From Toxonevra muliebris (Eukaryota; Arthropoda; Insecta; Diptera; Pallopteridae), in assembly GCA_963691655.1 (NCBI GenBank), contig OY829331.1, positions 292,501 through 356,500 on the forward strand: a stretch of DNA of 64,000 nt. The letters are read 5' to 3'. Positions 1 through 64,000 of this stretch are shown one piece after another. Position 1 is the stretch's first letter, and the number at the start of each line of letters is the position of its first letter. The translations under genes were made by a program, and so were the position numbers. The notes under the pieces were generated by a model. That model saw only the letters and a program-made list of their open reading frames with translations. It was not told the DNA's origin and searched no databases.

Positions 1-977
1 TTTTTTTATTTCTGTCCACATTTGCTTTTGAATTTGATTGCATTATTCTTTTATTTACATAACTATTTTTTGCATTATTAATAGATACTTTATACTTATT
101 TCTTATTTCTTTATACTTATTCCAAAACTCGCTCGATCTCATAATTTTTGCTTTCTGATACGCATTCATTTTCTTATTTTTTAATACTTGCATCTCTTTG
201 CCAAACCACTTATTTGAGTTATTGTTCACATAAATAGTTTTTTTTTTAGTATTTTTACAAATCATGGATTTTAAACTCTCTTCTATATTTTTTAAGTTCT
301 TGTCTAAATTGCATCGCGAATGTGTTTCTGTTATAATAAAAATAATTTTTTTCAATTTTATTCATACTAGGCGTTTGGTTTTTTATAGATATGTCAATAT
401 TTATCATTTCGTGATCTGATATTTTGTTGTTCATATTAATATTTACGTTTACGTTATGCATATTTGTTATAACATAATCAATTAGTGTATTCGAGTTTGC
501 TGTTATTCGCGTATAATTTGATACCTTTTGCTTTAGTCCATTATCATTTAATACACTTTCGATTTCACGTTTATATAATTCATTTTTTTTCCAATCGATA
601 TTAAAATCACCAGCTATTATAATTTCGTTTGCTGTCTCCAATAAAACTTCGACATTTTCTTGGAAAAAATTACAAAATTCTCTTTCAGAACTGCTCGGAG
701 ATCTATAAATTGCAACCACTACTATATTCAAGTCTTCATATTTACATCTACAGGCTAACATCCATATTTTTGATGGTATTGAGTTTTCCATAATTTTTGT
801 TATTTTCCAATTGCTCTTTACATATATTATTACTCCACCCGATCTTGATGTGTTTGATACACAATTAATACTCTTGTAATTTCTAAGTTCTATTTCATTG
901 TCATTAACTTCGGCAGTAACATGAGTTTCTGATGGTATCACAAAATCTAATTTATATCTATCTGTTATCACTTCCAA
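1..977 (-). pseudogene. LINE ORF2 fragment, AP-type endonuclease domain
   Basis: The minus strand is open from 977 down to 255 and encodes an apurinic/apyrimidinic-type endonuclease as found at the N-terminus of non-LTR retrotransposon ORF2. The visible strands and catalytic motifs are, in order, GGVIIYVK, AIYRSPSS, IAGDFNID, TLIDYV and ISDHEMI. The enzyme would nick target DNA for target-primed reverse transcription. Near position 300 the frame changes, and the basic linker that normally leads to the RT (for example NNNSNKWFGKEMQ) continues in another frame to the left edge of the window, so RT itself lies outside. The frameshift makes this copy non-functional. A Jockey/CR1-like clade is likely but not resolved. 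Confidence 0.8.
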
Positions 978-1040
978 TTCTTCAAAGTTATGTAATAGAC
1001 CTTGTATGTTAGTATATAAGCCATTTATTGATTTTGATTG

Positions 1041-1547
1041 CTAATATCCTAATTTCTTTTTTTTAATATCGAGTTTATTCAAATATACTGGACACGATTT
1101 GCCTTGGGTCGAATGATTTTCATCCAAACCCAAATTTAATTTTTGATTTGCTCTTACATAATTTATACATTTTTTTATAGGTTCCTTATTACAGTCATTT
1201 GTTTTGTGGCACTCAAGGCATTTTAAACAGACTTCATTATTTTTGCATTCGAAAGCTGTGTGATTGAACCCTCTACATTTGAAACAACATAAAACTTGCA
1301 CTCCATCATACACTCGGCACCGTTCCCAACCGACACTCAACATTTCTAAAGCCATCACTTTTGGAAAAGATTCAGAGTCGATTTCAATTATTGCATTATA
1401 AAATTGTTTGTTGAACTTTTTTACTTCATAGCATTTTATTAATTTAAGTTTACTATTTTCAATAACAGCGTTTTGCTTTTTTAATTTTTCAATTAAATCT
1501 TCGTTGTCATATAGAAATTTCATATTTGAAACTACAAACCGTGGATT
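1041..1547 (-). pseudogene. LINE ORF1 (gag-like) C-terminal part with CCHC zinc knuckles
   Basis: This lies directly upstream of the endonuclease frame on the minus strand, as expected for ORF1 of the same LINE. It shows the zinc knuckle CFKCRGFNHTAFEC (CX2CX4HX4C), followed by a second cysteine/histidine cluster CLKCLECHKTNDC. ORF1 proteins of this kind bind the element RNA. The N-terminal part is missing: at 1547/1548 the LINE is cut by the end of a hAT transposon, and the expected continuation is not found on the far side of that transposon. The open frame runs on to 1664 only because it reads into the transposon end. Confidence 0.75.
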
Positions 1548-1560
1548 CAGTGATGCCAAG

Positions 1561-1655
1561 TGTAGGGATTTTTCCTTTTTTGTAGGGATTTTTTTCAAAA
1601 ATCTGACATGCAGGGAAAAAGGGAAAGATTTGTTATTTTTGTGGAGTTGTAGGGA
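1561..1655 (+). repeat. 5' subterminal TGTAGGGA motif cluster of the hAT element
   Basis: TGTAGGGA occurs at 1561, 1581 and 1648, and a variant CAGGGAAAAA at 1611. Repeated short motifs next to hAT ends are commonly transposase-binding sites; that role is inferred here. Confidence 0.55.
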
Positions 1656-1965
1656 ATTTTTCAATTACCGTTTTTTTTTTAATTCTGAACTTTAAACTTT
1701 TTTTTTAGTGTATCATTATAAATTCGTAAATCTGGTAATACCTCTATAATACGAAGTAAGTAAATATGTGGCATCTTTAATAACAATGACAAATTAACAC
1801 TTCTTTTGTGAAATTTATTTGCGCGCTTTACTTGTTTTGTGCAAATTTTTTTATGCATACGTACGTCATCTTTGCAGGTCTCTTCATTTTTAATAAGTAA
1901 CTAATTTTGTGAACAATAAATAACCTCAAAACATAATAAATTAAAACATAATTGATTTTAGAAAA

Positions 1966-3833
1966 ATGTCTGATTCGTCTTCCGATGATGCTGAAAACAC
2001 ATCAAAGAAATACAGAAAACAACGATTTTGTTCAAGTTGGATGAGAGACGAGAAGCTAATGGGATGGCTGGAGCCGGTCAAAAATGACGACTTTAAATGC
2101 AGATGCACGGCTTGTGGTAAAATATTAAATTATGGTAAATCAGACTTAAGTAAACATGCTGGTACCCAAATGCACAAAAAAAATGTTTCACAAACAAAAA
2201 CCAAAACAATGGAGTCATTTTTTGAGAAACAAGTCCCAGAGAAAAACAACGATGTGGCCAATTTCGAAATCCGTTTAAGCCTTTTTTTGCTGAACACAAT
2301 TTAGCTATTCAAGTTATTGATCATTTGATACCCCTATTGAAAGATATTGTGCCAGATTCATTAATAATAAAAAATTGCCAATTAGGACGAACCAAATGTT
2401 CAAAAATTATCGTTAACGTGTTAGCCAGAGAAGAAAAGGAAAATCTTATCAGAAAGCTTCAAATATATAAATTTTCTGTGCTACTTGATGAAAGCACTGA
2501 TGTTTCTTCAAAGAAAACGATGTGTCTTCTTGTAAGATATTACGACGAGGAGCTGGAGAAGACTTTTGTACAGTTGTTAGAATTAATTCACGTGGGAGCT
2601 GATTGTACAGCTGAAGCACTTTATGATCATTTTAAAAAATGCATTTTGTCATACAGTATTCCCTTCGATAATATCAAACAATTCGTTCGTGTCTAGACTT
2701 TTAGCTGATAATCCCGACGTAATAACAATAAAATGTATATGCCACTCTGCTGCCATCAAAGCAAACAAATCTTGCTTGATGTTACCAAGAGCTCCTGAAG
2801 ATTTAGTAAGACAAATTGGAATATACATATCAGGAAGTTCGAAAAGATGTTCTCAGTTGGAGGTATCCCAAGAGATGATGAACGAAGAGAAAAGAAAAAT
2901 ATTAAGAACATCAACGACCAGGTGGCTATCCCATCAAAAATGTATTGAAAGAATCTTGGAGAATTGGCAAGTTCTTATAGAATATTTTAAATTTGCAACT
3001 AAGCAGGATAAATTGAAATGCGCAGATATAATACTGGCTGAACTTACAAATGAGTGCAATAAGGCTTACTTACTTTTTTTGAAATATGTGTTATATTATT
3101 TTAACTCGCTGAATGCACTTTTTCAATCAAAAAAAATATTGGTCCATGCTTTACACTCGGAATCAACAAAAATTTTTTTTAAGCTTGGCCAAAATTTTAT
3201 AAAAAAAAATGCCTAACGACTGATTGTGCCATAAGGTCACCCCATGTTTCATTGCCACTAGATGACGTTTATGTCGGCAGTGAATGTGAAGAATTGTTGA
3301 AAACGTTTCCAAAAACTAGTGCCCATCAGATAAAATCTGATTGTCTACAATTCTACATAACTGCACTTGAAGAAACGCAAAGAAGACTTCCACTAAATGA
3401 TAAGTCAATTTTCAAAGAAATGGAATTTTTAAATCCTGAAGTGGCCATTGGAAATAATAACAAAAGTGTTTATCAATTTAAATTGTTATGCAATAAGTAT
3501 AAAGTTGATCTTAATTTACTAACACAGGAGTGGTTAACTTTAGAATATAATTTTTCTGAATATGAAAAGCAAATATTGTCTAAATTAAATGTTGAAGTAT
3601 TTTGGCCCAAAATCTGTAAATTAAAAAATTTTAATGACAATTTAATTTTTCCAAATTTTGCAAAACTAATAAAAATTATACTTAGTTTGCTACATGCCAA
3701 TGCTGACGCCGAAAGAATTTCTTCTGTTGTTACTGACGTACGTACGAAAAAAAGAAATAAATTAAACCATGAAATATTAAATTCTATTTGTATTATTAGA
3801 TCTCATTTACAAGCTAATGCATTAACTGTGTAA
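1966..3833 (+). pseudogene. hAT transposase, broken by frameshifts
   Basis: The transposase is spread over four reading frames: 1966-2304, 2325-2696, 2623-3216 and 3252-3833. The first segment has a BED/C2H2-like zinc finger (CRCTACGKILNYGKSDL followed by H and HKK), the expected N-terminal DNA-binding domain. The middle carries the DEST and WLSH motifs typical of the hAT RNase-H-like fold. The last segment ends in the hAT C-terminal dimerisation domain (ANADAERISSVV followed by KKRNKLNHEILN). At least three frameshifts separate the pieces, so no active transposase can be made. Confidence 0.85.
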
Positions 3834-4098
3834 ATTTTAAATGCACATCTACTCATTTAAAAAAAATGAATTATACAGCATTGTATAAATAATTTTTTCA
3901 TTTATTTTTTACTATATTTGTTATTTTTATGTTGTTTTTATATTATTTTCAGGCTATTCTTATGTTATTTTATGTAATTCTTATATTATTTTTATTCGTT
4001 TTTATTTTATTTTTGTGATATTTTTAAATAAACCTGAGTTGAAAGTGTACAAATTAAAAATAATTTTTTTTTTTTTTGAAAAATTAAAGAAAAAGTAG

Positions 4099-4171
4099 TG
4101 TAGGGAAAAATGTAGGGAGGAAAAAAGTGGGTGTAGGGAAAAAAAGGGATTTTTTTTCATAAGGGTAGGGA
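4099..4171 (+). repeat. 3' subterminal TGTAGGGA motif cluster of the hAT element
   Basis: TGTAGGGA occurs at 4099, 4111 and 4132, and GTAGGGA at 4165, just inside the right terminal repeat. The motifs have the same orientation as those at the left end (direct, not inverted). Confidence 0.55.
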
Positions 4172-4199
4172 TTTCCGAAAAAATCTCCTGGCATCACTG

Positions 4200-5523
4200 C
4201 CGATGTGTTCCCTAAGAGGACGGTGGCGAAAATGTGCGTAGCGTCGTATGTGAGTGGTGTTGTTGGAGGCGGGATGGACTTGTCGGGACTACCACCACTC
4301 CTCGTTATTGGTGAGTCCCCCGGTCGTTTCCCGGCCTGCGTCTGCAGCACTGGATCTTTCGCGCCCCTCGTTTGCCACAGTCCCAGCAGAACCGGACCTG
4401 TGGCCGCCGACACTCCCTCTGCATGTGACCTTGGCCTCCACATCGGTGGCAGGCCGTCCTTGGGTTCGCCTTTCATCACTCGGTTCCGCTCCTCCCTAGG
4501 TTGTTGTTCGACGCTACGCCTGGTCACTGTTGCATGAATGACATCGAGGTCATCGGCCAGCTTTACCAACTCTCTCAGTGTGGTAAAGTCTCGTCGCTTT
4601 ACGTACAGTTGGTACTCTTGTCGGCAATTTTTAAAAATACGCTCCAATTTGTTTGTTTCACTATAGTGGGCGTACCTCATCATGTTTTGCATGGCCAAGA
4701 CATAGTCTTTGAATGTCTCTCTGGGCCGCTGTGCTCTTCGGCGTATCTCGTCGTCTATGTCTTCTAAGTAACGCGGAGGAAGGAAGAATTCCAAAAAATT
4801 TTCTTTAAATTCGTCCCAATATTGCCATTGCCCGTCGTTGTTGCGGAACCAGGTCGGGGCCCTTTCCGTCAGCAGCTGTGGCATGGCTTGAGGCATCCAA
4901 TTTCTGTCAACCCCGTATACTGCCATCAACTCTTCCACCCTTTCAATAAATTCTAGAGGGTCGTTGCCTCCACTAAACCTCACTGTCCACTTCCGGATGC
5001 GGTCCATAGCTGTGGAATGGGTTGCTGACATCCTGCTCGGTATTGCCCCTGGCGCTACGTTTGCCTGGCTTGGTACAGGTGTGTCAGATCGGGGAAGGTG
5101 GACGTTGGGTGGGTAAGTGGTGGCAAGAGTTGCCTCCTGCACTGCGTGGACCTTGCTCGGTATACGCGTGTACGATGATGAAAGGTGGGTGTTGTGTAAG
5201 TGCGTGACGGTTCTGGTTGCTTCAGCGGGTGGTAGCAGAAATGGATGTGGTGGCTGGGCTTCTTCGCGTGGAACTTCCTGAGGGTATGGACCTCGGTCGG
5301 TGAGAGGCACAGGCGATGGACACGGGGAGAGCACCTTAGTGTAGCGTGCCTCCAACATGTCTAGTCGCCCCTGGACGTCTTTAGAGAAGTTTCCATCTAG
5401 TACGAAATTCACTAGGCGTTTGCGTAGCTCTTCTACGGTGCCTGTGTCGTCTAGACCGAACTCTGTTGCATACTCCGTCAGTTCCCCCTTACGGATATTG
5501 TAGATCCATGCCAATTTCGCCAT
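4200..5523 (-). pseudogene. Gag of a gypsy-like LTR retrotransposon (element A), 3'-truncated
   Basis: The minus-strand frame starts at the ATG at 5523. Residues 1-45 form a SAP-like helix pair (GELTEYATEFG...TVEELRKRL), a Ser/Pro-rich linker follows, and a retrotransposon gag/capsid domain begins near residue 180 (WTVRFSGGNDPLEFIERVEE, then TFKDYVLAMQNMM). After it a frameshift is needed to read two zinc knuckles: CHRCGGQGHMQREC (CX2CX4HX4C) and a second, CWDCGKRGARKIQC, in which the histidine is replaced. That knuckle frame stops at 4305-4307. The remaining frame is cut at 4199 by the hAT element, and no protease or RT of this element lies beyond it. The gag is clearly related to the gag remnant at 22350-23315. 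Confidence 0.85.
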
Positions 5524-5849
5524 GTTAACCCGACCACGATTTGTTGTTTATCGCTTCGAGTGTTTTTTTTTTCTAATAACAATTTTTTTTTTTTTCAATA
5601 ATAATTTACTATCTCGAGTTTTCTTTATTTTTTTTTTCTCGCACAGGGGTTTATGGTCTACACTAGAGTTCTATATTTTATTTTTTTTTTCTCCGCGCAC
5701 AAGAGTTTATTCTCTACACAATAGTTTCTCTTCTCGTTTTTTTTTTTTTGTATTGTATTCGTGATTTTATTATCGTATATATTTTTCTTTTCACTATGTG
5801 TCTCAATTGTCTGTGAGTTTCTTGTAGTTTTTTTTTTTTCCACTTCAGG
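5524..5849 (-). other. 5' leader of gypsy-like element A
   Basis: T-rich (A-rich on the coding strand) leader between primer-binding site and gag. It contains two imperfect copies of a roughly 55-bp unit around 5638-5690 and 5693-5738 (a CGCACA...GTTTAT...CTACAC...TTCT pattern). No gene is seen. Confidence 0.5.
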
Positions 5850-5867
5850 GTCCCTGCTCGGGCGCCA
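5850..5867 (-). promoter_or_regulatory. Primer-binding site of element A (tRNA-Lys type)
   Basis: Read on the minus strand the sequence is TGGCGCCCGAGCAGGGAC, directly after an LTR end ...GTTACA. It matches the known TGGCGCCC-type site complementary to the 3' end of tRNA-Lys used by many gypsy-like and retroviral elements. It fixes the LTR boundary at 5868 and the minus-strand orientation. Confidence 0.8.
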
Positions 5868-6106
5868 TGTAACGAAACTTTCTCTCTTTGGCCGGGGTAG
5901 AACTCAGCGGGCTCCAGAGGTTTCTTGTGTTACAGAATTTGTTGGTTGCAGGGAACCCTATCTTTAGTTATTGAGACACATTCTTTTTTTTTATTCTATG
6001 TTTCTTTTAATTCACCTCATAAATGGTTTTAATATATACAAAAATAGATTACGTCTTACTGCTTCTGGTGTTGAACTGGATTCGTCTTCTAGGCGAGTAA
6101 GCGTAG

Positions 6107-6277
6107 TTCACGAATGAAGAAATGCGCCTGGTTGGGCGAGAATACGGAGCGTGCAGAGCGTTGTTCACAAATGATTAAATGCGCCTAGTAGGGCGAGAAT
6201 ACGGAGCGTGCAGAGCGTTGTTCACCAATGATTAAATGCGCCTAGTAGGGCGAGAATACGGAGCGTGCAGAATAGCT
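6107..6277 (-). repeat. Three tandem 57-bp repeats inside the element A LTR
   Basis: Units start at 6107, 6164 and 6221, each beginning TTCAC(G/A/C)AATGA and containing GGGCGAGAATACGGAGCG. The third unit diverges in its last few bases. They lie downstream of the LTR promoter, so probably in the transcribed R/U5 part. Confidence 0.85.
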
Positions 6278-6690
6278 TGATGCGTCGCGGGCATCCGAGT
6301 TTTAAAGTCACGGTAGTGAGAGGGGCGTCGGCCGGATGAACCGATCCAAGGCGTCTCTACTCGTTCCGTCGTGTGCTCACCAATCAGGTAGCGTCAAGTG
6401 GCGAGTGGCTGGGTACATCGCTCCGACGCGTCACTTATCGCTTCCGCCTGATGCCCACCTTCGGTCCTATTGTAAATGAAAATATAACTATGTCGTAAGC
6501 TACTCGCCTGTACTTATTCCGGTGCTCTGCTGTGATGATGCTAGCTCTGTATTTATGTGCTGCTAGTTGTTTGAGGACAACCGTCTTCTACCGCTGCTCG
6601 AGGATAACTAACTTGCCGCTGGTTGTTCTGTGACAACCGTCTTCCACTACTGCCTGGCGATTACTGACTCACTCGGTATTGTGCGTGCCC

Positions 6691-6698
6691 CTTTTATA
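6691..6698 (-). promoter_or_regulatory. Putative TATA box of element A LTR
   Basis: The minus strand reads AAATATAAAAGGGGCACGC here; TATAAAAG is a near-consensus TATA box with a GC-rich downstream edge. It would start transcription near 6665 and run toward gag. Activity is inferred. Confidence 0.5.
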
Positions 6699-6932
6699 TT
6701 TGACATGCTTCTTCTTCCTTATTTTTTCCCCTTTGCTGTGTTGGCACGCTCCCATTGGCTGGCCTGATCGTATGACAATTCATTTTTGATAGACATTTGA
6801 ATTTTATCGCAGTAGGCTTCTACATCATACGATCGTCCCGTTAGTTGTGTGTGCGCTGCTGGCAGCATAAATGGTAGTTGTTGTTGTCTATTATTTTGCC
6901 TACGTGACTTCTTTTCTTTTTATGCTGGTGCA

Positions 6933-6989
6933 CAGTGGCGGTGTTGATGTACAGTGGTGGTGTTGATGTACAGTGGCGGTGTTGGTACT
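6933..6989. repeat. Three tandem 19-bp repeats
   Basis: Units beginning CAGTGGCGGTGTT at 6933, 6952 and 6971, differing by one or two bases. Confidence 0.75.
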
Positions 6990-7052
6990 GGTACAGGCCA
7001 CAGACGTACATTGTGCGACCATAATTTGAGTCCCCAAATTTACGTCGTCACA

Positions 7053-7897
7053 AAGTATATAAGTGAAGCTTAGAAATAATTTGAGAGAGAAACGTATTGA
7101 GGTGAATTTTGTGACAGCGAGAGAGTTATTCGTATATATATCAATATTCTGAGAGTGAATATGATATATATTGAGAGCCCGAAAAAAGCGTAGGAAAACG
7201 AGCAATTATGCGGCAAAATCGTATGTATCGAAATATGTAATTACTGATATTGCTATTAAACATATATATGTTCCGTAATAGCGGTTATCGCATATTCTCG
7301 AACTTTGGGTTGGAGAAATTCGATTTGGAAAACCTAAGTTGCTGTAAGTAAGCTGGTGGTGGCTCTGCCGCTGTTGATGGTACTGCTGCTGTTGGTAGTA
7401 CTGCTGTTGTTGGCGGTGGTTTGCTGATGTCGTTGATGGTGACACGTCCGATAAGTTTACTTGTTTTTTGTATTGTCGTGTTTAATACAGTTTAATTGTT
7501 TGCACAGGTTTTTTTAAAAATGTTTTAATTTTATTACTTTTTGCACTTTCGTGCACACCCTATTTCCATACGCAAATTTTTGTTTTTCGTTTTAGTTATT
7601 TTTTTTTTATTTCACGTTCTGTTAATGTTTTCTTTTTCAATGTTTTAAATTTCCGATTTTTATTACGTTTTTCTTTGAAGTATAAGCGGAAAAATTTATT
7701 TTTTTTTTTTCAATTAAAAAATCAGAACTCCATTTCCACCGAGCGCTTGACACACTTTTTTGAAAAATGGCGCTATTTTCTCGTTAGTTAGTTAGAGTTC
7801 TGTGCCGATTCTTTTTATTTTTTCGAACGGGTCGAAGGACCATGTACAATAGTTTGTAAGCTATTGTGGGGATTTTGTCGGGTTTAAAAATAAAGAC
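7053..7897. other. AT-rich flank with a possible LTR fragment; no supported gene
   Basis: There is no convincing coding sequence; a Q-rich minus frame at 7206-7445 comes from CTG/TTG-rich DNA. Near 7828-7842 the minus strand reads TGGTCCTTCGACCCG, similar to primer-binding sites of BEL/Pao elements, immediately followed at 7843 by TGTACAATAG on the plus strand, as an LTR end would be. Only 55 bp of such an LTR remain before the complete gypsy element begins at 7898. The BEL/Pao reading is tentative. Confidence 0.3.
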
Positions 7898-8273
7898 TGT
7901 GGCTACGTTTTTCATTTAAACACAATTTTTGTTATAATTTAAATTTTTTACATATAAATAGTTATTAAAATATTGAAAAATATACATAAATAAAATTGAA
8001 TTAAAAGAGTACTTTTAGCTTAAGTTAGTCCTATATTGTAAAATAGACAACTAAAATGTCCAACCCTGCTTAAAAATATACTTATATGCCTATATCTAAT
8101 ATACGATTAGATTTTTCACATGTGCAAAAAACACTTGTGCGTTAACATTTAGAGTGATCACATGTACTTATTTTGTTAATAAACTTTTCATAAAAAACAA
8201 AACGTTTGCAAATAAATAATATTAATTGTTTCAATTCGAACAATTAAAAATTGGTAGATTTTCAACAACTACA
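7898..8273 (+). repeat. 5' LTR of the complete gypsy element
   Basis: 376 bp, TGTGGCTACG...CAACTACA, AT-rich. It ends two bases before the primer-binding site and appears identical to the 3' LTR. Confidence 0.95.
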
Positions 8274-8984
8274 ATTGGTGACCCCGAAACGCATAACGCA
8301 ATGTTAATATAATCTAGTGCTATAGTTAACTAACGAAAAAACAGTAAAAAACAAATACAATTTTCAAAATTGCATATAAAAGTTTAGCGCAAAAATATTT
8401 TTCTACAAATAAATTACAAACATTTTGAAATTAAATTTCGAAACTTCAAAGAATAAAATAAAATTTACAAAACTGCATTTACAAAAATATAAAAAATGGT
8501 GTCGCTGTAAAAGAAATTCTTAATGGTGCAGCAAAATAACACGTGCAAGAAAAGAACAGTTCAGCCAGCCATTGCTAACCTAAACAGTTAAACCCAAAAT
8601 TTTTCAACTTATTGTGGAAACTCTAACTTGGATAAAAACATCGCATAGAAAATCATCCTATCGGAAAATTGATCAATAATTCGTTATTCCTAGGCATATC
8701 ATAAACTCAACATACATCGATCGAGACAACTGGCGCAACATCCAAGGATATTAGTATCAAATTTGTATAATAATAACAAAATAATATAATGATATTTTTC
8801 AATTTGAATTCATTAGCTTGTGTTAAATATTAAAGTACAATTATAAAAATTTATTAAGTAAATATTTTTTAAGCATTTCTCAATAACATAAATTACTTAG
8901 GTACTCTAACTCATTTTCGCTTCGTGTTTTCATGCGTTTTTAATCGATCGATTGTAACTAAATTGACAGTTATTATTTCTTATT
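8274..8984 (+). other. Primer-binding site and long untranslated leader of the gypsy element
   Basis: TGGTGACCCCGA at 8276-8287 is the minus-strand primer-binding site, in the usual place just after the LTR. The remaining roughly 700 bp are an AT-rich leader without a supported gene, leading to the gag start at 8985. Confidence 0.8.
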
Positions 8985-10114
8985 ATGCCGTTGAACCGCA
9001 CACCGATCAAAAATATGAGTACAAAACACAACGAAAGTCTAATCGATATAATCGATGATGAAAATATCGTGATTATGAACAATTTACAACATGTTAATCC
9101 AAATTTAAATACGCATTCTAGTTCGAGTAATACGAATGGTTCTAATAATGATAATGCCGAAAATTTAGGTCAATTACACGACAGTTTGTCGTTTCTTATG
9201 AATAAATACAAACTATTGCAAGCACAAATTAATGAAAACGCAAATAATAACTACGCTAGTAATACTAATAATTCGAGTAATAGCAGTAACACACTAGCAA
9301 ATGAGCCTGCTCAAGTTTTAAAGTCGCTACAAAAGTTCCACCATTTTATTCCGAAAAACCTGATCTCTGGTTTTATCAAGTTGAAGCTCAATTCCGAAAT
9401 AATAAAATTATACGCGATCAATCAAAATATGATATTGTTGTTTCAAGCCTTGATCCCAAATATTTAGATATAGTAGCTCATATCATTCGTAATCCACCAG
9501 AAGAAAATAAATATGAAACATTTAAATCAGCACTGATAATGGAATATCAGCATTCAGATGAAAAGCGTTTAACACAGTTGCTCCAAGGCATCGAGTTAGG
9601 GGATAGGAAGCCATCTGCCTTGTTACGTCAAATGCGCGAAATATCTAAAGATATTGTCACCGATAATGTTTTAGAAACATTATGGTCGTCGAAATTACCT
9701 GAAACACTTCGAGCTATTATCGCATCGATAAATATTAGCTTAGAAGAAAAAGCACAAACAGCTGATAAAATCCAAGATAGAGCTAAATTTGAGACCTCAG
9801 CTACAACAAATATCACATCTAACGCAAATAACACTTACAGTAACTCAATTAATTCAGTTGAATTTACAGCACAAATCGCTGCTTTAACGAGACAAGTAGA
9901 AGAACTATCAAAAAAATTTAACAATCAATCGCGTTCCCGCTCTCGTTCTCGTTCGCGTAACAGCAATAAAAATAACAATTCTAATGTCAACAGTAGCAAC
10001 GAAAATAAAAAATACGAACAATGTTGGTATCATTTTAAATTTAATGAAAACGCACGCAGTTGCACCGATTGGTGCAAATTCAACACTCAATTTCAAAAAC
10101 AACAAAAAAACTAG
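8985..10114 (+). pseudogene. gag of the complete gypsy element, one frameshift
   Basis: The start ATG at 8985 opens a low-complexity Asn/Ser-rich N-terminus. At the A-run 9331-9334 one base appears to be missing: the original frame ends at 9467, while the capsid domain continues in the next frame (PFYSEKPDLWFYQVEAQF, then QLLQGIELGDRKPSALLRQM). The second half runs to the TAG at 10112-10114, passes an Arg/Ser repeat near 9940, and ends with the cysteine/histidine cluster [14 protein letters not shown], typical of insect gypsy gag proteins. Gag would build the virus-like particle. Because the LTRs look identical, the frameshift is very young or a sequencing error in the homopolymer. Confidence 0.85.
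10105..10111 (+). promoter_or_regulatory. -1 ribosomal frameshift slippery site (gag-pol)
   Basis: The heptamer A AAA AAC is in register with the gag frame and directly precedes its TAG stop. Slipping back one base puts ribosomes in the frame of pol. This is the canonical X XXY YYZ arrangement; I could not check for a downstream pseudoknot. Confidence 0.75.
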
Positions 10115-13100
10115 AATTGCCGTGTAGCATGGCGGCCGAAACGGCATTTCCAAGCACAAGCCGCCTATTTATTTTTGATAAACTATCAAACCACCATTTC
10201 TTAATTGATACAGGTTCGGACTTATCAATTGTTCCTCCAACAACAAAAGACAAAAATAATAAAAATAATGATACACTTAGTTTATATGCTGCTAACGGCA
10301 CTCAAATAAAAACATATGGACAAAAAACGTTGACAGTTTCGTTAGGTTTGCGCCGCAGCTTCCAATGGTCTTTTATTATTGCCGATGTCACCAAACCAAT
10401 TATTGGAGCTGATTTTCTTTCCCATTTTCAAATATTAGTGAATTTAAAAAATCGGAAATTAGTTGATTCAACTACAAATTTAAAAACAACCTGTTCAATT
10501 GAATCCATTTCATTAAACGAGGTAAATATAACAACCTTAAATAAAGATAACTTAATTTATTATGATAAAAATTACGAAAAATTACTCAAAGAATTCCGTG
10601 ATCTAACACTTCCAACAAATTATAATGATTTAGAAAACAAAAATTTAACCGGAGTGTACCATCACATCGAAACAAAAGGTCAGCCAGTTTTTGCAAAAGC
10701 GCGTCGTTTACCACCAGATAAATATGAATCAGCAAAACAAGAATTCGAACATATGGTTAAAATCGGTATTTGCAGACCATCTAAATCGCCATGGTCAAGT
10801 GCATTACATGTAGTAAGCAAAGCAAATGGAGCTGATAGAGCATGCGGTGATTATAGACGATTAAATTCTGTTACAACACCCGATCGCTATCCGGTACCAA
10901 ATATCCAAGATTTTACTATTAATTTGCACAACTGTAAAATATTCTCAAAAATTGATTTAACTCGCGCTTATCACCAAATACCCGTATATGAACCGGATAT
11001 TCCGAAAACCGCTTTAATAACACCTTTCGGTTTATATGAATATACGCGAATGCCTTTTGGTTTACGAAACGCTGGTCAAACGTTTCAACGATTTATTGAC
11101 CAAGTTTTAAAAGGTTTACCATTCGTTTTTAAATACATCGATGATATTCAGGTTGCATCTAAAAGCCATGAAGATCATTTGCTTCACTTAAGAATAATTT
11201 TTGAACGTTTCCGCGAGCACGGTCTTAGAATTAACGTGTCAAAATGTGAATTCGGGAAGCCTGAGATTAACTTTCTTGGTTTTACAATAAACAAAAATGG
11301 AATAAAACCTACAGACGAAAAAATTGAAGCCGCTCAAAAAATCGAGCTACCTAAAATGGCAAAAGAACTGCGAAAATTTATTGCATCTTTAAATTTTTAT
11401 CGCCGTTGCATTCCCAACGCGGCCGAGTCCCAGGGTGTTTTACAAAAATTAATAAAAGGTAATAAAAAAAATGATAAGACCCTAATCGAATGGACTGATG
11501 AAGCAAAATCCGCGTTTGAAAAATGCAAATTCGAAATGAAAAATGCAGCTCTATTAGCACATCCATGCGCAACTGCAAAACTCAATCTATTCGTCGATGC
11601 ACCTAATTTCCGCGTTGGTGCTGCATTACACCAAGTGATAGATGGTACACATGAGCCTCTCGGATTTTTTTCAAAACGTATGACCGATACCCAAAAGAAA
11701 TATAGTGCATATGACCGCGAACTACTTGCTATTTATCAAGCCATCAAACATTTTCGTACACAACTAGAAGGTCGCGAATTTACTATATATACCGATCACA
11801 AGCCGCTAACATCTATGTTTAACAAAAAATTTGATCAATGCACTCCGCGTCAGTTAAGACACATCGATTACATAGGGCAATTCACCACAGATATCCGGCA
11901 TATTTCCGGTGAAGATAACGTAATTGCTGATATGCTGTCGCGCATCGAAAGTCCAAATACGACTGAAATCGAGTCAATTAATTACGAAAAACTACAAAAA
12001 GAGCAAAAAGCTGATGTGGAATTAAAATCATTATTAAACGGCGAACAAACTAATTTAAAACTTGAATTAATTAAAATTCCTGGTACCAACTACACCATTT
12101 ATTGCGACATAGGTAAGAATAAAACTCGTCCGTTCATACCACTAAATTTACGCAAAACATATTTTAAAATTATCCACAATCTGAATCATCCAGGCATCAA
12201 ATCTACGACAAAATCTATGACAGATAGATTTGTTTGGCCAAGTATAAATAAAGACTGTAACATAATGTCAAAACAATGCATTTCATGCCAAAAAGCGAAA
12301 GTAACTCGTCACAACAAACGACCAATTGCCGAATTTTTAGTTCCAGACGAACGTTTTAGCCACATTAATATTGACTTAGTTGGACCTCTACCTTCGTCGC
12401 GCGGTTTTAATTATTGCTTGACGTGCATAGATCGATTTACGAGATGGCCGGAAATCATTCCCATCAACGACATTTCCGCCGAAACTGTTGCGAAAGCGCT
12501 AACAACCGGTTGGATTGCGCGTTTTGGAATTCCACGATACATAACAACCGACCGCGGTAGACAATTTGAGTCAATGTTGTTCAACGAAATGACAAAAATG
12601 TTAGGCATTAAACATTATCGAACCACTTCGTATCACCCTCAAAGCAATGGCATGATAGAACGGTTACATAGAACAATTAAATCAGCTCTTAAATGCAATA
12701 ATGCCAATGATTGGGTCGATTGTTTGCCCACAATACTATTAGGTCATCGCTCCACGATAAAAGAAGACATAAAAGCGACTCCGGCTGAGTTAGTATACGG
12801 TACGACTTTACGATTACCAGGTGAATTTTTTGAACCAAGCAACATAATCACTGTTCATTCTGATTATGTTAAAAATTTAAAACTAATTTTTGAAAACATG
12901 AAACCAGTCGAAGCCGCCAATCACAACACGCGTCATAAATCATTTGTACAAAAAGACTTACACACCTGTACTCATGTTTTTCTTCGCAACGATGCAGTGT
13001 CTCCACCTTTGACACCACCGTACAATGGGCCATATAAGGTATTGGAAAGAAAATCAAATACTTTCATTATTGAAATTCGCAATATAAAACAAGAAGTTGC

Positions 13101-13368
13101 CATCGATCGCTTAAAAGCAGCGTTCATAGAAAATGACGAATTTAGTTCATTAGACAATCACATTCAAAATAGTACTAAGAATGTTCCTAACGTTAATCAA
13201 AATATAGTTAATCAAACAATAACTGATGATTATATAAAAAACAATACTAAATTTGTAAAAAAAACCAACAATAATCTAAAGAAAAATGTCACCTTCAATG
13301 AAACACCTCCAGCTCGTATATCAAGGAAAGGGCGTATAATTAAAGCCCCACAAAGATTTTTATCGTGA
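10112..13368 (+). CDS. Pol polyprotein of the gypsy element (protease, RT, RNase H, integrase)
   Basis: One frame is open from 10060 (inside gag) to 13368, entered by -1 frameshifting. Domains in order: aspartic protease with [10 protein letters not shown] near 10200; reverse transcriptase with [24 protein letters not shown] and the catalytic YIDD near 11135-11150; RNase H ([20 protein letters not shown]); integrase with an HHCC zinc module (HNLNHPG...CISCQKAK) near 12175-12290; and the D,D35E core ([28 protein letters not shown]). A GPY/F-like C-terminal module ([11 protein letters not shown]) follows. The frame has no stops and all catalytic motifs are present, so it could be functional. 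No env follows. Confidence 0.95.
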
Positions 13369-13378
13369 CCAAGTCACT

Positions 13379-13391
13379 GGAGGGGGAGTAG
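13379..13391 (+). promoter_or_regulatory. Polypurine tract of the gypsy element
   Basis: GGAGGGGGAGTAG immediately before the 3' LTR; primer site for plus-strand DNA synthesis. Confidence 0.85.
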
Positions 13392-13767
13392 TGTGGCTAC
13401 GTTTTTCATTTAAACACAATTTTTGTTATAATTTAAATTTTTTACATATAAATAGTTATTAAAATATTGAAAAATATACATAAATAAAATTGAATTAAAA
13501 GAGTACTTTTAGCTTAAGTTAGTCCTATATTGTAAAATAGACAACTAAAATGTCCAACCCTGCTTAAAAATATACTTATATGCCTATATCTAATATACGA
13601 TTAGATTTTTCACATGTGCAAAAAACACTTGTGCGTTAACATTTAGAGTGATCACATGTACTTATTTTGTTAATAAACTTTTCATAAAAAACAAAACGTT
13701 TGCAAATAAATAATATTAATTGTTTCAATTCGAACAATTAAAAATTGGTAGATTTTCAACAACTACA
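13392..13767 (+). repeat. 3' LTR of the complete gypsy element
   Basis: 376 bp, apparently identical to 7898-8273, followed by the target-site copy AGAC at 13768-13771. Confidence 0.95.
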
Positions 13768-13771
13768 AGAC

Positions 13772-13858
13772 CTCAGGAAATGAATCTGCTGACCTTCTGG
13801 CCCGAAAAGGTTTAAAAACTCTCTTTGTCGTCTACAGCCATCAAGATCACCGTTAATG
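13772..13858 (+). pseudogene. LINE RNase H fragment (87 bp), copy 1
   Basis: It encodes SGNESADLLARKGLK, the last conserved block of the RNase H domain of LINE ORF2 proteins (the GNE/D-A-D-LAR motif). The 87 bp are identical to 15811-15897. Both flanks differ from those of the other copy. Confidence 0.7.
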
Positions 13859-14099
13859 CATTTAATTTAAATAGATTTTAAATTTAAAATATAAATTATA
13901 ACTTGTAACTTAAGGGGACTTTATACAAAGGAGAAAAAAAATGTAAAATTGCAGCCTTGCTGCTTTGAGTAGATAAAAGAGAATGAAATCAAGAAAACGG
14001 TAGCATTGTGCAACAATGCTGCCGTATATAAATATATATATATAAAGGAGAACAATTAAAAAGAATGAATTTGGTTTTTAGTACACGGGATGCAGGGTT
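13859..14099. other. AT-rich spacer with a TA microsatellite
   Basis: AT-rich sequence with a short TA repeat near 14030. No gene is seen. Confidence 0.6.
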
Positions 14100-14755
14100 G
14101 CAACTTAGTCGAACTCAATTAAGTTCATGTCTTCAACAACCAACTTTATAGCCTCATCATCGAAGAAGTACAGAAACAGTTCCATTGGATACTAGCCACC
14201 TGAGGAAAGAAAAGCACTTATCAGATTTATTCGGAAAAAGAGTAAACAAACAGCCAGCTAATTTCTGGATCAAAGCTTTAAGTAATGGTTGAACTAGTTC
14301 TTCATTTGTGTCACTGAACTTAAAATTGTTTCTATTTGTACGTCGCCACTTCGGTAGACCAAATTCAGCCAATGGGGTAAAATTTTCGGCAAGAAAAGAG
14401 TTGGAAGTTTTGTTGCGGTTATTAGCATGCGATGAGGAGGTGGATGAACTTATATTATCTGCGCCATAAGTAGTCAAATCTGCTGCATCGTCATCTGCAG
14501 GCGTATACTCTATTTCCACTTCACCAGCGATTTCTTTCCGCGGGTCCACGTCTTCGAACATCTCATCGTCGTCTATACATGGAACATATATAACATTGGT
14601 GACATTATGCAGATGATGCTTCTCCCAATCGTTGATCTTCGCCCATGCCTACATCGATATTCAGCTCCATCAAAATTTCTGCCATCTTTAAAGCACGTCT
14701 GCGAGCTATTGTTCTTATAAAAGCACAATAAGTAACAAAACAAAAATGCTACCAC
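14100..14755 (-). pseudogene. Possible piggyBac-type transposase remnant
   Basis: A minus-strand frame 14561-14157 begins MFEDVDPRKEIAGEVEIEY and is acidic, then contains PLAEFGLPKWRRTN. In another frame near 14190-14125 the strand encodes ELFLYFFDDEAIKLVVEDMN before a stop; the ...ELFxxFFDDEAIxLVVExxN pattern resembles the start of the piggyBac DDE_Tnp_1_7 domain. Between the two lies TTTTCTTTCCTCAG, which looks like a splice acceptor. The call is tentative: no TTAA-flanked ends were identified and most of the transposase is absent. Confidence 0.35.
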
Positions 14756-15699
14756 ACATTAAACTTACTTTATTTTATTGAGCACTATTTAATTTTTTTT
14801 ATAAACTAATTTCTTAAAAACACAAACACAAGAAAATTTCAGCACGTTAATGTTTCGCACCAATAAAAAAGCGCCAAAACTTGTGAGAAATCAGCTGCCA
14901 CAATTGTAGAATATGCGCCAATGGTTCAAAAAAAAAACACCGAAAAGTAAGCTGTGATTGTGGGAGGGAATTTAACTAAGGAGGAAAGAGGAGTACATTA
15001 CCTTTTAGTTTGGTCTTTGCGCTTTTTACTTCTAATTTTTATTTCGGATTTTTATTACTAATTATTTATTATAATTAATTTAAAAAAGATAAAAAAGAGA
15101 GATTTTTTTCAACCCCCATTTGGGGAAGGAGAGCGAGAATTTTTGGGGAAGATAATAAATTATTTTTTTACCCAAAACTTCAAATTATATTTTATTAAAA
15201 TAATATTTGAAAATAAAATATTTTTTAAGAAAAATAATTGATATCAAATTTGCTGGTTCAAAAAAGAACCAGGCGCGTATGATGCGTTAAAAAAGAAAAA
15301 TGCCTTCTGATTTAATTTTAAAAGTAAAAGCAAAGTAAAAAAATGTCAAAATATAAAATTTTTTTGAGTTTTTTTGTAAAAAAAAAAAATACAGTAGATA
15401 CTTAAAATATTTTGATTGATTATTTAAGATTGGACAAAACCCTATTGGAAACATCAGAGAATTTTCGCAATAGGTTAATGTTATCAAACATATGAATTTA
15501 TGAAATATTCATAATATAATATTGAAAAAGTCAGAACTTTGGGGGCAATCTAGGCAATCCGCCGATATTACTTACTCTCTTTTCGCATACAAAATATAGT
15601 TCACTAGTACAATAAGTACACCAAGTTTAAACAAAATCTGGCTGATTTTTTTTTCGGTGGTGATTTGACGCGATTTGCCTCATATGTGCATTAGTGGCA
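14756..15699. other. AT-rich non-coding stretch
   Basis: Low-complexity, AT-rich DNA with homopolymer runs. No gene, RNA or element end could be supported. Confidence 0.6.
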
Positions 15700-15970
15700 G
15701 TCAGGCTGCGCTTAAATCCTTGCTTAATCCTCTAACTTCATCTAAATTGGTTATATATTGTAAATTCGGGATTGATTGCCTTGGAAAACATAATAACCTG
15801 CTGGAGGAATCTCAGGAAATGAATCTGCTGACCTTCTGGCCCGAAAAGGTTTAAAAACTCTCTTTGTCGTCTACAGCCATCAAGATCACCGTTAATGAAT
15901 GGGTTGATTTGACCCACAATCGCAAATGGGAGGAACTAAGGCCTTCTGTTGTTATACTAGTGAAATACAT
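15700..15970 (+). pseudogene. LINE ORF2 RNase H fragment, copy 2
   Basis: Plus-strand frames encode pieces of LINE RNase H: QAALKSLLNPLTSSKL near 15707, then SGNESADLLARKGLK (15811 onward), then AIKITVNEWVDLTHNRKWEEL after a one-base frameshift. The order matches the RNase H domain and the region just after it in RNase H-bearing LINEs (I/LOA/R1-type groups). At least two frameshifts are present. The central 87 bp are duplicated exactly at 13772. Confidence 0.7.
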
Positions 15971-17011
15971 GAACATACTGTGGTCAGTCAGGTTTTTGTT
16001 AGAATAGGTGGCACAGGTGAGCTTTGAAACATGTCGAAAATAGGAGATAAGTGCAACGGTTTTCTAAAGGCTGAAACTTTATATACAGGTTATAAAAACA
16101 TAATTCCGAGGGTCAGTCAGATTTTCGTTAGAATGGGGCACGCCAGTCAGGCACTAAGTTTGTATGAACCTTCAATTTATGAACACTACACAACACTCAC
16201 TTGGGGATCTTTCCCTTCTATTTTATCTAATTTCACTTTTTATTCCACCTCAAGGCGTGGCCTTGTGGTTCCTCCTAGTGCGTTGCACTAGGGAGCACCT
16301 ACTTAAAATATGTCGTATGGTGCGTTGCACCTTAAATTCCGCTGGACGATGGCGTGGCCTATCGCTCGAATCACCCCTAGTGCGTGGCACAGAGGAGCGT
16401 CGATCTGAATCCGGCAAATGGACCCTTTAGTACGCAACACTAAACGGTGATGTACAAAAAAGAACACAATCTCACTTTGTTTTAAATTTTACTTTTGTTT
16501 ATTTAGTTTTTTTTTTTTTAAATATTACTTTTTTTATTTTTTTCTTATTTTATTTAACTTTAATCTTTTACATATAGAACACTGTGGGGTGGACGGCGTG
16601 GCCTATCCCGATGATCCTCCTGGTGCATGGCGCCAAGGAGCGTCGATGTGCCAAAAAAAATGGCTTCCCAAGTCACTTTCCTTCACTGTTTCGTCGCGAG
16701 ACACTCACCTGAATATACGTCTGCTCGCTGCCCCTGTTGATCGCCGAAAGAGAAAGAGTTTTCTTCGTTCGCCGCCATCTGCTTGTGTTTTCGTTGTTTT
16801 TTCCTTCGTTGAGTTTGGCATCATTCAGCTGGATGAGTGTGTTCACCACTCGACTATTAATTTATGCAATTGAAGGGTTGCATTTTCGTTTTAATATACA
16901 ATTCTTCTTAGATTTAGCAATTTTTAAATTATTTAATAAAACAAACTGTCCCTTCATGGGCAAATAATAAAAAACTTAACAATTAAAGAATAACCAAAAA
17001 TAAACAATTCA
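15971..17011. other. Region of local repeats, probably 3' flank/LTR zone of gypsy-like element B
   Basis: Two similar 37-bp blocks GGTCAGTCAG...GTTAGAAT lie at about 15981 and 16110. Three diverged copies of a roughly 55-bp unit (GGCGTGGCC...CTCCTRGTGCRTGGC...AGGAGC) lie at about 16255, 16351 and 16594. The unit may belong to the untranslated end of the minus-strand element that follows, but no LTR pair could be drawn. No gene is supported. Confidence 0.4.
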
Positions 17012-17931
17012 TCATAATATAACAAAAAATATATAATAAAATAAACAATTCATGGTAAGGCCAGGGCCTTGGCTTGCCCTCATGATTGCGAGGATCTCCC
17101 GCATTGTCTCTGCATCGAGGCTGCTGGCGTCGGAGCCGACAGGCGAGTTGTCTGGCGCACGTGTCTGTTGTCGATGTACGTTGTGAACGTGGCCATCTCG
17201 GTGGTCTGTTGCCAGAGGCCGTTGTTGTGGTCGGGTATTGGAGCTGATGTGAGAGCCGTGAGGTACACGCGGCTGTGGGCGAGATGCTGAAGGTGCGCCT
17301 CTGGCGCCTGCTGACAGAGACCGTTTTTGCCGTCTGGCGTAGGAGTCGATGGACGTACGTGACTGTAGTCGCTGTGTTGGTTGTTGTGGTTGTCTGCAGT
17401 CAGGATCGGTGCGAGAATGGTCTCGTGCGCGCGGCTGCGGTAGTAATGCTGAAGGCATATTTCGGTAGTCTGTTGACCGAGGCCGTGAGGTGCACGCGGA
17501 TGTGGGCGTGATGCTGATAGTGGGTCTCGGGGGCCTGCTGACCGAGGCCGTTGTTGCCGTCTGGTGTCAGGACTGGCGTGAGAGCCGTGTCTACGGTCAG
17601 GATCGGTGCGCGAGTTAACTGGTGTACGAGGTTGTGGGCGTGATGTTGACGATGAGCTTTGGTGGCCTGCTGACAAGGGCTGTTGTGAACGTCTGGTGTC
17701 AGGCTCAATGCTGGAGTTGTCTCCTGTACGCGGCTGTTGGCGCTGTGTGGAAGATGTAGTGACGTGAGGATGCCGATGCTCAGAGCAGTGTATGCGGCGC
17801 TGGGCTTCAAACTCCCAGGCGGCATGGGATGTTGTCGGTTGTTCCGCTTCCCTGGCCTGGGTTGATCTTTGTGAAGGGGCTAACGTTCGCTCATTCTCTG
17901 AAGCCTTACGGAGTGGAGCAGTTGGTACCAC
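17012..17931 (-). pseudogene. Repetitive Arg/Ser/Pro/Gln-rich 3' ORF of element B
   Basis: A minus-strand frame starts at 17931 (MVPTAPLRKASENERTL), and after a frameshift near 17470 the product continues in a second frame to 17012. It has imperfect repeats built on SAG-x(5)-S-x-SRP-x-PR-x-P (SASRPHPRAP, STSRPQPRTP, SASRPQPRVP) and ends with a short non-repetitive tail SSLDAETMREILAIM. It occupies the place of env or a third ORF downstream of integrase, but there is no signal peptide, glycosylation pattern or membrane segment, so env is unlikely. Its function is unknown. Confidence 0.5.
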
Positions 17932-19234
17932 CGGGGTCGTGGTGTCACTTGATGGTGTGGTTGTCTTCGCGAGTTTTGACCCGTCGCGTACGTTCGCTAT
18001 GCCCGTCGTACATTTCGGGAGCGCAGTTGGTTGTGGTTCGATTTGTTGCCTGAAAGTGCGCAGACGGATGTTGGTACGGCGCCCATTTTCTTCGCAGTCG
18101 GAGCTGTCTTCGTCGCTGCTTATTTGGATTACAGTGGACTCTCCTGCTCCTTGCCTTCCTATCGGGATCTGGCCACTGCCACCTGGGGTCTTACGCTAGT
18201 TGTTGTCACTCATTGTAATGGCTAACGGGTTGTCGGTGCGCGGGACCATCAGTGTCAATTTTAATATACGCTCGTATACAATGTAGGCAGGCCCCCGTCG
18301 CTCGCTTTGTTCCGTCGTTATTGTCCGGAGGCATTGGCCGCGCCCTCGGTGCGGTATCTGCTGTTCGTCAGCATAGTCGCTGTCAGAGGGTGTATCGCAT
18401 CGTCGTGGTGCTGAGGTCGCTTGTACCTTCTGGCGTACGGTTGGCTATCTGAGCTTCATCTTCTGATTCACTGCTGATCTCGATCACGTCCGCCTCTGAG
18501 GGGTGTATGAAGTGGGGCCCTTGATAATTAGCCTCGTCTGGGTCCGCTGTGTGGGTCTCTTCTTCTCCGTTCGAACAGAGGTCGAACTCGTCTTTGTTGT
18601 ACCAGGAACCTCCCGCAATTAGCTCGGCCCAGGGGTCACTTGATTCAATGTTGGATAGATCAGCAGACGTGGCGTCTGTGGCTGTGTTCGGTGGTCGTTT
18701 GATTCGTCGACCGCTGCGGCCGGATGTGTATCAAGGAATTCGCTAATTCGGCTCAACAGATCTTCCGCGTCCTCAGTGGTAATATTCATTTTTGGTGATG
18801 GCGTATTACGCACTTGCGGACCGTCCGTCGGATCTGAGGGGTCTGTTGTGGCAATGGTGATGTAGGCCATGACTTTGAGGTCGCCTGGCTCGCATGCTGT
18901 TGATATGCGTACTGGGGCACTCTAATGGGGTGTGTCCAGGGAGCTGTGAGCATCCCTGGCGAAGTTAAGCGCGTCGTGGACGCCGCTTGCATCCATTGTA
19001 AGTTTGTGGCGTCGCTGTGACATGCCTCTAATATTGCATTCGTGGAGAAACACTGGCCTTGGGGTGATAGGACTATTAGCTGATGCTTCTGTTGCGAATA
19101 TGAGCCTTAACGTTGCGTGTTCCGCATAGCCACATTCCTCATTTGGTGGGGAATGGCGTTAGGGTATATTGTCTCTTCGTTCTTCTCTCATTCGTATAGT
19201 TTGGATTTCTGTTTCTGTGGAAAAAAATGGTTTA
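17932..19234 (-). other. Spacer between integrase and 3' ORF of element B, frame fragments only
   Basis: Short minus-strand frames (for example 18870-18619, with EDAEDLLSRISEFLDTHPA) suggest a former coding region rich in D/E, S and T, broken by many stops. No known domain was recognised. Confidence 0.35.
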
Positions 19235-19477
19235 TTAGTGGTTTTTAGACATGCATCGACGGGCGTGTGTGATAGTAGGGAGGAAGGATTTCAGTTCACT
19301 AATGTGAGCGGTCCATGTTCCCTTTTCACCAGGTCGCCTAAGTTGTACGATTACCGGTGACGTAAACCCCACTACCATATAGTGTCCCCCAAATTTTGGT
19401 GCTAGCTTGGCGGCAAAATTGTCAATTGCTCTGGGTGTTGCCGAACAAGTACTAATTGTCCCATCGTCGGCTTCCAA
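19235..19477 (-). pseudogene. Integrase C-terminal (GPY/F-like) module of element B
   Basis: KLAPKFGGHYMVVGFTSPVI followed by QLRRPGEKGTWTAHISELK matches the C-terminal module of gypsy integrases (KL.P+..GP+.V...S..+ ...L+). It is separated from the catalytic core by stops. Confidence 0.7.
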
Positions 19478-19599
19478 GGTCTCCTTCGTAGATTGTAGGG
19501 TCGCGCCTGGTCCTGAGCCGTACGCGATAAGTTGTGCCTGACGATCTGGAAAACATCTCGAAGCTGTAAGGCCCTTTCGCTTGGGTTCTGCGTGGCCGT

Positions 19600-20300
19600 A
19601 CCGGATCCTAAGATAACTTCGTCATAAAGTGCGGCGGGTAGTCGAGGTTCACGGCCTTGCGTGAGGAATGCTGGACTGTACCCGTTGTCTCGGATACGCT
19701 GGTGTTAATTGCTAGGGATATCTCGGGCAAATTCACATCCCAGTTTCGTTGTTGATTGTCCGCTTTTTGCGCGATAATTGTCTTGATGGTGCGGTTGACC
19801 CGCTCGGTTGGATTCTCTTGTGGGGTGTACGGGGCGGTGAATTGGTGCCGTACCCCTATCTCCTGTAGGTATCGTCTGATGATGCGTCCAGTGAATTGCG
19901 TGCCGTTGTCGGTCACGAAGATTTTGGGTACAAAGTATCTTGCCAATATTCTCTCTCGGAACGCCTTCAATACGCCTTCAGCCATAGCCTTGCGGAGGGG
20001 AACCAATTCGGTCCACTTGGAGAAGCGATCGAAGAAAACGAGCAGAATGGTGTGACCATACTTTGAGCGTGGAATGGGGCCTGACGAAATCAGCGCATAC
20101 AGTGGCCCATGGTTCCTCCGGAATTTTTGTCAGCATCTCACCCGCTGGTGCTTGTTGGCTGACCTTATATCGTTGACACGAATCTCAGCGACTCACGTAG
20201 TTACTGATATCCCTGAACATTCCGGGCCAGTAATAACGGTTGGCAATGCGCGCGATGGTTTTCCAGATACCTAAATGGCCCACGCTGGGATTATCATGGT
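19600..20300 (-). pseudogene. Integrase zinc module and catalytic core of element B
   Basis: The minus strand first shows an HHCC module (NHDNPSVGHLGIW...ANRYYWPGM), interrupted by a TGA near 20188, and then a frameshift near 20090. The core follows in the 20006-19608 frame, with VTDNGTQFTG and APYTPQENPTERVNRTIKTI (aspartate and glutamate of the D,D35E triad). The first aspartate lies in CADFV just before the frameshift. Confidence 0.8.
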
Positions 20301-20430
20301 TCTCCTTCATGACGCGTTCCTCAATGATGTGGCCACGCAGAGCTTCCAGAGCGCGCAGTCTTCGTCGCCCATGTGATGTGAAAGGTGCCGGTAGAGTTGG
20401 GCATCGACGATGGCGTAATCGGAAAACTTC

Positions 20431-20943
20431 TCAGGATTGTTTCGCATCATTTTGTCGCTTTTGTAACCAGGAGCAGGGCACGTCCTCCTTTTCTGCTACC
20501 GCTGCAATCTGGCAAACTTCTCGCGTCTGTCGGGAAAGTGCATCCGCCACCACATTGTGTTTGCCCTTCCGGTACTGGATGGTAAAGTTGTATTGTTGTA
20601 GTTCAAGTGCCCAACGCGCGATGCGGCCCATGGGGCTTTCAATTGAATTCAACCATTTTAATAATAGGTGATCTCTGATCACAACGAATTTGTATCCTTC
20701 AAGGAAGGGACGCATCTTGCGGATTCCCCATACAATGGCTAGACACTCCTTTTCCGTCGGAGAATAGTTTTTCTCCGCTTTGTTTAGGTGTCGGCTAGCA
20801 TAAGCGATGACCCGTTCTCCTCCGTCGATGACCTGCGTGAGTACGGCCCCCAATCCGAAGTCGCTGGCATCCGTTTGGAGCGTGAATGTTTGGGAAAAAT
20901 CAGGGCACGCCAAAATAGGTGCTTCGGTGAGTTTTGTCTTCAA
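20431..20943 (-). pseudogene. RNase H domain of element B
   Basis: TLQTDASDFGLGAVLTQ, YASRHLNKAEKNYSPTEKE and RKGKHNVVADALSRQ are the standard gypsy RNase H motifs, in order. The segment is open but overlaps a frame change against RT. Confidence 0.85.
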
Positions 20944-21660
20944 CAGCTCGAACGCCTGCTGTTGCTCTTCGCCCCCATTTCCAATGCTTCCCCTTTTTCA
21001 GTGTGGCTGTCAAGGGTTGCACGATGGCAGCGAAGTCTTTAACGAATCTCCTGTACCAGGACGCTATACCCAGGATACGTCGCACCCCTCGCACATTCTG
21101 TGGTGGTTGCAATTCCCTAATCGCTGCGATATTTTCCGGGTCCGTGTGGATTCCTTGCCCACTGACATCATGTCCAAGGTATTTAATCTGCGTTTTAAAG
21201 AACTCACATTTTTCTAGGTTTATCTTCAGATTTGCTTCCCGAAGACGCCTGAAGACCTCTTCTAAATTCTGGAGGTGTTCCTCGAATGTTGACCCCGTTA
21301 CCACAATATCATCGAGATAGGCGAACGCGTGCGGTTCCAGGTCTGGCCCAATGACTCGATCGAGCGCGCGTTGGAAGGTAGCGGGAGCCGAATGTAGTCT
21401 AAATGGCATGACCCGCCATTGGTATAGGCCACGTCCTGGCACAGTGAATGCGGTGTATTGCTTGCTGGTAGCCTCCATTGGAATTTGCCAGTACCCGTCT
21501 TTCCAGTCCAGGCTACTTACGTATTTGGCGTTTCTCAGCCGATATGCATCTGGAAAGGATTTGCTATTTAGCTGCTGGTAGTTGATATATAACCTCCAAG
21601 CACCTGCCTTTTTCCGCACCAGTACTATGGGTGCGCTGTACGGACTGTGGGAGGGCTCAA
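20944..21660 (-). pseudogene. Reverse transcriptase domain of element B, N-terminus lost
   Basis: Starting from EPSHSPYSAPIVLVRKK at 21660 the minus strand encodes SLDWKDGYWQIPME, MPFRLHSAPATFQR, the catalytic AYLDDIVV near 21310, and KCEFFKTQIKYLGH. The fingers before EPSHSPYS are missing and replaced by repeats. Confidence 0.85.
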
Positions 21661-21900
21661 TGCACCTCTTGGACAGTGGCGGCGTGGCCGTCCTTGGTAC
21701 AGGTTATGTTAACCATGCGATGAGCGACCAAGGAGGCGTGGCCACCCTTGGTGCACGTTGCATTAGCCAGGCCGTCGTGGACATCCCCATGGCTGCGGTA
21801 TTCACCCCGGTGGGTGTCATCGATATGATGGCCGGTGTGGAAGTCCTTGGTGCCCGTTGTGCTGGCCTTGGTGCCAGCTGAATTGGTCAGGGTGTCGTGG
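21661..21900 (-). repeat. Repetitive linker between protease and RT of element B
   Basis: Three diverged copies of a GGYGTGGMMRYCCTTGGTRC unit (about 21682, 21745 and 21837) sit where the N-terminal part of RT should be. In the open frame they read as Gly/His/Thr-rich sequence. Confidence 0.5.
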
Positions 21901-22502
21901 ACAACCCCATTATTGGCCGCTTCCTGTTCCATGACCACCATACACTTGTTGGGTTTATTATTTACGGGTTTCTCTACTTCCAAGGTATCGACGCCGAGGC
22001 TAAGTTTCGCTCCGGTCAGGATCAGATAGTCAAGGCCCAGGATTACCTCTTCCGTGGCCTCGGGTAGGAGAAGAAACCGAACTGTTTTTTCGTTACTACC
22101 CAGCTGCACTTTTAGTTGTATGGCGCGCTCGAGAGGACGCACCGTACCGTCTGCTAAGGTGACATCACCCCGGTAGGGGATCCATGTACACCGCGCTCCT
22201 AATCGTGTGGTGAATTCTGCGCTGACGAAACTTCGGGTCGCACCTGAATCGATAGTTGCCGAGACCTGTTCTCCGCCAATCACGATGTTGGCGAAGATTC
22301 TCTTATCATCCTGTTGTAGTGATTTTAGTTTGGACGAGGGAGAACAATCGGAGGCCTCGCTACGACACCAGTGCGGATCCAGGTGGCGTAGCCACTTGGG
22401 GTGTTTCTCGTTCGCAAATGCTTTCAAGATCACCGGAGAGTGTGAGCAAGTCAGCAAGCGTCTGGTAGTCCTTGCGCCGGATATACCATTGATAGTCTGC
22501 AT
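21901..22502 (-). pseudogene. Aspartic protease region of element B
   Basis: The frame 22502-21657 contains VSATIDSGATRSFVS (DSGA active site), then VTLADGTVRPLERAI and VILGLDYLILTGAKL (the ILG.D+L motif), characteristic of a retropepsin. The frame continues into the repetitive linker before RT. Confidence 0.8.
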
Positions 22503-23315
22503 GGCAGTTTCGGTAGATTCTCTCTAACTTTTGTTCTTCCGTGTAGGATGCGTGGCGCATCAGCATTTTCAATGCGAGGACATAGTCCTTGAAGTTTTCT
22601 TGAGGTTGCTAGTACCGATTCCGGATCTCGTCATCCACTGTATCGAAATACCTGGGGGGTAAAAAGAATCATTTAAACTCACGTTTGAACGAATCCCACG
22701 TAGACCAATGTGCATTGTTGTTCCTACACCAGACCAGAGCTTTATCTTGCAATAATTCAGGCATGGTCCTTGAGAGCGAATCGGACGTGTATCCCATATG
22801 CCTCGGCCTATTTCTCAACACGTTCGATGAAAGACAGTGGGTCTTCGCCTCCGCCGTACCGTGCAGACCACTTCCGTATCTGCTCCATCACCTTTCCGGT
22901 GCCATGGGCTACCGAAATGGGGTCTTGGATACTTACTGCGGCTTCCTGTCCGGAACTCAGAATTCTCAACGGGTAGCAGTTTTGTCTTGCGGGACTCTTG
23001 GTATCAGCTTCGAGGGGGTTGTCATTGTGGGTTTCACCAGGACCCTGAGTGAGTCAGTTCCATTGCGGGTTTCACTTGGTGTCCGGAACGTTGTTTTCTT
23101 CTTCGTAAGCTTGGTCTGCAGTTCTTGTAAATGGGCCAGTTTCTCTTCGGTGTGGTTGCCACCACTGATAAATTGTTAAAACTGTTTGCGCTGTTCCTCC
23201 ACGGTTCCATTTAACTCCACACCCAGTTCGTGTGCATATGCGGTGAGTTCAGCTGACTTGAGGTAGTAGACACATGATGTCGTAAGCGTGTCCGGTCCTC
23301 CCTTTCCTCCCATGG
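22360..23315 (-). pseudogene. gag of element B, broken
   Basis: The minus-strand ATG at 23315 starts MGGKGGPDTLTT and runs into a SAP-like segment (LKSAELTAYAHELGVELN, TVEEQRKQF), where a TAA stops it. Further on, FFLPPRYFDTVDDEIRN and the frame 22572-22360 (MLMRHASYTEEQKLERIYRN) match the capsid region of element A gag. Several stops and frame changes occur. The zinc knuckles are not recognisable. Confidence 0.75.
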
Positions 23316-23320
23316 ATGTT

Positions 23321-23573
23321 GTCTCCACAATAGACCTGTAATTAAAGGGGCTAATGCGTTGTGCTCGCCACGAAAATTTTGGGAATTAAATAAAAATTAA
23401 TTAACAAATATGTGTCACTGTTATTTTTTCCTTTTGTTCGTAATGTTTCACAAAACAAAATTGTATTTTTCTATTTTTTTTTTTTTTTTTTTGGTAGTAT
23501 TTCACAAAAAAAATTTAATTTTTCAATTTTTTTTTTGGTTGGTAGTGTTTCACCAACTAAACCAAGCATGAAA
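23321..23573. other. T-rich spacer after element B
   Basis: Long T and A homopolymers; possible remains of the element B LTR, not provable. No gene. Confidence 0.5.
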
Positions 23574-23581
23574 CAGTGAAC

Positions 23582-24641
23582 CAGGGATGCCAACCTGTAG
23601 GATATTTCAAAAAATGTTGGGAACCGGCTTCAATATTAGTTAGTTGGGGGGGATTGGGGAATGAGAACGTTTTTGTTGCGAAATTGATAATTACATTTCT
23701 TTCTCATATTCTGATGCTTTCTCAAATAAGAATAAAATCCCTTTGTACTACCTTTCCGTTTAGTATTTGAGATGCTGCTCATACTGGTGTAAGCATGGAC
23801 ACCTGTCTGAAAGAGAGAGGTAGAAAGAAAGTGATAAGAGAGATGCACCAAAAATTAAAATAGGCGCATTGATAAAGGTTCGATGTTCATGGTGTTCCGG
23901 TTTTGGCACTTTTCCTCATAACTTTTAAGAAGTTGAATTCGCTATTTTTTTTTAACAAACTTATTTATTTTTAATTTTGAGCACACCTATTTTTCACGAG
24001 CACAAGAAAAAGTTAGTAATGGTTGCATTTATGTGAACATGACCGTCCTGCCCATGACGTTCATGGTTGCGCCCGTATGAGCAGCATCTATAAAATACTT
24101 ACAAAATGCAACTCCACGACCATACAAACCTAAGAGTAATTTTGTACTAATTAGTTCAACTACGTATCAGTTATCCTATCTGGCAAGCTCCATTATTTTC
24201 CGAACCATTTTTTTTATTAATATTTTGATAAGAAAAGAATATATATATATTTTTGTAAAACCTTTCTGCTCATTTTTATTTTTATTATTCTTTAAGTTTT
24301 GTTAAATGTATTTGCATATACGTGCATAACAAGTTGTGATTGTAAAAAATATTATTTAGTTTTTGTGTTAATTATTAATTGAATTTATATTTTTGTTTTT
24401 AATACGGATGTAAAATAAATTGTTAATATGCTCGTTGTGAGTCTATATACATAGCTATATGTAATAATAAGATATATAGGCTAACACAAAGTGTTAAAAT
24501 ACCAAATACGTAGGATTATATATTTTATACGATTTTGTTTTGTTTGTAAATACAAAAATTTGTTGTGGAAAATCGCGACTGAAATAGGAGAATTATTTTG
24601 GCTAGTTTGTGAATCTGAAAAGTAGAGAGTTGTCATCCCTG
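23582..24641. mobile_element. Non-autonomous hAT transposon (1060 bp), perfect 8-bp duplication
   Basis: The ends CAGGGATGCCAAC (23582) and GTTGTCATCCCTG (to 24641) form a 13-bp terminal inverted repeat with one mismatch. The target copies CAGTGAAC at 23574-23581 and 24642-24649 are identical. The interior is AT-rich and I see no transposase remnant, so it must have been moved by a related hAT. Confidence 0.9.
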
Positions 24642-24649
24642 CAGTGAAC

Positions 24650-25843
24650 GAACGCGAAACAGCGAACGAACGAGTGGAAAAACTATTCTAATGCACTTAA
24701 AGTACTACTACTGCCTTAGAACGGGACATGTAATGATAAAATTAATATGAAATATATGTGCTAAAAGAGCACTTAAGAGATAATATCTGTTCGAAATTTA
24801 TTTTTTTTTTACTGGCTTGAAGACGATGAAGTCATCTCAAGAAAAAATATCATTAACATTTTTTAATGAAAACAATTTTTAAAAAGCTGAATTTTTGAAA
24901 CATCTCCGAAAATATAAAAATCTGCCAGACACTCGAATGTTTGTGAAGCGATAAAGCTCATATATGACGAGCTTTATTTGGATGACCTTCTTTCTCGCTA
25001 CTCAGGTTTATCAGATCATTTTTATATTCTGGACACACTTGGATTACCTGTGGGTCGGAATATTTACGATTTTTGTACGGAAGTCGATGAACTCGTCGCC
25101 TGAGAATTGATTTGGCGTATATCAATTCTCAGGCGACGAACTGTGTATCAAATTGGCTCAATCGCAAATGCAGCGAAAACTACTTGGCGTAGGACTACAT
25201 CGTCCAGAAAAGACCTGAAGGCGAATGATCTCAACTTGGAAGGGCAGTTCTATGGTGCTGGGATTGCCGACTAAAGGTACAAAATTTACTGGTCGATATA
25301 TTTAAAATTGCATATATTTTTCTATATCTTTTTCCAATTTTCAATCGGATTTTCACATCAAGTTTTTCAAATTGGCACGCCGTTCTTCTCAGATAAATTG
25401 TTCATCAAAATACACATGACTGATTAACAACTTTTTAAACAAATTAACTTTTGTCGAACGAATTTTCGAAACTAATGCCAAATTTGCAAAAATCAAAATT
25501 AAAACTCATATTAATACTGGAAAAAAAATTTGTTTTGTTCTGATGCCAATGTTCCCCAGCGTGCCGATTGGTGCCTTACAAAAAATAGAAATAAATATGG
25601 TTTCGAAAAGTGCAAATTTTTGTAAACTTGTATATTATTATTATGGTCTAAAAGCATTTTTTGATTGCTTTTACAGTTTCGTAAAAAAAAAAAAATTCAG
25701 AAAAAAACTCTTTATGTTTCAAACAGATATTACCCATTAAGCGCTTGAATTCAGTGCTTCAATTTTCCGTTGGGTATGTATACATATAATATTATTATTA
25801 TTATTATTATTGGTGTTTATTTCTTTCTATTTCGTTCTTAAGT
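24650..25843. other. AT-rich stretch with an unidentified coding-like remnant
   Basis: Between about 24943 and 25265 the plus strand shows coding-like pieces in shifting frames (for example KLIYDELYLDDLLSRYSGLS and TLGLPVGRNIYDFC), interrupted by the small palindromic element at 25094-25138. I do not recognise the protein. The rest is AT-rich, with a (TTA)n tract near 25788-25812. Confidence 0.35.
25094..25138. mobile_element. 45-bp foldback micro-element with 4-bp duplication, copy 1
   Basis: CGTCGCCTGAGAATTGAT is followed after 9 bases by its exact reverse complement, ending at 25138. The flanks are AACT at 25090-25093 and AACT at 25139-25142. The pre-insertion sequence would restore a continuous coding-like stretch. 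A second relative lies at 63760-63834. Confidence 0.65.
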
Positions 25844-25860
25844 AATAATGTTATTTTATT

Positions 25861-26026
25861 GGCCGTCAGCCGTTAGCCAATTCACTGGGAACAACATGTA
25901 ACACCTTGGTGTACGTGCCGTAACTGTTTGGACTGATGGTAGTGCGACTATGACCTCCTCGTGGTGGCGGCTGGTAACGGTGTATGATATGGTCATGTCT
26001 CTATCATGCACCGGCTAACATAGTCG
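25861..26026 (+). ncRNA. HDV-like self-cleaving ribozyme at the 5' end of LOA no. 1
   Basis: Folded by hand. P1: GGCCGUC (25861-25867) with GGCGGCU (25966-25972), 7 pairs including two G-U. P2: CGACUAUG (25945-25952) with CAUAGUCG (26019-26026), 8 Watson-Crick pairs. P3: ACC/GGU around loop UCCUCGU (25956-25962). GGUAAC follows the P1 strand. P4: a 12-bp hairpin 25978-25989 with 26002-26013. CUAA at 26015-26018 is the expected position of the catalytic cytosine. This is the nested double pseudoknot of HDV ribozymes. Such ribozymes are known at the 5' ends of R2 and LOA-group LINEs, where they free the RNA 5' end. Cleavage is predicted just before 25861, one base from the target-site copy. Confidence 0.9.
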
Positions 26027-26419
26027 GGCGGAGAGATGGTCCACTCTCTTAAATCAAAACCCCTAATCCAAGGTGGAACAGCATATGCCGAGGGATGCGT
26101 GGCTAAGAGGGTGCTTAGTCGTTAATTTGCGAACTCTGGATACCAGGCGACCTCCAGTTTCAATCAGCCTTCCCATGATACAGCGGGCTATGTCATGGGT
26201 GATTTTCCTTTCCCGCCCACTCGTGGGGAAAAAAAATATGTTATATAACCGAAAGGAAAAAAACAAGGATGTGGAGGATGCACCTAGTGCATCGACAGTC
26301 TGTAGTGCTGACGGGCATACAGTTGTCCCTATTTCCATGTCTACCGGCTTGGTAGACATGCCTTCGGGCGCTTTGGCTTCTGATGGGTCTCGGATAGGCC
26401 ACCAACACCTATCCCTGGT

Positions 26420-28234
26420 GTGCTTTCGTCCACACTTATCGGCGCCAGGGAGGGGGTCGTATCCGAGGAAGACTCCTCGGATATCGACTCCCTCTGTGGC
26501 ACGGTAGTGCCGGACAATTTTAGTGTGTGCTCGGAGCAATCTAGGCTCACAGCTATTGGCGCAGAAGTTAACCAGATGACGCTAAACGCGGAGTCTGGTT
26601 TTGTCAAACTTACTTCTGCAGAGAAAAGGAGGTTCCGTTGGGCTATGGACTGTGGTCTCTCCAGAGATAGGTCTCTGGAAATAGCCAAGAATCCCCTTCT
26701 CTCCCTTCCGGCTAAGCCGAAAAAAATCAAGCGTGTGCGCTCGTTGGAGCAATCACAGAGTCTCCCCGACTCCAAAAAGCCCAAGAACTTCCACACGGAA
26801 CCAGCGAAAGCCACTTACAGCCAAGTGGTGAGTAGCGTTAGACTGGGCTTTGTCTCGAGCGACATGAATAATCGTCCTCTTACAGCTGAGCAAGTAGCTC
26901 TTGTGCAGGAGGCGATTATTGACGTGTCAATCGAGCTAGCTGGTAAAGACGTGCTCAAGCCACAATATGAGAACTGTCTGCCCAGAACGGGTTGGTTAGT
27001 TCTCACGTGCGTCGACCAGCCCTCGGCTGACTGGGTGCGTAGGCACTTCAACAAAATCAAAGACCATTCGGCCCTTGATATAGACCTTGTGGAGGAGGGT
27101 AACTTTCCCAGGACTCATTTGATCCGGGGTTACTTTCCTCACAGCCTGTCGCTGACAAGTGAGAAGGTAGTGAGCACACTTGGTGCACTTAACCCCTTCT
27201 CAACTGAGCAGTGGAAGGCTGTTGAACGACGCACGCAAGGTCCGCTTCTCCATCTAATTATGGTTATTGATGATGCGTCAATGACTAAATTGCTGGAGCT
27301 CAAGGGCAGGGTCTGCTACAGATTTGGGTTCATCAAATTGATGCTCAAACCTGTGGCCGCTGCTACCAAAAACGCTGGACCTGTATCTGAGGAGCAGGTC
27401 CCCTCTAACACTACCTCTACCAGTACATTAGACAGCGGGGAAAAAGCGATGTTGTTGGACATGCTCCCGGCTTCTGCCGATTTGGTCAGTAGCAGGACCG
27501 GCAACATGTCAACAGTGTCTCTAGACGCTGTAGAGCCTTCCACAAGTCGCGCCGCTGGGCAGACTAATTTAAGGACTCTTCGGCGGCTGAGGTCCACTGG
27601 TGATATTGCGACCGGTCCTGTTACTTGGGCCAGTATCGTCGGGGCGTCGGGTGCGCCAGGTAGCGGTTTTGTGGCGGAGAGTGATGTTGAGAGGCCCTCT
27701 ACTAGTCGTGCCGCCGGGCTGACAACCAGAGGGCCCTCGCAGTATCAGTCATCTGCCTCAGAGACCGCTTCCAGGTCGAAACATAAACCCGCTGCCTCCG
27801 TTTCAGTGAGGGCTATGAGCACCGTGGGGTCTTCTGCTGGTCGGGCTGTTGAGCCTACCAGTGGAAGGGCAGCACGGCTCTCATTGCCACACGTAGAGGC
27901 AGTTACTGTGTCTTATGACACAACAATCACCGGAGGGAACGTAGAGGCAATGGCTGCTGCAGGATCTTCTACCAGTCGTGCTGCAGGGTCGACTAGTAGT
28001 GGGGCCTCTCAGCAAACACTGTCTTCTGCGACTTCAGCAGTACTGCCAGGTGGAACTCCGCTGGCGGTTCTGCCTCGCAATTCGCATTCTTCCGCTCGGG
28101 GAGGAATGCCACCCAACTCCCTTGGCAGGGCTGCAGCTCATGGCAGAGGAGGAAGATGTGCTAGAGGCAGAGGGTCTCGACGAGCTTTGGCTGGGAAGCT
28201 CGTCCAACGGTCTCTAGAACAGCAGAGACGATGA
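26420..28234 (+). CDS. LOA LINE no. 1 ORF1 protein (604 aa)
   Basis: The frame is open from the ATG at 26420 to the TGA at 28232-28234, which overlaps the ORF2 start. The N-terminus is acidic. Residues about 130-310 form a domain like those in other LOA ORF1 proteins (DUF4780-type): GWLVLTCVDQPSADWVRRHF, then HLIRGYFPHSLSL and FGFIKLMLKPVA. The C-terminal third is Ser/Thr/Ala-rich with four copies of a (P/S)STSRAAG-like motif, and the end is Arg/Gly-rich (GRGGRCARGRGSRRALA), suited to RNA binding. No CCHC knuckle was seen. The assumed role is an RNA chaperone in the LINE particle. Confidence 0.85.
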   Translation: MLSSTLIGAREGVVSEEDSSDIDSLCGTVVPDNFSVCSEQSRLTAIGAEVNQMTLNAESGFVKLTSAEKRRFRWAMDCGLSRDRSLEIAKNPLLSLPAKPKKIKRVRSLEQSQSLPDSKKPKNFHTEPAKATYSQVVSSVRLGFVSSDMNNRPLTAEQVALVQEAIIDVSIELAGKDVLKPQYENCLPRTGWLVLTCVDQPSADWVRRHFNKIKDHSALDIDLVEEGNFPRTHLIRGYFPHSLSLTSEKVVSTLGALNPFSTEQWKAVERRTQGPLLHLIMVIDDASMTKLLELKGRVCYRFGFIKLMLKPVAAATKNAGPVSEEQVPSNTTSTSTLDSGEKAMLLDMLPASADLVSSRTGNMSTVSLDAVEPSTSRAAGQTNLRTLRRLRSTGDIATGPVTWASIVGASGAPGSGFVAESDVERPSTSRAAGLTTRGPSQYQSSASETASRSKHKPAASVSVRAMSTVGSSAGRAVEPTSGRAARLSLPHVEAVTVSYDTTITGGNVEAMAAAGSSTSRAAGSTSSGASQQTLSSATSAVLPGGTPLAVLPRNSHSSARGGMPPNSLGRAAAHGRGGRCARGRGSRRALAGKLVQRSLEQQRR

Positions 28235-30468
28235 GTGCCATCAAGGTACTCCAGGCGAACCTGCACCATGCCATAGGGGCATCGGCCACAGTATGCAGGC
28301 TTTTCGCTGAAAACAAATTCACCCTTGCGCTAATACAGGAGCCCTGGGTAAGCTGTGGCCAGGTCCGCGGACTCAATACGAATCATAGTAAGTTGCTTTA
28401 CTTTCGTGGAGATGTTGTGCCAAGAGCGGCCATACTAATTGAAAAAAGTTTTAATTATCTCCCTCTTACTAATTTCATTTCCAGAGATCTCGTAGCCATA
28501 CTGGTGGAGGTCCCCACTGCGAACGGAGTACAGGAGGTCGTGCTGGCGTCTGCATACTTTGCTGGGGACTTGCAACAAATCCCACCAATCGAGGTCCAGG
28601 ATTTAATTAGTGACTGTCGGCAGTCCAATCGTCAATTTGTTGTTGGCTGTGATGCTAATGCCCATCATACCATCTGGGGTAGTAGCAATATCAACGAACG
28701 AGGTGAGTGTCTTCTAAATTACTTAGTATCTAATAGTGTAGATATTGTAAATAGGGGATGTAAGCCTACTTTCATTACTGCAGCCAGGGAAGAGGTGCTG
28801 GACCTCACCCTAGCCAGCAGGATATTGTCCGATTGTATTGTGAATTGGAGAGTCTCAGATGAAGCGTCCCTGTCTGATCATCAACACATAGTTTTTGACA
28901 TTCCAGGACGTACTGAACTCCTTGCTAATGTAATTAATCTTAGAAGGACTAATTGGTGCGCCGTAGAAGGCCTATCAATCAATCCCAACAAAGCAGTTCT
29001 TGTTCCCTTTACTAAGAGATACAAACTGGACCTCGGTCCCATTTCCATACAAGACACTGTTATTGTGTACTCTGATGAGGTCAAATATTTAGGCATCACG
29101 CTTGACAAACGACTAAACTGGAACAATCACTTACACACTGTCCTCTTAAAAGCCACTAGGGCTTTCTGGGCCTGCAAAAGACTCTTTGGTAAAACATGGG
29201 GTCTTACTCCTAAGATGATCTTTTGGCTCTACACCATGATAGTTAGACCTGTCACAGCCTATGCGGCTCTAGTGTGGTGGCCCAAAGTCATGCAGGGCTC
29301 GGCCATCACCAAACTTAACAAGCTCCAAAGGCTTGCTTGCGTCTCCATAACTGGAGCTATGCACACCTGTCCAACTCCTGCCATTGAAGCGTTGAGTAGC
29401 CTGGTGCCATTACACATTTTCATCAAGAAAACAGCCGCAAATACTGCTTTGCGGCTGCGTATATCGTCAAGCTTAATAAAAGGCAACTATGGTCACCTGA
29501 GCATTCTTGACGAAATTCCTAACACTCCAATATGTACTGTATCGGATTATATGGTTAGGGATCTGTGTTTCGGTAGGAAATTCAACATCATTCTTCCTTC
29601 CAGGTCCGAATGGGATGGCCAGTGTCCCGATTTCGGTCCCTCTTCTCTCAATTGGTATACAGACGGCTCGAAAATGGACTGCGGTTCTGGTGCCGGAGTT
29701 GCTGGACCCAATACTAGAATCTCAATCCCTCTGCGTATTTGGCCCAGTGTCTTTCAAGCCGAAATATACGCAATTGAGACCTGCGCTAATATAAACCTGT
29801 ATAAAGGTCTTAAAGGCGCAAATATTGTAATTTTCTCAGATAGCCAGGCGGCTCTCTTAGCACTCTCTTCATGGAGTTTTTCATCTAAACTGGTGAAAGA
29901 GTGTTTTGATAGTCTCCAGCGCTTGTCTACCCGTAACAAAGTTACGCTTTGTTGGGTACCCGGCCACCGTGACATTGCTGGTAATGAAGCCGCCGATGAA
30001 CTGGCTAGGCAAGGTTCATCTACCAAGCACTTCGGCCCCGATCCGTTTTGCGGAATCGGCTGGGCCTCTACGAAATCTATCGTTGAGGAGTGGTCTAAGG
30101 CAAAATGGCTAGAGTATTGGAACTCTATCCCGGGTTTAAGACAGGCAAAAGTTCTCACCATTCCGCTTGCCCAAAATCAGCCCATCTCTTATTCCAAACC
30201 TGACCTTAGGCTATTGGTGGGCTACATGTCTGGACACCATGGGCTCAGATATCACCTAAGCAAAATAGGTCTGTCCAATGAGACAGAATGTCGTCTATGT
30301 ATGGAAGATGACGAGACGACACTTCACATTCTGTGTGAGTGTCCGGCCTTGGCTCGCCTCAGAGGAAGAATCTTTGATTATTCGTTTTTGACGGCTGATC
30401 ACATGAAATCTTCTTCAACGAAAGATGTCTTGACTTTGATTAGGTCAGCCGAACGTCTTTTGTCATAA
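28231..30468 (+). CDS. LOA LINE no. 1 ORF2, endonuclease + RNase H with RT missing (745 aa)
   Basis: The ATG at 28231 overlaps the ORF1 stop (ATGA), which suggests coupled re-initiation. Residues 1-235 are an AP endonuclease (QANLHH, QEPWV, GCDANAHHTIWG, LDLTLAS, SDHQH). At about 28960 the sequence jumps from RRTNW directly to the RT thumb (GLSINPNKAVLVPFTKRYK, VKYLGITLDKRLNW), losing fingers and palm including the catalytic YADD. RNase H follows (WYTDGSK, SDSQAAL, WVPGHRDIAGNEAADELA), then a C-terminal cysteine cluster (CRLCMEDDETTLHILCEC). The frame remains open through the junction. Comparison with LOA no. 2 puts the loss near 420 codons. It cannot reverse transcribe by itself. Confidence 0.9.
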   Translation: MSAIKVLQANLHHAIGASATVCRLFAENKFTLALIQEPWVSCGQVRGLNTNHSKLLYFRGDVVPRAAILIEKSFNYLPLTNFISRDLVAILVEVPTANGVQEVVLASAYFAGDLQQIPPIEVQDLISDCRQSNRQFVVGCDANAHHTIWGSSNINERGECLLNYLVSNSVDIVNRGCKPTFITAAREEVLDLTLASRILSDCIVNWRVSDEASLSDHQHIVFDIPGRTELLANVINLRRTNWCAVEGLSINPNKAVLVPFTKRYKLDLGPISIQDTVIVYSDEVKYLGITLDKRLNWNNHLHTVLLKATRAFWACKRLFGKTWGLTPKMIFWLYTMIVRPVTAYAALVWWPKVMQGSAITKLNKLQRLACVSITGAMHTCPTPAIEALSSLVPLHIFIKKTAANTALRLRISSSLIKGNYGHLSILDEIPNTPICTVSDYMVRDLCFGRKFNIILPSRSEWDGQCPDFGPSSLNWYTDGSKMDCGSGAGVAGPNTRISIPLRIWPSVFQAEIYAIETCANINLYKGLKGANIVIFSDSQAALLALSSWSFSSKLVKECFDSLQRLSTRNKVTLCWVPGHRDIAGNEAADELARQGSSTKHFGPDPFCGIGWASTKSIVEEWSKAKWLEYWNSIPGLRQAKVLTIPLAQNQPISYSKPDLRLLVGYMSGHHGLRYHLSKIGLSNETECRLCMEDDETTLHILCECPALARLRGRIFDYSFLTADHMKSSSTKDVLTLIRSAERLLS

Positions 30469-30539
30469 AATGGGGAATGGCACAAAAGATCTTTTAGGTC
30501 GCAGTGCCTGCCTGGTTGGGCTCCTCTAATACTAATAAT
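30469..30539 (+). other. 3' tail of LOA no. 1
   Basis: A short 3' UTR containing AAGATCTTTTAGGTCGCAGT and ending in TAATACTAATAATAATA. The tail is matched by SINE copies at 39247-39340 and 43690-43780. Confidence 0.8.
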
Positions 30540-30555
30540 AATAATGTTATTTTAT

Positions 30556-30997
30556 AAAGTATTGAATGGACTTGGCTCATCGTAGCGAGGAGATTTTTTA
30601 TTTTTAATTTTAAGATTTTTTATAAAAAACAAAGTTAATAGCTTAAGATTGAGGAAGTTTTACATTAGGAAACAAATTAGAAGAGTAGAAGAAAATTTGC
30701 ATTGATATATTATCATCAGTGTATATGTACACTGAGCATTATTATTAAAAAATTTTGAAAACGTTTACGTATATGGTGTTAATATTCGTAAATCGTAAAC
30801 AAATATAACAATATATAATTTCTGTATATGCAAGTATATACGTTATATATGTATATATGTCTGTACCTATATTGTATGTATATATACATATATTATTATA
30901 TAGTATATGTACAAATTTTGTTTGTGTGGTGTTATTTTAATTGTTTATTATCTGTTTTATTGTATTTTGTTTTTTATGTCAATGTTTTTAATGAGTT
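30556..30997. other. Cadps 3' UTR and flank, AT-rich
   Basis: AT-rich with TATATG-type microsatellite near 30840-30910. On the minus strand AATAAA at 30956-30961 lies about 40 bases after the Cadps stop codon and is a plausible polyadenylation signal. No other gene. Confidence 0.5.
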
Positions 30998-31208
30998 TTA
31001 AAACCAACCACCACCTCCCAGCTTTGAGCTAAGACCACCAATTCCTTTTCCAAGTAAATTTCCAACACGTCCAGCCACAACATTTGTTACGGCTGCCGCT
31101 TGTGCGGCGGCCATTTTTGGTTTTGGCAAATTGCGTGATGTACTGCCAACACCCTCTTCACTCATGCCGTCTTCTTCGCCAGTTTCCCCTTTTATGTCAT
31201 CAAGATGC
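30998..31208 (-). CDS. Cadps: Cadps terminal coding exon (CAPS C-terminus)
   Basis: The minus strand after the acceptor TTCCAATTGCAG (AG at 31209-31210) encodes 70 codons: HLDDIKGETGEEDGMSEEGV, a Pro/Lys segment, an Ala-rich segment, then VVAGRVGNLLGKGIGGLSSK and GGGGWF before TAA at 30998-31000. The exon starts with one base that completes the codon split at the end of the 39429-39568 exon, so the phases agree. CAPS is a cytosolic protein that primes dense-core vesicles for Ca2+-triggered exocytosis. The exon has no damage. Identification of this tail rests mainly on phase and position after a clear CAPS exon. Confidence 0.8.
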
Positions 31209-31249
31209 CTGCAATTGGAAATTGAATTTTATTTTACTTTTATATAACC

Positions 31250-31480
31250 ACATAGGGTGAAATATTCGTGAAATCAATCACTGGAAATTATTTTTTCTCA
31301 GATTTTAATGTAAATATAAAAAAATAATAAGTTTTTATAAAACAACACGATTGCCAAATGTTTAGCTCATACAAATTTTGTTTTACAACTTATTGACATT
31401 ACCAATTTTAGAAAGTTTTTTTTTTTTTTCAATTTGATGTATTTCTACTCAACCAAATTTATGGAATATTTCAGGACTAC
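31250..31480 (+). repeat. Diverged repeat, left arm of an inverted pair around LOA no. 2
   Basis: The segment with TTTTCTCAGATTTTAATG, ACACGATTGCCAAAT, TTTAGCTCATACAAAT and CTCAACCAAATTTATGG matches the reverse complement of about 36630-36850. Probably fragments of one old transposon family inserted in opposite directions. Confidence 0.6.
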
Positions 31481-31691
31481 TTCAGTTTTAGTGGTAGTTT
31501 ATGAAAATGTTGTTTCCGATCGCTAAATAACGGTAATTTGTTTATTTATATGTACTTGTTTATAATAATTAGCAAGTAAATATTGTTCTGGAACATGAAA
31601 AAATCTGAAAAAAATTGCTAATACTGTTTTAAAAAATATGTGTAAATTTCAAAGTGTGTCCATTCTTTTGTTTAGAAGTCATGATTTTTTT

Positions 31692-31890
31692 GGCTGTCGA
31701 GCCGTCAGTCACTCAAGGGGACTAACATACATCTCAATGTGTGCCGTAATTGAGTGGTCTTATGGTAGAGTGGTCTATCACCTCCTCGTGGTGAGAGCTG
31801 GTAACGGTTGCATGTCAGCCAACTGGTGTAAAATATTATCTTGTAACAGGGTACATCAGATGTCTGATATGCAACTGGCTAAGATAGATC
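31692..31890 (+). ncRNA. HDV-like self-cleaving ribozyme at the 5' end of LOA no. 2
   Basis: P1: GGCUGUC (31692-31698) with GAGAGCU (31793-31799), six of seven pairs. P2: GGUCUAUC (31772-31779) with GAUAGAUC (31883-31890), eight pairs with one G-U. P3: ACC/GGU around UCCUCGU (31783-31789). GGUAAC at 31800-31805. P4: 13-bp hairpin 31806-31818 with 31864-31876. CUAA at 31879-31882. P1 and P2 differ in sequence from LOA no. 1 yet keep pairing. The predicted cleavage site is exactly the junction with the 11-bp target copy. The single P1 mismatch may reduce activity. Confidence 0.85.
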
Positions 31891-32160
31891 AAGCAAACCC
31901 TCTCGATCCAGATATGTTAGGGTTCCATTTGTGGTGCGTCTCAGATATGTTTGATTTTTGATATCATTCATAATTAGACTTTCTGGCGTGCACTACATGT
32001 GGGGTCACTGCATATCTGGTCAATCAAACCACCCCTGGATACTTTCCCAAAAGGGCTCGTACCAACCCTCGCATGGCCTCTCTGCTTGCATAGATAACCA
32101 TGGGACCATTAAGGTGAGTACACATTACGGACCGAGATAGCGGTTACGAGGACCCATCAG

Positions 32161-33590
32161 TCATGAATACGCCAAATAAAAACCCCACAACCAAAGGCCA
32201 ACCCACATAGGAAGCCCTCACGCTTGGCAAGGCAATCGCTAGCCAATCGCTCTCCACCCTCCACTTCTGGTGCTCATCCCGCCAGTTCCTCGAGCACTCT
32301 CGTCACCACGGCAACTGTGTCAGGAGCGAGAGTTACTCCTCTGCCAGTAATACTGTCTGGTAATGGCAAGGTTCCGACAGCTAAGTCGACCTCTTCCTCC
32401 ACCATCACAGGTGCTGGCGTGTCTCGCACACAACCACTTGCTTCGAGCATTTCGACAACTGTGCCAGGTGCTCCTCAGTCCGTTCGCCTCACTGGTGTTG
32501 TACAGGCATCGGCAACTAAGCCGGCCCCTATCCCCACCAGTGCAGGCCCCAGCACTGCTCCGGTCTCGGACGCACGCTCGCATGGTAATGCGTCAACTCG
32601 GGCGTACAGAACCAAAAGGTCCGCCTTCAGGATTCTGGGTAGATTGTTGTCCCTTGACCCCTCTCCGCTATCGGAGAGAGACCAGGCTCAACCAAACGCT
32701 GGTGCTCGATCACCACCCCCTCTCACCCAGAGTGCTAGTCAGAAACGGTAAAGGTCGACTGATCTAGCCATTCAGCCCGTCTGTCATGACAATAAACGGC
32801 TGGCAGCCCCAAAGCCGAAACTTATTCGGCCCTTTAATGAGTTTGCAAAAGATGGTCTCGTTTGGGCCATTATCGATTCCAACAACAGCGATGGTACCAT
32901 ATCTCTAGATAACTGGAGGTTGGTACAAGCTGCACTTCGCAACATCTACAAGGATGTTGTAGCGGCCAATCCAGGCCCGCCGCGATGCCGGTTGGCATCA
33001 GGGGCATGTTAAGTTGGTGGCTTGTTCAGACCAACTCTCTGCGGATCTGTACAAGTCAGCCATCGAAATACTGGGAGAGGTTTGGCCAGGTGTCAAGCTT
33101 TCTGCCATTCCTAGGGAACTTATTCCCAACCGTCCGCTCTCTAATGCTTGGATTCCGGCTGAGCCCTTTTCGCCCGAAGACATCTTAGAGCTGATTAAAC
33201 CTGGAGCTCATGACTGGAGAGTTGCCAAGGTTAGCGAGCCCAAGGGTCACATCTGAGAAGCGCTCATTATTTTAAATGAGGAGTCGCTGGCCCCCCTCAA
33301 TGCCTGTAAGGGGGAGATCAATTATGGCTTTGATGCGATCTCCCTCAGGGTGTACAGGTGTGGTAAGCTGGACACTGGACAGGTATCTTATGCGGAGCCG
33401 TCGGCAAAAGCCGAGGCCCTAATGGTTACCATGTCCCAGCCAGACACTCAGTCCGATGACGGCAGTGTCATGTCCTCCTCCGAATTAGTTAGTGACTTCA
33501 TCGGAAAAATGGAGCTTGTCACCGCATTCGTCGAAAAACCTCTTTTTCCGATGAGGATGACTCCGACGTCACCATTGTCGCGAACCCCAA
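32161..33590 (+). pseudogene. LOA no. 2 ORF1, broken
   Basis: Open pieces are 32224-32751 (Ser/Thr/Pro-rich, starting MARQSLANRSPPSTSG), then after a stop a DUF4780-like domain (IRPFNEFAKDGLVWAIIDSN, then SNAWIPAEPFSPEDILELI, to 33256), then the C-terminus up to about 33590. The order of low-complexity part and domain is reversed relative to LOA no. 1, so the two belong to different LOA lineages. Several stops prevent translation. Confidence 0.65.
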
Positions 33591-36092
33591 TGATTGTGAG
33601 GATTGTTCAAATTAACCTTCACCACTGTATTACTGCCTCGGCAGCCCTGCTCCTCCGCCTGACTAAAAAAGGAGAGGAGCTCATACTTGTCCAAGAACCA
33701 TGGGTCGTTAATGACCGGGTTTGCGGACTCAATATTAATGGATACCGCACAGTGTATGTGGAGGGTCAAGGTAAACAGCATTAATGCTCTTTTACTCTCC
33801 AGGTTCAGCGATAAAGACAACTTGGCCATGGTCATTGAGATCGACGCCATAGCCACCTGGATTATCTCCAGTTACATGGCACATGACCACGACATATCAC
33901 CGCCGCACGATACTTTAACGCTTCTGGTTGCAGAGGCTAACCGTAAACGGACCCCGGTTATCATCGGTGCCGACGCCAATGCCCATCACGAGATGTGGGG
34001 CAGCACGGACACAAATGAACGAAGTGAGTCTCTCTTTGATTTTATCCTTACTAATGACTTAGTTATTGCTAATAGGGCGAGCGAGCCAACCTTTAATACT
34101 TCAAATAGAAGGGAGGTTCTCGATCTCACTCTAATAAGTGAATACTCGTCACACCTACTGAAAGACTGGAGTGTCTCGCAAGAGTGCTCTTTTTCTGACC
34201 ATAATTATATTAACTTCACCATTGATAAACTAGATCCTACAGACTCTGCAGGTTCTACTAGTCTCCTCAATAGGAAGCGTACTGATTGGGCAAAGTTCCA
34301 AGCCATTATTGAGCCTGGTATACAGCCTGCTCCACCCACTATTAATAACCACTGCGATATTGATCGAGAGGTAAACTCCATTACAGCACTTTTTAACACT
34401 GCTGCCAAATCGGCTTGCAATTCTTCCAAACCTAGAGGTAAAACCAAACCTTTACGGTGGACCTCGGAGATTGCAGAGCTACGAAAGGTATAAAGAAGGC
34501 TCTTTAATAGAGCCAAGGCTTTCAATGACTGGTTTCCCTTTAAATCTAAGCAAAGGGAACTTAAGTACGCTATAAGAAAAGCCAAAAGGGCGTCTTGGAG
34601 GAATTTCTGTAGTAGCATAAAAAGCTCCACGACTAGCCGACTTCGAAAACTCCTTAATACGACCCTTAGGGCTCTCGACTGTATCCAGAAATCCGATGGT
34701 CACTGGACTGATTCTGGGATCGAGACCTTAGAGGTCCTCCTGAATACTCATTTTCCGGGGAGTGAAACCTTCGTTGATCACAGTCCTCCTGTGACTGATC
34801 ATTCTTTATGTAGCCCCTTCCCTTTCCAACTGACCGACACTCATCTAAAGTGGGCCATGTATATGTAACTTCCTGGCAAATTTATAATGCTTGCCTAAAA
34901 TTCTCGTACATTCCAAAAAACTGGACAGAAGCTCGTGTAGTCTTCATACCCAAAGCAGGGAAGGCGTCCCATACCAACCCAAAGGACTTCAGACCGATCA
35001 GTCTGTCCTCCTTTCTCTTAAAAACATTAGAAATGGTTCTTGATTTTCATATCAGGAACTCTATCAATCCCACTCTTTTATCCAAATCACAGCATGCCTA
35101 TACCAAAGGGAAGTCTGTGGAAACAGCGCTAAATGTACTCATTGAGGAAAGAGTATACGCTTGCAGTATTTCTCGATATCGAGGGGGCTTTCAACAATGT
35201 CTGCCCGACGCTGTCGGTAATGCCTTAATAAATCTTAATCTTGATGTTAATCTGGTTAGATTTATAGGACAACTTCTTAAAACACGTATCATCAGCTCCT
35301 CTATTGGAAATGATAAAGTTAAAAAGGTTGTAAAAAGGGGCACACCACAAGGAGGTGTATTATCACCTCTTATTTGGAATCTGGCGGTGAACACACTGCT
35401 AAACAGATTAGACCAAACCGGCTGCAAAATAATAGCTTATGCAGATGACATTGCTATTGCAGTGTCTGGCAAATACGTTTCTACTCTTTCAGAACGGCTA
35501 AATCACACACTTAGCATTCTGTCACACTGGTGCCGTGAATTCGGTCTTAATGTAAATCCTGCCAAAATAGAGGTTATGCTTTTCACTAAAAAGTACAAAA
35601 TAAAATACCAACTTTTGCCCTACTCAAAATTAATGGTACCTCCCTTTGCGTTAGCAAACGCGTCTTACGTCTATTAAATTAGCCATTAAGCAAAACTACC
35701 TTGAGAAAGCAAAAAGATCCTGGGTAGTGGAGCATACCTGTGGTGTTACCAGGCTAACATGGACCACTATGGACAATAGACGGACTAGACAGCTACTCAA
35801 CCTTAGCAGAAACTCCATCAGCGTTACGATTTCGGTGCTCACGGTACACTGCATAATGGGGAGACATGCTGCAAGACTAGGACTGCCTTTCAATGACTTC
35901 TATCAGAGCTGCGGCTCTGAGGAAGAAGAAGAAACAGTCCTCCATTTCATGTGCGAATGCCCATCCCTGACCAGGAGGAGACTAAAACTCCTGGGCTCAC
36001 CTTTCTTCACTAGTCTGTCCGAGCTATTATCCATAAATATTAAGGACATAGCCAGATTCATTATGGAATCCTCATGGTTCTCCACTCCGTAA
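33591..36092 (+). pseudogene. LOA no. 2 ORF2: endonuclease and RT present, RNase H lost
   Basis: It begins MIVRIVQINLHHC near 33591. The endonuclease follows in two frames (VQEPWV, then GADANAHHEMWGSTDTNE, LDLTLISE, SDHNYI), with a frameshift near 33775. RT spans about 34500-35640 (DFRPISLSSFLLKTLEM, GTPQGGVLSPLIWN, AYADDIAIA near 35440, EFGLNVNPAKIEVMLF) with several breaks. At about 35663 it jumps straight to the region after RNase H (KRSWVVEHTCGVTRLTW) and the terminal cysteine cluster (CGSEEEEETVLHFMCEC). The loss is the mirror image of that in LOA no. 1. Confidence 0.85.
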
Positions 36093-36629
36093 ATGCGGGA
36101 GTCGCGCCGCACTGTGGTATCACAATGAGCCAAATTATGTGCTTAAGTATGCTTTCAAGTAGAAGGCTGCCACTCCAACCTAACCTATGATTTTTTTAAA
36201 TCAGCACCACACAACGTTTTGTCGCACTTGGAGCAAACGCGCGTCGTTCGCAAAACAAAATTTACAAAAACATTTTAGATTATGCAAATTTCACTATTTA
36301 TTATTATAAATAAATCGATTATCGTCAAATACTCTCCCGTTAATTCTGAGAAAAATATTTCTGGATGTAGGGTGTATTTGCAACCTCCACTGAGAAAAGA
36401 AAATCCCTTAGGAAAAATATTTATCACCAAATTATGTATCATAACTTCAATAATACTAAGCGTAAAGCAATAAAATTAGGTTTGATACATTGAAAATTAA
36501 TAGACCTGCAACTTTTTTGGGTTGAAAGCAATTACTACTCAAAATTCAAAAATAAATTATTTCTTCGACTTTTTTTTTTAGAAAATTTAAGTTTTTGCAA
36601 AATGTTGTGTAATAATGTGTTTAATTTTG

Positions 36630-36850
36630 TGCATTCTCAACCATAAATTTGGTTGAGCAGATCCTGAAATACATAAAATTGAAAAAAAATCTTCCTAAAA
36701 TTGTTGATATCAATAAATTGTAAAAAAAATTGTATGAGCTAAAAATTTGGGAATCGTGTTTTCTTACTTATTACTTACTAATTTTCCATTTATTTATATT
36801 CCAAAATCTAAGAGAAAATAATTGGTTTGATGAATTCTGACCCTATATGT
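36630..36850 (-). repeat. Diverged repeat, right arm of the inverted pair around LOA no. 2
   Basis: Reverse-complement relative of 31250-31480 (shared blocks include TTTAGCTCATACAAWTT, CTCAACCAAATTTATGG and CATAGGGT). Confidence 0.6.
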
Positions 36851-37705
36851 AAGTTACAAGAAGATTCATTCCTCAATTAAGGAACCAAGAACGTTTACGA
36901 CTAAAACATATAGTGCAATAGATGCAAAGGGTGTAACTAATGGTATGCCCGGAAATGCAGTAAAGCGTAAGTACTGCTGCAAATCGGGCTTCATCCGGAC
37001 ATTGATATAAAATATCGGAATTTTTCAGTTTTCATCTGGACATTGAAAAAAAAAAAACAATTAATGAGCCTCGGTCTACTTTATGATGATTCCTAAAATA
37101 TTTTAGCTCTAGCGATTAATCATTCGTAAAAACCGTGAAAACCTCTTTCTTCATTTTTCAATTTGCTTTTTTCTGTTATTAAGTGAATTTTAACTTTTCT
37201 CTTACGAGCGAGATTTTCCAACGGTTTTATAGGTAGGAGATGGAGGAAAAGTATTTATTTTATCTCTTTGTGCTTAACAGCTTTGCTTCAGACATCAAAT
37301 TCGTATCTGTTAAAATAAACAAATTTCTTAATAGCTCCTGAAGACCCTATTTTCCGACTTTAGATCCATATTGTGGGAGAACTAACTATATGTGATGGAG
37401 ACAAACTGACTAAATTACTATAAACCCGTTGAAAAACCTCGCGCACAAAGTTTTTGTTACACTGTGTAATCAGTGTAGCGCACCATTTCAACTTTTAATT
37501 ACGGAGCCAGTGCATAAATATTTTCAGCGTCTGAGACTTTTGTTATATTTTTGGACAAATTGCTGAAAATCTGGATTGATGAACACCGGACTAAAAATCT
37601 GGACAATCAAGACGAATCAAGGCCGTCTGGCAACCCTACTGCTACAACAGTTAAAAAATCGTATTCAAAAATGCAACAGCTCAGTCGCAAATAAAGAAAC
37701 ATTAA

Positions 37706-38400
37706 GGGTGTATTCTACCCGAGATGGTCCGAAAAATCGTTTTTTTTTATTTAATATTTCTGGTGTAGACAACGAGTTTTATGAGAAAGAAGAGGGGCAA
37801 TGCATGGTCCTGGAATCGCTGATTAACCGTAAGTTTCATCATTTGTAAATCTTTAAACTCGTCTTTCTCGAAACCATTTTTTCTGGGACGGTGGACACGA
37901 TTCACAAAAAACAACTTGTCCAATTGACTTGAAGTTTTACAAGGCTACTAAGCAAATGTATAGGTATGGCCTTATCTGGGATTATGGCGAAAGCATTTGC
38001 TTAACTAATGTTTTTAATGCAAAACATAAACAAAAACAGGGCAAAAAATCGTCATTTTTTCAAACGTGTGATTTAAATTAAAGAATTTTTTTTCTTATTT
38101 TTTTCTTATTCCCTAGATGAGGCGATAGCAGGAAGTCTCACGATTACAAAATGGGTTACATTTTGTGTTTCAGAATATTTAAACCGGAGATATCATGTCC
38201 ACCATGGAGCAACTATTTTCGGCAGGCTCAAGTTCGGAGCGTCGAATGAACCATTATTAACAAAGATATTTTTAACATTAAAAACGAAAATTATTATTCC
38301 AAACCTATAGAAAAACTTGCAAAAAACCTCGAATAAAAACATTGAAATGCTTTTAATTTACAACGATTTGAAAACATTGATATCTCGGGTAGAATCCCCC
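37706..38400. mobile_element. TTAA-flanked non-autonomous DNA transposon (695 bp)
   Basis: TTAA at 37702-37705 and 38401-38404 flank inverted ends: left GGGTGTATTCTACCCGAGAT, right ATCTCGGGTAGAATCCCCC. TTAA duplication with GGG-type ends points to the piggyBac or Kolobok superfamilies. The interior has no transposase. A related sequence occurs at 46369-47020. Confidence 0.75.
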
Positions 38401-38850
38401 TTAATCTTGACGACCTCTATTGGGCATTGGACTAGACTTTCACTAGGTGAGTTACTGATTCGATTCTTAATTCTCATAATCTTATATTTACTATGAAGTT
38501 AATGTGAATTATAACCCAGCATCTACACCTGCCAGTACTGGCAATCCAGCATTAACACTAATTCACTCACATTTTTTTCATTGGCAGAATCATTGGCAAG
38601 CATATCTCGATACCAATGATTTGACGTAAGCAAGCAATATTTGACGTTTCTGCAAATTTGTGAGAGAAAACAAAAACAAAGTAGAGCAGAGCGAGCAAAT
38701 TGTTAGAAATGAAGTGCCTGACATTTAGTTGGAAATGAATTGGCATAATAATTGGCAGGACGCCTACGTCACAAAGACAATTTTTCTGTTTTTTGACAGA
38801 TAATACGTATTCTCAATTGGCATGCCAGCACTGGCAGGTATAGACGCAGT

Positions 38851-38975
38851 GTAAGAAATCTCTTGGTTGCCAATGGCAAAACCACCAAGTGATAAAAAAT
38901 TGGCACGCCGCCTTTCGGAACCGGCGATAAACTGTACGTCCAGCCATTAGGTATTACAATGGGCCGTTGTGGTCT
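38851..38975 (+). repeat. SINE body fragment
   Basis: GTTGCCAATGGCAAAACCAC...CGGAACCGGCGATAAACTGT resembles the body of the SINE at 48812-49106 (TGGCAATGGCAAACCTCC...CGGATTCGGCATAAAACTGT) and that on the minus strand near 43890-43980. No tRNA head remains. Confidence 0.6.
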
Positions 38976-39246
38976 GACTGTATCCCTCAACAGCCATTTA
39001 AAAAAGAGGAACATTAGTTTTGCTGTTGGCCAACATCATAATGGAAACAGAGTGAGCTAAAGAATTTTTATTTATTTTTAAATATACTCAAAATTGAATT
39101 TTTTTTCTTTTAGATTGGAAGATTTAACCACAAACAAGCTAACATTATTAAACTAGACTGGATATGGAAAGGGAATTTACAACCGGGAGTTGTGGCAGTA
39201 AGCCAAAATCAGCTGTTCACAGCCAGTAAATTTAGAAATGGAGCTA

Positions 39247-39345
39247 TTTTATTATTATTTGAAGGAAGGACGACTCGGAAGTCAGGCACTGCGACCTATA
39301 AGATCTTTTGTACCAAAGCCCCAAGAAAGAAAGAAAGAAAGGAAA
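39247..39345 (-). repeat. 5'-truncated SINE copy with LOA-like 3' tail
   Basis: Minus strand: CTTTCTTGGGGCTTTGGTAC, then AAAGATCTTATAGGTCGCAG and TGCCTG, ending in (AAT)n. It is nearly identical to the tail at 43690-43790 and matches the 3' end of LOA no. 1. Confidence 0.7.
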
Positions 39346-39428
39346 GGAAAGGAGAATTATGCTATTATTTTGAGCTTTATGTTTCTGCACAAAATTTTTT
39401 ATAGTAGGTAATACTAAATTGAACTTAC

Positions 39429-39568
39429 TCGTCACATTCGTCTACGTCCGGCATAGCGAGCGCGCACGTTGCCTCCTCAGTGGCCATACGTTGAGCAACA
39501 GTTTGATATGCTTTGGAATTGAGTTTATCTTCAAGTACTCCTTGTAATTCGAAATCGGAGTAAATTTT
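39429..39568 (-). CDS. Cadps: Cadps internal exon
   Basis: The 140-bp exon is bounded by acceptor TTACAG (AG at 39569-39570) and donor GTAAGT. It encodes KIYSDFELQGVLEDKLNSK, AYQTVAQRMATEEATCALA and a short acidic end. This matches the CAPS segment after the MUN/Munc-homology region (vertebrate CAPS: DFRLQGVLDSTLNSKTYET). It begins in phase 0, directly continuing SHIIK of the upstream exon, and ends in phase 2, matching the terminal exon. Confidence 0.9.
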
Positions 39569-39808
39569 CTGTAACATGGAAATATAATATTCTTACATAT
39601 AGGGTAATAAACAGGTTAATATCAAAACTAATTTTAACCCTCGATCAGATATATGTTTCGATTGTCACATTCGTAAAACGTGTGGCCAAAGTCAAAGGTC
39701 AATTGTGTGTTTTAGTTGCGTTGGTGAGGTCCATAATATATTTGCATCATAAAATTCCACATTCACAATCACAATATTTTTCAAACAAATATTTAAAAAT
39801 TTAAAAAA
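39569..39808 (-). other. Start of the 13.8-kb Cadps intron (39569-53377)
   Basis: AT-rich intronic DNA before the copia element. The whole intron holds copia, SINE, hAT and LINE copies described separately. Confidence 0.6.
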
Positions 39809-39959
39809 TGTAAGTAGCGCAATTATAAAAAACACGTCGAATAGCTTCAAGAAGATTTATTCAACCAACGTTATAAAGAAACATAGAATAAGTAAAATAT
39901 GAAATTACTGCAATTGGGTTGCCAATGCGCTTTAATGAAAGTAGTAGTATTTTCCTACA
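39809..39959 (-). repeat. 3' LTR of the copia element
   Basis: 151 bp. Inside it the minus strand has the purine-rich GGGTTGAGGCGGAGT, the polypurine tract (about 39960-39975). Confidence 0.85.
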
Positions 39960-40048
39960 AACTCCGCCTCAACCCAAGTGCGATTTACAATATAAAAAAA
40001 AAAAATAAACAAAATATTCTTAAAGACATTATGCATTACATTTGATTT

Positions 40049-42181
40049 TTAATGAAAACTAAGATTTAACATTTTGCAACCATCCTCATGTTTTTTCGAA
40101 GATAACGACTTTGTAAATATATCGGCTGCATTTTCAGACGTGTGTATGTATTTAACATCAATTTTACCGGACATAAACTTTTCCCGTATATAATGGAAAC
40201 GGATGTCGATATGTTTGCTCCTTTTGTGTACAGTGGGATTTTTTACCACAAACTGAGCGCCTTGATTGTCACAGAGCATAGTTGTCGCGCTCTTCACATA
40301 GCTTTGAAAACCCATCTCTTTTAACAAACTGCGATGGAATGCAACCTCTTTTGCACCTTGGCACATAGCAATGTATTCCGCCTCCATTGTACTCAAAAAA
40401 ACCATATGTTGCTTTTTGGTCTCCCAGGCAATGAGGCTGCCGCCAAAGAATAAAGCATACCCACTTAAAGGTTTACGATCGGTTGGGTCGGTTCCCCAGT
40501 CCGCATCTGTAAAACATAGTTAATTTTGATTATTTAACATGTAAGTTAACACACCATTAGGTTTGACTTTTAGGTATATGAGAACTCGTTTCGCTGCCAT
40601 AAAATGTTCGTTATGTGGGTGACTGTTGTACTGCGCCAATTTGGATACAATGTGAACGATATCTGGCCTAGACATAATGGCCAAATATGTGAGACCTCCA
40701 AGTAAAGATTGATATGCTTTTATGTTTAAACCAAAGCAATTTTAATTCTTACATTTCTCTAGAATTGCGCCATCTGCGTATGGTGTGGCTGCAGCTTTAC
40801 ATTCAAGCATACCCCATTTTTTCAATAGTCGCCTGTGTATCTCTCTTGATGAATTGTAATCTCGCCTCGAAAACCATCTCGTTGAATTTCCATCTCTAAA
40901 TAATATCTTATTGGGCCACGATCGACAGCTTCTACTTGTGCTCTCAATTTTTCAATTATCTCTCTCATAGTTGACTCTGATGAACAAGCTAAAATTATAT
41001 CGTCAACATACAATGCTAAAATATTAATCCCGCTCTCCCTGCTCATAGTATACACGCAATTGTCAGATTTGCATCGTTGAAATCCCATGTCACTAAGAAG
41101 AGTGTTAATTTTATTATTTCAATATCTTCCGACCTGTTTTAGTCCATACAACGATTTTTTTAATTTACAAAATTTTTGTGGATGATCTTCACTGACAAAC
41201 ATTTCCGGCTGCCTCATATAAACTTCTTCTTCTAGCTCACCATTTTTATTACCTATTGTGCGAGTTTCGTTGCCCCCTACAGGCTCTGTAAATACAATGA
41301 ACTCATCTTCGCTCTCTTGCTTTTCCAATTCAATACATTCGCCCCCACTTCCATTTTCAAAAAATATGACGTCTCTTGTGATCATAATCGATCTTGTTCG
41401 CACGTTATAAAATCTATAGCCTTTTGTCAGATCGGCATACCCCACAAATGTAAGCTGCATGCCCTTTCGTTGGAACTTCGATTTGGTTCGCCGGTTATCC
41501 AGTGCGACTGCTTCACAACCAAAAATTTTGAAGTGTGATACCGACGGTTTTCTACCATACCAGCACTCATAAAAAGTGTTCTCTTTTAGCTTTGTTGGTG
41601 ATCGATTTCTTATGTATGTAGCACTATTAATAGCTTCGGACCACAAGCTTTGAGGTAGCTTCGACGACTCAAGCATACATCGTGCCATTTCGACTAGCGT
41701 TCGGTTTGCTCTTTCGGCGATGCCGTTCTGTTGCAGTGAGTAGCTCACAGTGGTTTGATGAAGAAATTCCATTTTGTTTAAACAAATTTTTGAATTTTGA
41801 GTTTTCATACTCTCGCCCGTTGTCACTCCTTATGCATTTTAATTTATATCCGGTCGGTTTTTCAGCCTCTACCATAAAATTTTTGAGCGCATCATATGCT
41901 TCCGATTTGTGCTTTAGAAAACGCGTCACCGTATATCTTGCAAAGTCGTCAATGAACGTGATGAAATAACGCGAACCTCCTTGTGATAATACTTTCATCG
42001 ACCTGCCGATATCTATGTGCACCAGCTGAAGTGCACAACTAGTTTGAACACTTGAATAGCTTGGAAACGGTTTTCTATTTATTTTACATAACGCGCACGC
42101 TTTGCAGCTAAAATTGTTGGGCATGGTTACTTTAATTCCTCGCACCACGCACTTTTTGGATAGCATGCATAAGTCCTTCAT
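40049..42181 (-). pseudogene. copia pol remnant: integrase, RT, RNase H
   Basis: Minus-strand frames, in order. Integrase 42181-41669 (HIDIGRSMKVLSQGGSRYFI, IRSDNGREYENSKF), continued at 41826-41119 (QQNGIAERANRTLVEMAR, then YGLKQVGRY of the RT start). RT 41088-40822 with LALYVDDIILA, the copia-type YVDD. RNase H 40405-40049 (STMEAEYIAMCQGAKEV, CDNQGAQFVVKNP, KHIDIRFHYIRE). Gaps and stops separate all parts and the first half of RT is deleted. Confidence 0.9.
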
Positions 42182-42499
42182 ATTTAAATGTCCAAATCTG
42201 CGATGCCAAACATCGGCTTCAGTTTTCGCCGTATTCGAAACCGCGTTAATATATTCTAGCTCGCTTTTTAAAAGTTTTGCGTAATATACACCACCGTTTA
42301 ATTTTGCAAAGAAAACTATATTATTACTTTTTGTTTTGACACATTCTCATCGAATTGTACAATGTTACCATTTTGAATTATTTTGCTTAGAGAGAGAAAA
42401 TTGCCATGTAATTTTGGCACGCACAAAACATTGCGCAAAGTTATATCACAATAGTTTGATTTTAGATTTACGTTGCCTATATGGTTTGTCTCAGTTTTT

Positions 42500-42715
42500 C
42501 CGACGTTAATATGCTTAACACTGCAGCTGCCGACTCTCTTTTTTTTGTTCTACACTGGAATTGAATGTGGCCTCTCTTGCCACAAGCGTAACATTTGAAC
42601 TTACTCCAGTCTCGTGTTTTATAACCATTCGGCTTTTGTTGCTCATTACCGCTTTGTTTCTACGACATCCCAGAACTCCAACGTAATGAGCAGGCTTTTC
42701 ATCTGCACTGACCAC
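42500..42715 (-). pseudogene. copia gag zinc-knuckle remnant
   Basis: The minus strand near 42545-42605 encodes KFKCYACGKRGHIQFQCRT, a CX2CX4HX4C knuckle that ends copia gag; the surrounding frame is disrupted. Confidence 0.75.
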
Positions 42716-42853
42716 GTGATGTAATTGTCTGCACCCAGCTTCTCAATTTGTGTCAAGGAACTCATCCCGAAAATCTCGTATATATACAAATCGACAAACG
42801 AATTGTTAATTTACAAAAACAAAAAAAAAAAGAATTCTAGTAAAACGTTGGGT

Positions 42854-42867
42854 CTGGGCCCATAACC
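42854..42867 (-). promoter_or_regulatory. copia primer-binding site (initiator tRNA-Met half-molecule type)
   Basis: The minus strand reads GGTTATGGGCCCAG just inside the 5' LTR, the site known from Drosophila copia, which is complementary to an internal part of initiator tRNA-Met. Confidence 0.75.
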
Positions 42868-42869
42868 TT

Positions 42870-43019
42870 TGTAAGTAGCGCAATTATAAAAACACGTCGA
42901 ATAGCTTCAAGAAGATTTATTCAACCAACGTTATAAAGAAATATAGAATAAGTAAAATATGAAATTACCGCAATTGGGTTGCCAATGCGCTTTAATGAAA
43001 GTAGTAGTGTTTTCCTACA
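42870..43019 (-). repeat. 5' LTR of the copia element
   Basis: 150 bp, pairs with 39809-39959. Confidence 0.85.
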
Positions 43020-43689
43020 AAAAAAAAATTTTTTGGAATTATTTTTTTTCTTTTTTTTGTTAAAATTTTTACCTGCTCTGGTAGTTCAGCATATGTGAAA
43101 ACCATAGAAGAATAAAAATTAAGCAATTTACACCTGCAAAGCATACATATATGTCCGATTGCAATGCTTTAAAACAAATGCTCTGTAATGTATGTGGATC
43201 TGTCAACATTCGGGTCGAAATGTGTCCGAGAGTGGTGGTACAAAGAATCGACCGCTGTAAACGGGCTGGTGGTGGTCATATGACCGAAATCGAATTTCAT
43301 TCATAAAATGTAATGCTTGCACTACACCCATAATAAATTTGAACTCAATATGTCAAAAAATTCTGTTCTTTATTAATAGATAAAATTGTTATGTCCTTAA
43401 TGGAAAACCCTTTATATATGCTGTATACAGCGCAATATTTTTCTTGTGTAAAATATCAAACTCAGTTTTCTTTTTTTTCTTTATTTATGGTTATGATTTT
43501 ATATACAATTAACAGGCCCGGGTCCCCTTACAAATTGTATTATGATAAAAAAAAGTAGTACATTTTTTAAGAAGCAAGAATGAAAAATTAATTAAAATTA
43601 ATAGGTGTGTATTTAAATTGTAAATATAAACGGTAGTGTAGTGCATGTTTGTATCTGAAGTTAGGCCAACATTTCATTTGGTAGAACCT
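43020..43689. other. AT-rich intronic stretch
   Basis: No gene or element end could be supported. Confidence 0.55.
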
Positions 43690-43891
43690 TTAATAGTTAT
43701 TATTATTTGAAGGAAGGACGACTCGAAAGTCAGGCACTGCGACCTATAAGATCTATTGTACCAAAGCCCCAAGAAAGAAAGAAAGGAAGAGGGAAAGAAA
43801 GATAGATAAGAAACATACCCAAGCCGAGAATCGAACTCGGGTCTCCAGAAACGAGAGTCTGGCACTCTGCCACTAGACCACAGTGGCGATG
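43690..43891 (-). mobile_element. tRNA-Glu-derived SINE with LOA-like 3' tail
   Basis: The minus strand starts CGCCACTGTGGTCTAGTGGC (A-box TGGTCTAGTGG), has the B-box GAGTTCGATTC near 43830, and has an anticodon-loop-like CTCTCGT (Glu CUC pattern). After a TC-rich spacer the tail AATAGATCTTATAGGTCGCA GTGCCTG matches the LOA no. 1 3' end and finishes in AAATAATAATAA. Internal boxes imply RNA polymerase III transcription. Confidence 0.75.
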
Positions 43892-44143
43892 GTAGGATCT
43901 ACAGTTTAACGCCGATTCCGAACGGCTGTGTGGCAATTTTTTATCAGCTCGGTGGTTTTGCCATTACCAACCAAGGTGTGTACTGGTACTCATTCTTATA
44001 ATTCTCATCCGATTCATATCAATAGTGAATATAAGAAGTTTATGAGAATTAACCACCAGACCAAGACGGGAATCGAACCCGCAACCTTCTGGATGAAAGT
44101 CTAGTGCACTATCCTCTAGACTAGCGATGTGCACTTCGACACA
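43892..44143 (-). mobile_element. Second tRNA-Glu-derived SINE, head and body only
   Basis: Minus strand: tRNA-like head 44143-44060 (TAGTCTAGAGGATAGTGC, loop CTTTCAT giving Glu UUC, B-box GGGTTCGATTCCCG), then the body with ATGGCAAAACCACCGAGC and CGGAATCGGCGTTAAACTGT. It joins directly to the next SINE at 43891, giving a head-to-tail dimer. It is not a functional tRNA gene: the acceptor stem does not pair. Confidence 0.7.
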
Positions 44144-45131
44144 TATGGGCAATAAACACATATGAGCTGATGCTATACTCATAAGGGCTAGACGAGGGGT
44201 AACGCTGCGCTAAGGGGAAGAGTAACTAGTATGAGAGACCAAATGTGATTTCTTTTGAGTATGTATATGTATATGAATTTATTGATTTCGTCCCTGTAGA
44301 GAGCGTGTACGTGAATGCATAAGAAAACTTCGTACTTAGCTATACTTTACTCATGCTTTTTGGATTGAATTCATAAACCTAGTAATTGCTTTACAAGGTA
44401 AAGAAAGAATTTTTTAATTGCCTTTGTATTGTGGAACTTTTTAATTATATTATTGTATGCATATGTAATGTTCCTGCTTGGTTGTTACTTTGAGAGATCG
44501 AAAAAAAGAGAAGCAGCAAAAGCACTGCTGCGTGCTGATCAGAGATGCCAACTCTATATTTTACATCCAATTAATAATTAACAAAAAAGTAAATAATATT
44601 TTTGTTTACGATTACAACTTTTATGCATGTATGTAATGTATGCAAATACTTTTAACAAAAAATAAAAAATAATAAAAATAAAATACATAAAAAATATATA
44701 CTTTTTATATCTACAAATTGACAAAAAATTAAAGTTTTCAGTCGCCCACTAAAACGATCTCACTCTCCAATTCCCCACAACTAACTAAAATTGAAGTCGA
44801 TTCCCAAAAATTCGAAGAATTCCTTATAAGTTGGCATTCCTATTGCCAATGCTCACATTTCGGCGTTCTGGCAGTAGCCAAGGCGCTGTCAGTTATATTC
44901 ACTCACTCTCCACATTAGTGTGGCCAAGTTAACAATTTATAGTCAATCGAGCTATTTTTGTTTTTTTTAATTGATTTTTTTCTATCTCACACGATATGTT
45001 TTATAAATTGAAAGCTGATTGACTTTTGGTAATGGTAATATAAATGTGTAAAGCGGACATATTTTGGTCGCTAAATTTAAAAGAAGAATGCGGGTTATTT
45101 TAATTTAATCTGGTCACTCTGCTTCAAAATT
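44144..45131. other. AT-rich intronic stretch
   Basis: CAGAGATGCCAACTC at 44537 looks like one end of a hAT element, but no matching right end was found. No gene. Confidence 0.5.
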
Positions 45132-45139
45132 GTGTAGGC

Positions 45140-45308
45140 CAGTGGCAGTTGCAAGGGGATAAATGGGACCATTTCTCATTCCCCCCGCCCCTCCCCCAAA
45201 AATTTTTCAAATACATAAAATAGTAATATCTGATATAAAAATTCTAAATATATGGAAAATTTTTAATATTTATGATCCCCCCAGAAAATTTTTTTGTATC
45301 TGCCACTG
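45140..45308. mobile_element. hAT-type MITE (169 bp)
   Basis: Perfect 9-bp inverted ends CAGTGGCAG / CTGCCACTG, flanked by GTGTAGGC (45132-45139) and GTGTACTC (45309-45316), a target copy with two mismatches. The interior is AT-rich with C-runs. Confidence 0.65.
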
Positions 45309-45316
45309 GTGTACTC

Positions 45317-46364
45317 TCTTCCCTTATGTTCGTTTTTTGCACATATACATGCACATTTATGTGTGCTTTTGGCAAAACAACAACAATAATGTGTAAGTGT
45401 ACACACAAAACCACCACCGCTCGTCTTTAAATTTACACCCCGCTTCTAGCACCTTCATACACATGACGTCGGCAGAGGGCAACTGAAGTGCACATCCCTA
45501 CTCTAGACTATCGAGGTCGTCTTGGTCAACCGTTGCAAAGTGCTCGCTGTGTTGGCGTTTTAATCACTTTTACACTTTTAGCACTAATGGTTCCAAATCT
45601 AGGACATTTTCTTTTTTTGAATCTTACAGATTTAAATAAATTAACCTGTTTTATATTTATTTGCATTGCGTCAATTTGCAACCTTACAATTGCAAAAACT
45701 ATTGTGAATGGCTATTTTATTATGTTAAGTTCGTTTTTGTCATTGTTTCTGATTGCAATTAACCTCGTGCAACATTTTCAAAACTACAGGCTTGTAGATG
45801 GATAATTTACATTAATTTCTTAACTTACATAAATCCAAATTAATTATCTCTTTGAGATAAAAAAAAAAACATTCATATTCTTAAGGGTCCAAATTGGAAA
45901 TAATGCTTTATAAACTTTGAACCAAGTTATTGGCTTATGTTGAATCTCAAGGTATTCTGTTAAACTTATTCAAACGAATGAATTTTTTATTTACTTTATT
46001 GATTACACTGTGCCACAAAATTGAGTTTTTTTGTAGATTTTGGCTGTTGCACAGAGTTATTATTATTTATAGCCCTCTAGTAGGCCAATTGTTATGTTTT
46101 CAAATTGTCTAAATATAAAATATAATCAATTCTCTACTTCCTAAACAACTTCAACTCCAAAAAACAACTATAAATATTTTTTATTTATAACTAAAATTAT
46201 CACAAATAATTTTGATATCACCAAAAATAATTTATTTTCGTTAATTACTCGAAAATCTGATCGTTAACTAGCGACAAAGCTACGCAACGTATAACCCGGT
46301 ATTCATCTATCGACTCAGCGGCATGAATACACATACAAAATTTTTAAACGTCTTTTAAATTGTA
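45317..46364. other. AT-rich intronic stretch
   Basis: No supported gene or repeat boundary. Confidence 0.5.
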
Positions 46365-46368
46365 TTAA

Positions 46369-47020
46369 GCGGTAGCCCGTCTGGAGACGGTCCTGTCTAA
46401 CCTCGTTAATATAACTATATTTTGATTTATTGAATAAAATAATACAATAAAATTTATATATTTTGTTTTTGCCCCCTTCTGGTCTAGATTTTTCAAAAAA
46501 CCGATTTTTTTTATATTTCAATACTGTATCAATATTTCCAGTATTTCGACTTCTACAGCCTATTTAGCAGGTGAGGGTCGAACGAAATTTAAACTCATTT
46601 ATCTCGAAACTATATTTTTCTGCACGGTGGGAAACAAAAGCTACTCGACCGATTCGTCTCAAATTTTACTATATTATTCAGTAAACCAGTGCTTATCGCA
46701 GGAACTAAAACTTTCCAAGTTGAATACTTCTTACTTTTTACATACAAAATGTAATGAAAAAATGGTCTGTTTTCGTAACGTAAATTTCAACAACGCGCCA
46801 TTTTGTCAAATTTTTTATTTTAGTTTCTGCGATTACTAAACTCATACTGATTGTAATTTTTTAGTTCACTTAAAATTATTATTTTATTTTAAATATTTTT
46901 GTATACTGTTTAAATAATAAAATATATCTACAACGTTTAAATACTTTTGCGCATTATTTAATTTATAAAAAGAATCCTAAAAACTCGTCAAATTCAAGGG
47001 CGATAGACCAGAAGGTCCCC
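46369..47020. mobile_element. Probable second TTAA-flanked transposon (652 bp)
   Basis: TTAA at 46365-46368 and 47021-47024. The ends GCGGTAGCCCGTCTGG and (reverse complement of the right end) GGGGACCTTCTGG are similar with a gap. The interior AAACTCATTTATCTCGAAAC...CACGGTGG resembles 37853-37900 of the TTAA element at 37706, which supports one family. Confidence 0.5.
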
Positions 47021-47210
47021 TTAATTTAAAACTTAGCACATTTTTCCATAATCTAGCACAATTTTTCATCCAAATCTAGCACCGACGAAATATTTGTAGT
47101 CCCATCACTAATGTGTATGCGTGTATTTTCTTTGAATATTTTCCTGTTTTTTTTTTTTTTTTTTGAACAGCAAAAGAAGTATTCAAGAATACAGCACTCA
47201 GACAAGTTTT

Positions 47211-47510
47211 ATGTCCATTGTACTATATCCTCTGTCCTTTTTTGCTATTCTTCAAATCTCCCAGATTTATTAATAAATCTAAGCAGATTCTGCGGTGTTA
47301 AGGAGCTCTCCCAACAATCCAGTGCCAAATATGCTTACTCTGATCTGGCAGAAAGCGGGGCAGACATTAAGAAAGTGGTCTGCTGTCTCTTCACATTCTT
47401 CCTACAAACCACAGGAAGCACAGAAGGCACTAGCTCCCAGGCCAATCATATCCAAATGTTTGGCCCAACAGAAGTGACATGTGTATAGTCCCACCAGCTG
47501 CCTACAGCTC
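47211..47510 (-). pseudogene. LINE ORF2 C-terminal fragment (zinc cluster)
   Basis: The minus strand encodes LVGLYTCHFCWAKHLDMIGL, then ASAFCASCG, EECEETADHFLNVCPAF and GELLNTAESA, the C-terminal C-C-H-C region of RNase H-bearing LINEs. It contains stops and has no neighbouring RNase H. Confidence 0.65.
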
Positions 47511-47612
47511 TTTCTTTTAAGTGATAGCAGAAAGTCTGTAAGACGCTTCGAGATAAAAGATAACACGGTCTTTTGACTGTCTAACGCCCCTCAATTCCTC
47601 CCATTTACTATT

Positions 47613-48454
47613 GTGGGTCAAATCGACCTACTCATTAATGGTGGTCTTGGTGGTTCTCAGGTTGATGCTATTTACACAGACTTTTCCAAAGCCTTCGATA
47701 AAGTAAGTCACAAAATTTTACTTCATAAGCTTCAGTTACTTGGATTTCATTCAGTTTTCCTTCAATGGATTAAATCATACCTTATGAATCGTATATGCTA
47801 TGTAGTCATAGAAGATGTCCATTCTGTATCTTTTCAAGCTTCATCTGGTGTCCCTCAAGGAAATATATTGGGACCCTTATTTTTCATTTTGTTCATAAAT
47901 GACATTGGTTCATGTTTCGATTTTTCTAAGTATCTACTTTATGCAGACGATTTAAAGATTTTTTCAGAGGTGCGCGACATATCTGATATGATTTCGCCTA
48001 CTCTCTTTTAGCTTTCGTTAAACGCAATATCAGCGATTTTTCCGATCCCTATACAAAAAAATTATTATATAATTCTTTTGTAAGATCTAAATTAGAATAC
48101 GCGGCAATTATTTGGAATCCTTTCTATGAAATCCATTCACAACGCCTGGAAAAAGTTCAAAAGAGATTTTTGAGGTATGCTCTTTCCTCTTTAAGATTCG
48201 AAGAACCAATTCCATCTTATTATTCCCGATGCCTGCTTATTAGCTTAAACTCTTTAGTAAATCGGAGAATGATACAATCGTTAATGTTTGTGTACGATGT
48301 CATTTGTGGTATCATAGACTCTTATCACCTGTTAGAACTGATTTGTTTCAACATACCTGGAAGAAGTTTTTGGAATTTCAATACTTTCTATATAAAATTA
48401 TCTAATTATGCCTGTGACAGTCTAATAACTAGAACCTTAAGAGTATGTATATAA
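47613..48454 (+). pseudogene. Jockey/CR1-like LINE RT fragment with internal deletion
   Basis: The plus strand encodes the RT palm: AIYTDFSKAFDKVSHKILL, SSGVPQGNILGPLFFILF and LLYADDLKIF (catalytic YADD near 47940). At about 47995 it jumps to the C-terminal region (AFVKRNISDFSDPYTKK, RSKLEYAAIIWNPFYE, RRMIQSLMFVYDVICG), ending at 48454. The thumb region is deleted and the 5' part is absent. Confidence 0.85.
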
Positions 48455-48654
48455 TTCATTGTCCAATAATCAATAATAAAAATAATCATCAGAACTGAAT
48501 TTTATAAACTTATTTGTAGTATATATTCATAACTATAAGCATTCGTAACATACAATACTATTTTTAAAATTTTTATAATTGTACTTCTAGTCAGTAAGAT
48601 TATTATCTATTTGGCTTAATAAACTTAACTAAAAAATAAATTAAGCAGAAATTC

Positions 48655-50129
48655 CTGAGGAACCATTTGGAGCCATCAGTGAAAATACGCTTACGCTTAT
48701 AGGCTCCATGTTTTGCCTAAAATACCCTTACATTGACAAAAAGCTGCCAGCGCCTTGGATACCTTTAGCTCAACATGAAAACGCAATTTAAGTTTGGTAT
48801 TTACAATGACTGTGGTCGCTGTAGCCTAGTGGTTAGTGTGTTGGACTGCTACGCAGAGGTGCCCCGGTTCATATCTCGGCACGCTCAAAAAAAATCAAAA
48901 ATAGAAATAAAAATTTTTTTACATGGCACCACCTCTTGGCTGGCAATGGCAAACCTCCAAGAGGAGGTTTGCCGTTCGGATTCGGCATAAAACTGTAGGT
49001 CCCTTCCATTCGTGTATAAATATAACTCCCACAACATGAATGGATGCGAAAAGCTCGGCCTTGGCCCCCATGGGCTGTTGTGCCATAATAGTAGTAGTAG
49101 TAGTAGTATTTACAATGACTCCTAGATATTTTACTTCTTGGGACGCCACAAGTCACAGATTGGCCACAAACAGCTTGAACCATCATACGTCTATGTGATA
49201 GCATTGCACATACCGTCAAAAGTCGCGTTGTGAAATGCTCCCTCAATATCAACAAAAATACCAATAGTGTATTCTTTCATGTTGAGGGCCCGCTCAATCC
49301 GACCTACCAGATTTTGCAGGGCCGTCTCACAAGATTTTCCACATTGGTAAGCATGCTGAAATGAAAAGAGAAGATGTAACAATAACGACTCACTACGGAT
49401 GCGGTGTTCAACACAGTGCTCAAGACATTTGAGTAAGAAGGACATCATACTAATTGGTCAAAAGCTTTTGGGATTAGTATAGTTGTCCTTTCCAATTTTT
49501 GGAATCAAAACAACTTTTACCAACCTCCATTGTTGAGGTATGTGAGCAAGAGCCAAACTGGAGATAAAGATCCTCTTCAAAACCGGTACCAATTGCACCA
49601 TACCCTCTATCAGAGCAACTGGCAGTATACCATCCGGACCCGGCGATTTGAAACTGTCAAAGAAAGCTATAGCAAACCTAATCGCGTTTTCATTCGCCAC
49701 TGTCCTGGCAACCCACCAGTTGCGCTGCGAAACTGTCGAATTAACGCTCTCCACTTCCGGAAAAGTGGGATGTTGAACAACAGAGACCTGATTGCCCGGA
49801 AAGTGAGATTCAAGCATTAAGCTAAACATCTCACTTTTTGATTCCGTGAAAGTGCCATCAGATTTTTTGAGTGAACACAGTCGGTTCGCTTGACTCTTTT
49901 TGAGGATTTTCGCCAACCTAGCTGTTTCAGACATAGTTTCAATACCGCTGCAGAAATTTCTAAAGGAAACTCTTTTCGAAACTCGAATTAGTTTTTTATA
50001 CTCCTTCTGCTTTTGACGATATAGGGTCCAGTGATAATGAAGATTAGTCCTGCGAGCCCTGTTGATAAGTTTTCTCGACTCAACCCGCAAAACTTGCAGC
50101 TCCTTGCTCCACCACGGAACAGGAATCAT
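48655..50129 (-). pseudogene. LINE ORF2 (RT and start of RNase H), internally deleted, SINE nested inside
   Basis: Read leftward: pre-RT linker and RT start 50129-49458 (PWWSKELQVLRVESRKL, SPGPDGILPVALIEG, IGKDNYTNPKSF), RT 49448-49191 (FSFQHAYQCGKSCETAL, GIFVDIEGAFHNATF). At about 49140 it jumps from GVP to EVKYLGVIVN of the thumb, is split by the SINE 48812-49106, and resumes with TKLKLRFHVELKVSKALAAF. A second jump near 48700 leads to IFTDGSK of RNase H. At least two internal deletions; the missing parts include the YADD box. Confidence 0.8.
48812..49106 (+). mobile_element. Full-length tRNA-derived SINE with 14-bp duplication
   Basis: The target copies TATTTACAATGACT at 48798-48811 and 49107-49120 are identical. 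Head: A-box TAGCCTAGTGGTTAG and B-box GGTTCATATCTC. Body: GGCAATGGCAAACCTCC... CGGATTCGGCATAAAACTGT. Tail: CCATGGGCTGTTGTGCCATA then (TAG)n. It interrupts a LINE on the other strand. It would be transcribed by RNA polymerase III and moved by an unknown LINE whose tail ends in (TAG)n. Confidence 0.9.
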
Positions 50130-51869
50130 AGCAAGTGGCTGGCGAGGGGGACAGGGAGAAGACTTGAAAACCGTTGAAGGTATGATGATGAAAGTTTGTG
50201 CGTATGTATATTTAGTTGGTACTAATCACCATACTTTGAATTTGAAGGTTCTAGCTCAACTATTGCTATTTATTTCCTAAAAAAAAACATTTTTCGCAAA
50301 AATTTCACATTTTTACTAACTCCGATACAGCTTGGACATATACTTAATATTAAAAATGTATTACGGGAATCACTGAGCTTTTAACTACCAAATTTTAAAT
50401 CTCCATATACTTTAGTATTGGGAAAGTTGTTTAAAAACCAGAGCAACAAAATTTTTTTTTTCAAATCGATTTTTCACAAAATTGTGACGGACGTATAGAG
50501 AAAAAACTGAAAACGCCATCATGTTCAGCGTTCCCGAATTATGTAGAAAAATATATTCGAGCTCTTGCAATTTTTTTTTAATTTCCTTGTGGATTGGGCG
50601 TTTAAGAGTTAAAAATACCTGGGAAGTGATATTATTTTTCTTATAGGTTTTGTAGAGTTAAACAAGAGTCTGTATTTGAAATTTTCCAAACACCCCCAAA
50701 ATCTTGATTTACCGTTAAAAAACCGGTTTTACGTACCCTTGCGCACTTATAAGACTGTAACTTAGTTGATTATCAACAGATTTCCAGTTTCTTACCGGTT
50801 TTGGAAAAAAGAAACTTAGACCTTTCGAATGATATATATTTTTTTCAAGAAGATTTGAGGAATCTGTGTGTATTTGTCTTGCAAACAAAAGAACTTTTAT
50901 GGCCATGTTGCAGCCCATTATACCATACGCACTTAAAAATGTGTTGCAGGCTAAAGGAACTATATGTGTAGTCATCACAACAACAGTGTATACAGAGACG
51001 GGCAAATCAGACGGCCGTTTCACAATCCGCCACGATTCCTTATCAGTGATCTTAGTGATAGTTCTTCATCTTTCAATATTCTATATAAGCTACTAATATT
51101 TGAAATCATAACCAAAAATTCCAGATTTGATTCCAAATATCTTCATTGAATAAAGATATTGAAAGAAAACTACCACTACAGTTCTGTATACTTATTTGTT
51201 GTTGTGTATGTCTCCTTACTAATAGTCCGCATAACAGTTCGTTATTTCAAAGTTTAGTAGTTTTTAATGCAACGCGTGAAATTTGATCCAGTTTTTGTCC
51301 ACCAGATTACAAAAATGTGCATGCGTGAAAACACGCATTATTAAAACAACCAACAATATAAAAAATAAAAAAAAAATTATTATTGTATTTTCTTGTTCAT
51401 TTAGAAAATTGTATTAAAAATAGCAAATTACACAAACCCTGGCAAATCTTGGCAGCTACGGTGAACATTTGTTTAAACTTAGAATGTGGGCTGTTGTTTA
51501 GAAAAAAAATGACGGGAGGATTCGGGGGGGGAAAGTTACTAAAAATCCAAGTGAAATTAAAATTAAACTACAAAAAATACAAAAAAAAGTACTAGGTAAA
51601 AACTATTATTTTATAAAAGCCACACCATAGGTTATAAGAATTTTACCACTTGAAAATAAAGTTGATACCTCTTTTTCCAACTTCCATTGTGTTTAATTAA
51701 ATTTGAATAATTTTTCTTTTAGATTTTTACTGCCAAAAATTAAATACATTTTCACACTTTTTCCAATACAAAAATAACTTCAATTGATACTTGCACTTCT
51801 GATGCTTATATTTAAGAAGTACCGTTAGAAGCTAAAAAAAAAGATTAACCGTTGAGAAGTTTGGTAATA
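50130..51869. other. AT-rich intronic stretch
   Basis: Non-coding, with some transposon-like short inverted sequence. No boundary or gene could be supported. Confidence 0.5.
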
Positions 51870-51877
51870 GTAGAGAT

Positions 51878-52979
51878 CAGTGCTGCCGAAGGTACTCCGA
51901 TCGGAGTATTCGTACTCCGCTAAAATCTCAATCCTCCTGCTCTCCTCAATCGGAAAAAATCCTCGTATTTCATATTCTTGAATTTTTGGGTTGTATTCTT
52001 GAATTTTTGGTTGTAAACTTAAATCAAACTAAATATGTTCTGTTGGGTTATTTTAGTTTCTGTCTGTGAAATTTGTTACTATGACTAGCTCTACTTTATT
52101 TATCGCTGGATTACTGTCAAAATTCAAAAGTTCGTGTTCCATTTCCAGAAGTTTTTGCTTGTCTTTGTGTTAATGCTTGCAATTTTTCACAATTGAAATC
52201 AATAGTAGAAAAACCGCTCAAAAGTAAGTTTGCATATTTAATAAATATCAATAAATTAGTAATGAAATTATATATATATATTAGATTTGGAACTGGAATA
52301 ATTTTGGTGTGAAATTTTTCATTTAAATAATGCTTTAAAAGAAAAAATGCTTTCAAAACTGGAAAAATTTATTGGCGCAATTTTAAGTTTTCCACATAGC
52401 AGTACAGCGGCAAATATAATTTTTTCTCAATTGAATCTAATTAAAGATAAAAAACGAAATTGCTTGCTGACTGCAACTGTTAACGCAGTAATGGTTTTTA
52501 ACAAAAGCTACAAAAAAAAAAAAAAAAATGATGCCTCCTTCTAGGTACCTTCGATTAAGCTGGTTCAAAGTACCACAAATAACATTCTACTTTTTTTATC
52601 CGGTTTTGAGAAGAGAGAAGACAAGTTTGTTGTAGTTTTTTAATCATTATTTCTTTTTGTATTATTATTTACTGATACTACCGTTTGTTTCCAAAGAAGG
52701 AATATTTGGTTTTTAGATGAATTTGTTTTATTTCCATAAATTTTTTAGCTTTAAGTATGACTGAAGTTGTAACAGCTGTAAATAAAAAAAAATGTATTTT
52801 TTTCTAATAAAATTTCTATACATTAGTGCAACTGTTTGCAATTATCTAAGACTCTAGATTCTAAGTAATACTTATTTGAAAACTTGTAAGACATTTTGAA
52901 AAATTCCTCACCTGTAAAGCAAAATCCTCCTCTTAAAAGGAGAAATTCATCCCTTAAAATTTTCGAAACGACAGCACTG
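51878..52979 (+). mobile_element. Internally deleted hAT transposon (1102 bp), perfect 8-bp duplication
   Basis: The ends CAGTGCTGCCG and CGACAGCACTG (reverse-complementary with one mismatch) are flanked by identical GTAGAGAT at 51870-51877 and 52980-52987. The only transposase left is the C-terminal dimerisation segment at 52347-52500 (LSFPHSSTAANIIFSQLNLI, DKKRNCLLTATVNAVM). Confidence 0.9.
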
Positions 52980-53377
52980 GTAGAGATTGTGCAGTTGCTC
53001 ATAATTCCAAAATTTGACATTTGAATTTTTTATTTTTGTCGTATGACAGCAACCACAGTGCGACGTGAAATTTGGTTTTAATTTATATCAATTCACTCTA
53101 CTATAAATTTTCCTTCAGCTCCGAGTAAAGATGTTATCACATCAAAGAAAGATTTTTTTTGTTATAGTATTCAGTAGTATTAGAATGGAATAACGAAAAT
53201 TTTCACAAATTTGACAACCTAAGTAAAATAGCCCGTCATTCAACTAATATTTGTTTAAATTACCCATTGAAAGCAAGGAAAAAATCTTTTTCACTGGAAT
53301 GTTATCTATTTTCTCCTCACCCATTTATGTATACTTCTACGCTCAATTTCTTTCCGAAATATCAAACTGAAACTTAC

Positions 53378-53758
53378 CTTGATTATGTGAGATATAGATG
53401 TTATTTGTGCAAAATGTAAAGAATGATCCAAGCGTTCTGATAGCCAATTGCAAAGCATATTAATCTGCAGCGTGTACCACTGCTCAAAGAAATTCAATGT
53501 CCACAGATCATCGCCAATTTTTCCACGTATTTGATCCATATTGGTTCGCAAGAAGTTCACATAACCCTGTCCAAGATCCTTCCCTGAGCTAGATACATTT
53601 GTAAAGCTAAGTATCGAACCAATTAAGCTGCCCTCGTCATATCGTGCCAATTTCGACAAAGTCGACTCTAGTACAGACATAAGTTTACAGATAAGTCCTT
53701 GTGTCATAGCTACATTCGCTTTATCGATTTGGTCGTCAATTTTTGCATGAAATTTGTA
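53378..53758 (-). CDS. Cadps: Cadps internal exon (MUN/MHD region)
   Basis: The 381-bp exon has acceptor TTTTAG on the right and donor GTAAGT on the left, and runs phase 0 to 0 (127 codons). It encodes YKFHAKIDDQIDKANVAMTQ, LESTLSKLARYDEGSLIGSI and WTLNFFEQWYTLQINMLCNW, ending SHIIK. Vertebrate CAPS has the same blocks (KIDELIEET, LAKLSRYDEGTL, FDQWYNSSMNVICTWL). This region binds syntaxin/SNAREs to prime dense-core vesicles. No damage is seen. Confidence 0.92.
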
Positions 53759-54240
53759 CTAAAAGTAAAACAGATTTGTTATATATAATTAAACGTCAAA
53801 GAATACATACATATGCATATAATATAGTAGGACACACAATTGCGATCGCTAGAGAAAATTAACGTAGCATAAAAATTGCACTTTGGTTAAACTATTTTCA
53901 TTTATTATTCTGCTGTAAATACGAAAATATTTCATAATATTGTGAATAAATCTGTAAGACTGACGTGTTTTTTAATCCTCTTTGAAATATTCGAACTATC
54001 GTTTTATTTAATTTTATAATCCGAAGGAAACACACAGGTGAAATAATGGCGGCAGTGTCGTCATGAATGGTGTTCGCGGATGCAAACACTTTTAATTTAT
54101 GAATTTTAAACCTCATAAAATTAAATTAACTAAATAAAACAGTAAATTAATTGAAAATTAGTACTAAATAGAGATATTTATATTAAATTAAAAACAATAT
54201 CAGCTTTTCTGGTCAACCGCAATAGCTCCCAGTGTCTGAC
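53759..54240 (-). other. Cadps intron, first part
   Basis: AT-rich intronic sequence. The remaining part of this 1.4-kb intron (to 55150) is mostly a LINE fragment. Confidence 0.6.
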
Positions 54241-54294
54241 TTAAGTGCTCTCACTAAGATCCACTAGTTAGTATCGCCACAGCATTACTATAAA

Positions 54295-55095
54295 ATGAGT
54301 CTGACCTGCTCGCCGCCACCTCCTGGTGACAGTAAACACCAACAAATGCAGCAAACAACAGCAGTAACTTCAACATCAGCAACAAACGCTATAATAGCAA
54401 TAATAACTACAACTTTTAAAGCCAGTAGAAGGTCCCTGGTCGGTTTACCGGCAACTCCAAAAGTAATAGCACAAGACTCTTCTGAACAGACTCAAATGCC
54501 CAAAAGAAAAGCCATAAATCAGCAATTTTTACAATTCATGCACAACAACGCAAAAATTCTGAGCAAGTTGTAAGCCAAAAAAGCTTTTTACCGCTTCCCA
54601 ATGCAGAAGATACGTCTGATACCAGATACTAATAGCACAAAACCGTCCCAATATTCCTCAGAGAGCAAAACTCCAGTGCTTTTTATGGTATCCCTACAAG
54701 GGTAAGATAAGTAAAACTTAGGTCCAAGTTAATAATAAAGACCATCATTAGTGACTTGGAGCATAACAAAAAGAGTTTTTATTCTTACCAGCTGAAAAGT
54801 TGTAAAGGTTTCTCAGTTGTTATTAGAGGTACTTAACCCGGTGTGAACACTAATAAGCGGCATTGAAAGAGGAGGGGTATAATGTGAAAAATGTCTATAA
54901 CATGGTGAACCGTAACCGTGTTCCACCCTTCTATAAAATCGAACTGGTTGCAGACGCGAATAAAAGGGAGATAATCACACGATATTTACACTTAGATACC
55001 GGATACACCGCGAAATCACAATGGAAGAGTCGCGCAAGTGCATAGGCCCAATTCAATGCATTAACTGTAATGAGCTATGTTTAATCAAATGCAAT
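54295..55095 (+). pseudogene. Jockey-type LINE ORF1 fragment in a Cadps intron
   Basis: The frame 54295-54573 starts MSLTCSPPPPGDSKHQQ and is Gln/Thr-rich. After stops, 54863-55045 encodes EGYNVKNVYNMVNRNRVPPF YKIELV, the PRE_C2HC-type domain of Jockey/X-element ORF1, then QCINCNE, the start of the CCHC knuckle. The rest of the LINE is absent; it is antisense to Cadps. Confidence 0.65.
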
Positions 55096-55150
55096 ATATA
55101 TTAAATTTTACGTTGCGTTTTTCTCTGTATCATATCAGTGCAATACTTAC

Positions 55151-55460
55151 CAAATCAATACCATCTATAGTAGTTAATTTAAAGCTTTGATTTTTAGCAT
55201 CTAATATCACATTAACCATAGCACACATTTCCGAAGGTATTATATAATCTGTTGAAATGAAGGCAATATTTTTCTTAAGCCACGACTGAAATGATGAATC
55301 TGTACGCTGAATGCATTGTTCAATCATTTCGGCAGCCATCATTTTTAAACGTTGCTCCAAATGTTGACGAAATTCTGCATCCGGCCAATGGAGGTCACGT
55401 ATAAATGATTGTAAGGCATCTAACTTCCAGAAAAGATCCTCAGATGTAGCACAACCATTT
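55151..55460 (-). CDS. Cadps: Cadps internal exon (start of MUN/MHD region)
   Basis: The donor GTAAGT is at 55145-55150 and the best acceptor GGGTGATAG ends at 55461. It encodes [60 protein letters not shown] and MVNVILDAKNQSFKLT, ending DGIDL in phase 0, which joins YKFH of the next exon. Vertebrate CAPS reads [20 protein letters not shown] at this place. The frame stays open to 55564, so an acceptor up to about 90 bp further upstream cannot be excluded. Confidence 0.9.
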
Positions 55461-56651
55461 CTATCACCCAAAAGACGTGGCCAAACATTAACGACAAAAT
55501 CACATAAAAAAAAAGTTTTGTTTTGACGCAAATTTACACGAAAAATACAAAACAAACAATACAAAATTTAAAAATTTACTATTGAATAATAATTTTATTA
55601 CAACAAATACAAACAAAATTATAACATATGAAATATATAAGTAATTAAGTTAGACTAGCGAGCAAAATTAGCTAGTGATATGCATAGTTTTTATTTTTTG
55701 TGTGTTACTGTGTGCATTAAAAACTACAGAAAACTTTGTTCTGTAAGCGCTATATGAAACACAAACATATTGAACACATGTCTTAAAAATACTATCTTAA
55801 TATTAAGCAATTAAAAAAATTAAAATCATGCTCAATAATTTGATTTTTAAGGGCGGATTTCAGGTGATCAATTTAAATCGAATTTAAGTTAATTGTAAAT
55901 TAAAAATTAAATACGACTTAATTCTATGCGATATTCTATATCGCTGCAGACTTTGGCAGCTTTGCCATTTTTGCACGAAATGGCTTTTGTGCGTATTCCT
56001 TTCAGTCTCGTCGCCAATTGTTGCATCGTTATTGATTGATAATAAAATATTATTTTTACATATCTGTGGTCAAAAATAGTAATCGCTTAAGTCTGAAAAT
56101 CTCATCTCGAGTATGCACGGTTTGAAGTTAATGTGATTGGTTTCTATTCTACGTAAGAGAACACGTTTCTTTTTTATAACTTTTGTTTTAAAAAACTTAG
56201 AATTTCAGGCATTTTACGTATTTATAACTCCGAGAAAATAAGCCGTTTTGTTTCTTTCTGTTATTTCCGATTGTAAGTAATACAAATAAGTTAATTTATG
56301 AAATGTTTAAATAAAAAATTTATTAAGCGCCTGTGCGAAATGTGACTAAATTTTAGCAATTGGCTAAATATCTAGAAATGCTGATAATATAGTCAATAAT
56401 GTATTTCAAATTTTTGGTAAATTATATCTCTGAATTTGGCTAAAATTTACTATTTTTGGAGCACGGTAAATCTAATTAGTTGCTACCTAAACATGTATAT
56501 GTATTAAAAGAAATACGAAGAAGATGCAAACAAAATTTGTTACTGTGAACGAAGATTTTTACTGTAGTTATTGCTCACATTCTTTTCACATTCTCTAAAT
56601 GGCATATACAAAAACTATTATTAGCAAATAATGCAATGTTTCCATGCAATT
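55461..56651 (-). other. Cadps upstream intron or flank, AT-rich
   Basis: No further Cadps exon or other gene was recognised. Confidence 0.5.
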
Positions 56652-56785
56652 TATTTCACAATCAGGATACCAGGCCACAAAGGCATACAGGGCAGCGAAC
56701 TGGCAGACGCTGCAGCACGTTTCGCAGCTTCGGCTCCTTGCCTTACTTTCCCCGCATGGGAAGATAAAGATGTCCACAAAATGAA
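56652..56785 (+). pseudogene. LINE RNase H fragment
   Basis: Plus strand: FTIRIPGHKGIQGSELADAAARF, the C-terminal block of a LINE RNase H (usual form W.PGH.GI.GNE.AD..A). Isolated, about 130 bp. Confidence 0.65.
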
Positions 56786-59285
56786 TAATACCATTTAGGG
56801 TACGTTTTTATTTTTTCAGATAAAAATCCTTTTGTTTTGGTATTAGTACTTTTTTATAGCTATCAAATATTTGTAACAATGTATTATTTTTCTTCTTTCC
56901 CTTTCATCAATACGAAACAGATGAGAAAAACAAACAAGATGGTTAATGCAAGAGCGACAGAGAAAGAGACTTATGTACGAATACCAAACTAAAATACAAG
57001 TACGAAAAATAAATGTATTCTTTTACTATGAGAATCCCATACAAACTAAGTACGTTTTGGCTTTCGTACTTTTGGTACCCGTTTTGTTTTGGTATTCGTA
57101 CATTTTTCTTTGTTTTTGTGTTACACTTTGTTTATTTACGAATTCATAGCTCTGAGCACTCAGATCAAACGTAATTGTGTTTCTTTTTGTGATCGGAGCG
57201 CGCTCAGAGCGTACTCTACGTGCTCAGAAGAAATTGACTGAGCAGGCACAGCACGATTGAAAAAAATATTTTGACAGTGTTGCAGCTATTTGAAATGGCG
57301 AACTACGGCTCAGAATAAAAAAAAAATCAAAACGATTGAAAAAAACTTAATTATAAATAGCTGTACTCTGACAGTTCGTGCTCTATGCGTTTTAAAATTA
57401 AATTAGAGTTGTCAGAGCGTGCTCGGAGTGTACTCTGATCAGAGCGTGCTCGGTGTGCTCGTGCTCTACTCTACTCCGTGCTCTGAGTTAAAAAAGAAAA
57501 ACGCCTATAGAGAGCAAATCAGCACAGATCACTGCTGCGTTCGATTCATTTGTTTGTTACAACTTTTTGCGTTTGCAGCAATCACTTGCGCGGGCTCTTT
57601 TTTGCTGTAATTTTGTAGAAGATATACAAATTATATTTATTTTATATGCACGTATGGCAATATGTGATGTGGGTAGTGGGGTAGGGGGTATAATATAACA
57701 AATGTAAAAATTAAAAAGTGGTGGTCTTTTTTTTCTTAAAATAAAAATTTAAAATTAATATTTTTTTATATAAATTTTTAAAACAGTACGTTTTTATTTT
57801 TTTGTCGTACATTCTTATTCTCACTCGATGCAACACTGAACAATGCATATCTCGCAATGTTAACATTTCTCGCATTTTTAGGAACAAAAAAGTTTCATTC
57901 AGGAAAAAGTTTATGCAGTGTATTAACAGTAAAAATGTCTTTCAGTGAAAACGAAATATTTTGGAAAGATTTTTTTGTGAATTTACAGAAATCTTTCTGA
58001 AACATGGAAAATAAAAATTTGAATTTATAAAAATAAACTGGCAAAAACAAAGGCGTATAAGGTATGCAGTAAATGCGTATGCCACTGCGATGCTGATTGC
58101 TCGAAGTTTTCGTACAAAATTAAATTTGATATCAAATTTGACCTTGTGAACGAAACTCGTCGAGCGATTGTCAAGCGCAGTTGTCCAACCAATCGATAGT
58201 GTGAACGGCCCTATTGACTACAATCTATTGGACCTGCGATAGAATGAAATGTAAAAATCAGTGAAAATTGTACCGGAAGTGCATCAAAACTTAATTTGAT
58301 TGGAAAATAAAATACAGAATCGGGTTTCTCATGCCAAAAAAATGTCCATACCCCAAAAGTAAGATTTTTGGTACAGTGCCAGTTTGATAATCAATGTATG
58401 ATATGTATGTATGTGTATAAATAAGATTGGTTCTTATTTCGAAACTCAAATTATTAAAATTTACGCTTAATAAATTTTTGTTTTCTTACAGTGCTTCAAT
58501 TCTTATATGTAAAGCGCTTAGGTCAAACGTGATATAATATATTTACGATACTATGGGTGCGCTTCCCGGGTGCAAATCATAAAAGCTGATTTCGAAGTGA
58601 TTAATCAAAAATCTGTGTTTGCATTAGTTGTAAAATTTTTGAAAATAATTAAATTCTAGTTTATGAAATGTTTTAATTTCCTTCCAAAAATATATTTATA
58701 TAATTTTTGGATAATTTTGAGCTTGTGTCGAGTTTGCCAACTGTCAAAGTTTTGAGAAATCATGCTGACCTGAAAAATCAGAAAAATAATATGATTACTA
58801 AAATGGCGTTCGCTTCGCTAATCAGAAACACTCAGCGATGCGTTTCTAACATTCTTTGAAAGCAACTTTTCTGATTTTGCAACAGGGAAACGCAGCTTAT
58901 ATATACATAAGTAGTACTTACATGTATTGTATTGTATGTATGTATTATATTTTATTTATATTCCTATTTCATTAGATTATGCCAATTTTTTATGGTTTAT
59001 GAGATTGTTATTAATTTCTACATGCAATCAATTGAATTTTTAAATGTGTTTTTAATGTAATTCATAAGATTTCAGTTATGCAAATTTTAAATTGTTCAGC
59101 TATAGCTATATATTTCAGTTTATACTAAATAATATATGTATATAAGTATTTCTAAGTAAATGTAGCGTTGATCTGTTAAACAAAAATGTGTTCAAAATTG
59201 ATTATAGAATGAAAAATACTTTTATTTTGTACATAATAGCAATTAGACTGTGCAACGTAAAAAACCCAAAAAATTTGATACATGC
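56786..59285. other. AT-rich stretch with a palindromic CAGAGCGTGCTC cluster
   Basis: At 57142-57490 motifs related to CAGAGCGTGCTC and GTACTCTG recur many times in both orientations, with similar ends (GCTCTGAGCACTC, and CTCCGTGCTCTGAG), probably an old MITE. No gene is supported. Confidence 0.45.
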
Positions 59286-59977
59286 TTCTATATCACTGTT
59301 GCCAGATGTAGAGGTTCCCCGCTAAAACTGAAGGTTTTTTGAAGCAACTTAGGAATTTATTTATGTTTATTATTTTCCTAATAAAATCTAAACCTAAAAT
59401 TTTAACCAAATTTAATCTACCGAAAATGTATATTTTTAAAATACATATATTAATCGTTTCTAACTTTTGATAAAAAAAATCATACGGTAATTTTCTATAT
59501 CACAGATATTGTGTTCATTTAAGTTCATGGTCTTCGTGACATTTTTTACACAAGCTCTAGTTGAAGAATATTTTTTTCTAATTTTCGATTTTTTACAAAA
59601 GTTTTTTTTTCTCGCTTGAAACCACTAAAAGTTCTTAAGATAATGTGTTTTTACGAAATTTAATTTATAAAGTCTACTGATTATCGAAAATATGAAAATA
59701 TCAAGATTTTAGCATTATTCCTGCTGACATGCCCAGTATCTTATTCCTTATTTGAGCGACTTTTTTTTTAAATGAATTGTGACAAATCCAAAATACGAAA
59801 TAGATTATTGGTTTCTACAACTGAGAAAATTCTACTTGTCCGCCATTGTTTAAAAATGTCTGAGGATGTAGCCGTTGTTTAAATCTGAGGTTATCTACGC
59901 AACGTATCAATACCTGGATCTTTAAGAAATTTTTGATGATAATTAATTTTTTACGAAAAGATATTCCATATCTTTCA

Positions 59978-60365
59978 CGGTACGTTTGAACCAGTTTTAA
60001 TTGAAACGTCTTTGCATATTTAATTTTTGTTTTTATTATCGTAATCTGACACCGTACGATCTGTTTTAAACAAAAAACAAAAAAATCGCCGGGGCCTTTA
60101 AAAAAAATTAGCTCAAAAACCGTGGGCACCCAAGTTTGACCTTTATTTGATCTGTAGGTCAGACCCTAGGTGAGACAGAATTTTTCGGCCGAAAAATTGT
60201 CTACAAAAATGCTGACAACAAATTTTTTCCTATCTGCAGTACTTCTCTAGATATTTCGGAAAAGCTAAAGAAATAAACTGAAAAACGTTAATTTTACTAC
60301 ATTTTGATCCAAACATTTGTTGAAACAACTTTTGCAACAAAATTTGTATTATTTATTGGACATTG
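59978..60365 (+). repeat. Long inverted repeat, left arm, inside the 59294 transposon
   Basis: About 390 bp. Starts CGGTACGTTTGAACCAG and contains CCGTGGGCACCCAAGTTT; its reverse complement recurs at 61368-61757. Confidence 0.8.
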
Positions 60366-60488
60366 GTAACATTCTATTTCTTTAAACGTGCAACCCATAA
60401 TAATTAATTAATTAATAAGTGTTGCGGGTGAATTGTTTTGAAGTGTTGCGGGTGTATTGTTTTTAAATTAAATTTTTTTCAAACAGTA

Positions 60489-61254
60489 TTAAAATCGAAG
60501 TGAACAGCCCCAATTGCTTATGATCAAAACATCAAGTTTTTCCAATAAAATTTTACAGCAATTTCCATTGTAAACAGTGCTACCATGAATAATCTCCCGA
60601 TTGACATGATGCCATTTTGCCCATGCAAAAGTTTCATCACTAAATTCGAAAATATTATTCACTACTCCCAATATTAAATGCAGCGCAGGCGGTGGAATTA
60701 TATCCAAAAAAAGATTCTCCGGGTCACCTGTAAACACTGGTTCGTTCACGTTGCCAACACATGTTGCCAACACATCATGTGCAGAGAAATAAGGCATTAT
60801 ACCAGCCAAGATATTTGCAAGTTTCAAATCGGTGGCAATTTTGCCTTCAAAGCTGTTTATCTGGATTGCGTACCATAGCTGTGAGACATTTTCGAAATTT
60901 TCTTGGATTTCCTGAGCTAAACCAAGAATGAATAGTTTCACCCTAGAATGTATTGACAAGCGTACTTTGAGAAAAGGTCCTTCACCATCGATTCCAAATT
61001 TTAAGTGCACTCGATCCACTTGACGTTTTTCCTTAACGAAATCATCAAACCATCCAAATTCTTTCAATACAATGCATATTTTTTAGCGTCTGAGATTTTT
61101 TCGCCTTTGATATTTGAATTTTTAACTTAAAAAATACGTCCAAGCAGTGAATACCCATCGACAGCTGTTCTTTCAAATTTAACTCAATTGCTCTCCTTTT
61201 GCGACTTGCAGAACGAATCATTGACGCAATTCCAATGGTTGCATTTTGAGTCAA
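60489..61254 (-). pseudogene. Transposon-like ORF remnant of unknown family
   Basis: The frame 61067-60489 (192 aa) starts MKEFGWFDDFVKEKRQVDRV and contains KFGIDGEGPFLKVRLSI, NLFLDIIPPPALHLILGVVN and NGNCCKILLEKLDVLI. I recognise the PPPxLHLxLGxVN pattern from many uncharacterised, probably transposon-encoded invertebrate proteins, but not a named transposase. Upstream, 61254-61045 overlaps in another frame, so a frameshift is present and the N-terminus is missing. It is located between the long inverted repeats. Confidence 0.5.
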
Positions 61255-61367
61255 GTTGAAACTTGTTTACATATATAATTTAAAAACCACTCACCCGCAA
61301 TATCCTCAACACTTATTAAAAACCGTGAGTGAATTTAATGGAGTATACGTTTAAAGATGAAGTATGT

Positions 61368-61757
61368 TACCAATATCCAATAAATAATAAACATTTTTTT
61401 GCAAAAGTTACTTGTTTTTATTGTTTCAACAATTGTATGAATCAAAACATTATTCAGTTTTTCTTTAGTTTTTCCGAAATATTTAGAGAAGTACGACAGA
61501 TATTTAGTAAAAAATTTGTTATTAGCATTTTTGTAGAGAATTTTTTAGCCGAATATTTTTTGCTGAAAATCAAAAAATTCTATCCAACCTAGGATCTGAC
61601 CTATAAATCAAATAAACGTTAAACTTGGGTGCCCACGGTTTTTGTGCCAGTTTTTTTTTAAAAAGGTCCCCGGCGATTTTTTTGTTTTTCGTCTAAAACT
61701 GTTCGTATGGTGTACGGATGCAAAGACCTTGCAATCAAAACTGGTTTAAACGTACCG
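61368..61757 (-). repeat. Long inverted repeat, right arm, inside the 59294 transposon
   Basis: Reverse-complement partner of 59978-60365, ending AAACTGGTTTAAACGTACCG. Confidence 0.8.
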
Positions 61758-61975
61758 GGCTTTGACTTTCCCTACTAAATATAATGTTTATAAAATAGAT
61801 TGTAAATATATGTACCCGTGCATTCAATTTTATCGTCTATTATACCATTATACCATAGTAATTATTTAAAATCAAAATCTAGAGGATTTTTTCTAAAAGT
61901 GCACAAAACTGAAGGTTTTTGTTTGGTACATCTAGAGGGAAATAGGTTTCGCAATCTGGCAACAGTGTTCCATAT

Positions 61976-63755
61976 AAGCCTGGGCCAAATGGTAGCCTGC
62001 ATGCGCAAGAGCATGGCGAAATGAAAAAAAGTACCGCGTTGCCGCTTTGACCATTTATAGTCAAAAGTGGTTATTTTTTTTTTTGCCTAATGTTGAGTTT
62101 TCGGCGATTTTATTTTTCATTTGATTATTTTTTTTTTATTTCAAAGAGTAAGATGCACTGCCACGCATACGATATTATCGTATACGGGGCTACGTAATAA
62201 TTTAACCAACTAGGGCGTTGTGCCTATTGACGTAGCTATGATTATTTTCTGGGAGGACCTGGCCCTCAGACTTAAAATTTACGTTAATTGTATTTATTAC
62301 ATATATTTGCTCCATACATTTTGCTAAAGTATTTCAGACCTTCATTGTGACAGCAGAATATGAAAATAGGGTGCTAAAAACCAATTGCAATTAAAAAAAA
62401 ATTTAAATTCGCGAAAACTGGATGCGTTACTCCAAAAAGAGTGATTTTAAAGGATGTTTTGCAATAGGTTTGGGATTTTGTATGGAAAAAGCATTCAACT
62501 TGCATATAAAAGGTTGTAAATATGTAAATATGCCGCTAAAGCGAATGTCGTACCCAGTTTTTTCATACAACTAAACCGAAAGCCACCCCTAGTGCCTAAA
62601 GTGACCATTTGGCACCTTTTTTCCGAATTTTTAAATTCACCCGTTCAAGGCCGTATTTAGGGTGGGGTTTTGGGGGTTCTAAACCGCCCACCCCCCCCCC
62701 GAAATGTGGAAACTTTCTTCTATTTTTTGATATTAATTGCCAGTGGATGAAAAAAAAGTCAAAATAAAATCTATTGAACAGTTTTTAAATATTTTTTACT
62801 TCCATCGGTTTCTTTCTAAAAAGTCAAATATAAAAAAACAAACTTGAAATCTTAGTTACACTGTACGACCAGATCCGATTTGTTTTCTTTGACATGAGGT
62901 TTGACTTTGGATACAAAAAGAGAAGATGATGCTGAACAATTCTGCATTTATGTATAGTTTTTTTAAGTCAGTAACTGTTTTTGATTTACAGTTTCGGGTT
63001 TAGGGCTCATTTGGAGGGGCATGATTCAGCCTATAATTTCTGGATTTCGAAGTTTGAACCAGTGTTCAGCTCTCCAATTTTTAAAAATGGCCAAAAATTC
63101 TATTTTAGTGTTTTCCATCCCATTTTTTCTAAAACGTGGCGTGATGGGAAATTTTTGACCTCAGATTAGTGTTCAGTATAAAAAATTCATTCACAAACAC
63201 TAGGAACCATTTTATTCGCAAAGCCCATGTAGGGCAGTAGTAGTGGATCAGCTCCGAAGTTTTAGGAAACAATCTTAAAATGTAATTAATTCTTTAACCC
63301 ATTATTGCTCAGAGCACCCCGACTCGGAAGACCTCTTTCAATGCAGTAACTGCACGAATTTTGGGAATATAAGCCAACCTCATCCAATGTCAATGTCAAT
63401 TTTCTTCGAATGAAATGAATGAACAAATCTTCTTCTTACTATGTATTTGGCAAATGTTTTTATTTAATTTCTGTTACAAAATGTAGAATCACAACGAGGT
63501 GCAATGTAAAAACGATTTAAAATGTTAAATTTGAAATTCTGTAATGGCTTATTTTCGTCAACTATCAGGAAAACAACAAAAACACGCATCTCTTCTTCTT
63601 ATTCTTTGCTTTGGTTTTTTTACAATCAGATTTTAACATGGGGTGCAATGTTAATTCTTTTGTACATGCTAAGTTTCTGATATCGCTGCTACAATAACAT
63701 GTAAACAAACAATTTTTGTATTTATTTTACATATTTACATATAAATTCTACAAAC
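61976..63755. other. AT-rich non-coding stretch
   Basis: It holds a 17-bp palindrome ATACGATATTATCGTAT near 62167 and a G-run/C-run pair near 62660-62700. No gene. Confidence 0.5.
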
Positions 63756-63759
63756 ATAC

Positions 63760-63834
63760 CGTCGCCGAGAATTGATTTGGCGTATAAGCATACGAATACT
63801 TGTACACATTCGCCAAATCAATTCTCAAGCAACG
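63760..63834. mobile_element. 75-bp foldback micro-element with 4-bp duplication, copy 2
   Basis: Left arm CGTCGCCGAGAATTGATTTG and right arm CAAATCAATTCTCAAGCAAC are near-perfect inverted repeats of 27 bp around a short centre. The flanks ATAC at 63756-63759 and 63835-63838 are identical. Same family as 25094-25138. Confidence 0.65.
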
Positions 63835-64000
63835 ATACATGTGCAGATGCGACGGAATATATTTTTGCTGAACTTCTTCTTTATTTTATTTCTTTTGCAA
63901 AAATCATAGCATTTATAATTGATATTAGTAGATAAGTGTATTATTTCGAAGTCCTACAACTTTGGCATCTGAGGCAAAGTTGTGTATTACAAAAAGATAA

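Follow-up and report, generated by a model that had tools for sequence, protein, structure and literature searches.

An HDV-like double pseudoknot heading a LINE of Toxonevra muliebris and its predicted role at the element's 5' end

The locus and its fold

The window, a stretch of 64,000 nucleotides, carries two LINEs on the forward strand. E1, a defective copy (25861..30538, +), contains remnants of ORF1 (26420..28234, +), with a DUF4780 domain, and of ORF2 (28231..30468, +), with endonuclease and RNase H domains and a zf-RVT match below the Pfam cutoff. E2, a decayed copy of a second family (31692..36186, +), lies 1.2 kb downstream. Each element opens with a predicted HDV-like ribozyme, located at 25861..26026 (+) in E1 and at 31692..31890 (+) in E2, the latter with one G-G mismatch in P1. 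Two further LINE fragments are found at 47613-48011 (+), with an RVT_1 domain, and at 49458-50129 (-), with 38% identity to the E1-family ORF2; a window search with the covariance model R1, described below, finds no ribozyme with either. A MUN-domain exon (Caps-like) is located at 55130-55564 (-). The same strand has, at about 31000-31220 (-), an open stretch closed by a stop codon that resembles a last exon. E1 and E2 would be antisense to this MUN-domain gene, with E2 possibly in an intron. At Rfam gathering scores, the whole window contains only one match, a tRNA-like one at 43816-43887 (-) with 33.1 bits, which is not reported by ARAGORN with the bacterial code.

The ribozyme of E1 lies on the forward strand throughout and shows the series P1, J1/2, P2, P3, P1, P4, J4/2, and P2, an arrangement that matches the HDV double pseudoknot. 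The 5' strand of P1, GGCCGUC (25861..25867), follows directly on the predicted cleavage site at 25860/25861, and its 3' strand, GGCGGCU, occupies 25966..25972; G25861 would pair with U25972 as G-U. J1/2 (25868..25944) has a length of 77 nucleotides and contains a predicted arm, P1.2, whose outer 8 bp join 25869-25876 with 25933-25940. P2 is built from the strands CGACUAUG (25945..25952) and CAUAGUCG (26019..26026). P3 (25953..25965) consists of ACC/GGU (25953-25955/25963-25965) and the loop L3 with the letters UCCUCGU. The segment GGUAAC (25973..25978) provides G25973 and G25974, which would form P1.1 with C25958 and C25957, a register that we take over from HDV. The P4 hairpin (25978..26013) is comprised of 12 bp (25978-25989/26002-26013), and J4/2, CUAA (26015..26018), contains C26015, the equivalent of the catalytic C.

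The first-pass annotation had listed a P1 of 7 bp, a P2 of 8 Watson-Crick pairs, P3, UCCUCGU, GGUAAC, P4, and CUAA, and a base-by-base check finds all of them in place. P1 has 7 pairs, including two G-U, P2 has 8 pairs that are all Watson-Crick, and P4 has 12 pairs with one G-U; every pair is present, nested in the double-pseudoknot order of P1, P2, P3, and P4. As a rule, HDV-like ribozymes combine P1.1 with a G-U pair where cleavage occurs, and the E1 sequence has the letters for both, with two C in L3, GG after P1, and the G-U. The presence of all parts of an HDV-like double pseudoknot at the head of E1 is confirmed. The base-paired arm P1.2 within J1/2 was absent from the first-pass annotation. 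Folded alone, J1/2 of E1 forms an arm of -24.2 kcal/mol (z of -1.87, with 8 of 200 shuffles as good), and J1/2 of E2 forms one of -23.2 kcal/mol (z of -2.89, with 1 of 200 shuffles as good). E1 begins with the near-tandem 7-mer GTCAGCC GTTAGCC (25865-25878), which is common to the 5' strands of P1 and P1.2. Two copies, L066 and L067, have lost one 7-mer unit, a loss that would break either P1 or P1.2.

Covariance models, paired changes, and conserved letters

A search with an HDV covariance model had been proposed as a check in the first-pass annotation, and its outcome is divided. The best Rfam match of E1, obtained on a 601-base stretch, is drz-agam-1 at 25931-26027 (+) with an E value of 0.0063, and its 25.8 bits fall short of the gathering score of 37. 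On the same stretch, HDV-F-prausnitzii gives 18.8 bits (E of 0.49, gathering score of 44). E2 shows no drz-agam-1 match at E values up to 10 and only HDV-F-prausnitzii at an E value of 8.1. Among L042, L059, L060, and L065, drz-agam-1 matches L065 only, with 26.6 bits. Genome-wide, RF01787 (drz-agam-1) gives one match at E values up to 1, an E1-family copy at the L023 locus with 28.3 bits and an E value of 0.275; this match, itself below the cutoff, carries little weight, since the scoring covered 56 of 18,289 candidates and similar matches below the cutoff are obtained in 7 of 14 control genomes. RF00094 has no match in the genome among the 86 of 852 candidates scored, with 2 of 14 control genomes giving matches below the cutoff. 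Other Rfam families at the locus were rejected, as their matches are weak and below gathering only. With all HDV-type matches below gathering or absent, the general models appear to see this ribozyme family weakly or not at all. No curated Rfam HDV-type model places E1 above its gathering score, which is read here as a limit of the models, the gathering score being a detection threshold and no property of the fold. Rfam models at their thresholds can thus miss ribozymes like those of E1 and E2.

The low Rfam scores would also be expected if a LINE 5' untranslated region resembled HDV by chance. This reading is extremely improbable and was rejected on the strength of shuffles, of the reversed-pattern count, and of the recognition of E2 by a model built from E1 relatives. 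When up to 3 mismatches are allowed, the window has two occurrences of the core pattern, compared to none in 100 shuffles; exact occurrences in the 491-Mb genome number 205 (112 + 93), compared to 0 for the reversed pattern. Twenty of the 205 sites, picked mainly for differing P1 strands, were fetched. In thirteen, a J4/2-like CNRA precedes a strand with 7 or 8 of 8 P2 pairs, and six of the twenty have a P1 strand with 7/7 pairs at an E2-like distance. Seven of the twenty (L079, L080, L081, L082, L085, L086, and L088) are without J4/2 and a P2 partner, which indicates that the 205 are to be counted as core motifs and not as working ribozymes.

The model R1 was built from 11 E1-family sequences with zero E2 sequence. 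In the window search, it finds E2 with 47.5 bits and an E value of 1.5e-11, and apart from E1 and E2, it matches only the opposite strand of the P4 hairpin (E of 0.0027). Over the window and 57 fetched loci, R1 gives 59 matches at E values up to 1e-6, with a single match at each locus and two within the window; the 58 matched sources include its own 11 rows. This detection across families argues against chance, as do the paired changes that set the E2-family copy L042 apart from E1. Across the 30 pair positions of P1 to P4, 10 differ by two-sided and 5 by one-sided changes, with 0 broken. P1 has 4 positions that are the same, 1 two-sided change, and 2 one-sided changes, P2 has 4, 3, and 1, and P3 has 3, 0, and 0. 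For P4, where 12 of the 14 pairs of L042 were compared, the numbers are 4, 6, and 2. The 8 positions of P1.2 show 6 that are the same, 0 two-sided and 2 one-sided changes, and 0 broken. E1 and the E2 family keep their pairing through compensatory changes. Within the 11 rows of the E1 family alone, 98.3% of cells pair, compared to 94.7% in shuffles, and neither this value nor the covariation score of 0.188 is reached by any of 500 shuffles. Three pairs are changed on both sides, and 119 of 500 shuffles have at least as many; for the 12 further pair types, this holds for 411 of 500.

The conservation of single letters was followed in 59 sequences, namely, the 2 window copies and 57 loci comprising 20 long E1-family copies, 18 E2-family 5' ends, and the 19 remaining E1-family 5' ends. 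A letter pattern parsed 54 of them; the others (L054, L061, L064, L068, and L069) are R1 positive. The catalytic position holds a C in 54/54 parsed copies, with J4/2 reading CUAA in 53 and CUGA in 1. L3 reads UCCUCGU in 50, GGUAAC is found in 51, and GG after P1 is found in all 54. Full pairing is present in 51 copies for P2, 53 for P3, and 35 for P1; a complete P1 is missing in 19, including 4 in which the 5' strand is unparsed. The 3' end of P1 is a U in 54/54, and position 1 is a G in 35/54. Among the 35 copies with a complete P1, 28 start with G and 7 start with A, which makes the first pair A-U instead of G-U. The complete structure, the invariant catalytic C of the parsed copies, and the compensatory changes between E1 and the E2 family support the earlier reading of the locus as an HDV-like ribozyme.

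Copies, families, and element edges

The E1 5' end has at least 40 matches in the genome, itself included (40 of 252 candidates scored), 20 of which begin at base 1 and 30 within bases 1 to 4. For the E2 5' end, at least 41 rows were obtained (40 of 535 candidates scored), 29 beginning at base 1 and all 41 within bases 1 to 4. Contig C5, with 20.8 Mb of the 491 Mb, holds 9 of the 40 E1-family rows and 11 of the 41 E2-family rows (two from one place), compared to an expected number of about 1.7; the binomial tails are 4e-5 for E1 and 7e-7 for E2, calculated on rows that are the best-scored ones. C5 is perhaps a sex or dot chromosome rich in transposable elements. A second 90-base match of the E2 5' end at C5:3202723-3202812 is found upstream of the copy at C5:3203048, at a distance of 325 bases, and is a possible tandem or 5'-jump product.

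Compared to most fetched copies, E1 is without 46 bp of ORF1 and about 1,366 bp of ORF2, including most of the reverse transcriptase (RT), a loss absent from the first-pass annotation, and no Pfam RT match is found in E1 itself. At the corresponding place, 19 of the 20 long copies have an extra stretch of about 1.34 to 1.37 kb, 18 of them breaking exactly at the break point of E1; the match of the remaining copy, L027, stops at E1 base 2730. A nonautonomous family defined by the RT deletion was rejected, since 19/20 long copies keep this stretch. Translation of 11 of the 20 long copies shows both the 681-codon ORF1 and the 1,224-codon ORF2 stretches to be open in 7; the defective E1 thus has nearly identical counterparts with open frames. 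The full-length copy L036 contains, according to Pfam, DUF4780 in ORF1 and the endonuclease, RVT_1, and RNase H in ORF2, with zf-RVT below the cutoff. Among 15 aligned copies, L031, L032, L036, and L037 show 100% identity in the letters that align, with gaps disregarded, and their different target duplications indicate that the E1 family has moved recently. The E1 copy, without most of its RT, would depend for its movement on protein supplied by intact relatives.

The losses in E1 and the P1 mismatch in E2 would also be expected if the ribozyme had once been active and were now a relic in the E1 copy and its relatives. This is very unlikely, given that the E1 ribozyme retains every pair and that identical copies at different sites point to recent movement of the family with the ribozyme in place. 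The window copy of E2 has G-G in P1 and C-U in P1.2, where L042 has G-C and C-G, and the 17 other parsed E2-family copies carry GACAGCU, which would pair at the P1 mismatch of the window copy.

The two families are distant from each other. The E1-family ORF2 and the E2 protein share 35% identity over 356, 40% over 251, 37% over 75, and 27% over 91 residues. At the DNA level, E1 and E2 are alignable only at bases 1 to 121 (74% identity) and in one 162-base ORF2 stretch, which makes the ribozyme region the one noncoding part seen to be conserved. A third group, E3, consists of L078, L094, and L095, with a P1 of GGUCGUC/GACGGCU (7/7 pairs) and 7/8 pairs in P2. The E3 ribozyme is 85 to 86% identical to L042 of the E2 family, compared to 68% to E1, which places E3 close to E2; E3 presumably heads a LINE as well. 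An ORF2 relative from Bactrocera tryoni shows 41% identity and ranks 62nd among the 120 matches listed, of which it is the one that bears the name of an animal. In viral_contigs, from which this genome's own records may be missing, a 26-base pattern was not found, and the ORF2 search returned 3 stretches, none of which was confirmed.

The 5' ends of the elements were read from their target site duplications. E1 is flanked by the 16-bp duplication AATAATGTTATTTTAT, with the 5' copy at 25844..25859 (+), 17 bp counting T25843, and the 3' copy at 30540..30555 (+). T25860 stands as one extra base between the duplication and G25861, which bears out the earlier statement that the first paired base is one base from the end of the duplication. 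The E2 duplication, ATGATTTTTTT (31681..31691 and 36187..36197, both +), abuts G31692 with no extra base. Comparison of the 5' flank with the 3' flank in E1, E2, and 20 E1-family copies shows a duplication of at least 8 bp ending at G1 in 14 of the 22 elements; in L022, L034, and L036, the first G could also belong to the duplication. One extra base is found in E1, L039, and L040 (3/22), with A as the first element base in L039 and L040. L024 is ambiguous, having a duplication of only 6 bp that fits either G1 or 7 bases upstream, and no usable target duplication is present in 4/22, namely, L027 (no 3' end found), L029, L035, and L038. As proposed in the first-pass annotation, the insertion end agrees with the predicted processing site, in that the first base of P1 is the clear starting point of 14/22 elements. 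The 3' flank of L030 and both flanks of L039 are 95 to 96% identical to the interior of E2 (35666-35886 and 35719-36023), from which both copies look to have been inserted in E2-family elements.

The edge is seen equally in a base-by-base comparison of 28 of the 40 E1-family rows (without L026 and 11 decayed or altered ones), 18 of the 19 E2-family rows (without L054), and the 3 E3 rows. G occupies element base 1 in 20/28, 12/18, and 3/3 rows, respectively. The fourth base is common to all rows within each set, and the base just before the element reaches no majority (the commonest is found in 11/28 E1-family and 7/18 E2-family rows), which places the edge at G1 or at most three bases farther in.

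Precise 5' ends are likewise expected from a +1 transcription start, and an internal promoter starting at G1 could set the end of the element, with the fold conserved for protein binding or translation initiation and noncleaving. A region with promoter activity at such a place has a precedent in the Pr77 region of L1Tc, described in PMC8256844 as promoter and ribozyme both. A promoter alone is nevertheless improbable: the parsed copies keep the active-site letters of the HDV type (catalytic C in 54/54, UCCUCGU in 50, and GGUAAC in 51) and end the 3' strand of P1 with U in 54/54, and the predicted cut falls on the first base of the element. The same L1Tc precedent (PMC8256844) speaks for a coincidence of the two functions, in which the first bases would act as promoter in the DNA and as ribozyme in read-through RNA. 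Such an overlap is compatible with self-cleavage as the main explanation and is given a lesser, though appreciable, chance.

Proposed mechanism and relation to known ribozymes

The preferred explanation, self-cleavage, sees positions 25861-26026 as the 5' end of a LINE with a predicted HDV-like ribozyme that very probably cuts before G25861 and is likely to free the element RNA from read-through transcripts. The predicted cut coincides with the start of most copies with readable ends, which indicates that the element likely trims its own RNA from longer host transcripts. Here, read-through RNA would be cleaved at 25860/25861, just before G25861, with C26015 presumably acting as the general acid by analogy to HDV and the P1.2 arm pinching P1 and P2 together. 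Cleavage would yield a 5'-OH RNA, which may then be used for target-primed insertion. Target-primed reverse transcription would run to the cut end, usually leaving 0 or 1 extra base, and new copies would carry the 5' end made by the ribozyme cut. A pinch by P1.2 of this kind was measured for drz-Agam-2-1, according to PMC4908430.

How non-LTR retrotransposons without a known promoter obtain a full-length RNA is an open question. E1 and E2 represent two distant families in one genome that mostly begin at the predicted cut site, and their numerous natural junctions and naturally occurring paired variants can be used to ask if ribozyme cleavage fixes the 5' end. A wider proposal is put forward tentatively, with somewhat more doubt than confidence: a distinct HDV-like branch below Rfam thresholds, marked by a long P1.2 pinch arm, may set the 5' end of two distant LINE families and of an E2-near group, with the ribozyme as the sole noncoding part visibly kept and with LINEs that rely on cotranscription and self-processing instead of a promoter of their own.

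A placement of E1 in the LOA clade fits the domain order of endonuclease, RT, and RNase H, and the full-length copy L036 has the ORF1 and the ORF2 with these three domains that characterize LOA; the same order also occurs in other LINE clades such as I. The literature search found nothing on the LOA clade together with RNase H, and, among the matches listed, PMC3774820 is the only paper that bears on ribozymes of the LOA group. PMC3630058 gives a list of LOA elements from a blowfly, and the word ribozyme is absent from it.

R2, R4, Dong, Baggins, and L1Tc are established cases of LINEs with an HDV-like ribozyme at the 5' end (PMC3774820). The predicted ribozymes of E1 and E2 are a well-supported new case among them. 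The HDV genomic and antigenomic ribozymes share with E1 the nested double pseudoknot and the characteristic HDV letters, namely, L3, GG after P1, and the catalytic C. They differ in that the HDV model RF00094 is without a match in this genome (86/852 candidates scored) and in the 77-nucleotide J1/2 of E1. The R2 ribozymes are reported to have an HDV-like fold, a conserved catalytic C, a J1/2 that can be very long, and a role in 5' processing of the cotranscript (PMC3774820). Insect R2 ribozymes thus resemble E1 in the fold and the catalytic C. In contrast, R2 resides in 28S rDNA and frequently cleaves at an upstream position inside 28S, whereas the flanks of E1 and E2 are unrelated and the elements mostly start at G1.

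The mosquito ribozymes stand close to E1 in two respects. drz-Agam-1 is its best Rfam match, yet under the gathering score, and drz-Agam-2-1 of Anopheles gambiae has a structured P1.2 in J1/2 (PMC4908430). The P1.2 arm in J1/2 is shared by drz-Agam-2 and E1, with a P2 of 12 bp in the former compared to 8 bp in E1. Cleavage at the 5' end of the element is described for Baggins, R4, Dong, and L1Tc in PMC3774820. E1 and Baggins have in common an HDV-like ribozyme at the LINE 5' end with a cut at the first base, which is predicted in the case of E1. The ribozyme of Baggins, a Drosophila LINE, was reportedly described by Ruminski et al. in 2011 in JBC. Baggins belongs to LOA and would thus be of the same clade as E1 if E1 is LOA.
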